Assembly (NCBI GenBank): GCA_028726625.1
Contig: JAQYPT010000090.1
Span: forward strand, 1-64,000
Direction: 5' to 3'
DNA from: Prevotellaceae bacterium
GTDB taxonomy: Bacteria; Bacteroidota; Bacteroidia; Bacteroidales; Bacteroidaceae
Length of the DNA: 64,000 bases
Made by a program: the position numbers and the translations under genes. Below, in pieces: positions 1-64,000 of the stretch. Numbering within the stretch: the stretch's first letter is position 1; each line of letters opens with the position of its first letter. The notes below the pieces were generated by a model, which saw nothing but the letters and a program-made list of their open reading frames with translations, was not told the origin of the DNA and made no database searches.

Positions 1-2
1 TT

Positions 3-320
3 TTTCGGGTTTGTTGCACTCCCGTGGACATGCGTCAGGGTATTCTTCGCCTGTCCCAATTGGTACGCAGCAATGACTTCAACCCTTCTGATGGTGTTGT
101 CTACGTTTTCTACAATCGATCCCGTAACCGAATCAAGTTGCTGCACTGGGAGCGCTGTGGTTTTGTCGTCTATCACAAGCAGATGGCACAGGGCTGCCTG
201 AGTCCTAAAATCATACGGGCGAGAACTGGATTTTACGAGCTCCGCTGGGACGAATTGGTACTCTATATTGAAGGAATAAATCCGAATTGCTACCGAAGAA
301 AAAGATACAATAAATCTTAG
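3..320 (+). CDS. tnpB: IS66 family accessory protein TnpB (5' truncated by window edge)
   Basis: This is the short accessory ORF that precedes the IS66 transposase and is needed for transposition in this family; its biochemical role is unclear. The diagnostic stretch VYVFYNRSRNRIKLLHWE is present, followed by GFVVYHKQ. The frame is open to the left edge, and the residues before the first GTG (position 24) read CCTPVDMRQG, matching the usual TnpB N-terminus, so the true start lies outside the window. It is followed 60 bases later by the transposase gene on the same strand. Confidence 0.9.
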   Translation, partial: FRVCCTPVDMRQGILRLSQLVRSNDFNPSDGVVYVFYNRSRNRIKLLHWERCGFVVYHKQMAQGCLSPKIIRARTGFYELRWDELVLYIEGINPNCYRRKRYNKS

Positions 321-380
321 TATTTTCTTGCCTGTGTCAGATATTTTTCGTACCTTTACATTATATAAAGAACTGATAAT

Positions 381-1979
381 GTGATGGATACGACTCATTG
401 TGCAATGACATCTGACTACCATTCTCTAACTCGGGAAGTTGTTGTTAAACTTCTTGAGCAAAGGGATGCAGAACTTAAGGATAAGGATGCAGAACTTAAG
501 GTTAAGGATGCTGAACTGGAACGAAAGTCTCGTCGTATTCTTGAACTTGAGCGCATGGTATTTGGCAGGCGCAGCGAGAAACGCCTGCCTGAGAGTGCAA
601 GCGACTGGACGGGTACGCTTTTTGACGAGCAGTGGGCCAAAGAGGGCTCCCTGGCTCAGGTGGAAGCCCTTCCCATCATCAAGGAGATAAAACGACAGGC
701 CGGACAACGCAGGTCATCACGCCGTGTGAGCCGTCCTTCCAGAAAGGGCACGGCCTACGCCTCCTATGTTCCCGAGGACATAGAGCGGCAGGTCACGGAG
801 ATATACCCAGAGGGTTATGATGCCGAGCGCATGGTCATCATCGGACATGACAGAAGTGAGCATCTGTGTCTGCGTCCCTCATCCTTTTATGTCAGAGTGG
901 AGGATCGTATCATCTGCCGCCTGAAGGAAGCCCGGCCAACGGATGCGAGGGTCGACATCCTGGAAGCCCCCTTGAAAAAGCAAGCGGTAGACTGTTTTGC
1001 CGACGCTTCCCTGCTCGCTGAAATCATCACCGCCAAGTTCGCCTATCACCAGCCCGAATATAGGCAATGTGAGAGATGGAAGGAACTGGGCGTGAACATC
1101 CCCACCTCAACCGTCAACAGCTGGGTTCACGATGCCGCCGATGCGCTTTATCCACTTTACAAACTTCAAGCAAGACAGATCCTGCAAAGTCCTTACCTGC
1201 AGGTTGACGAGACCAGCGTACAGGTTGCCGACCGCAAGGGAAAGACGCGCAAAGGATACCTGTGGAGCGTGCGTGACGCCATGCACTCCCAGGGCGTATT
1301 CTTCCATTGGAAGGACGGTTCGCGCTCGGGCGCTGTGGCAGACGTGCTCTTCAAGGGCTACCAGGGCGCCATACAGTCTGACGGGTATGAGGTCTACAGC
1401 AGGTTTGAGAACGTTCAGGGCATCGTGCTGCTGGGATGTATGGCACATGTGAGACGCAAGTTCGAACATCTGGCGGCTGACGATAAGAATGCCACCCATA
1501 TCATCGAAACGATAGCCACGCTGTATGAGTTGGAGGAAAACCTCAAACACAAGAAAGCGCCACCCGAAGAAGTGGAGGCCGAGCGAAAGGCCAAGGCCTA
1601 TCCCATACTGAAGTATCTTGAGACCTATATGCAGGATGTACACAGGCAGTACACCCCAGGCGAAGCTATGGAGAAGGCGCTGCGTTATGCCTTCGCCGTT
1701 TGGATACGCATTGGCAGGTATATGCAGGACGGACGCTTCAACATAGACAACAATCTCATGGAGCAGGCCATCAGACCCGTCACGCTTGGAAGAAAGAACT
1801 ACCTGTTCTGCGGTAACAATGAGGGGGCGGAGAACAATGCCGTCTTCTATACCTTCGTGGCGTGTTGCAGGGAAGCAGACATAGACCCATACAAATGGAT
1901 GAAGGAAATCCTTTCAAAGCCGTTGCCAGACATGACGGAGGATGAACTCACGAAAATGCTACCTTCAAACTTCAAATAA
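381..1979 (+). CDS. tnpC: IS66 family transposase (TnpC)
   Basis: DDE transposase of the IS66 family, 532 aa, full length. An N-terminal heptad-rich coiled coil (about residues 20-65, with three DAEL-type repeats) is followed by a basic linker and the catalytic core. The likely DDE triad is D276 (LQVDETS), D334 (QSDGYE) and E461 (NNLMEQAIRP). The C-terminal IS66 tail (DPYKWMKEIL...MLPSNFK) is intact. GTG at 381 and ATG at 384 are both possible starts. No frameshift is visible, so the element could be active if its left end is intact outside the window. Confidence 0.95.
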   Translation: MMDTTHCAMTSDYHSLTREVVVKLLEQRDAELKDKDAELKVKDAELERKSRRILELERMVFGRRSEKRLPESASDWTGTLFDEQWAKEGSLAQVEALPIIKEIKRQAGQRRSSRRVSRPSRKGTAYASYVPEDIERQVTEIYPEGYDAERMVIIGHDRSEHLCLRPSSFYVRVEDRIICRLKEARPTDARVDILEAPLKKQAVDCFADASLLAEIITAKFAYHQPEYRQCERWKELGVNIPTSTVNSWVHDAADALYPLYKLQARQILQSPYLQVDETSVQVADRKGKTRKGYLWSVRDAMHSQGVFFHWKDGSRSGAVADVLFKGYQGAIQSDGYEVYSRFENVQGIVLLGCMAHVRRKFEHLAADDKNATHIIETIATLYELEENLKHKKAPPEEVEAERKAKAYPILKYLETYMQDVHRQYTPGEAMEKALRYAFAVWIRIGRYMQDGRFNIDNNLMEQAIRPVTLGRKNYLFCGNNEGAENNAVFYTFVACCREADIDPYKWMKEILSKPLPDMTEDELTKMLPSNFK

Positions 1980-2021
1980 CAAATAACCCTTATATGCCAC
2001 CAGACATATAAGGGTTATTTG
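1980..2021 (+). terminator. Perfect 17-bp-stem terminator after IS66 transposase
   Basis: The stem CAAATAACCCTTATATG pairs with CATATAAGGGTTATTTG across an 8-base loop. It starts at the second base after the transposase stop codon and ends in a T-rich arm, as expected for an intrinsic terminator, and it may also block transcription entering the element. Confidence 0.8.
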
Positions 2022-2026
2022 TTAGT

Positions 2027-2055
2027 GTGAAAGTCGGCAAATATTGGATGCTTAC
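2027..2055 (+). mobile_element. Predicted right end (inverted repeat) of the IS66 element
   Basis: Read outward on the minus strand this stretch begins GTAAGCATCC. IS66-family terminal repeats characteristically begin GTAAGC. The left terminal repeat and the target duplication lie outside the window, so this boundary is inferred from the end motif alone. Confidence 0.45.
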
Positions 2056-2207
2056 TATGATTATAGCTTGGTTCTGTGGAAGCCCTGATAAATATCTGTT
2101 TTACGCTCTTTGCTACTCTTTCGTCATGCGCATTTCCTCGGAAAGTCTTACAAGCAAGGCCTGTCTCAACATCCTTAATAGGGAGTTTTACTTATACTGA
2201 AAAATTC

Positions 2208-2239
2208 AAAAGCCAAATTGCACATGCAATTTGGCTTTT
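2208..2239. terminator. Bidirectional hairpin AAAAGCCAAATTG
   Basis: A perfect 13-bp stem with a 6-base loop (CACATG) and A/T-rich ends on both sides. It lies about 100 bases beyond the stop codon of the minus-strand gene at 2337-3155 and can serve that gene. Confidence 0.7.
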
Positions 2240-2336
2240 CTCATTCATTATTTTCCCCACAGGCTGGATGTTTAGCGGGGCTTTTGTTCAGCAGCCCCAC
2301 TTTTCTATCATTGTTGTCTATGTGGATTTTTCAGCA

Positions 2337-3155
2337 TTAGTATTCGTCTTCATCCGAAACATCTGCTGCTTCCAAGTCTAAATCTTCCGGATTTGTCTCG
2401 AAAGTGGTGTGATAGCTTTCTTCCGTCAGTTTGTCGTCATCGTAAGAGTCGTCATCGTCTTTGTCATCATCAGCATTTTGTAGTTTTGGCAAATCTTCAT
2501 CCTCCTCGTTAAAGTCTTCATCCAGTGCAGCTTTTCCTCTGGAAAGCTTGTTTTTACTGAGTTCCGTCTTTGGCTTTTCCTTTGCAAAAATGGCCTCAAC
2601 CCATGATCCTTTTGGAATTTCAAGAACTTCAAATCCATCGTTGACCTTCTTTTCATACATGCCGCTGGGGTTGTGAAGTCTGTTTTGCGGAAGCGTTGTC
2701 GTACTGATGTCAAAGCCACTTTCAATGATGTCTTTAATGCTCTGCGACAGCGAATCCCAGCCACCACCAAAGTTTCTGTCAAGCACTTCAATGAGTTTTG
2801 CTGCCGATATATGGCGGATGTTCTCGTATGTAAGATCGGTTACACGAGCGATGGGCTTTTTCTTGACAGCCAATTTTTGCTTTGACGCGTCGTCAGTACG
2901 CAGCTTACCCACCTTGAAGCCTCGTTCTTCGTATTTCTTGATGACTTCAGGTTTGTCAACTTTGATTTCCTCGATCTCGAAAGCACTTTTAATAATGTCA
3001 AGATAATGACACATGTTATCCTTGAGGTCAGCATCTTTTTGTGCCGCTTCCCATAGCCTGAAAACATCATTTTCCTGTAATTCCCAAACACTACTCTTGG
3101 TCAATGTCTTGAGGGATAAAGCGTTTTTTTGTTTCATATCTTTTTTAGTGGTCAT
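2337..3155 (-). CDS. Unrecognised protein with highly acidic C-terminal tail
   Basis: 272 aa, no signal peptide or membrane segment. The N-terminal ~200 residues are Lys/Glu-rich and look globular; a GGGWDSLSQSIKDII segment sits near the middle. The last ~65 residues are dominated by Asp and Glu and end in SDEDEY. I recognise no family. A well-formed Bacteroidetes promoter lies upstream (3304-3335) and a terminator downstream, so it is probably a real single-gene transcription unit. It sits directly beside the IS66 element and may itself be accessory DNA. A nucleic-acid or chaperone-like role would be speculation from the acidic tail only. Confidence 0.7.
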   Translation of the reverse strand: MTTKKDMKQKNALSLKTLTKSSVWELQENDVFRLWEAAQKDADLKDNMCHYLDIIKSAFEIEEIKVDKPEVIKKYEERGFKVGKLRTDDASKQKLAVKKKPIARVTDLTYENIRHISAAKLIEVLDRNFGGGWDSLSQSIKDIIESGFDISTTTLPQNRLHNPSGMYEKKVNDGFEVLEIPKGSWVEAIFAKEKPKTELSKNKLSRGKAALDEDFNEEDEDLPKLQNADDDKDDDDSYDDDKLTEESYHTTFETNPEDLDLEAADVSDEDEY

Positions 3156-3303
3156 TTATCTTTGATTGAATTGCAATGCGCTTGCGCAAATAACGTCAAC
3201 AGTTTGGATACCAGTGCCCATTTCTATGAGATGACATTTATCCATTTGTTGGCTGTATGTAGCAGTCAAAGAACAGTGTTGTCTTATCCTGTTTGTTTGG
3301 CTG

Positions 3304-3335
3304 CAAAAATAAATACTTAATTCTTAATTGACAAA
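3304..3335 (-). promoter_or_regulatory. Bacteroidetes-type promoter for the 2337-3155 gene
   Basis: On the minus strand, TTTG (3335-3332) and TATTTTTG (3311-3304) are separated by 20 bases. This is the canonical arrangement (TTTG, N19-21, TAnnTTTG). The predicted leader is about 140 nt. Confidence 0.65.
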
Positions 3336-4080
3336 CTTTTTTGCAAATATTTGAGGTAAACTAAAAAACGTCTCTATATCGCAATGATATAGCTAACTTT
3401 GGGGGTTATAAAGAAGATACAAAAACAGAATGTTGATGTCCTTTTTCAGTCAGCAAGAACATGCGTGTTGGAGTGATAGAAATCTTGCTCATTCATCACT
3501 GCAACCTCACTTGTTAACAGTGTATGGGCAGGCAGACATCCAAAAATGATGAAACATTTTTCTTGACAAACCACTCTTTATCCTTCGCATATTCTCCACC
3601 AACCTTCCAATTTTTTCAAATTTCGCAAGCATTAGCAAAGTTTGTATCTTGTTGTTGTGCAAGTCGTTCGGTGTTTCATGCAACTTCATGACGCCTATTT
3701 TCCTTAATTTTTCCTGGTAAAAGGATGCTTTTAACGCTGTTATTGCTATGCTCTTCGTGTCCAATTACATGCTTATTATGTTGCAAAAGCATGCTTTTTG
3801 ACAGCTTAACTCATAGTGTTTGTCCAGACATTGCCATTTCCGTTCTCAAATGAGTGTGTGATGCTCCTCATTTACCTATTATTTTTTTCTATTTTACAAA
3901 TTTACAAGTGCTCTTTTTTTGTCATTTATTCGGACATAAAGCCGGAGTGTGACAGGTGGATAGTGCGATGACTTGCCAATGCAAGCAGCCATTCGTTCCT
4001 CCCACATAGATACGCGCTTAGGGCGGATGGAATAGATGTAAAAAAACACCATGTGCACCGTTGGTTCACGAAACTTTTAT
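3336..4080. other. Gene-poor region, about 750 bp
   Basis: No convincing gene. The 85-codon minus-strand ORF at 3507-3764 has no recognisable domain or promoter and reads like translated AT-rich spacer, although it resembles text I associate with Prevotella spacer ORFs. Landmarks: a CTATATC-gcaat-GATATAG palindrome next to a TAACTTTG box (3374-3401) and a self-complementary AAAAGCATGCTTTT (3785-3798). A dispersed repeat or a small RNA is possible. Confidence 0.4.
3374..3401 (+). promoter_or_regulatory. Palindrome abutting a TAACTTTG -7 box, no gene downstream
   Basis: A perfect 7-bp inverted repeat, CTATATC/GATATAG, is followed one base later by TAACTTTG (TAnnTTTG consensus). The layout resembles an operator overlapping a promoter, but no clear -33 box is seen and the next plus-strand gene is 760 bases away. 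Confidence 0.3.
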
Positions 4081-4088
4081 TATCTTTG
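4081..4088 (+). promoter_or_regulatory. -7 box TATCTTTG upstream of rarA
   Basis: Matches TAnnTTTG. A TTG occurs at 4061-4063, giving a slightly short spacer of 17 bases. It would give an approximately 65-nt leader before rarA. Confidence 0.45.
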
Positions 4089-4161
4089 CATGTACACAGA
4101 GCGCTTTGAATTCGCAGCATAAGGACGATTTTCGAGCATGTGTGTTTGTTGACAATGGATT

Positions 4162-5460
4162 ATGAGTGAACCTTTAGCAGAAAGAATGCGTCCTCGTACG
4201 CTCGACGAATATGTGGGGCAGCAGCACTTGGTAGGAGAGGGTGCCGTGTTGCGCAAGATGATTGAGGCTGGCAGGATTTCTTCTTTCATCTTGTGGGGGC
4301 CGCCGGGCGTGGGAAAAACCACCTTGGCTCAGATCATAGCCAACATGTTGCAAACGCCGTTCTATACGTTAAGTGCCGTCACCAGCGGGGTGAAAGATGT
4401 ACGCGAGGTGATTGAACGGGCCAAGAACAGCAGTTTTTTCAATTCGGCTTCGCCTATTTTGTTCATCGACGAGATTCACCGTTTCAGCAAGTCGCAGCAA
4501 GACTCGCTGTTGGGAGCGGTCGAAAAAGGCGTTATCACGCTCATCGGTGCCACCACGGAGAATCCCTCTTTCGAGGTCATCCGCCCCTTGTTGTCAAGGT
4601 GTCAGCTGTATGTGCTCAAGTCTTTGGAAAAAGATGACCTTTTGGAACTGCTTCATCGCGCCATCCATGAGGACATAGAACTCAAACAGCGTCACATCAC
4701 TTTGAAAGAAACGGGCGCCATTTTGCGATATAGTGGTGGCGATGCCCGTAAATTACTTAATATCTTGGATTTAGTCATTGGTGCTTCGGCTACCGAAGAG
4801 GTGGTCATTACCGACGAATTGGTTGAGACTCAGTTGCAACAAAACCCACTGGCTTACGACAAAGGCGGCGAGATGCATTATGACATCATTTCGGCCTTCA
4901 TCAAGAGCATCCGCGGCAGCGACCCTGATGCGGCACTCTATTGGATGGCGAGGATGATAGAAGGTGGCGAGGATCCACAATTCATTGCCCGCCGACTGGT
5001 CATCAGTGCGGCCGAAGATGTGGGACTGGCCAATCCCAATGCGCTGCTGCTGGCCAATGCAGCTTTTGACGCTGTCATGAAGTTGGGATGGCCCGAAGGC
5101 CGAATACCGCTGGCCGAAGCGGCTGTGTATCTAGCTGCCAGTCCGAAAAGCAATTCCAGTTATTTGGGAATCGATGCCGCATTGGCGTTGGTCAAGGAAA
5201 CGGGTAATTTACCGGTTCCCCTGCACTTGCGCAATGCGCCCACACAGTTGATGAAGCAATTGGGCTATCATGACGGCTATTTGTGCAGTCATAATTATCC
5301 CGGACACTTTGTCGAACAACAGTATCTGCCTGATTCCGTGAAGGACAGGCGTATGTGGCACGCACAGCATAGTGCGGCTGAAGAAAAATTATATCAATGG
5401 ATGCGTCAGTGCTGGGGATCGCGTTATGACGAGACTTCCACGTCGCAAAAAGAATCATAG
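4162..5460 (+). CDS. rarA: Replication-associated recombination protein A (AAA ATPase)
   Basis: RarA/MgsA clamp-loader-like ATPase, which in the family acts at stalled replication forks with SSB and RecA. 432 aa, the usual length. Walker A GPPGVGKT at 46-53, Walker B LFIDEIH with DE at 103-104, sensor GATTEN at about 129-134, arginine finger in RPLLSRC (R146). The C-terminal half contains the conserved tetramerisation and MgsA regions (SAAEDVGLANP, YLAASPKSNSSY). The start agrees with the family N-terminus PLAERMRPRTLDEYVGQ. It is followed 8 bases later by a dehydrogenase gene, probably cotranscribed. Confidence 0.97.
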   Translation: MSEPLAERMRPRTLDEYVGQQHLVGEGAVLRKMIEAGRISSFILWGPPGVGKTTLAQIIANMLQTPFYTLSAVTSGVKDVREVIERAKNSSFFNSASPILFIDEIHRFSKSQQDSLLGAVEKGVITLIGATTENPSFEVIRPLLSRCQLYVLKSLEKDDLLELLHRAIHEDIELKQRHITLKETGAILRYSGGDARKLLNILDLVIGASATEEVVITDELVETQLQQNPLAYDKGGEMHYDIISAFIKSIRGSDPDAALYWMARMIEGGEDPQFIARRLVISAAEDVGLANPNALLLANAAFDAVMKLGWPEGRIPLAEAAVYLAASPKSNSSYLGIDAALALVKETGNLPVPLHLRNAPTQLMKQLGYHDGYLCSHNYPGHFVEQQYLPDSVKDRRMWHAQHSAAEEKLYQWMRQCWGSRYDETSTSQKES

Positions 5461-5468
5461 AAAGGAGA

Positions 5469-6458
5469 ATGTTTATGGAAACAAATGGGAAGAAACAAAC
5501 TGTCAACATCATTGTTCTGGACGGTCATTGTGCCAATCCCGGTGATTTGTCGTGGGATGGATTCAAAGAGCTGGGAAGTCTCACCGTTTATGAACGTACG
5601 AAAGCCGAAGAAGTTGTAGAACGTGCGAAGGATGCGCAGATTGTTTTGGTGAACAAGGTGTCCATGAAGGCCGACATCATTGCGCAATTACCCAAGCTGA
5701 AATATATCGGTGTGTTAGCAACAGGCTTCAATCACATCGATGTGAAGGCCGCCCAAGAACATGGCGTGATGGTGTGCAACATTCCGTCGTACAGTACATA
5801 TAGTGTGGCTCAGATGGTATTTGCCAGCATTTTTACCATCACGAACCGGGTAGAGCATTATGCCCAGCAGACACGCGAGGGGCAGTGGTCAAAGCGTAGT
5901 GATTTCTGTTACTGGGACACGCCTTTGCTCGAATTGGCTGGAAAGACGATGGGAATTGTCGGATTGGGTAACATCGGGATGAAGGTTGCACGCATCGCTC
6001 GTGAGTTTGGCATGGAGGTGTATGCCTATACCAGTAAGAATTCTGTGGATCTTCCATCGGGCATCCAGAAGACAACCCTTGACGGCTTGTTCTCGGTGAG
6101 TGACATTCTTTCTTTACATTGTCCTTTGTTAGAGCGCACGCGTGAACTCATTAAGGCTGATAACTTACGCAAAATGAAGCATGGTGCCATCTTGATCAAT
6201 ACCGGAAGAGGCCCCTTGGTCAACGAAGCTGATGTTGCCGCAGCTTTGGAAAGTGGTCAGTTGGCTGCATACGGAGCTGATGTGATGTGTTCGGAGCCAC
6301 CCGCTGCCGACAATCCGTTGTTGAAACAACCCAATGCCTTCATCACTCCACATATTGCATGGGCTACCGTTGAAGCGCGCAGCAGACTGATGAACATTGC
6401 TTTGAACAACGTGAAGTGCTTCCTGGAAGGAGCTGCACAAAACGTAGTGAGCTGTTGA
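5469..6458 (+). CDS. D-2-hydroxyacid dehydrogenase (glycerate dehydrogenase-like)
   Basis: NAD(P)-dependent oxidoreductase interconverting a 2-keto acid and a D-2-hydroxy acid; the closest subgroup by motif is hydroxypyruvate/glycerate dehydrogenase. 329 aa. Nucleotide-binding GLGNIG at 165-170; catalytic R247 (NTGRG), E276 (CSEPP) and H295 (TPHIAW). The substrate cannot be fixed from sequence. ATG at 5469 or 5475 may be used; the second is preceded by no better signal. Soluble, cytoplasmic. Confidence 0.9.
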   Translation: MFMETNGKKQTVNIIVLDGHCANPGDLSWDGFKELGSLTVYERTKAEEVVERAKDAQIVLVNKVSMKADIIAQLPKLKYIGVLATGFNHIDVKAAQEHGVMVCNIPSYSTYSVAQMVFASIFTITNRVEHYAQQTREGQWSKRSDFCYWDTPLLELAGKTMGIVGLGNIGMKVARIAREFGMEVYAYTSKNSVDLPSGIQKTTLDGLFSVSDILSLHCPLLERTRELIKADNLRKMKHGAILINTGRGPLVNEADVAAALESGQLAAYGADVMCSEPPAADNPLLKQPNAFITPHIAWATVEARSRLMNIALNNVKCFLEGAAQNVVSC

Positions 6459-6534
6459 TGGATGCGCAAGAGATTGCTGTAATCCTTTTTAGTAAGTATT
6501 ATGAAAATCGCATCTAAGTGCGTTTTAAAAGAAT

Positions 6535-7170
6535 ATGTTCTATCAAAATCCGGAAATAGTCCACTCTTTACAACAGGGAATAGAGTTTGTTGGGACGTTT
6601 GCTTTTGCGATATCTGGCATTCGACACGCTGCAGCCAAGAATTTTGATTGGTTCGGTGGTTTTGTATGTGGTATCGCCGTTGCTATCGGTGGCGGAACCA
6701 TTCGTGATGTCATGATTGGGGTAACGCCATTTTGGATGACGTCGAGCATTTACATCATTTGTACAGTATTGGCTCAACTGTTCGTCATTGTTTTTTCAAA
6801 GTTTTTGAAGCGGTTGGACAACACCTGGTTTGTATTCGACACATTGGGCTTGGCCCTGTTTACCATTGCCGGCATCCAGAAGTCTTTGGCCTATGATTTC
6901 CCCTTTTGGGTAGCCATCATCATGGGGTGCATGACGGGTTCGGCTGGAGGCGTGATACGCGATGTGTTGCTTAATAACGTACCCATCATCTTCCAAAAAG
7001 AAATTTATGCCATGGCCAGTATCCTTGGCGGCTTGGTTTATTGGGTGCTCATCAGTTTAGGCGTTGATGTGAGCATTACGGTGGTTTCTTCCTTCTTGGT
7101 GGTGTGTGTCATCCGATTTTTGGCTGTAAGGTATCATCTTTCCTTGCCTCGTTTGCGTTTAGAAGAATAG
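6535..7170 (+). CDS. TRIC/UPF0126 family cation channel protein
   Basis: Inner-membrane protein with about seven hydrophobic segments in 211 aa, made of two tandem repeats. Each repeat holds a glycine-rich kink: GGGTIRDVMIG in the first and GGVIRDVLLNN in the second. Bacterial members of this family form trimeric potassium-permeable channels. It ends 43 bases before the end of a convergent barrel gene. Confidence 0.9.
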   Translation: MFYQNPEIVHSLQQGIEFVGTFAFAISGIRHAAAKNFDWFGGFVCGIAVAIGGGTIRDVMIGVTPFWMTSSIYIICTVLAQLFVIVFSKFLKRLDNTWFVFDTLGLALFTIAGIQKSLAYDFPFWVAIIMGCMTGSAGGVIRDVLLNNVPIIFQKEIYAMASILGGLVYWVLISLGVDVSITVVSSFLVVCVIRFLAVRYHLSLPRLRLEE

Positions 7171-7212
7171 GTGTGTGCGTGCAGGCAATCAGGGAACGCT
7201 TGATAATTGTCA

Positions 7213-7836
7213 TCAGAAAACCCTGAACCTGTATCCAAGCGTGAGTATGATGGAGGAGTTTCTGCTGTTTCCCATGATGGCCTTTGCTTTGTCAGTCTTG
7301 GCAAGTTTTCTGAAAGGATATTGGTAACGGGCATCCAAACTCACGTTGTGCCATACGAAACAGGCACCCACGGGGATGGTAACGTCACTCCTGTACAATT
7401 CTTTTTTGATGCTTTTTCCGTTGCACTCCATCGTGACAGCGTATGCTGCATGAATACCGGTGTATAGTCCCAGTCTGTCTGCGATGTATTGCTTGAATAA
7501 AAAGTCGGTATTGATATAGTTCAATCGATAGTCGAATGTGGCCCCTGCCTCTGGTGAAGCTAAGGAAATGGCATTGTGGCTGCCATGGTGAGAAAAGGTC
7601 AACTCGGTTTGGATGGCAAACGACTTGGTAAGGAAGGCTTCGGTATATATTCCTCCCATCCCAGTGATTTTGGCTTGACCACGCAAAGCTGTCAGATTAG
7701 AATAGATGGCGCCACCTTTTACTCCTACATAGGTATCCCATGGCTGGCGTTCGAATTTGGGCTTGAAAGTGCTTTGTCCCCAACAAGTGGTAGCAGCAAA
7801 GGCTACAAGAAAAAGTGCCAAAAAACCTTTTTTCAT
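7213..7836 (-). CDS. Outer-membrane beta-barrel protein (PorT/OMP_b-brl-like)
   Basis: Signal peptide (MKKGFLALFLVAFAATTCWGQ), then about 185 residues of alternating hydrophobic beta strands with many aromatic residues, ending in the typical C-terminal strand LTLGYRFRVF. This fits the small eight-stranded barrels common in Bacteroidetes outer membranes. The ligand is unknown. It is transcribed alone between a convergent channel gene and the end of the fdt operon. Confidence 0.85.
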   Translation of the reverse strand: MKKGFLALFLVAFAATTCWGQSTFKPKFERQPWDTYVGVKGGAIYSNLTALRGQAKITGMGGIYTEAFLTKSFAIQTELTFSHHGSHNAISLASPEAGATFDYRLNYINTDFLFKQYIADRLGLYTGIHAAYAVTMECNGKSIKKELYRSDVTIPVGACFVWHNVSLDARYQYPFRKLAKTDKAKAIMGNSRNSSIILTLGYRFRVF

Positions 7837-8021
7837 ATCATTTTACAATTGTGCTGTAAAAATACAATTATTTTATGATATGACAAAGTGTTTTGTTATT
7901 TTAGCATAAAAATTAGCGGGAATGCATGTTCTTTGTTTATAGAGGGTAGTTAAGTTTGGTGGTATGATTGATTCGATGATTGGTCTTCACCCGCGCTAAA
8001 TGGCGGTCATGAGCCTATCCA

Positions 8022-9131
8022 TTATTTTTTCAAGTGATACGTGTTCAGAGCGTCGACAATGGTCTTTACCTCATCATTCGTGAGCGTTTGGTTCAACGGA
8101 ATACTCACTTCATGGTGATGAATCTTTTCGGCAATGGGGTAAGAGCGGTCGTTCCACTCTTTGTATGCCTGCTGTTTGTGTGGTGGTATGGGGTAGTGAA
8201 TGTTGGTTTGTATGCCCATGCGGTTTAAGTGTCCTTGCAGTTCATCGGGATATTGTGTCAGCACGGGGAACACATGCCACACGTTTCCGGTTGAATCGTG
8301 TGGGGGAAGCGTGATTTCTGCGTTGTGAATGTGCGTGAGATAGTAGTGGGCTATCTCTTGTCTTCTTGCGTTTTCCTCATCCAGATACTTGAGTTTTACG
8401 CTCAATACGGCAGCCTGCAGCTCGTCCATTCTGCTGTTTCTTCCTTTATAGTCAAAGACATATTTTCGTGATGAGCCGTAATTGCCCAGCGCTCTGATGA
8501 CGTTTGCCAGTTTAGCATCATCGGTTGTCACGGCTCCTGCATCGCCCAGCGCGCCCAAGTTCTTGCTGGGATAAAAGCTATGAGCCGCGGCATCACCTAA
8601 TGACCCTGTGCGATGCCCCGGACAGTACATGCATCCGTGTGCCTGCGCATTGTCTTCTATGAGTTTCAGGTGATGTTTTTGACAGAGTTGACCTATTTTT
8701 TCTGTGTATGCACAACGTCCATAGAGGTGCACCAGCATGATGCCTTTGGTGTGTTCGGTGATGGCCTGCTCTATCAAGTTGTCGTCAATTTCAAGGGTGT
8801 CTATGCGCGGTTCCACCAGTATAGGTACCAGGCGGTTGGCCGTAATCGATAGGATGGTGGCGATGTAGGTGTTGGATGGAACGATGATTTCATCGCCTTC
8901 ATGCATCTCGCCCAGCTCCATGTAAGCTCTGAGTATGAGGGTGAGCGCATCCAGTCCGTTGGCGCAACTCACGCAATGTTGCGTACCAATGTATTCGGCA
9001 TATTGTTTTTCAAACGCTTGTACCGCCTGCCCTTGCAGATACCAACCACTCTCAATTACTTTATTGACAGCTTGTTTTATCTCTGCCAGATGTTCATTGG
9101 TTACTCGTTGTAAAGATAAATAGGGTATCAT
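8022..9131 (-). CDS. fdtB: dTDP-3-amino-3,6-dideoxyhexose transaminase (FdtB-like, DegT family)
   Basis: PLP-dependent aminotransferase that puts an amino group on C3 of a dTDP-3-keto-6-deoxyhexose. Motifs: SCANGLDALTLIL for phosphate binding, EDNAQAHG for the PLP ring, and the Schiff-base lysine in FYPSKNLGALGD (about K190). The ORF opens at 9140, but homologues begin with MIPYL, so ATG at 9131 is preferred; the region overlaps the upstream GNAT gene, which ends at 9128. It is the last gene of the rmlB-fdtA-GNAT-fdtB operon; that order supports the dTDP-Fuc3N or Qui3N pathway. Confidence 0.92.
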   Translation of the reverse strand: MIPYLSLQRVTNEHLAEIKQAVNKVIESGWYLQGQAVQAFEKQYAEYIGTQHCVSCANGLDALTLILRAYMELGEMHEGDEIIVPSNTYIATILSITANRLVPILVEPRIDTLEIDDNLIEQAITEHTKGIMLVHLYGRCAYTEKIGQLCQKHHLKLIEDNAQAHGCMYCPGHRTGSLGDAAAHSFYPSKNLGALGDAGAVTTDDAKLANVIRALGNYGSSRKYVFDYKGRNSRMDELQAAVLSVKLKYLDEENARRQEIAHYYLTHIHNAEITLPPHDSTGNVWHVFPVLTQYPDELQGHLNRMGIQTNIHYPIPPHKQQAYKEWNDRSYPIAEKIHHHEVSIPLNQTLTNDEVKTIVDALNTYHLKK

Positions 9132-10066
9132 ACCTCCCATTGATAAGTGTCATAACATATAGCACGACCGCCAAATCCCTCTTTTTGATGAATGAGTGAG
9201 GCGTTGAGCAGGTGCCCATCTTGCAGAGTGGACGTGCCAAAATCAAAATATTGTTTTTCGTCCCACGATTGATGAAGTAAGAAATGGAACAGCCCATCGA
9301 TGACACGCAGTTGCTTTCCTTCGGGCGATGCCGAAATGTATTGCGTATGCACCACGTTGGGAGTGAGATAAAGAACGGTTCCTCCTAACACCATGTTATC
9401 TTTGCATGCCACATACAACTGGATGTGATGGGGGAAACGCTGGTGCAACAGTTCTATTTCCTGCAAGCTATGGACGGGCTTCGCACCGTATTTATTCATT
9501 AAATTGTCATCCAACACTTGCCAAAAAGCAGCAAAATCGTTGCTAAGTTTGATTTCGATGCCATTTTTCATGCATTGTTTAACACCGCGCCTACGGTTCT
9601 CACTCCATTTCAGGGGATGCGTCAAATCAATGACAGAAGAAATGCTTCGTGCCACTAATTGGGCGTTGCAGACTTTGAAGAGTGCGTACAAATCCTCTTC
9701 GGCAGGTGTCAGGTGATAGATAGAAGGTGTGGGACGGTACACCACTTGCTTGAATCCATGATTGCGAAGGTGTTGGTTAAGCTCTTCAAACAGCACGAGG
9801 ATATCGGCGGTTCTCACTTGTTGATCCATGATGAGACCACCGTATGTCAGTCCAAAATGCGAATACAGGGTGTCGTCAACACGATGGGCGGGCAGCATGG
9901 CATACAACTTTTCGTCTTTGTAGAACATCAACGAATAGTCATTGAACCTGTCTTCGTGGTAGTTCATGTAGCTTCTGTCGAACAAGAACGTGGCATTTTT
10001 TGCCTTTTCTGCATAGCCGTTCCATTGTTCTTCATCGGCTTTGGTGTATCTACGAATGTCAAACAT
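9128..10066 (-). CDS. GNAT/FemAB-like N-acyltransferase
   Basis: 312 aa, soluble. It has the FemAB-style double-GNAT layout: an N-terminal half with FLFDRSYMNYH and a C-terminal acyl-CoA-like fold with LYVACKDNMVLGGTVL and a YFDFGTST strand. By position between fdtA and fdtB it is the likely enzyme acylating the C3 amino group of the dTDP-amino sugar, a step usually done by a hexapeptide-repeat enzyme (FdtC/QdtC). That assignment is inference from gene order. It overlaps fdtB by four bases. Confidence 0.82.
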   Translation of the reverse strand: MFDIRRYTKADEEQWNGYAEKAKNATFLFDRSYMNYHEDRFNDYSLMFYKDEKLYAMLPAHRVDDTLYSHFGLTYGGLIMDQQVRTADILVLFEELNQHLRNHGFKQVVYRPTPSIYHLTPAEEDLYALFKVCNAQLVARSISSVIDLTHPLKWSENRRRGVKQCMKNGIEIKLSNDFAAFWQVLDDNLMNKYGAKPVHSLQEIELLHQRFPHHIQLYVACKDNMVLGGTVLYLTPNVVHTQYISASPEGKQLRVIDGLFHFLLHQSWDEKQYFDFGTSTLQDGHLLNASLIHQKEGFGGRAICYDTYQWEV

Positions 10067-10068
10067 GC

Positions 10069-10470
10069 TTACCTTTGCTTGATGTATTCCAAGAAAGCGT
10101 CATATTCTCTTATATAATCAGCTTCGTCAAAGGTCTCAGAAGCCAATACCAAGCATACGGCACCCGATGAGAAATCATCTAACGTCCGCCATGTGTCAGT
10201 ATCGACAAACAGGCCTTGATAAGGGTGGTTCAGCAGTATAGAAGTCTTTTCTTTGCCGTTGTCGAGCGTTACATGGAAGCTACCACTGAGAGCGATGATG
10301 AACTCTTGGCATTGTTTGTGGGCGTGTCCGCCCCTGTTTTCGCCTGCCGGAACATCGTACACCCAGTACACCCGCTTTACATCAAAGGGCACATCCTTGC
10401 ATCCTTCGGCAACGGTTAGGTTTCCTCTGGGGTCAACGATCTTAACTAAGTCAATGATTTTCGCTTCCAA
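10069..10470 (-). CDS. fdtA: dTDP-4-keto-6-deoxyglucose 3,4-ketoisomerase (FdtA/QdtA-like)
   Basis: Cupin-fold sugar ketoisomerase (WxcM-like), 133 aa, the normal length. The core reads GGHAHKQCQEFIIALSGSFHV, with the conserved histidines at the active site, followed by a second cupin motif around LNHPYQGLFVDTDTW. It converts the RmlB product to a 3-keto sugar for FdtB. The galacto (FdtA) or gluco (QdtA) outcome cannot be separated by eye. Confidence 0.92.
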   Translation of the reverse strand: MEAKIIDLVKIVDPRGNLTVAEGCKDVPFDVKRVYWVYDVPAGENRGGHAHKQCQEFIIALSGSFHVTLDNGKEKTSILLNHPYQGLFVDTDTWRTLDDFSSGAVCLVLASETFDEADYIREYDAFLEYIKQR

Positions 10471-10483
10471 CTGCTCGTGTTTC

Positions 10484-11632
10484 TTATCGGTTACCGTACA
10501 TTTGCTCGTAGTATTTTTGATAGTTTCCAGAGGTTACCTCGTTGATCCAATCCTGATGTTGTAGGTTCCATTTGATGGTTTTCACGATTCCATCGGCAAA
10601 CATAGTTTCAGGATACCACCCCAAATCGTTCTTTATCTTTGTAGGATCAATAGCGTAACGCTGGTCGTGTCCTAATCTATCAGCAACAAAAGTAATCAGG
10701 CTGTCGTTGATCCAATCAATCTTAATATTGCCTTGTTCATCCACTTCTTGCTTCTTCAGCACCTTTCTCAGGTCTTTATCCTGCTGCATCATGTCGTGAA
10801 TGGTCTTGATAGTGAGCTTCACAATGTCGATGTTCTTCATCTCGTTATGTCCACCTACATTGTACACCTCGCCTTCTTTACCCTCTCGCACCACCATGTC
10901 AATGGCTTTGCAGTGGTCTTCTACATAGAGCCAGTCGCGCACATTGTCGCCCTTGCCGTATACGGGAAGTTGTTTGCCCTCAAGGATATTTTTGATAATG
11001 AGCGGTATCAACTTCTCTGGAAAGTGATAAGGACCGTAGTTGTTAGAGCATCGTGTGATGCTAACGGGCATGCGATAGGTGTCGCGATAAGCCATAACAA
11101 TCATGTCTGCACTGGTCTTTGATGCGCTATAGGGGCTGTGCGGACACAGCGGAGTTTGTTCTGTAAAGTATCCTTCTGCGCCCAATGAGCCATATACCTC
11201 GTCGGTAGAAACCTGATGATAGCGTTTGCCAGCTTTCCAAGTGGGATAACCTTGTGCATCTTTGCCCGTGACCCAAGCCCTTCGGGCAGCGTCCATGAGG
11301 TTTTGAGTACCAAGTATATTCACCGAAAGAAACAATTGTGGGTCCTCGATACTGCGGTCCACATGACTCTCTGCCGCAAAGTTTACGACAAAGTCTATAT
11401 CGTGTTCAGCAAACAACTTGTCTGCCAAATCCTTGTCTCTGATGTCGCCTTTCACGAAGAAACAACGTTTGTTGTCAATGTCATTCTTGATAGTACCGAG
11501 ATTGCCTGCGTAGGTCAGTGCATCCAGTATAATCACCTTGATGTCTTCGTTCTTGTACTTTTTGTCAAGCAAATACTTGATGAAATTGGCTCCGATGAAG
11601 CCTGCGGCTCCTGTAACTAAGTATGTTTTCAT
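10484..11632 (-). CDS. rmlB: dTDP-glucose 4,6-dehydratase
   Basis: Extended short-chain dehydrogenase making dTDP-4-keto-6-deoxyglucose. GAAGFIG at 8-14 binds NAD; STDEVYGSLG and the YSASK motif carry the catalytic residues; RCSNNYGPYHFPEKLIP and the C-terminal DRLGHDQRYAID are specific to RmlB. 382 aa, slightly longer than the usual ~350. RmlA, which makes its substrate, is not in the window. It overlaps the preceding small membrane protein gene by four bases. Confidence 0.97.
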   Translation of the reverse strand: MKTYLVTGAAGFIGANFIKYLLDKKYKNEDIKVIILDALTYAGNLGTIKNDIDNKRCFFVKGDIRDKDLADKLFAEHDIDFVVNFAAESHVDRSIEDPQLFLSVNILGTQNLMDAARRAWVTGKDAQGYPTWKAGKRYHQVSTDEVYGSLGAEGYFTEQTPLCPHSPYSASKTSADMIVMAYRDTYRMPVSITRCSNNYGPYHFPEKLIPLIIKNILEGKQLPVYGKGDNVRDWLYVEDHCKAIDMVVREGKEGEVYNVGGHNEMKNIDIVKLTIKTIHDMMQQDKDLRKVLKKQEVDEQGNIKIDWINDSLITFVADRLGHDQRYAIDPTKIKNDLGWYPETMFADGIVKTIKWNLQHQDWINEVTSGNYQKYYEQMYGNR

Positions 11633-11895
11633 ATTTCTTGTTGTTTTTTATGCTCTTTGTCTTTAACGACTTTATCGTAAGTTTCCAAATATTCCTGATT
11701 CTTTTCCTTTCGTTTTTTCTGTTCTTTGTAGTCAGAATAGATGTTGAGCAACGTCATGATAAATCCAAACGAGGCACTCCCAATCATCAAATTTGGCCAA
11801 TGATATTCACTACCCCAATCGAACAGGAGTTGTGTACCATAATACACGCCAGTCAGTACGATAAATTGAAATAAATAAGTATGTGCTTTTTTCAT
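11629..11895 (-). CDS. Small membrane protein, two predicted TM helices
   Basis: With ATG at 11895 (eight bases past the stop of the phosphoesterase gene) the product is 88 aa, MKKAHTYLFQ..., rather than the 98-aa ORF. Two hydrophobic segments (around FIVLTGVYYGTQLLF and LMIGSASFGFIMTLL) are followed by a long, highly charged, Lys/Glu-rich tail likely to be a cytoplasmic helix. No family recognised. The four-base overlap with rmlB suggests translational coupling. Confidence 0.65.
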   Translation of the reverse strand: MKKAHTYLFQFIVLTGVYYGTQLLFDWGSEYHWPNLMIGSASFGFIMTLLNIYSDYKEQKKRKEKNQEYLETYDKVVKDKEHKKQQEI

Positions 11896-11902
11896 CTGTG
11901 TT

Positions 11903-12409
11903 TTATGGATGATGGTTCTTATCACTTAATGTAATAACTTCACAATCGGTGAATTTATTGCCTTCTATGGTTAATCTTATCAGCGTTCTTTCACGATGCC
12001 AGCCTTGTAAGCCTGCCGCACCGGGATTGATGTGCAACAAGTTGATTGTTTTGTCGTATTGAACTTTCAGGATATGCGAGTGTCCACAAACGAATAATTG
12101 TGGTGGTGAAGCAAAAAGCAAACTACGTATTTGTGGGGCGTAATTACCGGGATAGCCGCCGATATGCGTCAGCAATACATCCACATCTTCGCATTTGAAA
12201 CGCAGTTTGTCACGGTACATTCGTCGCAAGTCACCACCGTCACAGTTGCCGCAAACAGCCCTTAACGGCTTGATAGCAGCCAATTTTTGTGCCACTTCCA
12301 ATGAGCCAATGTCGCCAGCATGCCATATCTCATCACATTCGGCAAAGTATTTCTCGTACTTGTCGTCCCAATAGGCGTGCGTATCACTGATGATTCCAAT
12401 TCGTTTCAT
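11903..12409 (-). CDS. Metallophosphoesterase (YfcE/MJ0936-like)
   Basis: Calcineurin-like phosphoesterase, 168 aa, with the full metal-binding set: ISDTHAYW, HAGDIGS, CGNCDGG, LLTHIGGYPG and GHSH. Members of this small family hydrolyse phosphodiesters; the natural substrate is unknown. Its start overlaps the stop of the upstream kinase-like gene (ATGA). Cytoplasmic. Confidence 0.92.
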   Translation of the reverse strand: MKRIGIISDTHAYWDDKYEKYFAECDEIWHAGDIGSLEVAQKLAAIKPLRAVCGNCDGGDLRRMYRDKLRFKCEDVDVLLTHIGGYPGNYAPQIRSLLFASPPQLFVCGHSHILKVQYDKTINLLHINPGAAGLQGWHRERTLIRLTIEGNKFTDCEVITLSDKNHHP

Positions 12410-13059
12410 GGCTTTCTTCCCTCTTCTCTAATGTCGAGTTCAAAGCGCCGACGAATGAAACAGCCTATGATATCTGCTGTTTTATCCAGTCCCATGATGC
12501 TCGAATTCACACAAAGGTCGTAGCTACTACTATGTCCCCACTTCTTTCCAGTGTAATAATTGTAGTACGAAGACCTGTCGCTCTCCTTGTTATTGATAAG
12601 TTTTCTGGCAGCCTCTTCGTCACATTTCTGCCGTTCACAAACCAGTCGGATGCGATCTTTCATGTCGGCAGTGATGAAAATGTTTACCGTGTTTGGATAA
12701 GTTCGCAGCACATAGTCGGCAGCTCGTCCAACAAACACACAACTACCTTCATCGGCAGCCTTCATAATGGCTTCGCTTTGGAACTGAAAAAGACTCTCTT
12801 GCGAGAACTTGTTGTCATAGAAGTTATTATCGCTCAATAAAGGTGCACGCGTGTGGAAGAGGGTTTGGAAAAAGCCTTTGTGCTCATCATTCTGCTCAAA
12901 AAACTTCTCACTGAACCCACTTTCTTTAGCAGCTAAATTGAGTATCTCTTTGTCATAAAACTGACATCCAAACTCATCGGCAAGCAGTTTGGCGATAATG
13001 CGTCCACCACTGCCCACCTGTCGGCCAACGTTAATGATTATCTTCTTGTTGTTTCCCAT
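12406..13059 (-). CDS. Cytidylate kinase-like family protein
   Basis: 217 aa, matching the cytidylate-kinase-like family rather than the standard Cmk. The P-loop region reads NVGRQVGSGGRIIAKLLAD, followed by FYDKEIL, then CVFVGRAADYVLR and the lid region RIRLVCERQKCDEE. Many members sit beside transporters in Bacteroidetes; the phosphate acceptor is unproven. It overlaps the MATE gene upstream by 29 bases. Confidence 0.9.
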   Translation of the reverse strand: MGNNKKIIINVGRQVGSGGRIIAKLLADEFGCQFYDKEILNLAAKESGFSEKFFEQNDEHKGFFQTLFHTRAPLLSDNNFYDNKFSQESLFQFQSEAIMKAADEGSCVFVGRAADYVLRTYPNTVNIFITADMKDRIRLVCERQKCDEEAARKLINNKESDRSSYYNYYTGKKWGHSSSYDLCVNSSIMGLDKTADIIGCFIRRRFELDIREEGRKP

Positions 13060-14419
13060 TGGTAGATTCTTTATGTTGTATTTTGAATTTCTTCATATAA
13101 ATCGTCATCATCGTCACAGCCACGATGACAGCAACAAGGTCTGAGGCAGGTAATGAGGCCCATACACCATCTATTCCAAAGATGGGAGGTAGGATAGCCA
13201 ATAGAGGTAATAAGAAAAGTAGCTGTCGGGATAAAGACAGAAAAATGCTAATTTTTACTTTTCCGATACATTGAAAGAAGTTGGTAATCACCATCTGTGC
13301 CCCGACAACAGGGAACATCAGCAGGTCAATACGTGTTCCCTTGATGGACATCTCAATGAGTGTCGGGTCGTTTGTAAAGAGACGCACACAATAGTACGGT
13401 ATAAACATGGCGATAGCCCAACCAACGGTCATGATAACCGTGGCAGCTATAATGGATAACTCTAAAACCCTCATCACCCGATCCAGCTGCATAGCACCGT
13501 AATTATAGCCAGCAATAGGCTGCATTCCTTGATTGATGCCCATGACGAACATGATGAAAACCACGCCGATACTGTTGGCGATGCCATAAGCTCCTACTGC
13601 CATGTCACCTCCATAGCGCACAAACTGATTGTTCATGAAGATAACAATGATACAAGCGCAAGCGTTCATCAGGAAAGGAGAGATGCCAATGCCGATGATA
13701 TTTTTTACCAAATCGGATTTGAGGCGATAGATACCTCTTTTTAGATGTAACAACTCATTGGGGTTGCTAAACAACTTGAGCTGCCAAACCAATGCGATGG
13801 CTTGTGAAATAATCGTTGCAAAAGCGGCTCCTCGAATACCCCAGCCCCACCAAAGAATGAAGATTGCGTCCAAAATAGCGTTCATGACCACCGTAAACAT
13901 GGTGGCGTACATGGCTTGATTGGGCTTGCTGGCAGCACGCAGCACGTTGTTCATGCCAAAATACATGTGAGATATGATGTTACCGATTAAGATAATTTCC
14001 ATATAGTCTCGTGCATAAGGCAAGGTGTTTTCACTGGCTCCGAAAAATAGGATAATGGGATCTAAAAAGAGTAAGCAGATAATTCCGAAGGCAAGTCCTA
14101 TAATAATATTTAATGTAACAGAGTTTCCCAATACATTCTCGGCAATATCGTAGTCCTTCTGTCCCAACTTCACAGAAATAGCAGTAGACGATCCTACACC
14201 TACAGCAGCACCAAAAGCAGCAGACAAGTTCATGAGCGGAAAGGTGATAGCTAATCCTGAAATTGCCAACGGACCCACCACCTGACCGATGAAAATGCGA
14301 TCTATCATATTGTATAGCGATGATGCCGTCATGGCAATCACGGCCGGCATGGCGTATTGCATCAGTAGAGCGCCAACAGGTTTGGTTCCTAATTCTAATG
14401 TTGCTGCTTTATTACCCAT
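13031..14419 (-). CDS. MATE family efflux transporter
   Basis: 462 aa inner-membrane exporter with twelve hydrophobic segments and MATE signature stretches (VGPLAISGLAITFPL, MGINQGMQPIAGYNYGA in the second half). The family exports cationic drugs or metabolites in exchange for Na+ or H+. It heads the minus-strand operon that ends with fdtB, an unexpected partnership. A TACATTTG -7 box lies upstream at 14452-14445 but without a well-spaced -33 box. Confidence 0.95.
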   Translation of the reverse strand: MGNKAATLELGTKPVGALLMQYAMPAVIAMTASSLYNMIDRIFIGQVVGPLAISGLAITFPLMNLSAAFGAAVGVGSSTAISVKLGQKDYDIAENVLGNSVTLNIIIGLAFGIICLLFLDPIILFFGASENTLPYARDYMEIILIGNIISHMYFGMNNVLRAASKPNQAMYATMFTVVMNAILDAIFILWWGWGIRGAAFATIISQAIALVWQLKLFSNPNELLHLKRGIYRLKSDLVKNIIGIGISPFLMNACACIIVIFMNNQFVRYGGDMAVGAYGIANSIGVVFIMFVMGINQGMQPIAGYNYGAMQLDRVMRVLELSIIAATVIMTVGWAIAMFIPYYCVRLFTNDPTLIEMSIKGTRIDLLMFPVVGAQMVITNFFQCIGKVKISIFLSLSRQLLFLLPLLAILPPIFGIDGVWASLPASDLVAVIVAVTMMTIYMKKFKIQHKESTNGKQQEDNH

Positions 14420-14538
14420 TCAAAAATCTCCATGTTTATCTTTGCAAATGTACAAAAAACTTCTGGTTCATCCTAGCGTGAAACAAGGATAAAGAATGCT
14501 TTTCCTTATTTTATCAGTTATCTTTGAAATTAAAATTG

Positions 14539-14546
14539 TATTTTTG
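14539..14546 (+). promoter_or_regulatory. -7 box TATTTTTG upstream of xseA
   Basis: Perfect TAnnTTTG. The predicted transcription start is near 14553, downstream of the GTG at 14546, which rules out that longer ORF start and supports ATG at 14576. The -33 box is unclear. Confidence 0.5.
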
Positions 14547-14575
14547 TGCATCTTAGTCACAATAGCAATCAGAAG

Positions 14576-15871
14576 ATGAAGCAGGCTCTTTCTTTATACG
14601 AACTCAACGAACTGGTGCGCGAAACCCTCCAAACCACCATGCCCGATGAATATTGGGTGGAGGCCGAATTGTCTGAGGTACGCGAGGTAAGGGGGCATTG
14701 TTACATGGAACTGGTGCAGAAAGATGAGCGAACCAACACGCCCGTGGCTAAGGCATCGGCCAAATGTTGGAAGAACAAGTGGATGCTGATGCGCCCTTAC
14801 TTTGAACGCACAACCGGAAAAGTGCTGCGCGCTGGCATGAAAGTGTTGCTGAAGGTGTACGCCAATTTCCACGAGGCTTACGGCTTTTCTTGGATTGTTA
14901 CCGATATCGACCCTGTTTATACGATGGGTGATATGGCAAGGAAAAGACAAGAAATCATTGCCCAATTAAAGGCAGAGGGCGTCTTTGATTTACAAAAAGA
15001 CTTGCACCTATCCATGTTTGCGCGCCGCGTTGCCGTCATTTCCAGTGAGCAGGCAGCTGGCTATGGCGACTTTTTACGCCAGTTGAAAGATTGCGAGCAG
15101 GGGTTCAACTTTGAGGTTCAGCTCTTTCCTGCTGTCATGCAAGGCGAACGAGTGGAACCCAGCGTCATCGAAGCCTTGAACCATATCAATGCGCAAGTCG
15201 ATGACTTTGACGTGGTGGTCATCATTCGTGGCGGCGGTGCGACAAGCGATTTGAGTGGTTTTGACACCCTTTCGCTGGCTGAGAACGTAGCCAATTTCCC
15301 TTTGCCCATCATCACTGGAATTGGACATGAGCGCGATGAGAGCGTGTTGGACATGGTTTCGTTCCAGCGAGTCAAAACTCCTACGGCTGCAGCGGCGTAT
15401 CTCATCGATAACCTGGCTGACACCTTGGCTCGGATAGACGATGCGCAAAGTGAGATGGTGCAAATCGTGCGGCACTGCATGGAACAACAGAAGAATCGAT
15501 TCGTGCGCGTCTCGAGCAAAATACCGGTACTTTTCTCGCATGTCAGAGTGCGGCAGGAAGAGCGTTTGCAACAATATTTTTTGCAGCTCACCGCCAGGGC
15601 TTCCCGCAAAATCTCTGATGCCCAGCATCACGTCCAGGTACTTTCAAATAGTTTGAAACCGATGGCCGAGCGCAAAATCGTGACGGAAGGGCATCGCTTG
15701 GACATCCTTCAACAGCGATGCAAGTCGTTGGATCCCCAACTGCTGCTAAGCCGTGGCTACAGCATCACGCTGCACCAAGGACGCGCGGTACACGATGCCG
15801 GCGAGTTGAAGACGGGCGACGAGATAGAAACGCGCGTGGAGAATGGAACATTCAAATCAATCGTTAAATAA
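14576..15871 (+). CDS. xseA: Exodeoxyribonuclease VII large subunit
   Basis: Catalytic subunit of the single-strand-specific exonuclease VII. An N-terminal OB fold (EYWVEAELSEVREVRGHCYMEL) is followed by the catalytic domain with VIIRGGGATSDLSGFD and ITGIGHERDESVLD, then a long coiled-coil region and a C-terminal LLSRGYSIT...GDEIETRV segment. 431 aa from the ATG at 14576; the ORF-track start (GTG 14546) overlaps the promoter. xseB follows immediately. Confidence 0.96.
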   Translation: MKQALSLYELNELVRETLQTTMPDEYWVEAELSEVREVRGHCYMELVQKDERTNTPVAKASAKCWKNKWMLMRPYFERTTGKVLRAGMKVLLKVYANFHEAYGFSWIVTDIDPVYTMGDMARKRQEIIAQLKAEGVFDLQKDLHLSMFARRVAVISSEQAAGYGDFLRQLKDCEQGFNFEVQLFPAVMQGERVEPSVIEALNHINAQVDDFDVVVIIRGGGATSDLSGFDTLSLAENVANFPLPIITGIGHERDESVLDMVSFQRVKTPTAAAAYLIDNLADTLARIDDAQSEMVQIVRHCMEQQKNRFVRVSSKIPVLFSHVRVRQEERLQQYFLQLTARASRKISDAQHHVQVLSNSLKPMAERKIVTEGHRLDILQQRCKSLDPQLLLSRGYSITLHQGRAVHDAGELKTGDEIETRVENGTFKSIVK

Positions 15872-15872
15872 T

Positions 15873-16064
15873 ATGACCAAAGAAATAAACTATGAAGAAG
15901 CTGTTCGGCAGCTGGAAAACATTGTGCAGCGGATGGAAAACGAGGAACTCGATATCGACGAATTGACCACCGAACTGAAGAACGCTCAAAAGCTCATCAA
16001 ACTTTGTAAGGGGCGTCTGACTAAGGTAGATGCTGACATTAAGAAGATTTTGGAAGAAGATTAG
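15873..16064 (+). CDS. xseB: Exodeoxyribonuclease VII small subunit
   Basis: Small helical partner of XseA. The motif YEEAVRQLENIVQRMEN, then the hinge ELDIDELTTELKNAQKLIKLCKGRL, is the whole conserved fold. The ATG at 15873 lies one base past the xseA stop and gives 63 aa, matching family length; the ORF-track start (15843) would overlap xseA. Confidence 0.93.
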   Translation: MTKEINYEEAVRQLENIVQRMENEELDIDELTTELKNAQKLIKLCKGRLTKVDADIKKILEED

Positions 16065-16099
16065 GTGCGCTACGGGTTACAAAAAATACGCTGCAATCG

Positions 16100-16130
16100 T
16101 TGCGCATGCGTGATATTTTGCCTATTTTTG
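16100..16130 (+). promoter_or_regulatory. Bacteroidetes-type promoter for ilvE
   Basis: TTG (16100-16102), exactly 20 bases, then TATTTTTG (16123-16130). The predicted leader is about 30 nt before the ilvE ATG. Confidence 0.65.
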
Positions 16131-16168
16131 CGAAACACATGATGTGATTATAAACCTTTTAAACAGAT

Positions 16169-17191
16169 ATGATGATGAAAAATATTGATTGGGCTAACCT
16201 GTCCTTCGGTTATGTGAAGACCGACTACAACGTGCGTTGCTACTATCGTGACGGTCAATGGGGCGAGATTGAAGTATGCTCCGACGAGTACCTTAATATG
16301 CACATGGCCGCCGCTTGCCTGCACTATGGACAAGAAGCCTTCGAGGGTTTGAAGGCCTATCGCTGTCCGGATGGGAAGATACGCGTATTTAGAATGAACG
16401 AGAATGCGACTCGCTTGCAGAGTTCTTGTCGCGGTATCGTGATGCCTGAGCTGCCTACCGATCGTTTTGAAGAGATGGTTAAGATGGTGGTGAGGCTCAA
16501 CCAAGCGTACATACCACCCTACGAGAGCGGGGCTACGCTTTACATTCGTCCGCTGCTCATCGGCACTTCGGCGCAGGTGGGCGTGAATGCGGCGCGCGAA
16601 TACGCATTCATCATCTTTGTCACCCCTGTAGGACCTTATTTCAAAGGCGGATTTGCAAGCAACCCATACGTCATCATGCGCGGCTACGACCGCTCGGCTC
16701 CTTTGGGAACGGGTAAGTACAAGGTGGGCGGCAACTATGCCGCATCGCTCTACGCACACAGCATCGCCCACGAAAAAGGGTACGCCAGTGAGTTTTATCT
16801 CGATGCCAAGGAGAAGAAATACATTGACGAATGTGGGGCTGCAAACTTCTTCGGCATTAAGAACAACACGTATATCACGCCGAAGTCGACCAGCATCCTG
16901 CCTTCCATCACCAACAAAAGTCTCATGCAGTTGGCCGAAGACATGGGGCTGAAGGTGGAACATCGTCCCATTCCCGAAGAGGAGTTGGAAACATTTGAGG
17001 AGGCCGGAGCCTGCGGAACAGCTGCCGTCATTAGTCCCATCAGCTACATCGACGACCTTGATACGGGCAAACGTTATGAATTTGGTGATAAGCCCGGACC
17101 CATCTCCACAAAGCTGTACAACAAGTTGCGTGGCGTACAATATGGCACAGAGCCAGATATTCATGGCTGGACTACCGTGGTAATAGAGTAA
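16169..17191 (+). CDS. ilvE: Branched-chain amino acid aminotransferase
   Basis: Class IV (fold type IV) PLP enzyme for the last step of valine, leucine and isoleucine synthesis. 340 aa. Motifs: HYGQEAFEGLKAYR at the N-terminus, the PLP lysine in TGKYKVGGNYA, ECGAANFFGIKN, and the glycine-rich CGTAAVISPI. Start ATG at 16169, 16172 or 16175 (MMMKNIDW) is ambiguous by two residues. The 401-aa minus-strand ORF covering it is a shadow. Confidence 0.96.
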   Translation: MMMKNIDWANLSFGYVKTDYNVRCYYRDGQWGEIEVCSDEYLNMHMAAACLHYGQEAFEGLKAYRCPDGKIRVFRMNENATRLQSSCRGIVMPELPTDRFEEMVKMVVRLNQAYIPPYESGATLYIRPLLIGTSAQVGVNAAREYAFIIFVTPVGPYFKGGFASNPYVIMRGYDRSAPLGTGKYKVGGNYAASLYAHSIAHEKGYASEFYLDAKEKKYIDECGAANFFGIKNNTYITPKSTSILPSITNKSLMQLAEDMGLKVEHRPIPEEELETFEEAGACGTAAVISPISYIDDLDTGKRYEFGDKPGPISTKLYNKLRGVQYGTEPDIHGWTTVVIE

Positions 17192-17207
17192 TGATGGATA
17201 ATATAGA

Positions 17208-17229
17208 AGAGCGACATTCTTGTCGCTCT
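17208..17229 (+). terminator. Terminator after ilvE
   Basis: The 9-bp stem AGAGCGACA/TGTCGCTCT with a TTCT loop lies 17 bases past the ilvE stop codon and is followed by a pyrimidine-rich stretch. Confidence 0.75.
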
Positions 17230-17328
17230 CTTCTGTTTCGGGGCGGCATGAAAGTCGCCCTTTTATATTCATAAAACTTAGACTTTCATCACACAAATAT
17301 GATGTGTTATGGAAGTCATATCCAATCT

Positions 17329-17416
17329 CTTTGACTTTACCCTCCAAACCCATTGACTTTGCCTTGTAATCCCATTGACTTTGACCTCCAAACTCATTGA
17401 CTTTGGAAGCTCAAAC
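17329..17416. repeat. 22-bp tandem repeat array A (4 units)
   Basis: Four consecutive 22-base units: 17329-17350, 17351-17372, 17373-17394, 17395-17416. The consensus is close to CATTGACTTTGACCTCCAAACT. The third unit is identical over 22 bases to the reverse complement of a unit in the array at 28925-29010. 22 is not a multiple of three, and no gene overlaps. Confidence 0.85.
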
Positions 17417-17548
17417 GATAGTTTCAGAAAATCAATTAGTTACAAAGATACCTTTGTTTCTTTTGCGTATGTTTCAAAGATGAGAATCGAAGATGACGAA
17501 ACGTGTGCAAGAATGGATGATATTTCGGCCGATTAAAGCCTGTGTGGG

Positions 17549-17580
17549 TTTGGCTGAAATTAAATAATTGATTATCTTTG
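17549..17580 (+). promoter_or_regulatory. Bacteroidetes-type promoter for trmB
   Basis: TTTG (17549-17552), 20 bases, then TATCTTTG (17573-17580): both boxes and spacing match the consensus. The predicted start of transcription is about 12 bases before the trmB ATG. Confidence 0.7.
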
Positions 17581-17599
17581 CAAACACAAAAAACACTTT

Positions 17600-18370
17600 A
17601 TGGGCAAAGGAAAATTAGAGAAATTTGCTGAGATGGAGACATTCAAGAATGTCTTTCAATATCCCTTTTCTGTACTTGAGAACGTTCCTTTCGATATGAA
17701 AGGTCACTGGTGTGACGATTATTTTAAGAACAATCATCCCATTGTGCTGGAGCTGGGATGTGGTAAGGGCGAATATACCGTGGGACTGGCCAGGCTTTTC
17801 CCCGACGTGAACTTCATTGGCGTGGACATCAAGGGCGCGCGCATGTGGACCGGAGCCAAGCAGGCTTTGGCCGAAGGGTTGGACAATGTGGCTTTTCTGC
17901 GCACGAACATCGAGATGATTGACCGCTTTTTTGCCCAGGATGAGGTGCGGGAAATATGGCTCACTTTCTCTGATCCGCAGATGAAGAATGCCCGAAAACG
18001 GCTCTCCAGCACCTATTTCATGAACCGCTATCGCCGTTTCTTGGTGGACGGTGGGGTGGTGCATCTCAAGACCGACTCCAACTTTTTGTTCACTTACACA
18101 TCGCTCATGGTGGAGAAAAACCAGCTGCCATTGCTCCAAAAAACAGCTGACCTGTATCACACCGCTGACGTTGACGAGGCCACCCGGCGCATCTTGTCCA
18201 TCCAGACGTATTATGAAAGTATGTGGATGGAGCGTGGATTGAACATTAAGTACATCAAATTCCGACTGCCGCGCGAAGGCCAGTTGGAAGAACCCGATGT
18301 AGAAATACCGCTCGACGACTATCGCAGTTACCACCGTAGTAAGCGCAGTGGCAAGGCTACCGGTAAGTAA
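17600..18370 (+). CDS. trmB: tRNA (guanine-N7-)-methyltransferase
   Basis: SAM-dependent enzyme making m7G46 in tRNA. The SAM loop [11 protein letters not shown] is at about 50-60, an acidic [10 protein letters not shown] follows, and the family signature [16 protein letters not shown] is intact. 256 aa with a basic C-terminus. It is followed by a GH92 gene whose chosen ATG lies 22 bases past its stop, so the two may share the promoter at 17549-17580. Confidence 0.95.
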
Positions 18371-18392
18371 ACTCATCAAAAAACTAAATCAG

Positions 18393-20735
18393 ATGAAAAA
18401 AATAGTGTTGCCGTTGATGGCACTTCTCATGCTTGGCAGCTTGCTCATGCAGGCGCAGCCCAAGCGTTCGCTGACATCGTATGTCAACCCCATGATTGGC
18501 ACAGCCGGCATGGGACACACCTTTCCAGGTGCCTGTGCGCCTTTTGGTGTGGTTCAATTGAGTCCTGAAACCGATACCATTCCGCATAATGTCGATGGCA
18601 AATATCAAGGTAAGGTATATGCTTACTGCGCTGGTTATCAATATGATGACCCTACCATTGTGGGATTCAGTCATACACATTTGAGCGGTACGGGGCATAG
18701 TGATTTGGGCGACGTGATGATTATGCCGCAGACGGGGGCACTGAAATTGAATCCTGGCACGGCCACTCATCCGGAGTATGGCTATCGGTCGCGCTATTCA
18801 CACGCCAACGAAAAGGCCACAGCCGGATATTACGAAGTGATGTTGGATGACTATGGAGTTAAAGCACAGCTCACCGCTACCCAACGAGTGGGCGTTCACC
18901 GTTACACGTTTCCAAAGGGAGCGGACAGCCGCATCATACTCGATTTGTTGCATGGTATCTACAACTACGACGGCAAGGTGTTGTGGAGCAGCATGCGAGT
19001 GGAGAACGACACGCTGATAACGGGTTACAGGCTTACCAACGGATGGGCGCGGTGCAACTATACTTATTTTGCCATTTCGCTGAGCAAGCCTATCAAGAGC
19101 TATGGTTATCATGACATGAAACGTCCCAAATACGTGGGATTCTGGCGAAAGTTTGACCTGTACCACAACTTCCCGGAGATAGCGGGAAGGAATGTGGTGG
19201 CCTATTTCAACTTTGACAACCAGGCTTCTCAGGTTCTTGAAATCAAGGTAGCTCTGTCAGCAGTGAGTACGGAAGGCGCACTAAAAAACCTCCATGCTGA
19301 GGCTGCGGGTAAGAGTTTCGAGCAAATCAGCAAGGAAACGCACGACCAATGGGAACGCGAACTGGATGTCATCGAATGTGAGGGACCCGAAGACCATAAG
19401 GCCATGCTTTACACGTCGCTTTATCACACCATGATCAACCCGTCTGTTTACATGGATGTTGACAGGCAATACCGTGGCTTGGACGGCAATATTCATGTGG
19501 CTCACGACTTTGACAACTATACCATTTTCTCGCTTTGGGATACCTATCGCGCCCTGCATCCGCTGCTCAACCTGCTGAAGCCCGAACGAAACGTCAACAT
19601 GGTGAAGTCTATGTTGGCTCATCAGCAGCAGAGTGTGCACAAGATGTTGCCCATCTGGAGCCTCATGGGCAACGAAGGATGGTGCATGACAGGTTATCAC
19701 GCGGTGTCTGTTCTTGCCGATGCCATGGTGAAAGGAGCCGACATCGACTATGATGCCGCTCTCGAGGCCATGACCTCCACGGCTACATGTCACTATTTTG
19801 CGGGCATTGGCGAATACATGAAAATGGGCTATGTGCCCTACGAGCGTGACGCAACGGCGGCCTCGAACACGCTGGAATATGCATACGACGACTGGACCAT
19901 CTATGCGGCAGCCAAGAAAGCTGGGCGAGAAGATATCGCTGCCGAGTATGCCAAACGGGCCTTGTACTATCGAAACACGTTCGACACGACGATTGGTTTT
20001 GCCAGTCCTCGTTATGCGGATGGCTCTTTTAAGAAGAATTTGGATCCGTATCAGACCTCAAATGAAGGTTTCATCGAAGGTAATTCGTGGAATTTCTCAT
20101 TCCATGCGCCACAGGATGTGTATGGACTGATGAACAAGTTAGGCGGAGAAAAACAATTCTTGGCAAAGCTTAACCGTTTGTTTGCAATGGATTTGCCGGC
20201 CAAGTACTATGAACACAATGAGGATGTGACGGCAGAATGTTTGGTTGGAGGATACGTTCATGGCAACGAACCCAGTCATCACATTCCTTATCTGTATGCC
20301 TGGACCTCGGCACCATGGAAGACACAGGAGTGGCTTCGCACCATCATGAACAAGATGTATCGCAACGAAGTGCGCGGATTGGGCGGCAACGACGACTGTG
20401 GACAGATGTCGGCCTGGTACATCTTCTCATCCATGGGCTTTTATCCTGTATGCCCTGGGACCGATGAATATGTGCTGGGGGCTCCTTACCTGCCCTATAT
20501 GAAGGTGACGATGCCTACGGGCAAGAGCTTGATTGTCAAGGCTCCGAAGGTGAATGATCGCAATCGGTATGTTCAACGGGTAAGACTGAATGGCAAACCG
20601 TACACCAAATTGTATATCACCCATGCCGACTTGCTGAAGGGAGGCGTGTTGGAATTTGACATGGGGAGCAAACCTAATAAGAAAAGAGGATTGGCAAAGA
20701 CGGACAAGCCGTATTCAATGACCAATGGAAAGTAA
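18393..20735 (+). CDS. GH92 alpha-mannosidase (first copy)
   Basis: Exo-alpha-mannosidase of family GH92, usually calcium-dependent and active on mannans or high-mannose N-glycans. 780 aa from ATG 18393, chosen because it starts a clear signal peptide (KKIVLPLMALLMLGSLLMQAQ); the ORF-track start at 18348 overlaps trmB. Signatures: SYVNPMIGT at the mature N-terminus, SHTHLSGTGHSDLG, FSLWDTYRALHPL, GNEPSHHIPYLY and the catalytic-region GGNDDCGQMSAWY. Likely periplasmic or surface-exposed. It is followed by a BSP-type peptidase and a second GH92. Confidence 0.95.
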   Translation: MKKIVLPLMALLMLGSLLMQAQPKRSLTSYVNPMIGTAGMGHTFPGACAPFGVVQLSPETDTIPHNVDGKYQGKVYAYCAGYQYDDPTIVGFSHTHLSGTGHSDLGDVMIMPQTGALKLNPGTATHPEYGYRSRYSHANEKATAGYYEVMLDDYGVKAQLTATQRVGVHRYTFPKGADSRIILDLLHGIYNYDGKVLWSSMRVENDTLITGYRLTNGWARCNYTYFAISLSKPIKSYGYHDMKRPKYVGFWRKFDLYHNFPEIAGRNVVAYFNFDNQASQVLEIKVALSAVSTEGALKNLHAEAAGKSFEQISKETHDQWERELDVIECEGPEDHKAMLYTSLYHTMINPSVYMDVDRQYRGLDGNIHVAHDFDNYTIFSLWDTYRALHPLLNLLKPERNVNMVKSMLAHQQQSVHKMLPIWSLMGNEGWCMTGYHAVSVLADAMVKGADIDYDAALEAMTSTATCHYFAGIGEYMKMGYVPYERDATAASNTLEYAYDDWTIYAAAKKAGREDIAAEYAKRALYYRNTFDTTIGFASPRYADGSFKKNLDPYQTSNEGFIEGNSWNFSFHAPQDVYGLMNKLGGEKQFLAKLNRLFAMDLPAKYYEHNEDVTAECLVGGYVHGNEPSHHIPYLYAWTSAPWKTQEWLRTIMNKMYRNEVRGLGGNDDCGQMSAWYIFSSMGFYPVCPGTDEYVLGAPYLPYMKVTMPTGKSLIVKAPKVNDRNRYVQRVRLNGKPYTKLYITHADLLKGGVLEFDMGSKPNKKRGLAKTDKPYSMTNGK

Positions 20736-20772
20736 AAATCAACATCAATCAACATCAAGAAACTAAGCGATT

Positions 20773-21579
20773 ATGAAGAAGAACGTATGGGTAATGGCGG
20801 CTGCCATGGTGAGCGGAATGTTGCTCATCTCGTGTGGAATATCAAAGAAAATGGCAGGCGTGTCACGTTATACAGACGACCAATGGAACACCCATTTGGG
20901 CAGAATAGATTTTGAAGATCAGGACAAAGGTAGCGAGGGATCGCGCATTTATCATGCCGTCATACCTAATCCCGATGCGTACATCCGTCAGGTAACGGCC
21001 ACCGTGATGAGCACGTTGTATTTCAAACCATCTGACAGCATCCCCGCTTGTAAGCGTTTGCACTATATTATTCGCGACGATAAGGGAATCTCTGCCAAGG
21101 GTGGTGGGAATGGATTCGTGGACATCTTCTATAGCACACGACACATCAAGCGTTCGTTTTCCAACAATGACACGGCGAAGGTTCTTTTTGAAACGCGAGG
21201 CGTATTGTTGCACGAGTTGACGCATGCCTTTCAATTAGAGCCGCAAGGCATTGGTGGTTACGGTGATAATAAGGTGGTATGGTCGTTCATTGAGGGTATG
21301 GCCGATGCCGTTCGTGTGGCCAATGGCGGGTTCCATGGTGAGCAAGATCGACCGAAAGGTGGAAATTATATGGATGGTTATCGCACCACGGGCTACTTCT
21401 TGAACTGGGTGAAGGACCATAAGGATAAGGATTTTATTCGTAAGATGAATCGTTCAACCCTGGAGGTTGTGCCATGGTCTTGGGATGGTGCCGTGAAATA
21501 TGCACTGGGCAAGAAGTATGGTGTTGACGCCCTTTGGCACGAATATCAGGTTGCCATTGGCGATATCAAGGCTCATTAA
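20773..21579 (+). CDS. Basic secretory protein-like metallopeptidase lipoprotein
   Basis: Lipoprotein: the signal sequence ends in the lipobox LISC with the acylated cysteine at residue 21. The mature part matches the plant basic-secretory-protein fold, with the zinc motif HELTH at 147-151 and an EGMADAVR helix (E174) that can supply the third ligand. 268 aa. It lies between two GH92 genes with short spacers, suggesting it helps release or process glycoprotein substrates; that link is inference. Confidence 0.88.
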   Translation: MKKNVWVMAAAMVSGMLLISCGISKKMAGVSRYTDDQWNTHLGRIDFEDQDKGSEGSRIYHAVIPNPDAYIRQVTATVMSTLYFKPSDSIPACKRLHYIIRDDKGISAKGGGNGFVDIFYSTRHIKRSFSNNDTAKVLFETRGVLLHELTHAFQLEPQGIGGYGDNKVVWSFIEGMADAVRVANGGFHGEQDRPKGGNYMDGYRTTGYFLNWVKDHKDKDFIRKMNRSTLEVVPWSWDGAVKYALGKKYGVDALWHEYQVAIGDIKAH

Positions 21580-21641
21580 ATCTCCATCAATACCATCTCC
21601 TGCCCGTTGAAGAGTGGTAGGAAATAAATATATAGGCAGAA

Positions 21642-23990
21642 ATGAAAATCAAATATATCATTCTTTCCCTGATCGTGGCCATGCAGAGTGTGGCTGTGTG
21701 TGCATCGAAAAAGCGAGCCAAGCAAATCGATAAGCCAGCCATCGCTTATGTTAATCCTTTTGTGGGAACCGATGGTTATGGCAATGTTTACCCTGGTGCG
21801 CAGATTCCTTTCGGGGGTATTCAAATCAGTCCCGATACGGATGAACATTTTTACGACTGCGCTTCGGGTTATAAATGGAACCGAAACTCCATCCAAGGAT
21901 TCTCATTGACACACCTAAGTGGTACGGGAATCCCCGACATGGGTGACTTTCTCTTCATGCCAGGCACTGGAAAAATACAGCTTGACCCAGGTACTGATGA
22001 TGCACCGGACAGCGGTTATCGCAGTCGTTTCTCACACGATGACGAGCAGGCGACACCGGGTTATTACTATGTGAACTTGAAAGATTATGGTGTCAAGGCT
22101 GAGATGACGGCAGGTGAACGTAGTGGTATTTTCCGATTTACCTATCCGAAGACTGATTCAGCCTTTGTGTTGATCGATCTAAACCATACGCTTTGGCAGA
22201 AATGTGTGTGGTCGAACATCCGCGTTGAAGACGATCATACCATTACAGGATACAAACTTGTCAAGGGATGGGGACCGGAGAGGCACATCTATTTTAGAGC
22301 CGAATTTTCGCATCCGTTCCGTCATTTCATGATTTATCAAGACAAAAAGCCGGTTATTTACAACACAAGTCGTTTTAGAAGTAACCGTGAGGCGTGGGGA
22401 CCCAACATCCTGTTCACGGCAACATTCAGTACACATGATAATGCTGTGGTAACGGTGAAGACCAGTATTTCTTCCACTTCGACCGATGGTGCCAAGCTGA
22501 ATATGCAGGAATTGCAAGGCCATACTTTCGATAGCCTCAAGCAGTTGGCCGAACAAAAGTGGCAGAAAGAACTGTCAAAGTACGAGGTTACCGGCAGTGA
22601 ACAGCAGAAACGCCCCTTCTATACCTCGGCTTATCATGCAGCATTATGCCCATTTACGTATGATGATGCTGATGGTAGGTTCAGCGGTTTGGACAAGAAC
22701 ATCGAGCAGGCGCATGGGTTTACCAATCGAACCGAGTTCTCTCTTTGGGATACTTATCGTGCCTGGCACCCTTTAATGAACCTGATTCATCACGACATTC
22801 AGGCCGATATCGCCAATTCGATGCTGGCTCATTATGACAAGAGCGTGGAGAAAATGTTGCCATTTTGGTCATTTGGCAGTAATGAAACTTGGTGTATGAT
22901 TGGCTATCACGCCGCTGCTGTGCTGGCAGACATGATTTGTAAGGAGGTGAAAGGCTTCGACTATGAGCGAGTTTTCGAGGCTATGGTGCGAACAGCCATG
23001 AACCCAAACTACGATGGGTTGCCCGACTATCGATCCAAAGGCTATGTGCCATTTGACAAAGAGAATGAATCTGTCTCCAAAACACTGGAGTATGCATTCG
23101 ATGATTATGCCATTGCGCAGGCCGCAAAGAAGCTGGGAAAGACAAAGGAATATACCTATTTTCTGAATAGGGCATTGAGTTATCAGAATCTTTTCGACCA
23201 CCAAACCAAGTATATGCGTGGCAAAGACGCCAGTGGAGCATGGCGATTGCCTTTCTCATCCATCGCTTATCAGGGACCAGGGTCGGTCAATGGATGGGGT
23301 GATATCACCGAAGGTTTCACCGTGCAGTATCATTGGACGGTTCCACAGGATGTTCAAGGGCTGATGAACCTCATGGGAAAAGACAAGTTCCGTGAGCGTT
23401 TGGATTCATTGTTTACCTACGATTTGCCAAATGATATACCCGGTGCGCACGACATTCAGGGACGAATTGGCGCTTATTGGCATGGCAATGAACCTTGTCA
23501 TCATGTGGCTTATCTGTACAATTACTTAGGCGAAGGTTGGAAAGGGCAGAGGATTGTCAGGGAAGTTGTTGACCGCTTCTATGGCGATGAGCCTGGTTCG
23601 CTCTCGGGAAATGATGACTGTGGACAGATGTCTGCATGGTACATTTTTAACAGTATGGGCTTCTATCCGGTGGCACCCTCAAGCGGATACTACAATATAG
23701 GTTCGCCTGCTTTGCCCGGTGTCACGCTAACGATGAGCAATGGGAAGAAGATTGTGGTCACAACCAAGGGCTGGAGTAAGAAAGCAGTGTATGTTAACAA
23801 GGTGTTTTTGAATGGGAAACCCTACACTAAATCCTACTTGAAATGGACCGATTTGAAAGAAGGAGCCCACATACAGCTCGTCATGTCGACCAAACCGAAT
23901 AAGAAATGGGCTACACAGCCGCAAGACATTGCACCGTCATTGTCGGCTCCCGGCAAAACAATGACTTATCGACAGGGCATGAACCTATAA
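21642..23990 (+). CDS. GH92 alpha-mannosidase (second copy)
   Basis: 782 aa, signal peptide MKIKYIILSLIVAMQSVAVCA. Same signatures as the first copy (YVNPFVGTDG, LTHLSGTGIPDMGD, FSLWDTYRAWHPL, GNEPCHHVAYLYN, GNDDCGQMSAWYIF), but the two differ greatly in sequence, so this is an old duplication with probably different linkage specificity. No SusC/SusD pair accompanies the group within the window, unlike a full polysaccharide utilisation locus. Confidence 0.95.
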   Translation: MKIKYIILSLIVAMQSVAVCASKKRAKQIDKPAIAYVNPFVGTDGYGNVYPGAQIPFGGIQISPDTDEHFYDCASGYKWNRNSIQGFSLTHLSGTGIPDMGDFLFMPGTGKIQLDPGTDDAPDSGYRSRFSHDDEQATPGYYYVNLKDYGVKAEMTAGERSGIFRFTYPKTDSAFVLIDLNHTLWQKCVWSNIRVEDDHTITGYKLVKGWGPERHIYFRAEFSHPFRHFMIYQDKKPVIYNTSRFRSNREAWGPNILFTATFSTHDNAVVTVKTSISSTSTDGAKLNMQELQGHTFDSLKQLAEQKWQKELSKYEVTGSEQQKRPFYTSAYHAALCPFTYDDADGRFSGLDKNIEQAHGFTNRTEFSLWDTYRAWHPLMNLIHHDIQADIANSMLAHYDKSVEKMLPFWSFGSNETWCMIGYHAAAVLADMICKEVKGFDYERVFEAMVRTAMNPNYDGLPDYRSKGYVPFDKENESVSKTLEYAFDDYAIAQAAKKLGKTKEYTYFLNRALSYQNLFDHQTKYMRGKDASGAWRLPFSSIAYQGPGSVNGWGDITEGFTVQYHWTVPQDVQGLMNLMGKDKFRERLDSLFTYDLPNDIPGAHDIQGRIGAYWHGNEPCHHVAYLYNYLGEGWKGQRIVREVVDRFYGDEPGSLSGNDDCGQMSAWYIFNSMGFYPVAPSSGYYNIGSPALPGVTLTMSNGKKIVVTTKGWSKKAVYVNKVFLNGKPYTKSYLKWTDLKEGAHIQLVMSTKPNKKWATQPQDIAPSLSAPGKTMTYRQGMNL

Positions 23991-24005
23991 TCAATCAATT
24001 GAAAA

Positions 24006-24026
24006 ATCCCTTCCAAAAGAAGGGAT
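24006..24026 (+). terminator. Hairpin after second GH92
   Basis: The stem ATCCCTTC/GAAGGGAT has a 5-base loop and lies 15 bases past the stop codon. The ORF-track start of the next gene (24025) falls inside this hairpin, which argues for the downstream start. Confidence 0.5.
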
Positions 24027-24054
24027 GATAACGCTAAATATAAAACATGAGAAG

Positions 24055-25155
24055 ATGACTTTATATCCAAAACTAATTACTGAGGCATTGGCAACGGTGA
24101 TGTATCCCGGAACCAAGAAGAACCTCATTGAGAGTGACATGCTGGCAGATGATATCCGAATCGATGGGATGAAGGTGGAATTTACCTTGATATTTCCCCG
24201 CGAAACCGATCCTTTTCTGCGGTCAACGCTCAAGGCAGCCGAGGCTGCCATCCACTTCCATGTGGGAAAAGAGATAGAGGTGAACATCAAAACTGAGTTC
24301 AAGACCGCACCAAGACCAGAGGTAGACAAGTTGCTTCCGCACGTGAAGAACATCATTGCCGTAAGTTCAGGCAAGGGTGGAGTGGGTAAGTCGACCATCT
24401 CTTCCAATCTGGCTATAGCCTTGGCACAGCTGGGTTACAAGGTAGGATTATTGGATGCTGACATCTTTGGGCCATCCATGCCCAAGATGTTTGGTGTAGA
24501 AAATGAGCGAGTTTACGCCATCGAGAAAGAGGGCAGACAACTTATTGTGCCGATAGAGAAATATGGTGTGAAGTTGTTGAGCGTGGGTTTCTTTGTCAAT
24601 CCCCAGACAGCAACGCTCTGGCGAGGCAGCATGGCGTCGAATGCGTTGAAACAATTGATTGCCGATGCTGATTGGGGCGAGCTGGATTACTTTATCCTTG
24701 ACACGCCACCAGGTACAAGTGACATTCATTTAACATTGCTCCAGACGCTCGCTATCACGGGAGCAGTCATCGTGAGCACGCCGCAGAAGGTGGCTTTGGC
24801 TGATGCCAGGAAGGGCATTGATATGTACCAGAACGACAAAGTGAACGTGCCGATTCTCGGATTGGTGGAAAATATGGCTTGGTTCACGCCCGCTGAACTG
24901 CCTGAAAACAAATATTTCATCTTTGGAAAGGATGGCTGCAAGAACCTGGCAGACGAGATGAAACTGCCGTTGTTGGCGCAGATTCCCATTGTGCAAAGCA
25001 TCTGTGAGAACGGTGATGATGGTGAACCGTCGGCTGTTCACACTGATACGATGACGGGACAGGCCTTTCTCAACCTGGCACAAGCAGTGGTCACCGTGAC
25101 CAACAGACGAAACAAAGAACAGCAACCCACAAAGATTGTCAGGGTAAAAAAATAA
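24055..25155 (+). CDS. mrp: Mrp/NBP35 family iron-sulfur cluster carrier ATPase
   Basis: P-loop ATPase that carries and delivers Fe-S clusters. An N-terminal MIP18/DUF59 domain (about 1-90) precedes the deviant Walker A SSGKGGVGKST and the DADIFGPSMP switch; LDTPPGTSDIHLTL is also diagnostic. The paired CxxC near the C-terminus typical of some members is not evident. Start ATG 24055 (MTLYPKL) is preferred over 24025, which lies in a hairpin; this gives 366 aa. Confidence 0.94.
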   Translation: MTLYPKLITEALATVMYPGTKKNLIESDMLADDIRIDGMKVEFTLIFPRETDPFLRSTLKAAEAAIHFHVGKEIEVNIKTEFKTAPRPEVDKLLPHVKNIIAVSSGKGGVGKSTISSNLAIALAQLGYKVGLLDADIFGPSMPKMFGVENERVYAIEKEGRQLIVPIEKYGVKLLSVGFFVNPQTATLWRGSMASNALKQLIADADWGELDYFILDTPPGTSDIHLTLLQTLAITGAVIVSTPQKVALADARKGIDMYQNDKVNVPILGLVENMAWFTPAELPENKYFIFGKDGCKNLADEMKLPLLAQIPIVQSICENGDDGEPSAVHTDTMTGQAFLNLAQAVVTVTNRRNKEQQPTKIVRVKK

Positions 25156-25229
25156 GGTTATCCCAACAAGCAACATTCATTTTCAGCGTCGTTGGCATAG
25201 CTAGCCAGCGAAACGGTGCTGTAAAATTG

Positions 25230-25275
25230 TGGCAAACACGTGGCGTGGAGATGTCTTCCGCTTTCGTGTTTGCCA
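25230..25275. terminator. Bidirectional terminator between mrp and the ClC gene
   Basis: A perfect 11-bp stem, TGGCAAACACG/CGTGTTTGCCA, around a 24-base loop, placed between two convergent genes. Confidence 0.6.
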
Positions 25276-25286
25276 TTTACTTTTAA

Positions 25287-27074
25287 TCACTCTGCCGAAA
25301 AGTCGGCCACCGTCTTGCGGTACATGGAATACAGTCGGGTGCGTTCTATAAAGCCAGTAAGCTCTCCGTTCACGTCAACCACTGGCAAATAGTCGGCGTT
25401 GGTCTTGTCAAACTTCTCCATCACCTCTTCCATAGAGTCTTTGATACCCAGTGTAGCTTTCGGGGGTATCAAGATTTGCTGCACGGTAAAGCGGTGATAT
25501 AGTTCGGTTCTGAACATCACATGCCTAATCTTGTTAATGTCAATGATGCCCAATAAGATACCTGCTGCGTTAACGACGGGGATAAAACTGGTGTGACTCC
25601 TGCTAATCACACTCACCAACTTCCCTAATGGCATGTCTGGGTCAACAGTCGTATAGTCGTGGTCAATCACGCTATCCAGACTCATGAGCGTTAGGATTGA
25701 CCTGTCTGTATGATGGGTGAGCAGCCTACCTTGGCGCGCCAGACGCATGGCATAAATGCTGTGGGGCTCGAAGATGCTGATGACCATCACCGATACAATG
25801 CTCACCATGATGAGCGGTAAGAACAGCGAATAGCCGCCCGTGAGTTCGGCAATGAGGAACACTCCGGTCAAAGGGGCATGCATCACCCCAGCCATCACCC
25901 CGGCCATTCCCAGCAGGGTGAAGTTCTTTTCGGGGATGTAGGTTCCCACCTGATTCATGTTCCACACACGCGCGAAGAGAAAACCGCCGAACCCTCCGAC
26001 GAACAGGGATGGCGCAAAGGTTCCTCCTACGCCACCCGCTCCGTTGGTAGCCGATGTGGCAAAGATTTTGGTGAGCAGCACCAAAGCGATGTAGATGACC
26101 AGCAAGCCCGAACTGCCTGCGAACAACGAGTTGTTCATTACAGCGTTCCAATCGGCTTCCGTGTTTCCATTGAGCAAGATATTCAGCGAATTGTAGCCCT
26201 CACCATATAGTGAAGGAAAGAAGAATATCAGTGAACTCAGCAGGATGGCTCCTAAGAAAAGTTTGGCGAATGGGTAGTCTTTGAGCTGTTCGAACAAGCC
26301 TTCGCATTTGCTCATCATGCGGATGAAGTACAGGCTTACCATGCCACAAAACAGTCCAAGCAGGATACTTGCCGGTATGCGGTCGATGTTCCAAGCACTG
26401 TCGAGCGTAAAATCGAACAGCGAGCGGTTACCCACGAAGATATAAGTGAAGACGGTTGCCGTGACCGTGGAGGTGAGGATAGGCAGCAGTGCAGCCATGC
26501 TGAGGTCTACCATGAGCACCTCCAGCGTGAACACCAGGCCGGCTATCGGCGCTTTAAAGATGCCTGCGATGGCGGCGGATGCGCCACAACCCACGAGCAA
26601 CATCAGCGTTTTGTTGTCCATCTTGAACAACTGTCCGAGGTTACTGCCTATCGCCGATCCCGTCAGCACGATGGGAGCCTCGGCACCTACCGAACCGCCA
26701 AAGCCGATGGTGATGGCCGATGAGATGACCGATGTCCAACAGTTGTGCGCCTTCAGCCTTGACTGCTTGGTGGATATGGCATACAGCACCTGCGTGATGC
26801 CGTGTGAGATGTTGTCTTTCACCACATATCTCACGAAGAGTGATGTGATGTAAATGCCGATGACGGGGAACAGTAGGTACAGCCAGTTGTAGGTGGTGGC
26901 ATCGAAACCAGCCGTAAGTAAATGCTGTATCTGTCTGATGATGAAGTGCAACACATAGGCTGCTACCGAGGCGAAAATACCGATGAAGAAGGCCAGGATG
27001 GTCGCCATCTGACGATTGGTCAGATGTGTCAGTCTCCACTTGTGAAGCTTGTTGATATAGGTTGTTGGTTGCAT
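25287..27074 (-). CDS. ClC-family chloride channel/transporter with CBS domains
   Basis: 595 aa: about 430 residues of ClC membrane domain followed by a tandem pair of CBS domains. The selectivity-filter motifs are GSVGAEAP (gating glutamate about E132) and GGVGGTFAPSLFVG. Retention of the gating glutamate favours a Cl-/H+ antiporter, but the second internal proton glutamate cannot be verified by eye. CBS domains often sense adenine nucleotides. Confidence 0.94.
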   Translation of the reverse strand: MQPTTYINKLHKWRLTHLTNRQMATILAFFIGIFASVAAYVLHFIIRQIQHLLTAGFDATTYNWLYLLFPVIGIYITSLFVRYVVKDNISHGITQVLYAISTKQSRLKAHNCWTSVISSAITIGFGGSVGAEAPIVLTGSAIGSNLGQLFKMDNKTLMLLVGCGASAAIAGIFKAPIAGLVFTLEVLMVDLSMAALLPILTSTVTATVFTYIFVGNRSLFDFTLDSAWNIDRIPASILLGLFCGMVSLYFIRMMSKCEGLFEQLKDYPFAKLFLGAILLSSLIFFFPSLYGEGYNSLNILLNGNTEADWNAVMNNSLFAGSSGLLVIYIALVLLTKIFATSATNGAGGVGGTFAPSLFVGGFGGFLFARVWNMNQVGTYIPEKNFTLLGMAGVMAGVMHAPLTGVFLIAELTGGYSLFLPLIMVSIVSVMVISIFEPHSIYAMRLARQGRLLTHHTDRSILTLMSLDSVIDHDYTTVDPDMPLGKLVSVISRSHTSFIPVVNAAGILLGIIDINKIRHVMFRTELYHRFTVQQILIPPKATLGIKDSMEEVMEKFDKTNADYLPVVDVNGELTGFIERTRLYSMYRKTVADFSAE

Positions 27075-27148
27075 TGTTTATCCTGTTGTCGCCTGTCTCG
27101 TGAAAACGTGTGGGGTGGCCGTGGCGACAAATATCAAGAGCGTGTGTT

Positions 27149-27718
27149 TTATTTTCTGATGATGGTTACTTCTCCATCTTCTGCCAGCTTAATGATGCTG
27201 CTGGGCGTGTGGGGTTTGTGCTCCTGTCTGCGCGAATGGCAAACATAGTCAACCGCATCGAGTATCTCCTGACTGATGTCGCAGTAGTTGGCTGCTGCCG
27301 GTTCACCGCTGACATTGGCGCTGGTACTTACCAAAGCCTTCTGAAAACGGTAGCACAGTTCGTGCGAAAAAGGTTCTTTGGTAATGCGCAGTGCGATGCT
27401 TCCGTCTTCTGCTATCAGGTTGGGAGCCAGGTTGATGGCACCATCCAGGATGATGGTCGTTGGCTTCACGGCCACGTCCAGCAAGTCCCAAGCCACATTG
27501 GGTACCTGCCTCACATAGCGTTGCAGGCGTGCATCGGAGTCGACCAGACAGATGAGTGCCTTCGAGTCGTCCCGCTTCTTGATTTTGTACACTTTGGCCA
27601 CGGCTTCAGCATTGGTTGCGTCGCAACCTATTCCCCACACGGTATCGGTGGGATAAAGTATCACGCCACCCTGTTTCATCACCTCTATGGCGTTCTTGAT
27701 GTCTTCTTGTATGGTCAT
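27149..27718 (-). CDS. tsaC: L-threonylcarbamoyladenylate synthase (Sua5/YrdC/TsaC)
   Basis: First enzyme of the t6A37 tRNA modification pathway. 189 aa, YrdC domain only. Signatures: GGVILYPTDTVWGIGCDA, KKRDDSKALICLV and STSANVSGEPAA. It lies 74 bases downstream of the ClC start and is separated from fmt by a 9-bp repeat array, all on the same strand. Confidence 0.93.
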   Translation of the reverse strand: MTIQEDIKNAIEVMKQGGVILYPTDTVWGIGCDATNAEAVAKVYKIKKRDDSKALICLVDSDARLQRYVRQVPNVAWDLLDVAVKPTTIILDGAINLAPNLIAEDGSIALRITKEPFSHELCYRFQKALVSTSANVSGEPAAANYCDISQEILDAVDYVCHSRRQEHKPHTPSSIIKLAEDGEVTIIRK

Positions 27719-27771
27719 TTTGAGTTCGTGAGTTTTTGAGTTTTGTAAGTTTTTAAGATTCTCTGGTTGCT

Positions 27772-27834
27772 GTTTATTAGGCCAATTAGGCCAATTGGGC
27801 TTATTAGCCTAATTAGGTTAATTAGCCTTATTGG
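27772..27834. repeat. 9-bp tandem repeat array (7 units)
   Basis: Seven consecutive 9-base units: GTTTATTAG, GCCAATTAG, GCCAATTGG, GCTTATTAG, CCTAATTAG, GTTAATTAG, CCTTATTGG. It fills the gap between tsaC and fmt. The phase is strict although individual bases vary. Confidence 0.8.
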
Positions 27835-27836
27835 CT

Positions 27837-28808
27837 TTATTCCCTCCACCCATTCAGGAAGTCTTTCGCCCTCATACGTTTCTTGCCAGCCATCTGCAGC
27901 TCAGTGATTTCAAGCCAATTGTCTTCGGTTGCGAAATACAGTTTCTTGTTTTCCACCCACATTGTACCCGGTGTTTCATCAGCCGCAAAGCTTGTTTTGC
28001 TTGATTTGTAAATCTTCAGCGTCTGCTGTTTGCCGTTGCCGTCGGTGGCGATGGTCCATGCTGCCGGATACGGACTTAGTCCGCGGATGAAATCGTACAC
28101 CCGTTTGGCCGGCTGATGCCAATTGATTTGGCACGTTTCCTTGAAGATTTTCGGTGCCGGATGCAGTTCGGCTTCGTCCGCCGCATAGTGTTCTTGCGGT
28201 GTCGATGGAATCTCTCCGCCGTTCTCAATCAATTGGTCAATGGTTTCAAGGCATAGCTGTGCCCCCAGCACCATGAGGTGATTGTAGACATACTCCACGT
28301 CAGCATCGTCGGGAATCGGCATCGTTTTTTGCAGGATGATGCGCCCGGTGTCGATTTGATGGTCTAGGAAGAACGTAGTGACCCCGGTGGTTGTCTCGCC
28401 GTTGATGACGGCCCAGTTGATGGGTGCGGCCCCCCGATACTGAGGTAAGAGCGCCGCATGCACGTTAAAGGTACCCAGTGGGGGCATGGCCCACACCACC
28501 TCGGGCAGCATGCGAAAGGCCACAACCACCTGAAGGTCGGCTTTATAGCCAGCCAACTGCTCCACAAAGGCGGGGTCTTTCATCTTCTGGGGCTGCAAAA
28601 CGGGCAAACCCTGGGCCAAGGCGTACTTCTTCACCTCGGATGCCTGTAATGTGTCGTGATGTCGACCTACGGGCTTGTCGGGTTGTGTGACCACAGCCAC
28701 AACGTTGTAACCTCCCTCCACGAGTTCGCGGAGCGAACCTACGGCAAACTCCGGGGTGCCCATGAAGACGATTCGTAGATTCTCTTTCGTGAGTTGTTTC
28801 TTATGCAT
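27837..28808 (-). CDS. fmt: Methionyl-tRNA formyltransferase
   Basis: Formylates initiator Met-tRNA using 10-formyl-THF. 323 aa from ATG 28808 (MHKKQLTKEN); the ORF-track start at 28868 adds 20 unlikely residues. Motifs: RIVFMGTPEFAV, VVTQPDKPVGR, and the active-site region NVHAALLPQYRGAAPINWAVING, with the usual LDHQIDTG. The C-terminal tRNA-binding domain is complete. Confidence 0.96.
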   Translation of the reverse strand: MHKKQLTKENLRIVFMGTPEFAVGSLRELVEGGYNVVAVVTQPDKPVGRHHDTLQASEVKKYALAQGLPVLQPQKMKDPAFVEQLAGYKADLQVVVAFRMLPEVVWAMPPLGTFNVHAALLPQYRGAAPINWAVINGETTTGVTTFFLDHQIDTGRIILQKTMPIPDDADVEYVYNHLMVLGAQLCLETIDQLIENGGEIPSTPQEHYAADEAELHPAPKIFKETCQINWHQPAKRVYDFIRGLSPYPAAWTIATDGNGKQQTLKIYKSSKTSFAADETPGTMWVENKKLYFATEDNWLEITELQMAGKKRMRAKDFLNGWRE

Positions 28809-28924
28809 CTGTTCGAGATGGATTTGTAGTTCGAGATACAAAGATAGGACAATTCGATAGGATAGCAAATATTTTGGACTTTTTTCTTTTTGTTTTGCTG
28901 TATTTTCCTTGTTTTTCTACCGTT

Positions 28925-29010
28925 CCAAACTCATTGAGTTTGGCGTGCAAAGTCAATGAGTTTGGAGGTCAAAGTCAATGAGTTTGGAGGGTAAAGTCAA
29001 TGAGTTTGGA
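28925..29010. repeat. 22-bp tandem repeat array B (inverted relative to array A)
   Basis: Three full 22-base units (28939-28960, 28961-28982, 28983-29004) plus partial units on each side. Read on the minus strand they match the units at 17329-17416. The left edge is a 19-bp palindrome, CCAAACTCA-T-TGAGTTTGG (28925-28943). It lies between fmt and the glf promoter. Confidence 0.85.
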
Positions 29011-29127
29011 AAAGACGCTCTATAGACGCAGTGAAAATAAGGTAAATAGACTGGGCTACGGGTGTTGAATGATGGCCCGAAGTATTTTGCTTTCTGATTT
29101 TCATGCCTACAATAATAGATGTAAAAA

Positions 29128-29158
29128 TTGCAGCATTGAAGAAAAATATTTAACTTTG
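29128..29158 (+). promoter_or_regulatory. Bacteroidetes-type promoter of the polysaccharide locus
   Basis: TTG (29128-29130), 20 bases, then TAACTTTG (29151-29158). It is the only good promoter seen before glf and would give a leader of about 295 nt. Confidence 0.65.
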
Positions 29159-29164
29159 CCCACA

Positions 29165-29458
29165 GAAATAGATACGCTATGTTTTGAGTGCTCTGCGGGT
29201 GATATGATTGCCCTACGGTGGAGTTGAGAAACGGAGAAGAGTAAGCGCGCTTGCCTGTCAGCTGGATGGGTGAGGAGAAGATGGTTTATCCTTTTTCGTT
29301 CTATGCTTTATAGAGCATTCAATTCCTTTTTCAGCAGTGTGTACCTATTCATCCTTTGTATAGAAAACTTCAGATGAATTCCTACAGTCGGCACTGCGTA
29401 TCGTGCGCAGAGTCGATGATACATTTTATCTCACTCTTTCCCCCTTTTTACGAATATT
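29165..29458 (+). promoter_or_regulatory. Long untranslated leader before glf
   Basis: No ORF of note. Two short hairpins are visible: ATGCT/AGCAT (29303-29318) and CTGCG/CGCAG (29394-29410). No known riboswitch core was recognised. Long leaders are common at the head of Bacteroidales polysaccharide operons, where antiterminators act; no UpxY-like gene is present here. Confidence 0.35.
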
Positions 29459-30598
29459 ATGGCATTGAGCACGCAAAAATATGATTTCCTCATTGTAGGC
29501 GCAGGCCTCTTCGGCTGTATGTTCGCCCACATGGCAACCCAGCGAGGCAAAAAGTGCCTGGTGATTGACAAGCGTCCTCACCTGGGCGGCAATCTTTATT
29601 GCGAACAGCGGGAGGGCATTCACGTGCATCGATATGGCGCTCACATCTTCCATACGAACAGCAAGCGGGTGTGGGATTTTGTCAATTCGCTGGTCGAGTT
29701 CAATCGATTCACCAACTCACCGGTGGCCAACTACAAGGGACAGCTGTACAATCTGCCGTTCAACATGAACACGTTTTATCAGATGTGGGGTGTCACAACC
29801 CCGGCGGAGGCGCAGGCTAAGCTAGACGAGCAGCGTGCCGAAGCTGTGGCTAAGATGAAAGCCGAAGGCATTGACGAGCCTCGCAACTTGGAAGAGCTGG
29901 CCTTGGTGCTCATCGGTCGCGACATCTACGAACGGCTTATCAAAGGCTATACGGAGAAACAGTGGGGGAGGAAGTGCACAGAGCTACCCGCATTCATCAT
30001 CAAACGACTGCCGGTTCGGCTGGTTTTTGACAACAACTATTTTAACGACCGCTATCAAGGCATTCCCATAGGAGGATATAACAAGCTGATAGACGGACTG
30101 TTGGATGGTGTTGAGACCCAGGTGAACACTGACTTCTTTGACGATCGGGACAAGTGGAAGGGTGTGGCCGACAAGATTGTATATACCGGGAAAATCGATG
30201 AATATTTCGATTATGCTCTGGGCAAGCTTGAGTATCGCACCGTGCGTTTCGAAACCGAGGTGCTCAACACGGCCAACTACCAGGGTAATGCGGTGGTGAA
30301 CTACACGGAGGCTGAGGTGCCCTACACGCGTATTATCGAACACAAGCACTTCGAGATGTTCGGTCCGGATGTGGATAAAAATCCCAAGACTGTCATTTCG
30401 CGTGAATATTCTACGGAGTGGTCACCCGGCATGGAATCCTACTATCCCGTGAACGACAGTCGCAACAGCGAACTGTATGCCCGCTACAAGGCGTTGGCTG
30501 ACAAGGAGGAAAACGTGATCTTTGGTGGTCGTTTGGCAGAATATAAATATTACGACATGGCACCGATTGTAGACAAGGTGCTGAACATGTTTGATTAA
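29459..30598 (+). CDS. glf: UDP-galactopyranose mutase
   Basis: Flavoenzyme interconverting UDP-Galp and UDP-Galf, supplying galactofuranose. 379 aa. FAD-binding IVGAGLFGCMFAH with LGGNLY, HRYGAHIFHTN, the GYTEKQWGRK helix and PIGGYNKLIDGLL are typical. First gene of the surface-polysaccharide locus; 14 bases separate it from gmd. Confidence 0.96.
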   Translation: MALSTQKYDFLIVGAGLFGCMFAHMATQRGKKCLVIDKRPHLGGNLYCEQREGIHVHRYGAHIFHTNSKRVWDFVNSLVEFNRFTNSPVANYKGQLYNLPFNMNTFYQMWGVTTPAEAQAKLDEQRAEAVAKMKAEGIDEPRNLEELALVLIGRDIYERLIKGYTEKQWGRKCTELPAFIIKRLPVRLVFDNNYFNDRYQGIPIGGYNKLIDGLLDGVETQVNTDFFDDRDKWKGVADKIVYTGKIDEYFDYALGKLEYRTVRFETEVLNTANYQGNAVVNYTEAEVPYTRIIEHKHFEMFGPDVDKNPKTVISREYSTEWSPGMESYYPVNDSRNSELYARYKALADKEENVIFGGRLAEYKYYDMAPIVDKVLNMFD

Positions 30599-30612
30599 AA
30601 ACTGAATAGATA

Positions 30613-31671
30613 ATGACAAGTTCAAAAATAGCTTTAATCACCGGTATCACCGGGCAGGACGGCAGTTATTTGGCCGAATTCCTCATTGATAAAGGATATG
30701 AAGTGCACGGACTGCTGCGTCGCAGTTCGTCGTTCAATACGGGTCGCATCGAACACTTGTATTTAGACGAGTGGGTGCGGGATATGAAGAAAGACCGGCT
30801 GGTGAACCTGCATTGGGCCGACATGACCGACTCTTCGTCGCTCATCCGTGTCATCGGTGAGGTGAAACCCACGGAGATATACAACTTAGCGGCACAGAGC
30901 CATGTGAAAGTGAGCTTTGATGTGCCCGAATACACAGCCGACACCGATGCCATTGGTGTGCTTCGGTTGCTGGAGGCGGTGCGTATTTGTGGATTGGATA
31001 AAACCTGTCGCATCTACCAGGCCAGTACGTCAGAGCTGTTTGGCAAGGTACAAGAAGTGCCACAGAAGGAAACAACGCCGTTTTATCCACGGTCACCGTA
31101 TGCCGTGGCCAAGTTGTATGGTTTTTGGATCATGAAGAATTATCGCGAAAGCTATGGCATGTATTGCTGCAACGGCATTCTGTTCAACCACGAGAGTGAG
31201 CGAAGGGGCGAGAATTTTGTGACCCGAAAAATTACGTTGGCAGCAGCACGTATCGCACATGGATTACAGGACAAACTATATCTGGGTAACTTAGATGCTC
31301 GACGCGACTGGGGTTATGCGCCCGATTATGTGCAGTGCATGTGGCTGATGTTGCAGCAGGAGGAGCCTGATGATTTCGTCATTGCCACAGGTGAATATTA
31401 TAGTGTACGCGATTTTGCCACCTTGGCATTCCAGCATGCGGGCATCGAGCTTGAATGGAAGGACAAGGGGATGAATGAAAAGGGCATTGACAAGGCTACC
31501 GGCAAGGTGCTGGTTGAGGTGGATCCCAAGTACTTCCGTCCCGCAGATGTAGAACAATTGCTCGGTGATCCCACGAAGGCGAAAGAAAAATTGGGCTGGA
31601 ATCCCCGCCAAACCAGCTTTGAAGAACTGGTCAAGCGAATGACGGAGTATGATTTGAAGCATGTGAAATAA
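30613..31671 (+). CDS. gmd: GDP-mannose 4,6-dehydratase
   Basis: Makes GDP-4-keto-6-deoxymannose, the precursor of GDP-fucose. 352 aa. [15 protein letters not shown] binds [19 protein letters not shown], the catalytic [11 protein letters not shown] and [12 protein letters not shown] (YxxxK) and the arginine-rich [16 protein letters not shown] are all intact. Confidence 0.97.
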
Positions 31672-31693
31672 TAAGGTAAACAGCTTTTTTCTT

Positions 31694-31774
31694 TCTAGAT
31701 TATCTATTTTTCCTAGATTACCTAGTATTCCTAGATTTCCTAGCACTCCTAGGATTCCTAGTGTTCCTAGGAAA
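31694..31774. repeat. 9-bp tandem repeat array (9 units, CCTAG-type)
   Basis: Nine strict 9-base units: TCTAGATTA, TCTATTTTT, CCTAGATTA, CCTAGTATT, CCTAGATTT, CCTAGCACT, CCTAGGATT, CCTAGTGTT, CCTAGGAAA. It fills the gmd-fcl gap. The minus-strand ORF at 31291-31791 reads through it as a Leu-Gly repeat, but that ORF is mostly a gmd shadow. Confidence 0.85.
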
Positions 31775-31800
31775 TCAACAAAACCATCCATCCATTCATC

Positions 31801-33012
31801 ATGGCATTATCAAAAATATCTAAAATATACATTGCTGGCCACCACGGCTTAGTGGGTTCTGCCATCTGGAAGAATCTTGAAGCAAGAGGGTACAGCCAGC
31901 TGATAGGGCGCAACCATAGCGAATTGGATTTAACCAATCAGCAGGCCGTTGACAACTTTTTCAAGACGGAACGTCCTGATGCGGTGGTGTTAGCCGCTGC
32001 CTTTGTGGGAGGCATTATGGCGAACAGTCTGTACCGAGCCGACTTCATCATGCAAAACATGATGATGCAATGCAACGTGATTTCGTCGGCATATAAATAT
32101 GGTGTGAAAAAACTACTCTTCTTGGGTTCTACCTGTATCTATCCAAAGAATGCACCACAACCTATGAAAGAGGATGTGTTGTTGACCTCGCCTTTAGAGT
32201 ATACCAACGAAGAATATGCCATTGCCAAGATTGCCGGACTGAAGATGTGCGAGAGCTATAACCTGCAATATGGCACAAACTATATTGCGGTGATGCCCAC
32301 TAACCTATATGGTCCCAATGATAACTTTCACTTGGAGAACAGTCATGTGATGCCTGCCATGATGCGCAAGGTATATTTGGCAAAACTAATTCATGAGGAT
32401 AACTGGGAAGCCATTCGGGTGGACATGAACAAGCGACCGATTAATCCTGTTAAGGCTTTGGCAGAGCAGATAGGAAAAGACAATGTTGATGGCGAGTGTA
32501 GTAATGAACGCATTTTGCAGGCATTGGCTTTCTATGGCATCGAAGATAACCGTGTTACCCTTTGGGGAACAGGCTCGCCACTGCGCGAGTTCCTTTGGAG
32601 TGAGGATATGGCAGATGCTTCGGTACACATCCTCCTCAACGTAGATTTTAAGGATATCATCGGCATAGACAAGTATTCGAGCGTGTTTTACGGCACTGCG
32701 ACCGACGGTGAGGTAAATCGCAACAATAGCGAGGGACGTGGCGGTGCTATTCCCTCCCTTGGCGAGATACGCAACTGTCATATCAACATAGGTACGGGAA
32801 AAGAGCTGACCATCAAGCAACTCTCCGAACTCATTGTGCGAACCGTTGGCTTTACGGGAACCATTGTGTGGGATGAAAGCAAACCCGATGGTACTCCACG
32901 CAAGCTCATCGATGTTTCTAAGCTCCACTCTTTAGGTTGGACGCACAAAGTGGAAATTGAAGACGGCGTGCAGAAGTTGTACGACTGGTACAGGCAGTCG
33001 CTGCAAGGATAA
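31801..33012 (+). CDS. fcl: GDP-L-fucose synthase (long Bacteroidales form)
   Basis: Epimerase-reductase completing GDP-L-fucose. [10 protein letters not shown] at the N-terminus, [12 protein letters not shown], and the catalytic [18 protein letters not shown] (YxxxK). 403 aa against about 320 in enterobacteria: extra residues lie around 190-260 ([17 protein letters not shown]...) and 285-320. It functions with gmd just upstream. Confidence 0.95.
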
Positions 33013-33038
33013 AGGTGTAAACAATAAAGATTACACCT
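33013..33038 (+). terminator. Weak hairpin after fcl
   Basis: AGGTGTAA/TTACACCT with a 10-base loop, followed by an AT-rich stretch (ATTATATATATAG). It starts one base past the fcl stop and may be an attenuator rather than a full stop, since ugd follows on the same strand. Confidence 0.45.
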
Positions 33039-33106
33039 ATTATATATATAGATTTATTTGTGGCGGACAGCCGTTTTGATTTTAATTGAAAATAGCACCG
33101 AATAGG

Positions 33107-34366
33107 ATGAATGAAGTTAACAAGCAGTTAACCATTGCCGTAGCTGGCACGGGTTATGTAGGCTTAAGTATCGCTACGTTGCTCAGTCAGCATCATCATG
33201 TCTTGGCTGTTGACGTGGTGCAAGAGAAGGTTGACAAGATTAACCGGCGGGAATCTCCCATCAGCGATGAATACATAGAAAAGTTCTTTGCCGAGAAACA
33301 ACTGGACCTGCAAGCAACTCTTGATGGTGAAACAGCGTATAGGCAGGCCGACTTCGTGGTGATTACCACGCCAACCAACTACGACCCTGTGAAAAACTTC
33401 TTCGACACGTCACATGTGGAAGAGGTCATCGAACTGGTGATGAAGGTAAATCCTCATGCCATCATGGTTATTAAGAGCACGGTGCCTGTGGGGTATACGG
33501 CGAGCGTCAGTGAGAAATACAGTTGTGGAAACATCCTTTTTGCCCCAGAGTTCTTGCGTGAGAGCAAGGCTCTGTATGATAATCTCTATCCCAGCAGAAT
33601 CATCATTGGCAGGCCAGCGGGGAATGAAAAGTTAAAGCAGGCAGCACACGCTTTTTCCTCGCTGCTTCAGCAAGGCGCAATGAAAGAGAATATCGACACG
33701 TTGTTTATGGGAACCACCGAGGCTGAGGCCGTAAAACTGTTTGCTAACACTTATTTGGCACTTCGCGTGAGTTTCTTTAACGAGTTGGATACATACGCAG
33801 AGATGAAAAACCTCTCCACCAAGGATATTATTCAAGGAGTAGGGCTTGACCCACGCATAGGGTCGTTCTACAACAATCCCTCGTTTGGATATGGTGGCTA
33901 CTGTCTACCCAAGGACACCAAACAACTTTTGGCCAACTATGAGGATGTGCCCGAAAACCTGATTGAGGCTATCGTGCAGAGTAACCGCACGCGCAAGGAC
34001 TTCATTGCCGACCGTGTCTTACACAAAGCTGGCTATTACGACTATTTCAATCGAGGAGCCTTTGATGCCACCAAAGAGAAAAAATGCGTGATCGGTATCT
34101 ATCGCCTCACGATGAAGAGCAACAGTGACAATTTCAGACAGAGTAGCATACAAGGTGTGATGAAGCGAATCAAGGCCAAAGGTGCCGAGGTTATTGTTTA
34201 CGAGCCTACGCTTGAAGACGGTAGCACTTTCTTTGGCAGTAGGGTGGTCAATGATTTGGAAACATTCAAACAACAGTCCCAAGCCATTGTCGCCAATCGC
34301 TATGACAGGTGGTTGGATGATGTGGAAGAGAAGGTATATACAAGAGACATCTTTAAGCGAGACTGA
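33107..34366 (+). CDS. ugd: UDP-glucose 6-dehydrogenase
   Basis: Oxidises UDP-glucose to UDP-glucuronate. N-terminal [16 protein letters not shown] for [11 protein letters not shown], the glutamate in [20 protein letters not shown], and the catalytic cysteine in [14 protein letters not shown]. 419 aa from ATG 33107; the ORF-track start is a TTG at 33086 with no support. The short (about 390-residue) subgroup fits. A related UDP-sugar dehydrogenase specificity cannot be excluded. Confidence 0.93.
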
Positions 34367-34417
34367 TTCGTTTATCTACTTAAAAACAGAGGAACACTTC
34401 CATTCAAATCCTTACTC

Positions 34418-35665
34418 ATGAAAACGTATGTAAATTTTTGGCTGTTATCTTTGATGCTGTTATTTCTTGGGACGGTAGAAACTCATGCACAAAGGTTTTA
34501 TTTTAAAGAGTTGTTCAAAAATTGCGAGTATAAATATGAAAAAAAACAAACTCAGAAAACATTTGGGGCTACTGATAAACTTAATAACCATCTATGGGAA
34601 TTAACGGTTGACGGAGTACTTGTTAAATCGCCTTGGAATACGGATTGCCTGCATGTGGGGAGAGATAAAGAAAAGTCTCAGCTCATTTGTTTAGAAACCA
34701 AAACCCTGTTTAAGGATGTGGATTTAGTAAGAGTGTGCACAGATATAGCAATAAAACGAAGAGATTATAAAGTAAGTATGACCCTCGGTTCGGATAGTGA
34801 TAATTATAGAGATACACGTAATTTAACGAAAGATAAAGATAATCTAAATAATGAACTAAGTATTTTTTATATCACAGAGGGTAACATAAAAAGTGGAACT
34901 CTAAAAGTTGAAATGAAAGGAGAAAAATATGAAGAAGGAGCTCTATATTTGTTTTATATAGAAGTCGCTTCTGTTTTATCCGATCAGCAAAAACTACGAA
35001 CCCAACACATCAAACCTGGAGATACTTATTCTTACCAAGTTCAGCGCACGTTCGCATCTACACATTGGAACACCATCTGTCTGCCGTTTGATGTAGACGC
35101 CGAAACTCTGAAACAGGCATTTGGTGAAAATTGTAAGGTAAGACAATTCACGAAGGAGGTTAAAAACAACGTGCTGAAGTTTGATAAATCAGATGCGATA
35201 AAAGCAGGTATACCTTATCTCATCAAGCCTGCGACCAAGGTCGAAAATCCTATCTTCTCAAACGTAGTTTATAAAGATGTGAAACCACTGACTGTTCTAG
35301 ATGAAACTGGGAAATATGCTTTCGTCGGCACATTCGACCCAGTAAAATTAAGTGATGATGGCTCCGACTTGTTCTTGTTGGCTAATGGCAACCTTGCCAA
35401 GCCTAAATCCAAAGAGCTGAGCGAAATGTATGGCATGCGGGCCTACTTCAAAATTAACGACCAAACCAGTTCTTCGGCCAAGCAAATAACGTATGCTATT
35501 GATTGTGGTAGCGACATAGTGAACGGAATACAATCACTGTGGGTACAACCTGCAACAAGCAGCCAGCATATTTACAATTTACAAGGTGTAGATGTAGGAA
35601 CAGACATCCATCACTTGCCAGCAGGTGTGTATGTGATGGGTGGGAAGAAAATAATAAAAAGGTGA
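34418..35665 (+). CDS. Secreted protein of unknown function with Prevotella-type C-terminal motif
   Basis: 415 aa with a signal peptide (MKTYVNFWLLSLMLLFLGTVETHAQ). The first ~180 residues look like a beta-rich domain. A second part begins near THWNTICLPFDVD, a stretch recurrent in Prevotella secreted proteins. The C-terminus, IYNLQGVDVGTDIHHLPAGVYVMGGKKIIKR, has the short Gly/Val/Lys-rich beta-hairpin look of Bacteroidetes sorting domains, but assignment to type IX secretion is uncertain. It is an odd occupant of a polysaccharide locus. Confidence 0.75.
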   Translation: MKTYVNFWLLSLMLLFLGTVETHAQRFYFKELFKNCEYKYEKKQTQKTFGATDKLNNHLWELTVDGVLVKSPWNTDCLHVGRDKEKSQLICLETKTLFKDVDLVRVCTDIAIKRRDYKVSMTLGSDSDNYRDTRNLTKDKDNLNNELSIFYITEGNIKSGTLKVEMKGEKYEEGALYLFYIEVASVLSDQQKLRTQHIKPGDTYSYQVQRTFASTHWNTICLPFDVDAETLKQAFGENCKVRQFTKEVKNNVLKFDKSDAIKAGIPYLIKPATKVENPIFSNVVYKDVKPLTVLDETGKYAFVGTFDPVKLSDDGSDLFLLANGNLAKPKSKELSEMYGMRAYFKINDQTSSSAKQITYAIDCGSDIVNGIQSLWVQPATSSQHIYNLQGVDVGTDIHHLPAGVYVMGGKKIIKR

Positions 35666-35708
35666 GGAGTAAGACAAACCTTATCAACCAACTCATTCAC
35701 GAACAATC

Positions 35709-35921
35709 ATGAAACGTCAACACTACACGGCTCCTGAATTGTCCACCTTTCATTTGGACGAGGCTGCATACACTCTTTTAAACACATCCCCTAAGAAACA
35801 TATTACCAATCAAGCTGATGGTGTCGATATAAACGGTAACAACGATGAAGGAGATGCTCATGATGCTTGCGCCAAAAAGTTTATGTTCCTGGACGAAGAT
35901 GACTTTGACGATAGTGAGTGA
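35709..35921 (+). CDS. Small acidic protein (family with 36670-37053)
   Basis: 70 aa, no signal peptide. It starts MKRQHYTAPEL like many short Bacteroidales proteins of unknown function, has a central DGVDINGNNDEGDAHDA, and ends in a string of Asp/Glu (LDEDDFDDSE). It lies 43 bases after the secreted-protein gene and 38 bases before the pRiA4b-like gene. A degenerate second copy occurs beyond that gene. Function unknown; a peptide precursor or a protein partner are possibilities without direct evidence. Confidence 0.7.
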   Translation: MKRQHYTAPELSTFHLDEAAYTLLNTSPKKHITNQADGVDINGNNDEGDAHDACAKKFMFLDEDDFDDSE

Positions 35922-35959
35922 TTTTTTACTTAGATTGTGATAAGATTAATTGATTGCAA

Positions 35960-36661
35960 ATGGCAAATAGAAAGGCAAAAATCATAAAACTGCCAAACTC
36001 CGAACCAATATTCGATTTGCAACCGCATGATATCGATGCGTTGGCGGACGCTTTAGCATCATTCGGTAAGACAAGCAAGATCATGGCACGTATGGCGACG
36101 ACAAGTCCAAGAGGAAAGAAGGGACTGAAACTCAACTATCAGTTCAAGATTAAGTTACGAGGTATTAGCAATCCACCCGTATGGCGACGTGTGTTAGTAC
36201 CTGCCAACTTCACCTTTTCAGGATTCCACGCTGTGATTCAAGAAGCATTCGGTTGGTGGAACGAACATCTGTATTGCTTTGGTGATAAACCATACAGTCA
36301 GTCGCTGTATATTGCAGAGGAGGATGAAGAGGATTGGTATCGACCCGACTATGATGCCCGAAAGTTCACACTGGAAGAGTTATTTGGTGACGGAGGCATC
36401 GTAAAGAAATTTTGCTATGTCTATGATTTCGGAGACGACTGGATTCACGACATCACGCTTGAGAAGGTATTCGACGAGTATTCTGACCATGCCACCTGCA
36501 TTAAAGGTAAGGGAGCTTGTCCCGAAGAAGACAGTGGCGGTGTATGGGAATACGAAGATATGAAAGAGGACGGAGAGATTGAGGTTTCTGCAGTCATTGA
36601 TTTGGTAGAGATAAACAAACATGTGGAAGCCGTAAAACCAACGGGGTTTGAACCGTGGTGA
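35960..36661 (+). CDS. Plasmid pRiA4b ORF-3 family protein
   Basis: About 233 aa from ATG 35960 (MANRKAKII; the track start 35954 adds two residues). The core YQFKIKLRGISNPPVWRRVLVP, FSGFHAVIQEAFGWWNEHLY and YVYDFGDDWIHDITLEKV is diagnostic of the family, which is widespread on plasmids and chromosomes and has no established function. It lies between the two small acidic protein copies. Confidence 0.9.
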   Translation: MANRKAKIIKLPNSEPIFDLQPHDIDALADALASFGKTSKIMARMATTSPRGKKGLKLNYQFKIKLRGISNPPVWRRVLVPANFTFSGFHAVIQEAFGWWNEHLYCFGDKPYSQSLYIAEEDEEDWYRPDYDARKFTLEELFGDGGIVKKFCYVYDFGDDWIHDITLEKVFDEYSDHATCIKGKGACPEEDSGGVWEYEDMKEDGEIEVSAVIDLVEINKHVEAVKPTGFEPW

Positions 36662-36669
36662 TACAATAG

Positions 36670-37053
36670 TACGTTAATCAAAAAAAATGTGGGATAGGCT
36701 TACAGGCATGGAAACCAAATACCTCCTACACACAAACTGACGGCTTGTATTTTTTTCATAAACAGCTGAGACAGCTTTATAAACCCCGACGTTTTATAGT
36801 AGATTCGTCAAACAATAATATCGACACCAATGGAAACCCCACCGAAGGAGATGCCAGCGGTGCCCACTCCAAATCCTTCGAGCTTGATATAGAAGAAGTG
36901 TGGGAGACGGATGGGAGTAAAACGTTCTTGGGTGAACCAAAATGGGAATCAAGAAAGAGCAAAAGAATGCAACTCGGTATCCGATTATACAGTAAAATGT
37001 CGAAAGAAAGAGTAGTATGTCTGAAGAATATAGTGTCGGCATATTACATTTAG
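36670..37053 (+). pseudogene. Degenerate copy of the small acidic protein
   Basis: The ORF from TTG 36745 contains NNNIDTNGNPTEGDASGAHSK, aligning without gaps to VDINGNNDEGDAHDACAKK of the 35709-35921 protein; downstream both turn acidic (FELDIEEVW against FMFLDEDDF). The frame is open from 36670 but holds no ATG, and the typical N-terminus (MKRQHYTAPE-like) is missing, while the C-terminus runs on into basic sequence. I read it as a decayed paralogue. Confidence 0.6.
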
Positions 37054-37110
37054 TTGTATAATCAGAAATAGTCGTGAACTTCTCTCACCTATAATTCATA
37101 GCATATAAAA

Positions 37111-38643
37111 ATGAATCATCAAAGCCCAACTGGGAATAGGACTATTGCAAAAAATGCAACGATGCTATACTTACGGATGTTTGTAAGTATGATAATTGGC
37201 TTTTATACTTCACGAGTAGTGCTGAAAGCTCTTGGCGTTTCTGATTATGGAATATACAATTTAGTCGGTGGATTCGTTGTTTTAGTGAATATGGTAAGCA
37301 CAGCTCTTAATGGTGCCACATCCAGATTTCTTACCTATAGTTTGGGACAGGGTGTTTTCAAGGAATTACAAAAGACGTTTTCTACTGCTGTTTTTATCCA
37401 CATAGGTTTATCTTTGTTATTTTTAATATTAGCAGAGACAATAGGTTTGTGGTTCGTGAATTATCAGTTGGTGATACCTCTTGAGAGATTAACTGCAGCC
37501 AATTGGGTTTATCAAGCTGCGGTAATCTCGACTATTTTGGGTATACTTCAGGTTCCTTATAATTCACTGATTATCTCTCATGAACGATTTGGTATTTTTG
37601 CTGCCATTGACATTTTAACATCATGTTTGAAACTGCTCATAGCCATTATCGTGTTATATTCTTCATACGATCATCTGATCCTCTATAGTCTTCTTTATGC
37701 TTTCATAACAGTTGCCGTTATTATTTTTTATCATTTTTACTCAACCCATCATTTTCAAGAGAGTAAACTCATATTCCAAATAGATTGGACCACATTCCGT
37801 GAGATGATAAGATTTTCCGGATGGACTCTATTTGGCAGCACGTCTTTGACATTGTCGCAGCAAGGAACAAATATAATATTTAATAATTTCTATGGTACAA
37901 TTATAAATGCTGCGGTTGGAGTGGCTAATCAGGTTCAGGCCATTCTCTATTCATTTATAGGAAACATTTCAGCAGCATTTAATCCACAGATTATAAAGGA
38001 ATATGCACAACAAAATTTTGAACGTGTAGATTTTCTCATTAATTTGGGCGCAAAATTTTCATCATTGATGATATTGTTGGTTTCTGTACCAGTGATTTGC
38101 GAAATGGAAACATTAATGGGATGGTGGCTTGTAGAGATACCAGAAGGAGCTGTTGCTATTTGTCAGATAGCATTGATATCAAATTTTTTTAATAGTTTTA
38201 CTCCTTTGGTATATACTGCAATAACTGCGAGCGGATATGTTCGCTATGTAAATGTTGCCAATGGTATATTGTTCTTACTTCGTTTACCAATTGCCTATTT
38301 TTTGCTGTTATACTTTCATTCTTATACATTAGTTTTGATGGTTTGTTTGTACATACCAATAGCTTCAGGTATAATCAATTTAATCAATTTGAATCAATGT
38401 ATGCCGATGCTTTCGATTAGGCGTTTTATCTGTAAAACCTATCTCCCAATTACTCTTATAGGTTTTTTTTCTTTAATGATAGGATTAATGCTTATGAATC
38501 AAATTGTTAGTCCTACATGTCGGTTTATCAGTGTTTTTATTTTTCCCGCATGTTTTGTTTTTTTATCTGCTTACACTTTTATCCTAAACGAGGGTGAGAG
38601 AAATACAATCAAACATTTAATTAACGTTATTATACACAGATGA
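37111..38643 (+). CDS. wzx: Oligosaccharide flippase (Wzx-like, MOP superfamily)
   Basis: 510 aa with about 12-14 hydrophobic segments. It flips the lipid-linked repeat unit across the inner membrane. N-terminal IAKNATMLYLRMFVSMIIGFYTSRVVLKALG is characteristic of Wzx in Bacteroidetes polysaccharide loci. It marks the start of the AT-rich core. The stop overlaps the start of the next gene by four bases (ATGA), indicating coupling. Confidence 0.93.
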   Translation: MNHQSPTGNRTIAKNATMLYLRMFVSMIIGFYTSRVVLKALGVSDYGIYNLVGGFVVLVNMVSTALNGATSRFLTYSLGQGVFKELQKTFSTAVFIHIGLSLLFLILAETIGLWFVNYQLVIPLERLTAANWVYQAAVISTILGILQVPYNSLIISHERFGIFAAIDILTSCLKLLIAIIVLYSSYDHLILYSLLYAFITVAVIIFYHFYSTHHFQESKLIFQIDWTTFREMIRFSGWTLFGSTSLTLSQQGTNIIFNNFYGTIINAAVGVANQVQAILYSFIGNISAAFNPQIIKEYAQQNFERVDFLINLGAKFSSLMILLVSVPVICEMETLMGWWLVEIPEGAVAICQIALISNFFNSFTPLVYTAITASGYVRYVNVANGILFLLRLPIAYFLLLYFHSYTLVLMVCLYIPIASGIINLINLNQCMPMLSIRRFICKTYLPITLIGFFSLMIGLMLMNQIVSPTCRFISVFIFPACFVFLSAYTFILNEGERNTIKHLINVIIHR

Positions 38644-39782
38644 AGAACGTATCTGATGTAAAAGATTGTTTTGGCTGTGGGGTATGTGCAACTGCGTGTC
38701 CCATGAGCACAATATCCATCAAATTAAATAAAAACGGATTTTACGAGCCTCAGGTTGATGAAAGCCGATGTATTGATTGTGCAATATGTCGAAATGTATG
38801 CAGCTTTGTCAATCCCGGATTAAGTCTGGAGAATCCGGAAACCGCAAGTTATGCTTCGTGGAGCAATGATGACAATATAAGACAGCAAGCCTCCTCCGGC
38901 GGGGTTGGTTTTGAAATCGGCAGATATTTAATAGGTAAGGGATATAAAGCATGTGGCGTTAGATATAACGTAGAAAAGCGACGGGCAGAACATTATATAG
39001 CTGACAATATTGAAGATTACAAGGCATCGATAGGCTCTAAATATATTCAAAGTTATACTTTTGAAGGTTTCAAGGCTATAAATCTGAAGGAAAAATATTT
39101 GGTTACCGGAACACCCTGTCAGATAGATTCTTTTCGGCGCTATGTTAGAAAGTTCAGAAAAGAAGACAATTTTGTATTGGTGGACTTCTTCTGTCATGGT
39201 GTCCCGTCCATGTGGATGTGGTATAACTATTTACACATTAATCAACCTAAAGTGGACGGTTTGCGCTCGGTTACCTGGCGAAACAAACGGACTGGTTGGC
39301 ATGATTCATGGGCAATGAACTTGCAAGGTAAGACCAAGGAAGTTTATAGTTTGATGTCGAAAGATGATTTGTTTTACAGACTCTTTTTAGGCGATTGGTG
39401 TATGAATCCGACCTGTGTTAAGGATTGCAAGTTTAAGTATAAAGCTTCTTCTGCAGATATTCGGATAGGAGATTTGTGGGGAAATACCTATAAAGACGAT
39501 GAAAAAGGTGTCAGTGCAGCTATAGCCTTTACGGAAAAAGGTAACCAAATTTTAAGGGAATTGGAGTATTGTACTTTAAGATCGCATTCTTTTGAAGTTG
39601 TCGCAGAGGGGCAAATGAAGCAGAATGCGGGAAATGCGTTATTATATCCTGTCATAAAAGCATTATTGAATCGAAGTCAGAGACATTCCCAAGCAACATG
39701 GGATATGCTTACAAAAGTTCAGTTTTATTTGAGCATTCCATCAATATTGAAGTATAAAATAAAACAAAAACTGGGAAAGTGA
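38640..39782 (+). CDS. Coenzyme F420 hydrogenase beta subunit-like Fe-S protein
   Basis: 380 aa. Two N-terminal [4Fe-4S] ferredoxin motifs (CFGCGVCATACP and CIDCAICRNVC) precede the FrhB-type N- and C-terminal domains (LVTGTPCQIDSFRR, DFFCHGVPS, WGNTYKDDEKGVSAA). Homologues sit in polysaccharide clusters next to pyruvyl transferases, as here; the true reaction in non-methanogens is unknown. It is coupled at both ends: ATGA with wzx and GTGA with the next gene. Confidence 0.92.
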   Translation: MKNVSDVKDCFGCGVCATACPMSTISIKLNKNGFYEPQVDESRCIDCAICRNVCSFVNPGLSLENPETASYASWSNDDNIRQQASSGGVGFEIGRYLIGKGYKACGVRYNVEKRRAEHYIADNIEDYKASIGSKYIQSYTFEGFKAINLKEKYLVTGTPCQIDSFRRYVRKFRKEDNFVLVDFFCHGVPSMWMWYNYLHINQPKVDGLRSVTWRNKRTGWHDSWAMNLQGKTKEVYSLMSKDDLFYRLFLGDWCMNPTCVKDCKFKYKASSADIRIGDLWGNTYKDDEKGVSAAIAFTEKGNQILRELEYCTLRSHSFEVVAEGQMKQNAGNALLYPVIKALLNRSQRHSQATWDMLTKVQFYLSIPSILKYKIKQKLGK

Positions 39783-40897
39783 AAATAGGAATCATTACAA
39801 TGCATCGAGTACTCAATTTCGGATCTGCCTTACAAGCGTATGCTCTTCAGCAGGCCCTATTGAAATTGGGTTATGACAATGAGATTATCGACTATGTCTT
39901 TCCTCATGAAACAGATGTCCCTCTTTTGATGAGGGCAAACCTCTTTCTTAGAAAGAAAATATATGAAATGAGAACCGGAGCTTTTTTCGCAAAAAAGAAA
40001 GAAGGCTATTTCAAAGCATTTCGTAAACAGTTCTTGGCGTTATCAGACAAGACATATACCAGGGAATCTATTCTGTCGGATCCTCCTGCATACGATCTAT
40101 ATATGACTGGAAGCGACCAAGTTTGGAACCCTCTGTGGATGAAAGACGATACTAATTTTTTACTTTCCTTTGTGAGAAACAAGGAGAAAATATCCTATGC
40201 GTCAAGTTTTGTGGCAGATGCAATTCCGGAGGAAAGCAAACCTATCTATAAGAAATACTTACAAGAATACAAACATATAACAGTCCGTGAAAACTCCGGA
40301 GAGAAGATAGTTAAGGAATTGCTTGACGGACGGAAGGCACCCGTTGTCTGTGACCCAACGCTTTTGCTGGATCAGGAAGACTATATCAAAATAGCAAAGA
40401 AACCTCCACTTGATATTCATGGTCCATATCTTTTAGTTTATATCCTGGACTACATGTTCAATCCGTTTCCTGAAGTGAATAATATTGTAAGGAATATTGC
40501 TGAAACCTTAGGATTACCGGTTGTTTATATTGGTGGTAAATATACAGTCTACGATTCACATTGTCTGTTTATAGAGCATATTGGACCATGCGAGTTTATT
40601 TGGCTGTTTCAGCATGCCAAGTTCGTGATAACAACGTCTTTTCATGGAACGGCATTTGCAACTGTATTTGAGAAGCCGTTGTTAGCCGTTGTCAAGACGG
40701 CTAATGATAAGGATGGACGTGTCACAACCCTAATGAAGAATGTTGGTAATGAAAAAGCTATAACATCTTTCACAAGTCATATAAACTATGATAGAAGAAA
40801 ATTATACCAGTTTAAAGCTAACACATTGAAGTATAAAAAACATAGAGTGATGTCTTTGCGGCAATTGGATGTTATGGTAGAGCAGGTTACTAATTAA
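39779..40897 (+). CDS. Polysaccharide pyruvyl transferase family protein
   Basis: 372 aa, starting at GTG 39779, which overlaps the preceding TGA. Characteristic text: GIITMHRVLNFGSALQAYALQQAL, MTGSDQVWNP, SYASSFV and the C-terminal FVITTSFHGTAFATVFEKPL. The family transfers pyruvate from PEP as a ketal, or acts as a glycosyltransferase-fold partner. A partial second copy of its 3' region lies at 42079-42321. Confidence 0.92.
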   Translation: MKIGIITMHRVLNFGSALQAYALQQALLKLGYDNEIIDYVFPHETDVPLLMRANLFLRKKIYEMRTGAFFAKKKEGYFKAFRKQFLALSDKTYTRESILSDPPAYDLYMTGSDQVWNPLWMKDDTNFLLSFVRNKEKISYASSFVADAIPEESKPIYKKYLQEYKHITVRENSGEKIVKELLDGRKAPVVCDPTLLLDQEDYIKIAKKPPLDIHGPYLLVYILDYMFNPFPEVNNIVRNIAETLGLPVVYIGGKYTVYDSHCLFIEHIGPCEFIWLFQHAKFVITTSFHGTAFATVFEKPLLAVVKTANDKDGRVTTLMKNVGNEKAITSFTSHINYDRRKLYQFKANTLKYKKHRVMSLRQLDVMVEQVTN

Positions 40898-40902
40898 AAA
40901 AA

Positions 40903-42057
40903 ATGGATTTAATTTTAAATGCAACAAGTTACATGGACACGCACAATTTACAGAAGCGTTTAATCAATTTTGATTTGCTTAGAGTAGCTGCAATGTTTGG
41001 AATTGTGGTGTTACATTACTTTACTCATGGTTTGTATAAACATTTTGAGATTTACTCGGGAGGGGCAATGTGGTGGTCTTTGTCTACGTATAATTTCATT
41101 ATGTCAGAAATTGTATATGAGATATGCCATATTGCTGTGAATTGTTATGTTATGATAACGGGCTATTTTATGATAACAAAACCTTTTAAGCTGAACAGGT
41201 TGACAGTATTATGGGTTGAGGTGTTGTTTTATGCTGTGGGGTTGTATGCGGTCTTGTGTTGTATGGGCTTTCAAACGTTCCGTGTAAAAGAGCTGATAAA
41301 CGCAGTATTTCCTATCACTTTTAAGGAATATTGGTTTATGACCAATTATATGGGTTTGCTCATTTTTGCTCCAGTCTTGAATGTCTTTGTTCATCATGTT
41401 AGTAAAAGCAAGTATTTGTTGACATTAATAGGATTGGGAGGAATAAGCTTAACTTTATTAGTGAAGTTCCCTTTAGGTGACACTTTTGGTGGAAGTTATG
41501 GATTATTGTGGTTTATTTTTTTATATTTGGTTGCTGGTTATGTTAGACTATATGCAAAAAGTTTGAATCAATATGGCAGAAAAGCCATTGTCGCTGCGAT
41601 TATTACTTTTACATATCATGCCTTGATGGCTATACTTATCTCTGTATTTCATGGTACGAGTATTACACCTTTTGGTTTTAGCTATAATGGTTTTTTGTTT
41701 TTTTTCTCGCTCTATGTCTTTCTTTGGGTTAGAGGTTTAACCATAAAGGAAAATGTTTTGACAAGATGCCTCGTTAAGATAGCGCCTTATACACTTGCAG
41801 TCTATCTGATAAGTGATAATGTGATGGTGAGGAAAATATTATGGGGGGAGATATTCGTATGTCAAGGAATGCTTAATGATAGTTTGTTTATATTCAAAAT
41901 GTTAACGAGTTGTTTTATAATTTTCACAATATGTATAAGCATCGATTGGTGCAGAAAAAAAATATTTGAAATATCAGGAATAAATTACATCATACGTTTA
42001 ATATCTGAAAAGATAGAGTGCGTGTTAAAACGCGCCGTTATTACATTTGATTCATAA
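40903..42057 (+). CDS. Acyltransferase family 3 membrane protein
   Basis: 384 aa with about ten TM segments. N-terminal INFDLLRVAAMFGIVVLHYF carries the conserved Arg and His of the acyltransferase-3 family, which O-acetylates or succinylates glycans from the cytoplasmic side. The start could also be the ATG at 40933 (MDTHNLQK). Strongly AT-rich DNA. Likely decorates the repeat unit. Confidence 0.9.
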   Translation: MDLILNATSYMDTHNLQKRLINFDLLRVAAMFGIVVLHYFTHGLYKHFEIYSGGAMWWSLSTYNFIMSEIVYEICHIAVNCYVMITGYFMITKPFKLNRLTVLWVEVLFYAVGLYAVLCCMGFQTFRVKELINAVFPITFKEYWFMTNYMGLLIFAPVLNVFVHHVSKSKYLLTLIGLGGISLTLLVKFPLGDTFGGSYGLLWFIFLYLVAGYVRLYAKSLNQYGRKAIVAAIITFTYHALMAILISVFHGTSITPFGFSYNGFLFFFSLYVFLWVRGLTIKENVLTRCLVKIAPYTLAVYLISDNVMVRKILWGEIFVCQGMLNDSLFIFKMLTSCFIIFTICISIDWCRKKIFEISGINYIIRLISEKIECVLKRAVITFDS

Positions 42058-42078
42058 TAATATTAAGAATATAAACAT

Positions 42079-42321
42079 ATGTGTACTTCTGAATGGTATT
42101 GTAAGACGATGTATGGTTCGCCACGCATCGTTAACTATTACGAGAAGTCGTTGTTATCCGTTGTCAAGAAAGCTAATGATAAGGATGGCCGGCTCACAAC
42201 CCTAATGAAGAAAGTTGGGAATGAAAAAGCCATAACGTCATATATACCTATCAAGACCAGCAATAATACCAGCTTAGGGCAGATAGTGAAAAGTATAAAG
42301 AATGTAAACGGGAATCTTTAG
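42079..42321 (+). pseudogene. Remnant 3' end of a second pyruvyl transferase gene
   Basis: An 80-codon ORF whose YYEKSLLSVVKKANDKDG... matches FEKPLLAVVKTANDKDG... of the intact gene. By eye about 11 mismatches fall in 98 bases (42142-42239 against 40670-40767). The first three quarters of the gene are missing, and the ends differ from the intact copy, so it comes from a diverged relative rather than a recent tandem duplication. Confidence 0.8.
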
Positions 42322-42361
42322 TGCAGCTAAGGCCAATGGTAAACTAAGTTCATATAGAAGA

Positions 42362-43021
42362 ATGGCAAGGATAAACGGACATATTCATGGGTTGTGCCAT
42401 CGGTTGTTGAAGTATCCTCGACTATGGTATCATAAACATAAATCGAGACGACTTGTCAATCAAGATTTTTCTCTATTTTGTAATAACTGTACGGGTGGAG
42501 TTATATTGCATGATTTAAGTCTGCGATTCAATTCGCCTACGATTAATCTCAATATTCAACCAAAAGACTTTATAAAATTTATCAGAAATCTGAAAGATTA
42601 TATGCGTTGTGAGTTGGAGGAAATTCATGACGCGTCAGTAGATTTTCCCGTGGGCCGTCTTTCATTGCCAAATGGGGGAGACGTGTGTATTAAATTCGTG
42701 CACTACAGCTCTTTTAAATGTGCTAAGGAGAAGTGGGAAGAGCGTAAAAACAGAATCGACTGGAACAACGTTTTTGTTTTGTTAGAGGGACCATCTTTCA
42801 GTTCTGAACTATTGGATATGTGTGCAGAGGTAGAATATCCACTTTCTGTGATGGGCCCTAAAAATGCAGAATTCGAATCTGCTTACCCATTCTACCATGG
42901 ATTTAAGTGGTATAACAACTGGCGTTCCGGCAAATCTTTGATTTATAAGCATATCTTTAGTTTGAAACGTTATTTGGATGATTTCGATTATATCAGTTTT
43001 TTGAATGGAAATAAAAGTTAG
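42362..43021 (+). CDS. DUF1919 family protein (exopolysaccharide biosynthesis)
   Basis: 219 aa. The signature FCNNCTGGVILHDLSLRFNSPT near residue 38 and the later FVHYSSFKCAKEKWEERKNRI with YPFYHGFKW are typical of DUF1919 proteins found in capsule and exopolysaccharide clusters. A GT-like or acyltransferase-like role has been suggested by context only. Its end overlaps the next GT gene by 17 bases. Confidence 0.88.
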   Translation: MARINGHIHGLCHRLLKYPRLWYHKHKSRRLVNQDFSLFCNNCTGGVILHDLSLRFNSPTINLNIQPKDFIKFIRNLKDYMRCELEEIHDASVDFPVGRLSLPNGGDVCIKFVHYSSFKCAKEKWEERKNRIDWNNVFVLLEGPSFSSELLDMCAEVEYPLSVMGPKNAEFESAYPFYHGFKWYNNWRSGKSLIYKHIFSLKRYLDDFDYISFLNGNKS

Positions 43022-43961
43022 CATTGTCATACCGGTATATAAGGTAGAAAAATACATCGAGCGTTGTTTGCGGTCGGTGTTCAATCAAACCTATGCGAGT
43101 ATAGAATGTATTATCGTCAATGATTGTACACCTGATAACAGTTTTATTATTGCAAAAGAATTAGTAGAATCTTATCAGGGTAGTATCGATTTTAAATTTG
43201 TCGAACATGAAAAAAACATGGGGTTGTCCGAAGCTCGGAATACTGGTATTAAAATGGCAACCGGACGTTATTATTTTTTCTTGGACAGCGATGATGCCAT
43301 ACTACCTACATCTATTGAGAAATTGGTTGAGACGGCATTGTTAAATGATTGCCCCGAAATAGTTATGGGAGTAACCAAGGGTGTGGATGCCAATGGAAAC
43401 AATGTAGAGGTGAGTTCTGCCCAAACAAGAAGTTTCCATGGCAATTCAGAAGTCTTTCAAGGTTATCTTAACAATCTCTGGTATGTAATTGCATGTAACA
43501 AATTGGTTAGGAAAGATGTTTTTGCTGATCATAAAACTTTTTTTTTGCCGGGAATCACGCATGAAGATGTGATGTGGAGTTTTGAAATATCGACCTATGT
43601 AAATACATTAATTTTATGTAGTGATGTAACATATCATTATTATATTGGCGATTCCAATTCTATTAGTAGGTCACCCTGGAATACAAAGCGTATTAATGAT
43701 AGCATCTTGATTCTTGAAAAGAAAGCGACTTATATCGGAAAGGTATCAGATGATAGACTGTTAACACAGCATATTGAAGAAGAGGGTATTAACTTGGTTT
43801 ATTCTTTGTTTAGAAATGACGTGTCTTCAAATGACATGAGAGAATATATTAAACGTATAAAGAAAATAACATCTAACAATCCTACGAAAAAAAAACACGA
43901 TGTAAATGTTCCATTGTACAGAAAGCTAGTATACTATTTTTATATGGTTATTTATTCTTAG
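43005..43961 (+). CDS. Glycosyltransferase family 2
   Basis: 318 aa, GT-A fold: SIVIPVYKVEKYIERCLRSVFNQT, NDCTPDNS, LSEARNTGIKMATG and the metal-binding YFFLDSDDAILP. Donor and acceptor cannot be read from the sequence. A run of nine T near 43540 and nine A near 43890 lie in the coding frame. Confidence 0.93.
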   Translation: MEIKVSIVIPVYKVEKYIERCLRSVFNQTYASIECIIVNDCTPDNSFIIAKELVESYQGSIDFKFVEHEKNMGLSEARNTGIKMATGRYYFFLDSDDAILPTSIEKLVETALLNDCPEIVMGVTKGVDANGNNVEVSSAQTRSFHGNSEVFQGYLNNLWYVIACNKLVRKDVFADHKTFFLPGITHEDVMWSFEISTYVNTLILCSDVTYHYYIGDSNSISRSPWNTKRINDSILILEKKATYIGKVSDDRLLTQHIEEEGINLVYSLFRNDVSSNDMREYIKRIKKITSNNPTKKKHDVNVPLYRKLVYYFYMVIYS

Positions 43962-44003
43962 TCTTATATTCTGCAGTTTGAATTATACTTAATAATAGAT
44001 TGT

Positions 44004-44555
44004 ATGAATAGTATTATACAAAAAGACTTATATAGATATATTGGTAATGCAAGCAATTCTTGGCTACAGAAAATACGTTATGTTTTTTTTGTGCCAGGAT
44101 TTCAATATATATATATATATCGTAAATGTCAGCTATCAAAAATTCGAATTATAAAATTTTTTTGGTTGATCTTATTAAAGTTATGTTCCTTTTGGACAAA
44201 AATACAGATTCCTTATTCAACAGTAATCGCCGAGGGGTTTAGAATAGTTCATTTTGGGAATATAGTGATTAACCCTGATGCAAAAATTGGAAAGAATTTT
44301 AATATAGCGCAGGGTTGTTTGGTTGGCAATTCAAAGGGCAAGGTTGCAGGTGTGCCTGTAATAGGTAATAATGTATGCATGAATGCTAATAGTATAGTGA
44401 TAGGAGGAATCAGAATAGGTGATGATGTTTTAATAGCCCCGGGTGCGTTTGTTAATTTTGATGTACCTGATAACAGTATAGTTATTGGTAACCCTGGAAA
44501 GATAATAAACAGGAACTCTTCTCCAACCCAAAAATATATTGTATATCCTATATAG
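44004..44555 (+). CDS. Hexapeptide-repeat acyltransferase (serine acetyltransferase-like)
   Basis: 183 aa. An N-terminal helical part is followed by left-handed beta-helix repeats (IPYSTVIAEGFRIVHFG, VIGNNVCMNANSIVIGGIRIGDD) and the usual VPDNSIVIGNPGKII end. It resembles CysE-type acetyltransferases seen in glycan clusters; it could acetylate a sugar amine, including one made by the PglE/F-like pair, but that is inference. An (AT)8 tract lies in the frame at 44105-44120. Confidence 0.9.
   Translation: MNSIIQKDLYRYIGNASNSWLQKIRYVFFVPGFQYIYIYRKCQLSKIRIIKFFWLILLKLCSFWTKIQIPYSTVIAEGFRIVHFGNIVINPDAKIGKNFNIAQGCLVGNSKGKVAGVPVIGNNVCMNANSIVIGGIRIGDDVLIAPGAFVNFDVPDNSIVIGNPGKIINRNSSPTQKYIVYPI
44105..44120 (+). 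repeat. (AT)8 dinucleotide tract inside the acyltransferase gene
   Basis: Sixteen bases of alternating A and T in the coding frame, read as part of QYIYIYRKC. A change of one unit would shift the frame about 35 codons into the gene. Confidence 0.85.
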
Positions 44556-44600
44556 CATATAAGAGCTAATATTATATTCACCATATAAATATAGTATAAT

Positions 44601-45584
44601 ATGAGTAAATTACTTTCTATTCTAATTCCTGTGTATAATGGAGAAGCATATATTAATAGATGTTTGAATAGCATTGTACGGCAAGGTGGTTTTAATGAGG
44701 AGGTTGAGATAGTCATAATTAATGATGGCTCCAAGGATAATTCTTTAAGTATTTTAAAAGTATATGAAACTAAATATGATAACATACGTTTAATTTCTCG
44801 TGAAAATAAGGGTATTGGTCCAACCAGAAATGAATTACTTGACAATGTTTCAGGGAATTTCTTCTGGTTTATAGATGTTGACGACTATATTTCCACAAAT
44901 TCATTGTCGTATATCATGCCTTTATTACGTAATGACAAATATGATGTTTTAATGCTCGGTTATTATTGGGGAAATCAAGAAAGAGGAAGGCATGTAAAAT
45001 ATGCAGGTGAATACACTTCCGGATTATCTCTGACGGCAAATGGAATATATAATAACTCTTTATGGACAAGAGTGTATAGAACTTCTATTGTTCATAATAA
45101 TGATATTCGTTTTGATGATCTGTCAATGGGAGAGGATTTTGATTTTATTTTTCGTCTTATACCTTTAACTGGTAGAGTAAAATGTATTGACCATCAGTTA
45201 TACTATTACATGGAAAATCCTGTATCGGCAGTTTTTAATCCTAATATCGAACATAGACTAAACTCTTCTAAAGATACGATGAAATGTCTATTGAGAGCAA
45301 AGCAAATGATAGATAGGATTGATGATGTTAATACACAGAATGTTTTGTCAAAGCCTTATAGTATGTTTATAAAGGGATATATTCATTCAATTCTTACTTA
45401 TTCATTTCCTAAATCTTATAAAAGAGATGTTTTTAATAAAATGAGAACCTTAGCTTTGTTTAAGTATGCTAAGTTTCCTAATGATTTAAAGATGTCTTTA
45501 ATCTGTGAAATGATAAAGAATAAAAAGTTTACAGCTTTATTATTATATTTGGATTCGGTGTATATGAGATTACACGAAAATTAA
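44601..45584 (+). CDS. Glycosyltransferase family 2
   Basis: 327 aa, GT-A: SILIPVYNGEAYINRCLNSIV, INDGSKDNS, ENKGIGPTRNELL and the DxD-type FWFIDVDDYIST. Unknown donor. The most AT-rich stretch of the locus begins here. Confidence 0.93.
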   Translation: MSKLLSILIPVYNGEAYINRCLNSIVRQGGFNEEVEIVIINDGSKDNSLSILKVYETKYDNIRLISRENKGIGPTRNELLDNVSGNFFWFIDVDDYISTNSLSYIMPLLRNDKYDVLMLGYYWGNQERGRHVKYAGEYTSGLSLTANGIYNNSLWTRVYRTSIVHNNDIRFDDLSMGEDFDFIFRLIPLTGRVKCIDHQLYYYMENPVSAVFNPNIEHRLNSSKDTMKCLLRAKQMIDRIDDVNTQNVLSKPYSMFIKGYIHSILTYSFPKSYKRDVFNKMRTLALFKYAKFPNDLKMSLICEMIKNKKFTALLLYLDSVYMRLHEN

Positions 45585-45624
45585 CAGTTTTTACATCTAA
45601 TAGATCTTATCAATATATTTTTGC

Positions 45625-46800
45625 ATGTGGATTTATTTAATAATATTTTGTATTCCTGTTGTTTTTTTCTTCGGAAATAAGAAAACAATCAATAGGAGTA
45701 ATCATTTTCTTTTTTTGTATTTGTTATTTCTTGCCTTGTTTGTTGGATTTTCTGATATGCTTGGTGGGTATGATAGATACATATATGGTGAAGTATTTGA
45801 TACTATAGCTGATGTAACCACCAATCAGAGGAGCTATTTAGATAGTAATGTTTTTCTTTTTTTTCCAACTGAGCCTGGGTATATTATCCTAAATATATTG
45901 CTCTCATATATAACAGAAAACCGATATATTTTTATTTTTATTTATACGCTTATTATTTATACACTTTTATTCATCTCCTTAAAAAGATATGCTCAAAACT
46001 ATCCATTAACACTTGCTATATTTTTAGGATTGTGGTTTTTCTTTACGTTTACTTACCTGCGTCAGGTTTTAGGAGCTACAATAGCATGGCTCGGTATAGT
46101 ATATGTAATAGAGCGAAGGTTTTGGAAGTTTTTACTGGTTTTTCTTATAGCGTGGTCAATGCATAAATCTGCAATTATTTTTTTTCCAGTATATTTTATT
46201 CCGATAAAAAAATATCCTGCTCGAATTGTTTTACTTGTTATGGCTATTGCTCTTCTTATAGGGCTCTCACCTATACCAAATGCACTATTTAATGCATATG
46301 GAGATAGTTCTATAGTGGAGCAACAAGATGATTATAGCTCATCTGGTAGTATACGAATCGCGTATTTATTTGAAGCTTTTGTCTTCTTATACATTATCCT
46401 ATCTCAATATAAAGCAATAAGGAAAGAAAAAAGTGAAATTGTTTTGCTCAACATTGCTTTAATATTTTGTGCAATTTTGTTGATTTTTGCACGTTCGGAA
46501 AATGGCGGTAGGCTTTCATGGTATTATATAATAGGCTTGATTTTAACACTTTCTAATATTGGTAGTAGATATAGAAAAAAGAGTATGCTGAGTTTAGGAT
46601 TAGTCTTTCTGAGTTTGTTTTTATATGTTCGTATTTATTTCAGTTGGCAATCATTTTACTATCTTTATCCCTATAAAACTTTTTTTACAAACGGATATAG
46701 AAAGATGGATACGGTGCATGACATGTACGAATATGATGAGAAGTATGACGTAGAGAAGTTATACCGGCAACCCATAAGATGGAGTGTTAATTTAAAATAA
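45625..46800 (+). CDS. EpsG family polysaccharide polymerase (Wzy role)
   Basis: 391 aa with about ten TM helices. SDMLGGYDRYIYGEVF near residue 45, FTYLRQVLGATIAW and WSMHKSAIIFFPVYF match the EpsG family. It is the only candidate polymerase in the locus, so it probably does the Wzy step, joining repeat units in the periplasm. Confidence 0.88.
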   Translation: MWIYLIIFCIPVVFFFGNKKTINRSNHFLFLYLLFLALFVGFSDMLGGYDRYIYGEVFDTIADVTTNQRSYLDSNVFLFFPTEPGYIILNILLSYITENRYIFIFIYTLIIYTLLFISLKRYAQNYPLTLAIFLGLWFFFTFTYLRQVLGATIAWLGIVYVIERRFWKFLLVFLIAWSMHKSAIIFFPVYFIPIKKYPARIVLLVMAIALLIGLSPIPNALFNAYGDSSIVEQQDDYSSSGSIRIAYLFEAFVFLYIILSQYKAIRKEKSEIVLLNIALIFCAILLIFARSENGGRLSWYYIIGLILTLSNIGSRYRKKSMLSLGLVFLSLFLYVRIYFSWQSFYYLYPYKTFFTNGYRKMDTVHDMYEYDEKYDVEKLYRQPIRWSVNLK

Positions 46801-46811
46801 TAACAAATCTC

Positions 46812-47672
46812 ATGCTTATTACAGTTTTTACACCTTCATATAATAGAGCTTTTTTTTTAAGAAATATATTTGAGAGTCTCACTCGACAGACTTTTCATGA
46901 CTTTGAGTGGATAGTCGTAGATGATGGTAGCACTGATAGTACAAAAGAAGTTATGAAAAAGATTGTTGCAGAACCTCATACTTTTCCCATTAAGTATATT
47001 TACAAAGTAAATGGAGGAAAGCACACTGCTATCAATATTGGTGCAAAAGAGGCAGACGGTGAGCTATTCTTTATTTTGGATAGCGATGATAGACTACCAT
47101 TTGATTCACTCGAAACTGTTGCTAAATATTATTATCAGATTCAAAACAATCCGAATTTTGGTGGTGTTTCAGGAATAGATGGTTTTACAAATGGAGATGT
47201 TCTCGGTAGTGGATTGCCTTCACCTATTATTGATGCTTCTACTATTGATATACGCTATAAATATAAAGTAAAAGGAGATATGGCAGAAGTTTTCAGGACG
47301 GAAGTCATGAGAGAATTTCCTTTTCCGGAAATAAGTGGAGAAAAATTTTGCCCAGAAGCTTTGGTTTGGAACCGTATAGCAAAGAAATATAAGCTAAGAT
47401 TTTTTAATAAAATTATTTATTTAGCAGACTATCAAAATGATGGTTTGACAGCAAATATTGTCAAAATGAGAATGAAAAGCCCCGTTTCTTCCATGATGAC
47501 TTATTCTGAAATGTTAAGTTTAGATATTCCTTTATTACAAAAAATCAAAGCAAGCATAAACTTTTGGCGTTTTAGTTTTTGTTCTGACCAAGTCGACATA
47601 CGTACTATACCTATTAAGTGGTTATGGACGTATCCGTTAGGACTGTTGATGCACCTTAAGGATAGTTTATAA
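46812..47672 (+). CDS. Glycosyltransferase family 2
   Basis: 286 aa, GT-A: TVFTPSYNRAFFLRNIFESLTRQ, DDGSTDSTKEV, VNGGKHTAINIGAKEADG and FFILDSDDRLP. The C-terminal WNRIAKKYKLRFFNKIIYLADYQNDGLT is typical of a Bacteroidetes subgroup. Nine T residues occur at codons 13-16 (46850-46858). Confidence 0.93.
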   Translation: MLITVFTPSYNRAFFLRNIFESLTRQTFHDFEWIVVDDGSTDSTKEVMKKIVAEPHTFPIKYIYKVNGGKHTAINIGAKEADGELFFILDSDDRLPFDSLETVAKYYYQIQNNPNFGGVSGIDGFTNGDVLGSGLPSPIIDASTIDIRYKYKVKGDMAEVFRTEVMREFPFPEISGEKFCPEALVWNRIAKKYKLRFFNKIIYLADYQNDGLTANIVKMRMKSPVSSMMTYSEMLSLDIPLLQKIKASINFWRFSFCSDQVDIRTIPIKWLWTYPLGLLMHLKDSL

Positions 47673-47683
47673 AATATTATGCG

Positions 47684-48772
47684 ATGAAAATACTCCATAT
47701 TATAACTTCTCTGCATATTGGAGGTGCTGAAAAATTAATGGTAGATTTACTTCCAATATTTAAAAAAGAAGGTTTGAATGTAGAGCTACTGTTGTTTGAT
47801 GGAACTAGAACAGCATTTTACAATAAATTAATTGACCAAGGCTTAATAATTCATTCTTTAAATGAAAAAGGTAAAATATATTCTCCTTTAAATATTGTCA
47901 AACTTAAAAATTATATTTCACGTTTTGACATTATACACACTCATAATACAGCTTGCCAGCTCTTCGTACCGTTAGCAAAACACATATATGGCGGGAAAGC
48001 GAAACTGGTGACAACAGAACATAACACTACAAATAGAAGAAGAAAAATATTTTTTTGGAAACCAATAGATCACTGGATGTATAAGCAGTATATTAAGATA
48101 ATAGCAATTTCTGATAAAACATCTGAAATTTTGAGGTCTTATATACATCTTAATAATATTGTCACTATATATAACGGTATTGATGTCGCTAAATTTAGTT
48201 CTGCTCAACCTGTTGTAAGAAACAATTTGGTGTCCGAATACACTGATGATGACATAATAATAACTATGGTTGCAGCATTTAGAAAGCAAAAAAACCATTT
48301 GTGTGTATTAAAGGCTGCCCAAATTTTACCAAACCATTACAAGTTTTGCTTTGTTGGCGATGGTGAGTTGCGAACTAAAATATCATCTCAAATAAAAAGA
48401 TTAAATTTGCAGGATCGCGTGTCTATATTGGGAAATAGAAATGATGTTGACAGAATTATGGCTGCAAGCGACATTATTGTATTGTCTTCACATTGGGAAG
48501 GCTTTGGTTTAGTTGCAGTTGAAGGAATGGCAGGTGGCAAGCCTGTTATTGCAAGTAATGTTGATGGTTTAAAACAAGTTGTAGAGGGATATGGTCTTTT
48601 ATTTGAGGATGACGATTATAAAGAACTGGCTTCAAAAATAAAAGAGCTTGAAAGTGATAAGATATTTTATAATAAGATATCAACTCTGTGCTGTAAAAGA
48701 GCACAATATTTTGATATTACCAATATGGCAAATCGATATATGGCTTTATATCATGAAGTTGATAAAGAATAA
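47684..48772 (+). CDS. Glycosyltransferase family 4
   Basis: 362 aa, GT-B fold, retaining. N-terminal LHIITSLHIGGAEKLMVDLLP; C-terminal donor-binding SHWEGFGLVAVEGMAGGKPVIASNVDG (the EX7E motif region). It closes the AT-rich core; its neighbour on the right has clearly higher GC. Confidence 0.94.
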   Translation: MKILHIITSLHIGGAEKLMVDLLPIFKKEGLNVELLLFDGTRTAFYNKLIDQGLIIHSLNEKGKIYSPLNIVKLKNYISRFDIIHTHNTACQLFVPLAKHIYGGKAKLVTTEHNTTNRRRKIFFWKPIDHWMYKQYIKIIAISDKTSEILRSYIHLNNIVTIYNGIDVAKFSSAQPVVRNNLVSEYTDDDIIITMVAAFRKQKNHLCVLKAAQILPNHYKFCFVGDGELRTKISSQIKRLNLQDRVSILGNRNDVDRIMAASDIIVLSSHWEGFGLVAVEGMAGGKPVIASNVDGLKQVVEGYGLLFEDDDYKELASKIKELESDKIFYNKISTLCCKRAQYFDITNMANRYMALYHEVDKE

Positions 48773-48804
48773 ACTAAATTGTTTTTAGTTTAAATCTACG
48801 TAAA

Positions 48805-50088
48805 ATGGTTAAGAAGAAACTAATTCGTGTAACCACGGCCGACATCAGCCTGAACTCGCTGCTAAGGGGACAGCTCAACTATCTCAATCAATATTATGAG
48901 GTGGTGGGGGTAGCCAAAGACACAGGCGTGCTTAACGAGGTGGCCGCGCGAGAGGGCATACGGGTGATTGATGCTCCTCTGGAACGACCTATCAGCATAG
49001 GCAAGGATATCAAGGCCTTGTGGTTTTTGTGGCGACTTTTTAGACGCGAAAAGCCGTGGTGCGTACATGCCAACACGCCCAAGGGGTCACTGTTGGCCAT
49101 GGTGGCTGCATGGGCCGCACGCGTGCCGAACCGTATATATCTTGTGACGGGTCTGCGCTACCAAGCCACGACCGGCATGCTGCGCGCCATTTTGAAGATG
49201 ATGGAACGCGTGACATGCTGCTGCGCAAACCATGTCATACCCGAGGGCGAGGGCGTGAAACGAGCGTTGAGAGAGGACAGAATCACGGGGAAGCAACTGC
49301 AAGTGGTACATCATGGCAACATCAATGGGAAGGATACCTCGTATCTGTCACGCGAGGCCACAAGCGAGTTGTTGCGAGCGGAGAACGAGGAGACGCGGTT
49401 GATGGAAGATGCCACGCCCTTTGACGGGCGCAAGTATATGCGCCAAAAGTTGGGATATGCAGACCATGATTTTGTTTTTATCCTTATAGCTCGTATGGTG
49501 AGAGACAAGGGCATTAACGAGTTGGCGGAGGTGATGAGGCGATTGGTGGGGCATTCCGCTGACCTGTCGCGGCAACCTAAGCTCCTGATTGTGGGAGAAA
49601 AGGAGGTGCAGAGCGGTGGCAATATTACTATGGAGGCGCAACGTTTTTTGAACGACTCCGCTGCTGTGTTCTATGCAGGACTTCAAAAAGACGTGCGTCC
49701 GTACCTGATAGCGGCCGACGCATTGGTGTTTCCGAGTTACAGAGAGGGTTTCCCCAATGTGCCCATGGAGGCAGGAGCGATGGAGTTACCTTGCATCGTC
49801 ACCAACATCAATGGCTGCAACGAAATCGTCATAGATGGTGAGAACGGTGTCATCATCCCAGCGCCGCTCGATAGCCACGGCCATCTCATACAGTTTGCTT
49901 CGGACGACCCGCAAGCAGACGGTTTCTCCTCGCCCATGGCCAAGGCCCTCTACCAGTCGATGTGCGATTTGATCAACAACGCCGACAACACCAACAGGAT
50001 GGCCGCCAACAGCAGGAGGTTAATCCAAGAACGCTATGAGCAGCGTGATGTATGGGAGGCGCTTAGACAAGTGTATGCTGAGCTGTGA
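48805..50088 (+). CDS. Glycosyltransferase family 4
   Basis: 427 aa, GT-B. N-terminal VTTADISLNSLLRGQLNYLNQYYEVVGVA, and donor-site PSYREGFPNVPMEAGAMELPCIVTNINGCNEIV with two extra loops (about residues 192-212 and 358-377) compared with the shorter members. Much more GC-rich than the gene before it, so it marks the right border of the variable core. Similar enzymes often add the sugar next to the initiating one. Confidence 0.92.
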   Translation: MVKKKLIRVTTADISLNSLLRGQLNYLNQYYEVVGVAKDTGVLNEVAAREGIRVIDAPLERPISIGKDIKALWFLWRLFRREKPWCVHANTPKGSLLAMVAAWAARVPNRIYLVTGLRYQATTGMLRAILKMMERVTCCCANHVIPEGEGVKRALREDRITGKQLQVVHHGNINGKDTSYLSREATSELLRAENEETRLMEDATPFDGRKYMRQKLGYADHDFVFILIARMVRDKGINELAEVMRRLVGHSADLSRQPKLLIVGEKEVQSGGNITMEAQRFLNDSAAVFYAGLQKDVRPYLIAADALVFPSYREGFPNVPMEAGAMELPCIVTNINGCNEIVIDGENGVIIPAPLDSHGHLIQFASDDPQADGFSSPMAKALYQSMCDLINNADNTNRMAANSRRLIQERYEQRDVWEALRQVYAEL

Positions 50089-50097
50089 TTAAGAAAA

Positions 50098-50178
50098 TCC
50101 CTGTGCGAGGGACGAAACTATATAAAACAGTCCCTCATACAGGGATTGTTTTTGCGAAAATGGTCACTGTATGAGGGA
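50098..50178 (+). promoter_or_regulatory. TCCCT/AGGGA inverted repeats (operator-like)
   Basis: Three related sites: TCCCTGTGCGAGGGA (50098-50112), TCCCTCATACAGGGA (50131-50145), and CTGTATGAGGGA (50167-50178), the last being the exact reverse complement of 50131-50142. The final site ends eight bases before the -7 box of the ATPase gene. Confidence 0.6.
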
Positions 50179-50185
50179 TTTTTGC

Positions 50186-50193
50186 TAACTTTG
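50186..50193 (+). promoter_or_regulatory. -7 box TAACTTTG of the ATPase gene
   Basis: Perfect TAnnTTTG, 22 bases before the ATG at 50216. The -33 position falls in the repeat region, so a repressor bound to the repeats could block it. Confidence 0.55.
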
Positions 50194-50215
50194 TGGGCAA
50201 TCAAAACATCAAACA

Positions 50216-51391
50216 ATGATAGACACCATATTATATCAATACATGGAAGAGATGCTTCGGCATACCACCGAGAAGCATTTCAGGTATATCTATGACAAGA
50301 TAGACTGGCGCGCTCGTCTTATAGCCATAACGGGGCCAAGGGGAGTGGGCAAATCTACGATGTTGTTGCAGCATATCAAGAAGCATCGGGAAGACCAACA
50401 CAATCTCTATGTTTCAGCTGATAATCTTTATTTTGCCAATCATCGAATCGTTGAGCTTGCTGATGAGTTTGTAAAAGAAGGTGGAACGCACCTTTATATC
50501 GACGAGATACATAAGTATAGTGGTTGGAGCAGGGAAATTAAGCAAACATACGACGTGCATCCAGCCCTGCACATTGTGTTTACCGGTTCGTCGGTACTTG
50601 ACATCCAGAAAGGTCAGAGCGATTTGAGCAGGAGGGCCGTCGCCTATCATTTGCAAGGGCTGTCTTTCAGGGAGTACCTTCTGTTGTTTCATGACATCCA
50701 CTCGAAAAGTTTCTCTTTGGAAGAAATTTTATCCCATAAAGTTTTTATTGATGAGCTGCCGCACCCACTGCCTCTTTTTAGGGAGTATCTTGCGGCAGGT
50801 TACTACCCATTCTCGTTGGAACCGGGATTTAATCAGCGCATAGACCAAGTGGTGGGACAAACCATAGAGGTGGATGTGGCTCAATACGCTAACTTGCAAC
50901 CCTCGACAGCACGCAAACTTAAACAAATGTTAACCATTGTGGCAGGGTTGGCTCCTTATAAACCCAATTTTGAACATTTGGCCAAGGAGGTAAGTGTGAG
51001 CAAGAATAATGTGCCCGATTATCTCACTCTTCTTGAACGAGCTGGTATGGTGGGACTGTTGCGTGACAATACGGCCGGAATGAGGGCGTTGGGTAAAATA
51101 GAAAAGGTGTACGTGGACAACCCCAATCTGATGACTACACTTCAGGCTGGCAAACCGAACATAGGCAATTTGCGTGAAACATTTTTTTACAACCAGATGA
51201 GAGTAAACCATCAAGTGTTGGCATCCAAGGAGTCGGACTTTTTCGTGTCTCCATACACTTTCGAGATTGGCGGTAGGAAGAAGGGACGCAAGCAGATAGA
51301 AACGGTAGCGGAGGGGCGTATCGTAAAAGACGATATCGAGACAGGACATGGCATCGTGATACCGCTGTGGTATTTTGGTATGAACTATTAA
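50216..51391 (+). CDS. AAA_14/DUF4143-type ATP-binding protein
   Basis: 391 aa. Walker A AITGPRGVGKST (about 37-48), Walker B LYIDEIH with DE at 96-97, a sensor region IVFTGSSVLDI, then SRRAVAYHLQGLSFREYL, all typical of the AAA_14 family. The C-terminal part has a wHTH-like segment (EHLAKEVSVSKNNVPDYL) and a beta-rich end. Many genomes carry multiple copies; the role is not established and mobile or toxin-like behaviour has been suspected. It carries its own promoter with repeats. Confidence 0.9.
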   Translation: MIDTILYQYMEEMLRHTTEKHFRYIYDKIDWRARLIAITGPRGVGKSTMLLQHIKKHREDQHNLYVSADNLYFANHRIVELADEFVKEGGTHLYIDEIHKYSGWSREIKQTYDVHPALHIVFTGSSVLDIQKGQSDLSRRAVAYHLQGLSFREYLLLFHDIHSKSFSLEEILSHKVFIDELPHPLPLFREYLAAGYYPFSLEPGFNQRIDQVVGQTIEVDVAQYANLQPSTARKLKQMLTIVAGLAPYKPNFEHLAKEVSVSKNNVPDYLTLLERAGMVGLLRDNTAGMRALGKIEKVYVDNPNLMTTLQAGKPNIGNLRETFFYNQMRVNHQVLASKESDFFVSPYTFEIGGRKKGRKQIETVAEGRIVKDDIETGHGIVIPLWYFGMNY

Positions 51392-51405
51392 TCGAATTTT
51401 TCTTC

Positions 51406-52011
51406 ATGTTATACAGAGTTGCTCATCTATTAAGAGACAAATTTCCATGGCTGTGGGATATGATGGGTCTCGTGTTGTCATGGCTGTTTGGGATAAGATA
51501 TGGTAGAAAGTTAAATCAAATCCCTCTGCTGCTGGAAAAATACTCCAATCAGAATACTTTTACCATCCATGTTTTGCATGAAAAGGACGTTCCCGCGTTG
51601 GCAAGGATGTTCAGTGAGCAACCCGAAGAGGCCTTTGAATATTTCAAACCGCATGAATTTACGGAGGAAGCACTAACGAAGTTGGCCAGGGACAAGAGTT
51701 TTCTTGCGTATATTGTCAAGAACGGTGATGCAGTGGTCGGCTATTTCTTTCAGCGTAGTTTCTTTTGGGGGAAGGCGTTTCGCGGATACATAACAGACTA
51801 CCGATGGCGACGCCAAGGCATTAATAAATTGATGAATGAATGTGCGACGGAGATTTCCGAATTCCTTGGACTGCAAGTATTTGGGACGATAGCACCCGAA
51901 AACATCGCTTCGCTCAAATCGGCGGAGACGGCGAATGAGGTGAAAATTATTAAGACGCTTGATAACGGGGATTATTTTGTACAGTACTGTAGGCGAGACT
52001 ACAAAGGATGA
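51406..52011 (+). CDS. GNAT-like N-acetyltransferase
   Basis: About 201 aa from ATG 51406 (MLYRVAHLLR), which starts 14 bases after the ATPase stop; the ORF-track start (51367) overlaps that gene. A hydrophobic N-terminal helix (LWDMMGLVLSWLFG) is followed by a GNAT core with the acetyl-CoA loop YITDYRWRRQGINKLM. The C-terminal FGTIAPENIASLKSAE also fits. Substrate unknown. Confidence 0.82.
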   Translation: MLYRVAHLLRDKFPWLWDMMGLVLSWLFGIRYGRKLNQIPLLLEKYSNQNTFTIHVLHEKDVPALARMFSEQPEEAFEYFKPHEFTEEALTKLARDKSFLAYIVKNGDAVVGYFFQRSFFWGKAFRGYITDYRWRRQGINKLMNECATEISEFLGLQVFGTIAPENIASLKSAETANEVKIIKTLDNGDYFVQYCRRDYKG

Positions 52012-52019
52012 GATTGCTT

Positions 52020-52135
52020 AACTACGAATTTCTCGAATTAAACAAATGATGAGAATTGTTAACTACGAATTTCACGGATTAAACAAATGATGAGAATTGT
52101 TAACTACGAATTTCACGGATTAAACGAATTATTAG
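52020..52135 (+). repeat. 41-bp tandem repeat (2.8 units)
   Basis: Units at 52020-52060 and 52061-52101 and a partial unit from 52102, each starting AACTACGAATTTC. Next to it (52143-52214) are two copies of a 37-bp unit beginning TATAGGTTGAC. Both contain ATTTCRCGAATTA-type sequence. Confidence 0.85.
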
Positions 52136-52236
52136 TTTGGGCTATAGGTTGACGGATTTCACGAATTAGTATGCTTTGATATAGGTTGACACATTTCGCA
52201 AATTAGTATTAGGGGATTTATTATTAGAGGTTTTAT

Positions 52237-52617
52237 ATGGAAATTGATAAGTTGATTTATGGTAAGGAATCGTATAGAATAATTGGACCCTGTATGGCTG
52301 TGCATCGCGAGTTAGGATTTGGAATGAGAGAAGTGGTTTATGGAGATGCGTTGGAGGAAGAATTCAAATTGCAAGGAATACCCTTTGAACGAGAACACAG
52401 CATGATGGCTGTTTATAAGGGAATAGAACTCAAACATTCTTTTGTTTGCGACTTTATTTGTTACGGTCATATCCTTCTTGAGTTAAAGGCTGAACGAGAA
52501 CTGAATGATATCAATCGTTCCTAGGTAATCAACTATCTGAAAATATCAAAACAACCTCTGGGTCTCTTGATTAATTTTGGCGAGCCTTCATTAAAGTACG
52601 AACGCTACTTATTATAG
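52237..52617 (+). pseudogene. GxxExxY protein gene interrupted by in-frame TAG
   Basis: The ORF ends after 95 codons (LNDINRS, then TAG at 52522-52524), but the same frame continues for 30 codons as VINYLKISKQPLGLLINFGEPSLKYER, the standard C-terminus of GxxExxY proteins, to a TAG at 52615-52617. The family usually has Q at the interrupted position, so CAG to TAG is the likely change. The signature GFGMREVVY (GxxExxY) is present. The family has no established function; it is bracketed here by repeats in opposite orientation. Confidence 0.85.
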
Positions 52618-52636
52618 CAACATATCTTATTATAGT

Positions 52637-52755
52637 AGTTCAGAACATTAATCTGTTCAATTCGTAGGTATCTAGCATAATAATTTGAGCAATTCGTGTA
52701 ATTCGTAGTTATTTTCTACCATAATCATTCGTGTCATTTGTGCAATTCGTAGTTT
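52637..52755 (-). repeat. AATTCGTAGTT repeat cluster, inverted relative to 52020-52214
   Basis: Several copies of CAATTCGTAG or AATTCGTGTAATTCGTAGTT. These are the reverse complement of the AACTACGAATT motifs upstream of the GxxExxY gene, so the gene is flanked by inverted repeat clusters. Confidence 0.7.
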
Positions 52756-52758
52756 TAT

Positions 52759-53373
52759 ATGCAATTAAAGTATATATTTGATAAATTCATGTCGCTGTTA
52801 GGTTTAATCGTTCTAAGTCCTGTTTTATTGGTTGTGGCGTGTCTAATCCGCTGGAAAATGCCGGGTGGGTCAGTAATATTCAAGCAGAAGAGAGTAGGAC
52901 AGCATGGTCGGCTGTTCACAGTTTACAAGTTCAGATCGATGACCATTGCCGGCGAAGGCAAAACCTCTATTGCGGCTGCAGAAGAGAGTAGGATTACGCC
53001 TTTGGGAGAAAAACTGAGAAGATATAAATTTGATGAGCTGCCTGAACTCTGGAATGTGCTAAAGGGGGATATGAGCTTTGTCGGACCGCGCCCTGATGTA
53101 CCTGGTTATGCTGACAAATTGAAAGGTGAAGATAGAAACATCCTAAAACTGAAACCTGGCATAACTGGACCTGCAAGTTTGAAATATCGCAATGAGGAAG
53201 AATTATTATCGAATGTTTCCGATCCTATCGCCTACAATAATGATGTGATTTATCCCGATAAAATAAAGCTCAACCTGTATTACTATTATCATTATTCTTT
53301 TGTAAAAGACTTACAGATGATATTCTGTACTGTCGTTGGCAAGAAAATGTGGTATAATGGAGAGATGATTTAG
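52759..53373 (+). CDS. Initiating sugar-phosphate transferase (PglC/WbaP-type)
   Basis: 204 aa monotopic membrane enzyme that transfers a sugar phosphate from UDP-sugar to undecaprenyl phosphate. One hydrophobic segment near the N-terminus (LIVLSPVLLVVACL), then KQKRVGQHGRLFTVYKFRSM and LPELWNVLKGDMSFVGPRPDVPGY, the family hallmark. The short form is like PglC, fitting the PglE/PglF-like genes that follow. ATG 52759 is directly after the repeats. Confidence 0.95.
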   Translation: MQLKYIFDKFMSLLGLIVLSPVLLVVACLIRWKMPGGSVIFKQKRVGQHGRLFTVYKFRSMTIAGEGKTSIAAAEESRITPLGEKLRRYKFDELPELWNVLKGDMSFVGPRPDVPGYADKLKGEDRNILKLKPGITGPASLKYRNEEELLSNVSDPIAYNNDVIYPDKIKLNLYYYYHYSFVKDLQMIFCTVVGKKMWYNGEMI

Positions 53374-53386
53374 GATTTCATCATCT
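53363..53386 (+). terminator. Terminator overlapping the stop of the sugar transferase gene
   Basis: The stem AGATGAT/ATCATCT is 7 bp with a 10-base loop containing the TAG stop; a T-rich stretch (TTTAATTCTTTCTTTT) follows. Confidence 0.55.
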
Positions 53387-54020
53387 ACATTTAATTCTTT
53401 CTTTTGTCTTAAAAATTGACAATAAAGCAGGGTGTCGCAAAGAGGTGAAATAGGAAATTTTAATAGGCAAGGAGTTGGTATTACTGGATTTGTTTGGCAC
53501 GAAAAATCATTTTATCAGGTAAAACTTGGGAAATAATGCTGCTATTTGGTGCGTTTTGTGGTGCAATAAACATGGGTTAAGGCTATTAAAGCATGCAGAT
53601 TGCGTGACTAAAGCAATGAGTTAATGGTCGAAATGGTGGGAAAACAGCATCCGTCATCGGCGCTTTCTTCATAATGCGTTGTGTAACAATTCGTTATAAA
53701 ACTTGCTCATGATTCGCGTATTTGCAAGCAGGGGTTAGTTTGTTTGTAAAGACGTGAATTATAAAGCTGTTGTTGTAAAAGATTTTAACCCAAGCTGGCT
53801 ATTGGCGAAAACAACCATTTGATTTCGTTTCGACAACGAATGTAAACGCAATGGAACAAATGAACTGAGCAATACAATGAACGCAAGCGTACTGCGAATG
53901 ACATGAATTCGGTTGGATCGGTTGTTGAACAATGTCGCCCTTCAATGATAGTGCCGCGTGTGGTGGCTTGTTGTTGAAAAATCAAATGATTATTTTCAGA
54001 TTCATTCAATTTATTATTGT
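53387..54020. other. Noncoding stretch, about 630 bp
   Basis: Nothing resembling a gene on either strand; the longest ORF (81 codons, minus) has no domain features. The composition is mixed, not low-complexity, and phrases such as GCAATAAACATGGGTTAAGG look like the spacer text I associate with Prevotella genomes. I cannot say whether it is a dispersed repeat, an RNA or decayed sequence. Confidence 0.4.
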
Positions 54021-54028
54021 ATTTTTGC
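54021..54028 (+). promoter_or_regulatory. -7 box TATTTTTG before the aminotransferase
   Basis: Matches TAnnTTTG; a -33 TTTG with normal spacing is not obvious. It would give an approximately 118-nt leader before 54153. Confidence 0.4.
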
Positions 54029-54152
54029 AATGATAAAATAGAAAACGCTACTAGATGGAACTACGGGATATTGTGATATTTAAGAATTATAACAGCTAAT
54101 GACTTGTATGATAGCTGTTGTTGTGTCACATTATAAAAATTGAAAGAGATAT

Positions 54153-55523
54153 ATGAATAAGAGAATTTATTTGTGTCTTGCCCACATGAGTGGCAATGAA
54201 ATGAAATATATCCAAGAGGCTTTTGATACCAATTGGGTGGTGCCGTTGGGACCAAACGTGAATGCGTTTGAAGAGGAGTTGAAGTGGTTCATAGCCTCCC
54301 CCGAACCCTCCAGTGGGAGAGGAGAGAATGACCGAGACAAACAACGGAGGGAACATTACCCGCAAAGCATAAAGCCACACGAGAACAACCCAGAGAGGTT
54401 GTGGCAGGAGGGTGACGAACGATTGAAGGACAAGCAGGTGGTAGCCTTGGCTTCGGGTACGTCGGCCGTTCATTTGGCTCTCGTTGCATTAGGCGTTAAA
54501 GCCGGAGATGAAGTGATATGTCAGAGCTTTACTTTCTGTGCCAGCTCGCATCCGGTTACTTATCAGGGAGCGACACCTGTGTTTGTGGATTCGGAAAACG
54601 ATTCATGGAACATGGATCCACAACTTTTGGAGGAAGCGATTAAAGACAGGATAGAAAAGACGGGACGAAAGCCGAAAGCCATCATCGTGGTTTACCTATA
54701 TGGCATGCCTGCCAAGATACAAGAGATCCTGGCCGTTGCTCAAAAATACAACATTCCTTTGATAGAGGATGCGGCAGAAGGATTGGGGTCGCGTTATAAG
54801 GGGCAGGTTGTTGGAACCTTTGGACGGTTTGGCGTGTTGAGTTTCAATGGCAACAAGATGATCACTACCTCGGGAGGGGGTGCGTTGATATGTCCCGATG
54901 AGGAAACTAAAAACAGAGTGATGTTTTTTGCCACACAGGCTCGTGAAGCGTTTCCATACTACGAACATGAGGAAATTGGATACAACTATCGCCTTAGCAA
55001 TATTTGTGCGGGTATTGGGCGTGGACAACTTACCGTGCTTGACGAACATATAGCGCATCACAGGCATCTTGCCGACTTGTACGAAGAGGCATTTAAGGAT
55101 GTAGATGGCATTACGTTTCATGCAAATCCATCTACCGATTTTGAATCGAATTATTGGCTCAACACCATTACATTGAACCCCGAATTACAGGTGAAGGGTC
55201 AGGAGCATGCGTATGAACAGGCAGTTAAAGGAGCTGTAGGCGGTGCTGCAGGTGTGGTACATGCTACTGGGAAGGCCCATACCGCTTGTGAACCCAATGC
55301 GAATGTAGAAGCCATGCGCGTGGCGTTGGACAAAAAGGGCATAGAAAGCCGACCGCTATGGAAGCCCATGCACTTGCAGCCTGTCTATAAAAACTGCCCC
55401 GCTTATACCAATGGTGTGAGTGAACAATTATTTAAGATAGGAATGTGCTTACCGTCAGGACCGTATGTGTCAGAGAATGACGCACGTTATATCGTTCAAT
55501 CTATTATAGACCAAATAAAATAG
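54153..55523 (+). CDS. UDP-4-keto-amino-sugar aminotransferase (PglE-like, DegT family), with insertion
   Basis: 456 aa; typical members are about 380-400. SGTSAVHLALVALGVKAGDEVI, VDSENDSWNMDP, EDAAEGLGSRYKG and the PLP lysine K235 in FNGNKMITTSGGG are intact. Extra residues lie at about 49-93 (SPEPSSGRGENDRD...), low-complexity and charged, between FEEELKWFIA and KQVVALASGT. A second shorter insertion (AVKGAVGGAAGVVHA) lies near residue 356. With the PglF-like gene downstream it should aminate UDP-4-keto-GlcNAc-type sugars. Activity depends on the insertions being tolerated. Confidence 0.9.
   Translation: MNKRIYLCLAHMSGNEMKYIQEAFDTNWVVPLGPNVNAFEEELKWFIASPEPSSGRGENDRDKQRREHYPQSIKPHENNPERLWQEGDERLKDKQVVALASGTSAVHLALVALGVKAGDEVICQSFTFCASSHPVTYQGATPVFVDSENDSWNMDPQLLEEAIKDRIEKTGRKPKAIIVVYLYGMPAKIQEILAVAQKYNIPLIEDAAEGLGSRYKGQVVGTFGRFGVLSFNGNKMITTSGGGALICPDEETKNRVMFFATQAREAFPYYEHEEIGYNYRLSNICAGIGRGQLTVLDEHIAHHRHLADLYEEAFKDVDGITFHANPSTDFESNYWLNTITLNPELQVKGQEHAYEQAVKGAVGGAAGVVHATGKAHTACEPNANVEAMRVALDKKGIESRPLWKPMHLQPVYKNCPAYTNGVSEQLFKIGMCLPSGPYVSENDARYIVQSIIDQIK
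54297..54431 (+). repeat. Extra in-frame segment inside the aminotransferase gene
   Basis: About 135 bases with no counterpart in ordinary DegT enzymes. It begins CTCCCCCGAACCCTCCAGTGGGAGAGGAG, reminiscent of the CCCTCC...GGGAGGG intergenic repeats of Bacteroidetes. It keeps the frame open. Confidence 0.45.
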
Positions 55524-55597
55524 TGGTTTTTAATTTTTAGTGATTCACAAATCTTTATGGGCTTTGTAGAGTCATTATCCAAAAACAACAACATCGT

Positions 55598-57523
55598 ATG
55601 AATTGGTTTAATAAGCTGGTAAATTGGTACTTTAAAAGAGATTCTTTACCGTATTGGTGTGTAATTTTAATAGATTGTATAATATGCTATCTATCAGGTT
55701 TATTTGTTTTTTGGCTATTCTTTAGAGGAGCAGCCACTTTAGGCAATATAAAACCTATTACGTACACTCTTATATTATACCTCTTTTTTAATATCATTTC
55801 GTTCCGAATATTCCATACCTATGCGGGCATTATACGTTATTCGTCTTTTGTAGACTTGCAACGTGTGGCGCTTGCCATGGGTTTGGCTTTCTTTTTTGTT
55901 TTTCTTATTCATTATCCTATCTTATTTTGGGAGGATAATCGTTGGTTAGTTCCACTCCACACAAGACATATTATATCTATCTACTTGGTTTCCACAATTT
56001 TGATGTGGACATTTAGAATCGTTGTGAAAATGATTTATGATACAATGTTTGAAAACGAGAAGGCGCAGCGAACGTTTATCTATGGAGTGAAAGAAGGGGG
56101 AATAGGATTGGCAAAGCATATCAACAGCCAAAAACCACAGCACTTCAGATTAATGGGATTTATTGCTAATGAAGGCGATCCTACTCCTGGCTATTTGATG
56201 GGGAAAAAAGTTTATCGTGTTGATCAAAAATTATCTGAAGATATTCGAATAAAGAAAATTAGAAATGTTTTGGTTTCGCCTTTACGTAATAAAGAGTTTA
56301 GAGATGATGTCCAGTTACAAGATCTTTTGATTAATGCTGGTGTGAAACTTTATATGACTATAGGTTTGCAGGAGTGGGATAGTCAAAGTGCCACTAATGT
56401 GGTAAAATCTCTAAAAGAAATAAGTATTGAAGATTTGCTACCCAGAGATCAGATTGAGATTGACATGAAGAGCGTTGAGAGCTTGTTAAGTGGGAAAATA
56501 ATACTTATTACAGGGTCGGCAGGTAGTATTGGTTCGGAAATGGTTAAACAAATCGGTAAGTTTAACCCCGCACAGATGATCTTGATAGACCAAGCAGAAA
56601 CACCACAACATGACATTCGTTTATTGATGGAAAAAGATTTTCCTACCGTTAGCACCGAGACGATAGTTGCATCTATAGAAAACTACGAACGAATGGATAA
56701 GCTTTTTGCTACTTATCAGCCCGACTATGTTTTCCATGCTGCCGCTTACAAGCATGTGCCAATGATGGAGGATAATCCAAGTGAGAGCATTCAGAATAAT
56801 ATTTGGGGCACAAAGGTTATTGCTGATTTGAGTGTCAAATATGGTGTGAAGAAGTTTGTCATGATTTCTACCGATAAAGCTGTTAATCCTACCAATGTCA
56901 TGGGATGCTCCAAACGTATCTGCGAGATCTATGTACAAAGTTTGGACAAGGCTGAAAAGGAGGGAAAGGTAAAGGGGAACACACAATTTGTGACAACTCG
57001 TTTTGGTAATGTCCTGGGATCAAATGGTTCAGTCATTCCTTTGTTCCAAAAGCAAATCAAAGCTGGGGGACCTGTCACTGTTACAGATCCCAATATTATT
57101 AGATACTTTATGTTAATACAAGAGGCATGTAAGTTGGTGCTCGAGGCTGGTACTCAAGGAAATGGTGGCGAAATATTTGTGTTTGACATGGGTAGCCCAG
57201 TGAAGATAGCCGATCTTGCCAAGCGCATGATTAAATTATCAGGAGCCGAAAATGTTGGAATTAAATACACGGGACTTCGAGCTGGTGAGAAACTCTATGA
57301 AGAAGTATTGAACGATGAAGAAAGCACGTTACCATCGTTTAATCCTAAAATTCGTATTGCAAAGGTTCGCGAATATGATTATGACCAGATTGAACAAAGT
57401 ATTCAGCAGCTCTTGGAAATATCTAAAACGTACAATGATTTGGAGATAGTACGCAAAATGAAACAAATTGTACCTGAATTTAAGAGTAGAAATTCTGTTT
57501 ATGAACAGCTTGATAGCAGATGA
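55598..57523 (+). CDS. UDP-GlcNAc 4,6-dehydratase, membrane-anchored (PglF/WbpM/CapD type)
   Basis: 641 aa. About four TM helices in the first 150 residues, a CoA-binding-like Rossmann domain, then the dehydratase domain with ITGSAGSIGSEMVKQ near residue 300 and STDKAVNPTNVMGCSKR near 424-440. Methionine replaces the usual tyrosine of the SDR triad, as in PglF and WbpM. It makes UDP-4-keto-6-deoxy-GlcNAc (product of PglF-type retention) for the PglE-like gene upstream. Confidence 0.94.
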   Translation: MNWFNKLVNWYFKRDSLPYWCVILIDCIICYLSGLFVFWLFFRGAATLGNIKPITYTLILYLFFNIISFRIFHTYAGIIRYSSFVDLQRVALAMGLAFFFVFLIHYPILFWEDNRWLVPLHTRHIISIYLVSTILMWTFRIVVKMIYDTMFENEKAQRTFIYGVKEGGIGLAKHINSQKPQHFRLMGFIANEGDPTPGYLMGKKVYRVDQKLSEDIRIKKIRNVLVSPLRNKEFRDDVQLQDLLINAGVKLYMTIGLQEWDSQSATNVVKSLKEISIEDLLPRDQIEIDMKSVESLLSGKIILITGSAGSIGSEMVKQIGKFNPAQMILIDQAETPQHDIRLLMEKDFPTVSTETIVASIENYERMDKLFATYQPDYVFHAAAYKHVPMMEDNPSESIQNNIWGTKVIADLSVKYGVKKFVMISTDKAVNPTNVMGCSKRICEIYVQSLDKAEKEGKVKGNTQFVTTRFGNVLGSNGSVIPLFQKQIKAGGPVTVTDPNIIRYFMLIQEACKLVLEAGTQGNGGEIFVFDMGSPVKIADLAKRMIKLSGAENVGIKYTGLRAGEKLYEEVLNDEESTLPSFNPKIRIAKVREYDYDQIEQSIQQLLEISKTYNDLEIVRKMKQIVPEFKSRNSVYEQLDSR

Positions 57524-57527
57524 TATA

Positions 57528-58649
57528 ATGATTAGTAATAATATTTCAAATTATCTCAGATTTTTACGATATTCTTTAGAGAAAAACTCAGAGAAGCCGA
57601 ACGATCTTCAGTCTATGGATTGGTATGGTTTATTTGAATTTTCTAAAAGGCAATGTATTATAGGCGTTATTTTTGATGGTGTATCACGTTTAGATGCAAA
57701 AACACCACATCCAGAAACAACTTTACTATACAAATGGCTTCAACAAGCAGAACAGTTAAAACGTACAAACTTAAAAATTAATGATGATGTTGTCAAACTA
57801 TATAATAGAGTATTAAAAGCAGGATTTCCAGGTTGCATTCTTAAAGGACAAGGAAATAACACAATGTATCCAAACCCTTGGGTTCGAACTCCAGGTGATA
57901 TTGATATCTGGCTACAAGGGAATGAAGGTGATATCTTAAATTATGCACGAAAGTTTGATTCGACAGCTATTGCTAATTATCACCATGTGCAATTAAGAAT
58001 GCCTGATATAAGTACTCCAGTCGAAATACATTTTACCCCTTCATTTTGCGGTAATTTATTCTATAATAAACGTATGCGTGAGTATTTTGATCAACATGCT
58101 GACGAACAATTTAAAAATAAAATTACTTTGCCAAACGAGATTGGCGAAATATCAATACCTACAGACTCATTTAACCGAATTTTTCAACTATCTCATACTA
58201 TGCATCATTTCTTCTTTGAGGGTATAGGTTTAAGGCAAATAATAGACTATTATTATCTACTTAAGCGTGATATAGATGACGTGGATAAAGAGGAAGAGGT
58301 AAAAACACTGAAATATCTTGGGATGTATAAATTTGCGAGAGCCATGATGTATGTCCAACATACAATCTTCGGACTAGATCGCAGATATATGTCAGTTGAG
58401 CCAAGTGAACGTTTGGGAAAAATCCTTTTAAAAGAAATACTATTTGCTGGTAATTTTGGATTTTATGACCATCGTTATAAGTTTAAAGGAAAAAGCAGGT
58501 TGGGACAGTTCCTTTTAGAAGTTTATCGTAATCTCCACTTCGCTTTTTATTTTCCTGCAGAAGCTTTATTTGGAAGACCAGTGTTTAGATTTTGGCACCA
58601 ATTCGAAAAGATGAGAATAGAAAATAGCGCTAAATCAAGAAAATATTAA
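57528..58649 (+). CDS. Nucleotidyltransferase-fold protein (NTP_transf_5-like)
   Basis: 373 aa from ATG 57528 (MISNNISNYL), four bases past the dehydratase stop; the ORF-track start (57468) overlaps that gene. The core FPGCILKGQGNNTMYPNPWVRTPGDIDIW carries the GxS/DxD-type metal site; VEIHFTPSF and LSHTMHHFFFEGIGLRQIIDYYYLL are family text. Such proteins recur in capsule clusters with no proven reaction. The DNA is AT-rich compared with fabD that follows. Confidence 0.85.
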   Translation: MISNNISNYLRFLRYSLEKNSEKPNDLQSMDWYGLFEFSKRQCIIGVIFDGVSRLDAKTPHPETTLLYKWLQQAEQLKRTNLKINDDVVKLYNRVLKAGFPGCILKGQGNNTMYPNPWVRTPGDIDIWLQGNEGDILNYARKFDSTAIANYHHVQLRMPDISTPVEIHFTPSFCGNLFYNKRMREYFDQHADEQFKNKITLPNEIGEISIPTDSFNRIFQLSHTMHHFFFEGIGLRQIIDYYYLLKRDIDDVDKEEEVKTLKYLGMYKFARAMMYVQHTIFGLDRRYMSVEPSERLGKILLKEILFAGNFGFYDHRYKFKGKSRLGQFLLEVYRNLHFAFYFPAEALFGRPVFRFWHQFEKMRIENSAKSRKY

Positions 58650-58716
58650 AAAAGAATTTATAACAGTTTTATACCAGATAAGTTTATAACAATATTTTTA
58701 ATATAACAGAAAAGTT

Positions 58717-59601
58717 ATGAAAGCATTTGTATTTCCCGGTCAGGGATCCCAGTTCGTAGGAATGGGAAAAGAACTTTATGATAATAACGAGACAGCAAAG
58801 GAGTTGTTTGACAAAGCCAACGAGGTGTTGAGCTATCGCATCACCGACATCATGTTCGATGGTACCGATGAACAGCTCAAGGAAACCAAGGTGACACAAC
58901 CTGCCGTGTTCTTGCACAGTGTCATTTCTGCACTCTGTATGGGCGATGCGTTCAAGCCCGATATGGTGGCTGGTCATTCTTTGGGCGAGTTTTCTGCATT
59001 GGTGGCAGCTGGTGCGTTGAGTTTTGAAGACGGTCTCAAATTGGTTTATGCTCGTGCCATGGCGATGCAGAAGGCTTGCGAGGTGGCACCGGGTACCATG
59101 GCTGCAATCATTGGCTTGCCAGATGAAAAGGTAGAAGAGATATGTCAAGAGGTGAGCAAAGAAGGCAAAGTAGTCATTCCAGCTAATTATAACTGTCCTG
59201 GACAATTGGTTATCTCTGGAGATAAGGAAGGCATTGAGGAGGCTTGCGAAAAACTAAAAGCTGCGGGAGCCAAGCGTGCGTTGCCTTTGAAGGTGGGAGG
59301 TGCATTCCATTCACCTTTGATGCAGCCTGCCAAAGACGAGTTGCAAAAGGCGATAGAGGCTACCACGGTGAATACGCCTCAATGTCCTGTGTACCAGAAT
59401 GTAGACGGGAAACCTTATACCGATGCAGCCAAGATTAAGGCAAACCTCATCGCCCAATTGACCAATAGCGTTCGTTGGACAACAACGGTGCAGAACATGA
59501 TTGCCGATGGTGCTACCGACTTTACCGAGTGTGGACCTGGCAAGGCTTTGCAGGGCATGATTGGACGCATCAGCAAGGAAGTGGCAGTCCACGGCATCTA
59601 A
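58717..59601 (+). CDS. fabD: Malonyl-CoA:ACP transacylase
   Basis: Loads malonyl groups onto ACP for fatty-acid synthesis. FPGQGSQFVGMGKEL at the N-terminus, nucleophile S88 in GHSLGEF, and the histidine of GGAFHSPLM. 294 aa, normal length. Housekeeping gene; it marks the end of the polysaccharide locus. Confidence 0.97.
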   Translation: MKAFVFPGQGSQFVGMGKELYDNNETAKELFDKANEVLSYRITDIMFDGTDEQLKETKVTQPAVFLHSVISALCMGDAFKPDMVAGHSLGEFSALVAAGALSFEDGLKLVYARAMAMQKACEVAPGTMAAIIGLPDEKVEEICQEVSKEGKVVIPANYNCPGQLVISGDKEGIEEACEKLKAAGAKRALPLKVGGAFHSPLMQPAKDELQKAIEATTVNTPQCPVYQNVDGKPYTDAAKIKANLIAQLTNSVRWTTTVQNMIADGATDFTECGPGKALQGMIGRISKEVAVHGI

Positions 59602-59641
59602 ATTCCTATTGGGAGTAAATAGTAGTAAATAGGAGTGATGT

Positions 59642-59770
59642 GGGAGTTAACGGACAAATGCCATTTAATCGCAAGTATTAAAAAAGGTGTTGTTTGTTAA
59701 CTCCCATTTTATATCTTATGAATTCCCTTTTAACTTCCATAGAAAGAACTGCTATCGTCCGTTAACTCCC
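59642..59770. repeat. 14-bp inverted repeat with 22-bp tandem repeats, fabD-GH13 spacer
   Basis: GGGAGTTAACGGAC (59642-59655) is the exact reverse complement of GTCCGTTAACTCCC (59757-59770). To the right, AACTCCCTATTAACTCC recurs with a 22-base period (59764 and 59786); the left flank (59602-59641) holds GGGAGTAAATAG-type copies in the opposite sense. It fills the whole intergenic gap. Confidence 0.8.
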
Positions 59771-59810
59771 TATTAACTCCTATCTAACTCCCTATTAACT
59801 CCTTATAAAA

Positions 59811-61481
59811 ATGACCATCTATCAAATCTTTACTCGTCTTTTTGGCAATCAAAACATGACCCGAACGTCCCATGGAACGATGGAAGAGAATGGAGTGGGG
59901 AAGATGAACGACATCACTACGACCGTGCTCACTCGTATTCACGACATGGGGTTCACGCATGTGTGGTTCACCGGCATTGTTCGCCATGCAACGACAACCG
60001 ATTATTCTACCTACGGCATCCCTCGTCAACATCCAGCGATTGTGAAGGGAAAGGCTGGGTCGCCATACGCTATTACCGATTATTATGATGTCGACCCCGA
60101 CCTTGCCGTGCAGGTAACAAAGCGCATGGATGAGTTCGAGGCTTTGGTGAAGCGTACGCACAAGGCAGGCATGAAAGTGATTGTTGATTTCGTCCCCAAT
60201 CATGTGGCGCGGCAATACCACTCCATTTGCAAACCTAAGGGAGTGAGAGACTTGGGGGAGAACGATGATGTAAACAAGCACTTTGACATTCACAACAATT
60301 TTTATTATTGCCCAGACTATCCCTTTGAACCTGCCATTGATTTGTGCAAGGATGCCAGCGAACCTTATCATGAATATCCTGCCAAATGCACGGGTAACGA
60401 TTGTTTTAATGCTTCGCCCTCAGTTAATGATTGGTACGAGACCGTCAAACTGAACTATGGCATTGATTACACCGATGCTGGTGGACGCAGCGATCATTTC
60501 TACCCCATGCCTGACACATGGCGACAGATGACAGACATTCTGCTGTTTTGGGCTTCCAAGGGAGTGGACGGCTTCCGCTGTGACATGGCAGAGATGGTGC
60601 CAACGGCATTTTGGCATTACGCTATTGGTAAGCTCAAGGCAACCTATCCTCACGTCATCATCATTGGCGAGGTGTACAATCCCACCCTTTATCGGGCATA
60701 TATCGCTTCGGGATTTGATTACTTATATGATAAAGTTGGCATGTACGACTGTTTGCGCGACATCGTGTGTGGCAAACGTCCAGCCCATCACATTACCCGC
60801 CAATGGCAATCCGTGGATGATATCTTGCCAAAGATGCTCTATTTCTTGGAAAACCATGACGAGCAACGCATTGCCAGCGACTTCTTTTGTGGCAGTGCCG
60901 AGCGTGCCTTGCCGGCTTTCATGGTTTGCGCATGGCTGCACACCAATCCTGTCATGGTGTATGCCGGACAGGAGTTTGGCGAGCGAGGCATGGATGCAGA
61001 AGGATTCAGTGGACTTGATGGTAGGACTACCATATTCGACTACTGGGCGGTAAAGTCCGTCGTCGAAGGATATTATCAAAGAAGAAAAATGGATAACCAC
61101 AGTAAAACGTTATCCGAAACTTATCGACAAATACTCAACTTGCGTAACCTGCCAGCCATTGCGCAGGGGCAGTTCTTCGACTTGATGTATGCCAACAGTC
61201 AGCATTCGGCATTGTTCAATCCCGATGAGCAGTATGTCTTCTTGCGTAAATCGGCTGAGCAGCTCTTGTTGATTGTCGTGAACTTTTCGCCCAACCAGCA
61301 GAGGGTGCATGTCAACATACCACAACATGCTTTCGACTTCCTGCACATGCGGCAGGGTACATGCAGGGCAGCCGACCTGTTGACACACCAAGAACAGCGT
61401 GCAGAGTGGTCGGCTTCCGTGCCGTTTGTTGCACAAATACCGGGTTATGGTGGACGAATCTATGAAATTAAACAAGTATAA
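59811..61481 (+). CDS. GH13 alpha-amylase family enzyme, cytoplasmic
   Basis: 556 aa, no signal peptide. The four GH13 regions are present: VDFVPNH (about 125-131), GFRCDMAE with nucleophile D258, IIGEVYN with acid/base E287, and FLENHDEQR with D350. The C-terminal beta domain follows. It probably acts on intracellular glucans; the exact linkage is not determinable. Confidence 0.93.
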   Translation: MTIYQIFTRLFGNQNMTRTSHGTMEENGVGKMNDITTTVLTRIHDMGFTHVWFTGIVRHATTTDYSTYGIPRQHPAIVKGKAGSPYAITDYYDVDPDLAVQVTKRMDEFEALVKRTHKAGMKVIVDFVPNHVARQYHSICKPKGVRDLGENDDVNKHFDIHNNFYYCPDYPFEPAIDLCKDASEPYHEYPAKCTGNDCFNASPSVNDWYETVKLNYGIDYTDAGGRSDHFYPMPDTWRQMTDILLFWASKGVDGFRCDMAEMVPTAFWHYAIGKLKATYPHVIIIGEVYNPTLYRAYIASGFDYLYDKVGMYDCLRDIVCGKRPAHHITRQWQSVDDILPKMLYFLENHDEQRIASDFFCGSAERALPAFMVCAWLHTNPVMVYAGQEFGERGMDAEGFSGLDGRTTIFDYWAVKSVVEGYYQRRKMDNHSKTLSETYRQILNLRNLPAIAQGQFFDLMYANSQHSALFNPDEQYVFLRKSAEQLLLIVVNFSPNQQRVHVNIPQHAFDFLHMRQGTCRAADLLTHQEQRAEWSASVPFVAQIPGYGGRIYEIKQV

Positions 61482-61512
61482 TATAGGCTCTTGCCATCAA
61501 TCATTCGAGTGT

Positions 61513-61558
61513 GTAGGTGTTCAAAATGAAAACTAAATATTTCATTTTGTGCACCTAC
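61513..61558 (+). terminator. Strong hairpin after the GH13 gene
   Basis: Arms GTAGGTGTTCAAAATGAAA and TTTCATTTTGTGCACCTAC pair over 19 bases with two mismatches around an 8-base loop; TCGTTTTATG follows. Confidence 0.75.
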
Positions 61559-61601
61559 TGTCGTTTTATGGCATTCCTACAATCTTCATCAATCTAACAA
61601 A

Positions 61602-63758
61602 ATGCGTACACAACTATTTATCACAATGCTTCTTCAAAATTATCGGTCAAAACTACTTTTGGCATGTTTGCTTTTATTTTCGTGTTTCGTTGTCCTTCAC
61701 ACAGACGCAAAACCAACAGTGCCACCAGTTCGTGTGGCATGCGTAGGCAATAGCATTACATACGGAACGGGTATCGCCAATCGTGATAAAGACTCTTATC
61801 CCGCACAGCTACAGGCGATGTTGGACAATAAATATCTCGTTGGGAATTTTGGAAAACCCGGAGCTACCTTGCTTCGACATGGTCATCGCCCTTATTTCAA
61901 GCAACAAGAATTTCACGATGCCATGGCATTTCACGCCGATATTGCCGTCATTCATTTAGGTATCAATGACACCGACCCACGAAACTGGCCCAACTATCGT
62001 GACGAATTTGTGACCGATTACTTGGCTCTTATCGACTCTCTTCGTCAAGCCAACCCAAAGGTGCGCATCATTTTGGCAAGATTGTCACCTATAGCGCACA
62101 GGCATCCGCGTTTTATCTCAGGAACGCAACAATGGCACGAGCAGATACAGGCAAGCATTGAAACTGTGGCAGAGATCAGTGGAAGTGAGCTTATTGATTT
62201 TCATGCGCCTTTATATCCTTACCCTTTTTTGTTGCCCGATGCCTTACATCCCAATGCAGAAGGTGCTGGTATCATGGCAAAAGTGGTTTATGGCAGCATT
62301 ACGGGCAATTATGGAGGGTTGCACTTACCAGCCATCTATACCGACAATATGGTTTTGCAGCGAGATGTACCCATAACGATTCATGGCATAGCCAATACAG
62401 GCGAGACGGTAAAGGTAAAGTTGGGAAGTCTGTACCAATCAACTCGTGCCAACCGGCAGGGTAACTGGCAGGTTACCTTTGCGCCTCAGAAAGCCGAGCG
62501 AAGCACGACACTCACCGTAAGTGCGGGCAAGCAAAAGCGTATCTTCCACGATGTGGCAATAGGTGAGGTGTGGCTTTGTTCGGGACAGTCGAACATGGCT
62601 TTCATGATGCACCAAGCCGCTACTGCACAGCGAGACATCCCACTTTCTGGTGATGAGGATTTGCATCTCTACGACATGAAACCCAACTGGGAGACGTATG
62701 ATATGGAGTGGAACAAGTCGGTACTTGATTCGTTGAACCATTTGCAATATTATCGCTCCTCGACATGGGCTGTTGCATCACCCGAAGCAGTGCGGGATTT
62801 TTCAGCTGTAGCTTATTATTTCGGTCGTATGTTGCGCGACAGTTTGCAAGTACCAGTGGGGATTATCTGCAATGCCGTGGGCGGTTCGCCTACCGAGTCA
62901 TGGATAGATCGGCATACATTGGAATCTCGTTTTCCTGCTATTCTCAACAATTGGTTGCACAACGATTTCATTCAGCCGTGGGTGCGAGAGCGGGCTGCCA
63001 TGAACATCGCACAAGCTAAGGACGCAGGCGTGAGGCATCCGTACGAACCCTGTTATTTGTTTGAGAGCGGTATCTTGCCCTTGCAGCAATATGTTGTTAA
63101 GGGAGTGGCATGGTATCAAGGCGAGTCGAACGCCCATAACATTGAGGCACACGAAACGCTGTTCAAACTGTTGGTTGATTCTTGGCGGCAGTATTGGAAC
63201 AATGCCAGCATGCCATTTTATTTTGTGCAACTTTCAAGTCTTAACCGACCTTCGTGGACTTGGTTCCGTGACAGCCAGCGAAGGTTGATGCAGCAAATTC
63301 CCAATACCGGTATGGCAGTATCTTCCGACCTTGGTGATTCGCTCAATGTGCATCCAATCCATAAACAAAAGATAGGCGAACGACTGGCTCGGTGGGCATT
63401 GGCAGACACCTATCATCGCCCACTCATGCCGTGTGGCCCTCTGTTTAAGTGTGCTTGGCGTGAAGCGGGGAACAAGGTCGCTGTCTCGTTTAATACTGCT
63501 GACAAATTGTCTACTGCTGATGGTAAGGCTGTCTATGGTTTTGAGATCGCCCAATACAATGGTTTGTTTTATCCTGCCCATGCAGAGATCAAGGGGCAGT
63601 TAGTGATACTTCAATCCGACAAGGTCAGGGAACCTCGCTTTGTGCGCTATGGTTGGCAGCCGTACACTCGTGCCAATCTTGTCAATGGCGACGGGCTTCC
63701 TGCCTCTACTTTCCGAGGTGAGGTGACTACCCAACATTGCGTTTCTCACAAGAAATAA
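61602..63758 (+). CDS. Secreted SGNH hydrolase fused to sialate O-acetylesterase
   Basis: 718 aa. Signal peptide or anchor (LLLACLLLFSCFVVLHTDA). N-terminal SGNH domain (about 46-225): VACVGNSITYGTG (GNS instead of GDS), HLGINDTDPRNW and DALHPN. Then a linker Ig-like domain and the sialate-9-O-acetylesterase domain with GEVWLCSGQSNMAFMM, WYQGESNAHN and DLGDSLNVHP. The product should deacetylate sialic acids or other acetylated host glycans. Some Bacteroidetes have this fused form. Confidence 0.92.
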   Translation: MRTQLFITMLLQNYRSKLLLACLLLFSCFVVLHTDAKPTVPPVRVACVGNSITYGTGIANRDKDSYPAQLQAMLDNKYLVGNFGKPGATLLRHGHRPYFKQQEFHDAMAFHADIAVIHLGINDTDPRNWPNYRDEFVTDYLALIDSLRQANPKVRIILARLSPIAHRHPRFISGTQQWHEQIQASIETVAEISGSELIDFHAPLYPYPFLLPDALHPNAEGAGIMAKVVYGSITGNYGGLHLPAIYTDNMVLQRDVPITIHGIANTGETVKVKLGSLYQSTRANRQGNWQVTFAPQKAERSTTLTVSAGKQKRIFHDVAIGEVWLCSGQSNMAFMMHQAATAQRDIPLSGDEDLHLYDMKPNWETYDMEWNKSVLDSLNHLQYYRSSTWAVASPEAVRDFSAVAYYFGRMLRDSLQVPVGIICNAVGGSPTESWIDRHTLESRFPAILNNWLHNDFIQPWVRERAAMNIAQAKDAGVRHPYEPCYLFESGILPLQQYVVKGVAWYQGESNAHNIEAHETLFKLLVDSWRQYWNNASMPFYFVQLSSLNRPSWTWFRDSQRRLMQQIPNTGMAVSSDLGDSLNVHPIHKQKIGERLARWALADTYHRPLMPCGPLFKCAWREAGNKVAVSFNTADKLSTADGKAVYGFEIAQYNGLFYPAHAEIKGQLVILQSDKVREPRFVRYGWQPYTRANLVNGDGLPASTFRGEVTTQHCVSHKK

Positions 63759-64000
63759 CAACAGTTCCAGTGGGCTGATTTATGAAAGTAAGCAGTCATA
63801 AACCTAAATCAACCATTTGTAAAAAAAAGATAAAGTAGGGTCGACTATATAACAAGATTGTGTTGGAAATTCAAGAGCGGGAAGTGTCATTCCCACCAGC
63901 CCATACTGCAGAGCATTTACTCAATCAATTGATGCATAGAATGTTTGGATGTGAGCGTTCACACAATGCACACATTGAGCGCAAGAAAAGTAAAATGACG
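63759..64000. other. Right-edge noncoding stretch
   Basis: No ORF of note and no terminator-like hairpin immediately after the esterase gene. A short open frame starting near 63940 (MFGCERSHNAHIERK) runs off the window and could be the start of a gene, but I do not recognise it. Confidence 0.4.

Follow-up and report, generated by a model that had tools for sequence, protein, structure and literature searches.

A family of small acidic proteins encoded mostly behind T9SS-type cargo genes in relatives of Prevotella

Comparison across related genomes places the small acidic protein encoded in the window (the whole 64,000-nucleotide stretch of a Prevotellaceae contig analyzed here) in a large unnamed family of Prevotella relatives, whose genes lie mostly behind genes for cargo proteins carrying a C-terminal tail of the type IX secretion system (T9SS). 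We regard the module of cargo gene and small gene as very probably real. Its members in the window, their conservation in relatives, the extent of the family and the possible roles of the small protein are described below.

The cassette between ugd and wzx

The cassette sits between ugd and a wzx-type flippase gene, as the original prediction had placed it, with both borders identified by Pfam matches (Table 1). Conservation in relatives also bears out that it is a real cassette with the upstream secreted protein as a recurrent member. The gene order is identical in Hoylesella buccalis ATCC 35310, where 2.6 kb of DNA align at 85.6% identity and the second copy of the small gene is likewise decayed. 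Both the secreted protein and the small protein (58-61% identical) are present in two other genomes, G046, where the PRiA4_ORF3 gene is reduced to its end, and G029, where two copies of the module flank a DarTG pair. In a further genome, G084, the secreted protein and a small protein of 62 aa are encoded before wzx with no PRiA4_ORF3 gene. Homologues thus exist beyond the window, and their neighbours recur. Between the two neighbours expected to recur, the secreted protein turned out to be the constant partner across the genus, whereas PRiA4_ORF3 is confined to this local slot. Comparing the window with its relatives, dN/dS was 0.42-0.45 for the small gene (cassette copies, three relatives), 0.37-0.41 for the secreted protein and 0.20-0.28 for PRiA4_ORF3; the value for the small gene points to probable translation and to moderate selection on it.

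Table 1. Features of the cassette and its borders (window coordinates)
Feature	Position	Strand	Basis or remark
ugd (UDP-glucose/GDP-mannose dehydrogenase)	33086..34366	+	Left border; Pfam UDPG_MGDP_dh
Secreted protein, 415 aa (cargo 1)	34418..35665	+	ORF; signal peptide at the N-terminus, C-terminal domain of T9SS type
Short T9SS C-terminal domain, 46 aa	35525..35662	+	Motif comparison with PMC11969387
Small acidic protein, 70 aa, net charge -10	35709..35921	+	MKKxYxxP family member
PRiA4_ORF3 family protein, 233 aa	35960..36661	+	PF07929; local companion gene
Decayed second small gene	about 36809..36920	+	Frame break close to the 3' end; unrecognisable at the 5' end
wzx-type flippase	37111..38643	+	Right border; Pfam MatE / Polysacc_synt

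The small protein is the ATG-initiated 70-aa ORF originally described, ending in the acidic stretch DEDDFDDSE. It matched no named family in Pfam and NCBIfam, and its AF2 model (pLDDT 63) shows disorder everywhere except for an extended N-terminus.

The 415-aa protein upstream had been recognized as secreted and as part of the cassette; its place in the cassette holds and its sequence predicts secretion, but its short T9SS C-terminal domain had been overlooked. Its hydrophobic N-terminus, MKTYVNFWLLSLMLLFLGTVETHAQ, qualifies by inspection as an export signal, and 30 of 31 related cargo proteins pass a hydropathy test for a signal peptide. Short T9SS C-terminal domains with cleavage, B, D and E motifs and a length of 43-55 aa have been described in Prevotella intermedia, with cleavage sites determined for five short domains and C-terminal glycosylation for six cargo proteins (Ye et al. 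2025, PMC11969387). The last 46 residues of the window protein, GIQSLWVQPATSSQHIYNLQGVDVGTDIHHLPAGVYVMGGKKIIKR, are of this type: where the short domains have an xx/GI cleavage site 43-55 aa from the end followed by motifs B (Y..xG), D (GxY) and E (basic), the window tail has VN/GI at -46, YNLQG, GVY and KKIIK. The window's genome also encodes the T9SS sortase PorU (NF033707, E=2e-267, G000:C28). By these motifs, the 415-aa protein is T9SS-type cargo with a short C-terminal domain. It resembles the P. intermedia cargo in tail length, motifs and the presence of PorU, but the main text of that study describes no partner gene. The GxY and basic C-terminal motifs are likewise shared with the type A sorting domain TIGR04183, although this model did not match the window protein at E<=1, and hence did not reach its curated cut-off, and gave only one weak match (E=0.011, below cut-off) among eight other cargo proteins. 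Pfam and NCBIfam searches with the 415-aa protein also returned no match. Its orthologues are 75-86% identical in three relatives and 28% identical in a fourth, and its AF2 model (pLDDT 47) places strands in the C-terminal domain at low confidence.

The cassette had been called unrelated to polysaccharide synthesis; this is uncertain, because PorU conjugates T9SS cargo to a cell-surface polysaccharide (PMC11969387). Other genes lie in or near the slot in relatives. In G029 a DarTG toxin-antitoxin pair (L011:8752-10444; DarG E=2e-114, DarT E=1e-47) lies between the two cargo-small modules. In H. buccalis the interval between fcl and ugd holds an ATPase and DUF4276 pair that matches PADLOC HEC-01A/B (L008:5638-7364), and in G503 another ATPase pair is found near the same polysaccharide-locus slot (L200:4404-6343); with these two pairs, the beginning of the locus has the look of a hot spot where defence genes insert.

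A genus-wide family and its association with T9SS-type tails

Weak profile matches to the small protein in other genera proved to be small ORFs starting MKKxYxxP, five of the six that we read lying directly behind a tailed gene. A further tblastn match, in a Bacteroidales MAG (L009), was rejected as a chance NDEGDAHD antisense to a kinase-like ORF. The family signature is MKKxYxxPxxxxhxhxxxxxLLxxS followed by a variable, acidic, disordered end. Searching 40 same-genus genomes for MKKxYxxP as a DNA pattern gave 196 matches, compared with 24 for the reversed pattern used as a control. We read 69 distinct matches, including nearly all of those from three genomes (G028, G044 and G055). Matches of the MKKRYLAP type arose by chance from FKBP-type genes, and those reading MKKVYADP were set aside as another small family; removal of these (the FKBP-type matches being antisense) left 57 family-like small ORFs.

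For 48 of these 57, a gene of at least 200 aa ends within 210 bp upstream. That gene carries a T9SS-type tail in 45 of 48 cases, compared with 8 of 160 background ORFs (Fisher p=1e-33), and five of the eight tailed background ORFs are themselves cassette cargo, with a sixth being the cargo of G791. A rough rule based on spacing classes most of the upstream tails as short and a few as long. Cargo and small gene are encoded in the same direction, separated by a median of 20 bp and sometimes overlapping; since such a gap leaves little room for a promoter, we infer a shared transcript. The 45 tail-linked small proteins average 64 aa, with a mean charge of +0.8 over the first 25 residues and -8.9 over the remainder, and 29 of them have a Trp within the last 15 residues. 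No membrane segment was found among 46 family members. The passenger domains of the cargo are mutually unrelated (LRR_5, CotH, C10 peptidase, fn3 and choice-of-anchor), which suggests that the small gene tracks the export route rather than the passenger.

In the reverse direction, starting from tails of one spelling, a small partner was found within about 200 bp for 10 of 23 tailed genes in G055, one of two in G000 and none of three in G060. Small partners are therefore frequent but not universal for tailed proteins, and the existence of partnerless ones indicates that the small protein is not generally required. A comparison of the variable ends with the passengers showed no co-variation (rho -0.01), and similarity of the variable ends correlated weakly with tail similarity (rho 0.17, relatedness not controlled).

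A PorU match is present in 39 of the 40 same-genus genomes. In the one exception, G010, none of the T9SS-type tails searched for was found, and in at least two of three cases its small genes lie beside lipoprotein-type genes; as a single genome, it serves as an illustration and not as a test. The window's own genome has six family members, four behind tailed genes and two directly before lipoprotein or fimbrillin-like genes. This second context, in which MKKxYxxP-type small genes lie directly upstream of lipoprotein genes, was seen at L204 and L205 (the window's genome, C92:46211 and C99:13941), L020 and L138, and one of the lipoprotein genes has an Mfa_like_1 (fimbrillin-like) match just below the cut-off. 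Some family members are orphans. At one locus (L108, G055:C14, about 329978), a family small protein is in frame with the following signal-peptide-like secreted ORF, giving a 444-aa frame. An order-wide pattern search of 246 genomes found only a weak excess outside the genus; the sole strong count came from G681, of another family in the same order, with eight MKKxYxxP matches and none in the control.

The decayed second copy and the PRiA4_ORF3 gene

The original prediction described a second, decayed copy of the small protein beyond the PRiA4_ORF3 gene. A profile built from the first copy and its relatives, in which the second copy was not a row, matches the second copy at E=2e-7 (the best of 2000 shuffles reached 0.3), which rules out chance similarity; a single-sequence search gave only E=0.03. 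The central NGNxxEGDA motif does align between the copies without gaps. The proposed extent of the second copy, a 102-aa ORF running to 37053, needs correction: homology is limited to the interval in Table 1, and the ORF stays open only through a frame break near the end of the decayed copy, so that its last part is an out-of-frame tail. By alignment to an intact relative, the original stop lay at 36918-36920. The 5' end and upstream half of this copy were not recognisable above chance.

The intact relative is found in G791, where a small gene 86.5% identical to the decayed copy over 126 bp of DNA occupies the same polysaccharide-locus slot, in the order PRiA4_ORF3, second tailed cargo, intact small gene ending EGDASGAHSKPFDLDTEEVWGDGWE. 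The second cargo of G791 is about 36% identical to the cargo in the window. Similarly decayed second copies occur in H. buccalis, G503 and G366, and together with that of the window these fossils probably stem from one shared event. On the simplest reading, the window once carried cargo 1, small gene 1, PRiA4_ORF3, cargo 2 and small gene 2, and would have lost cargo 2 before small gene 2 decayed. The decayed copy is, judged in this way, the fossil of a second cargo-small module, and the apparent pair around PRiA4_ORF3 is two such modules. In G029, a broken second cargo gene precedes an intact small gene (L011), so decay of the small gene is not always immediate after loss of the cargo.

The gene between the copies is, as predicted, a clear member of the pRiA4b ORF3 family (PF07929, E=7.5e-42; 143.4 bits, gathering score 26.6), with similarity to PDB 2i1s at E=6e-22. 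Its start is probably ATG 35960, corresponding to that of the H. buccalis gene. It is the only copy in the window's genome. Family members turned up in 30 of 149 genomes of the genus, most of them within longer open frames, and among the neighbourhoods that we read, tailed and small genes or their remnants accompany it only in this polysaccharide-locus slot. We therefore rejected PRiA4_ORF3 as a recurrent partner for the genus as a whole and treat it as a local companion only, which falls outside the genus-wide cargo-small pairing.

Possible roles of the small protein

We tentatively propose that the small protein is a co-expressed, dedicated cytoplasmic adaptor or chaperone for precursors of surface proteins. 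Cargo and small gene would be co-transcribed, and the small protein would stay in the cytoplasm, a location judged only from its absence of a signal peptide or membrane segment. Its constant N-terminus would bind a shared factor of the export or translation machinery, and its variable acidic end would bind the neighbouring preprotein, for example at its basic tail. The small protein would then be left behind as the preprotein passes Sec. This proposal best fits the division of the protein into a constant N-terminus and a variable acidic end, the missing export signal, an adjacency that follows the export route, and the loss of the second small gene together with its cargo. In type III secretion, effector and chaperone genes are paired and the chaperone is small and acidic. 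The family resembles these pairs in that a small acidic protein, cytoplasmic by the same judgement, is encoded beside an exported protein, but T9SS cargo leave the cytoplasm by Sec, and no sequence relation is expected. Several observations stand against an adaptor or chaperone: the members beside lipoprotein genes, the orphans, the disordered monomer model and the intact small gene behind a broken cargo gene in G029. A strict one-to-one chaperone is disfavoured by the cargo proteins that have no partner and by the absence of co-variation between variable end and passenger. Taken as a whole, module plus adaptor or chaperone is the best explanation available to us, at somewhat less than even confidence. 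It is more doubtful that the entire family consists of acidic partners dedicated to the cargo of T9SS and to some lipoprotein surface proteins, with the constant end serving a common export factor and the variable end the cargo; such a family would be, as far as we know, the earliest example of accessory proteins specific to individual cargo in type IX secretion.

Two other roles strike us as unlikely. The main rival is that the small protein could be a precursor peptide, with a conserved leader of about 25 aa ending in LLxGS or LLxxS and a variable acidic core that would be cleaved and exported, serving as a signal or as a modified peptide, and co-expressed with surface proteins. The constant N-terminus, the hypervariable remainder and the Leu-rich, small-residue junction at positions 20-25 would suit such a peptide, and the Y-x-x-P near the N-terminus resembles the leaders of lasso peptides, which, like other RRE-bound leader peptides, also have a variable C-terminal part. 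However, further leader positions misfit, no biosynthetic genes were present in the loci read, and neither a maturation enzyme nor an exporter gene was seen in the cassette loci or their close flanks. A GG junction is not conserved (positions 24-25 are mixtures of G, S and T), the strongly acidic core has no conserved modifiable residues, and the small gene decayed where the cargo was lost. Equally improbable, in our estimation, is that the small gene regulates its operon, as a nascent chain or an RNA-level element, by autogenous control of cargo translation or by protecting the mRNA. The tight and sometimes overlapping gene spacing is consistent with such a regulator, as is the position of some small genes just before lipoprotein or fimbrillin-like genes, where a leader ORF would be expected, but the small gene usually lies downstream of the cargo, it is under moderate purifying selection, and its N-terminal residues are conserved at the amino acid level.

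That the small protein confers immunity to a toxic secreted neighbour, or is its antitoxin, is considerably less probable still. Immunity genes usually sit immediately behind the genes of secreted toxins, as the small gene does behind that of a secreted protein, but the neighbours (LRR adhesin-like, CotH, fn3 and C10 peptidase proteins) share no common toxin domain, and immunity gives no reason for the N-terminus to stay constant when the passengers are unrelated. Finally, although small ORFs are common and the FKBP-derived matches did arise by chance, the reversed-pattern control, the background rate of tails and the synteny with dN/dS below 1 refute, at the level of the association, a coincidental or annotation-made proximity of small ORFs to tailed genes, to which we assign almost no weight.

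We found no description of the cargo-small pairing in the literature searched, mainly open-access journal papers, a result that does not in itself prove novelty. If the adaptor or chaperone proposal is true, a small protein is dedicated to each of many T9SS surface proteins in Prevotella relatives, which would be a step in cargo handling that the papers found do not describe. Whatever the mechanism may be, the small gene serves as a strong marker for T9SS-type cargo in genomes, and the pairing supplies a setting for functional tests of an as yet unnamed family of small proteins.
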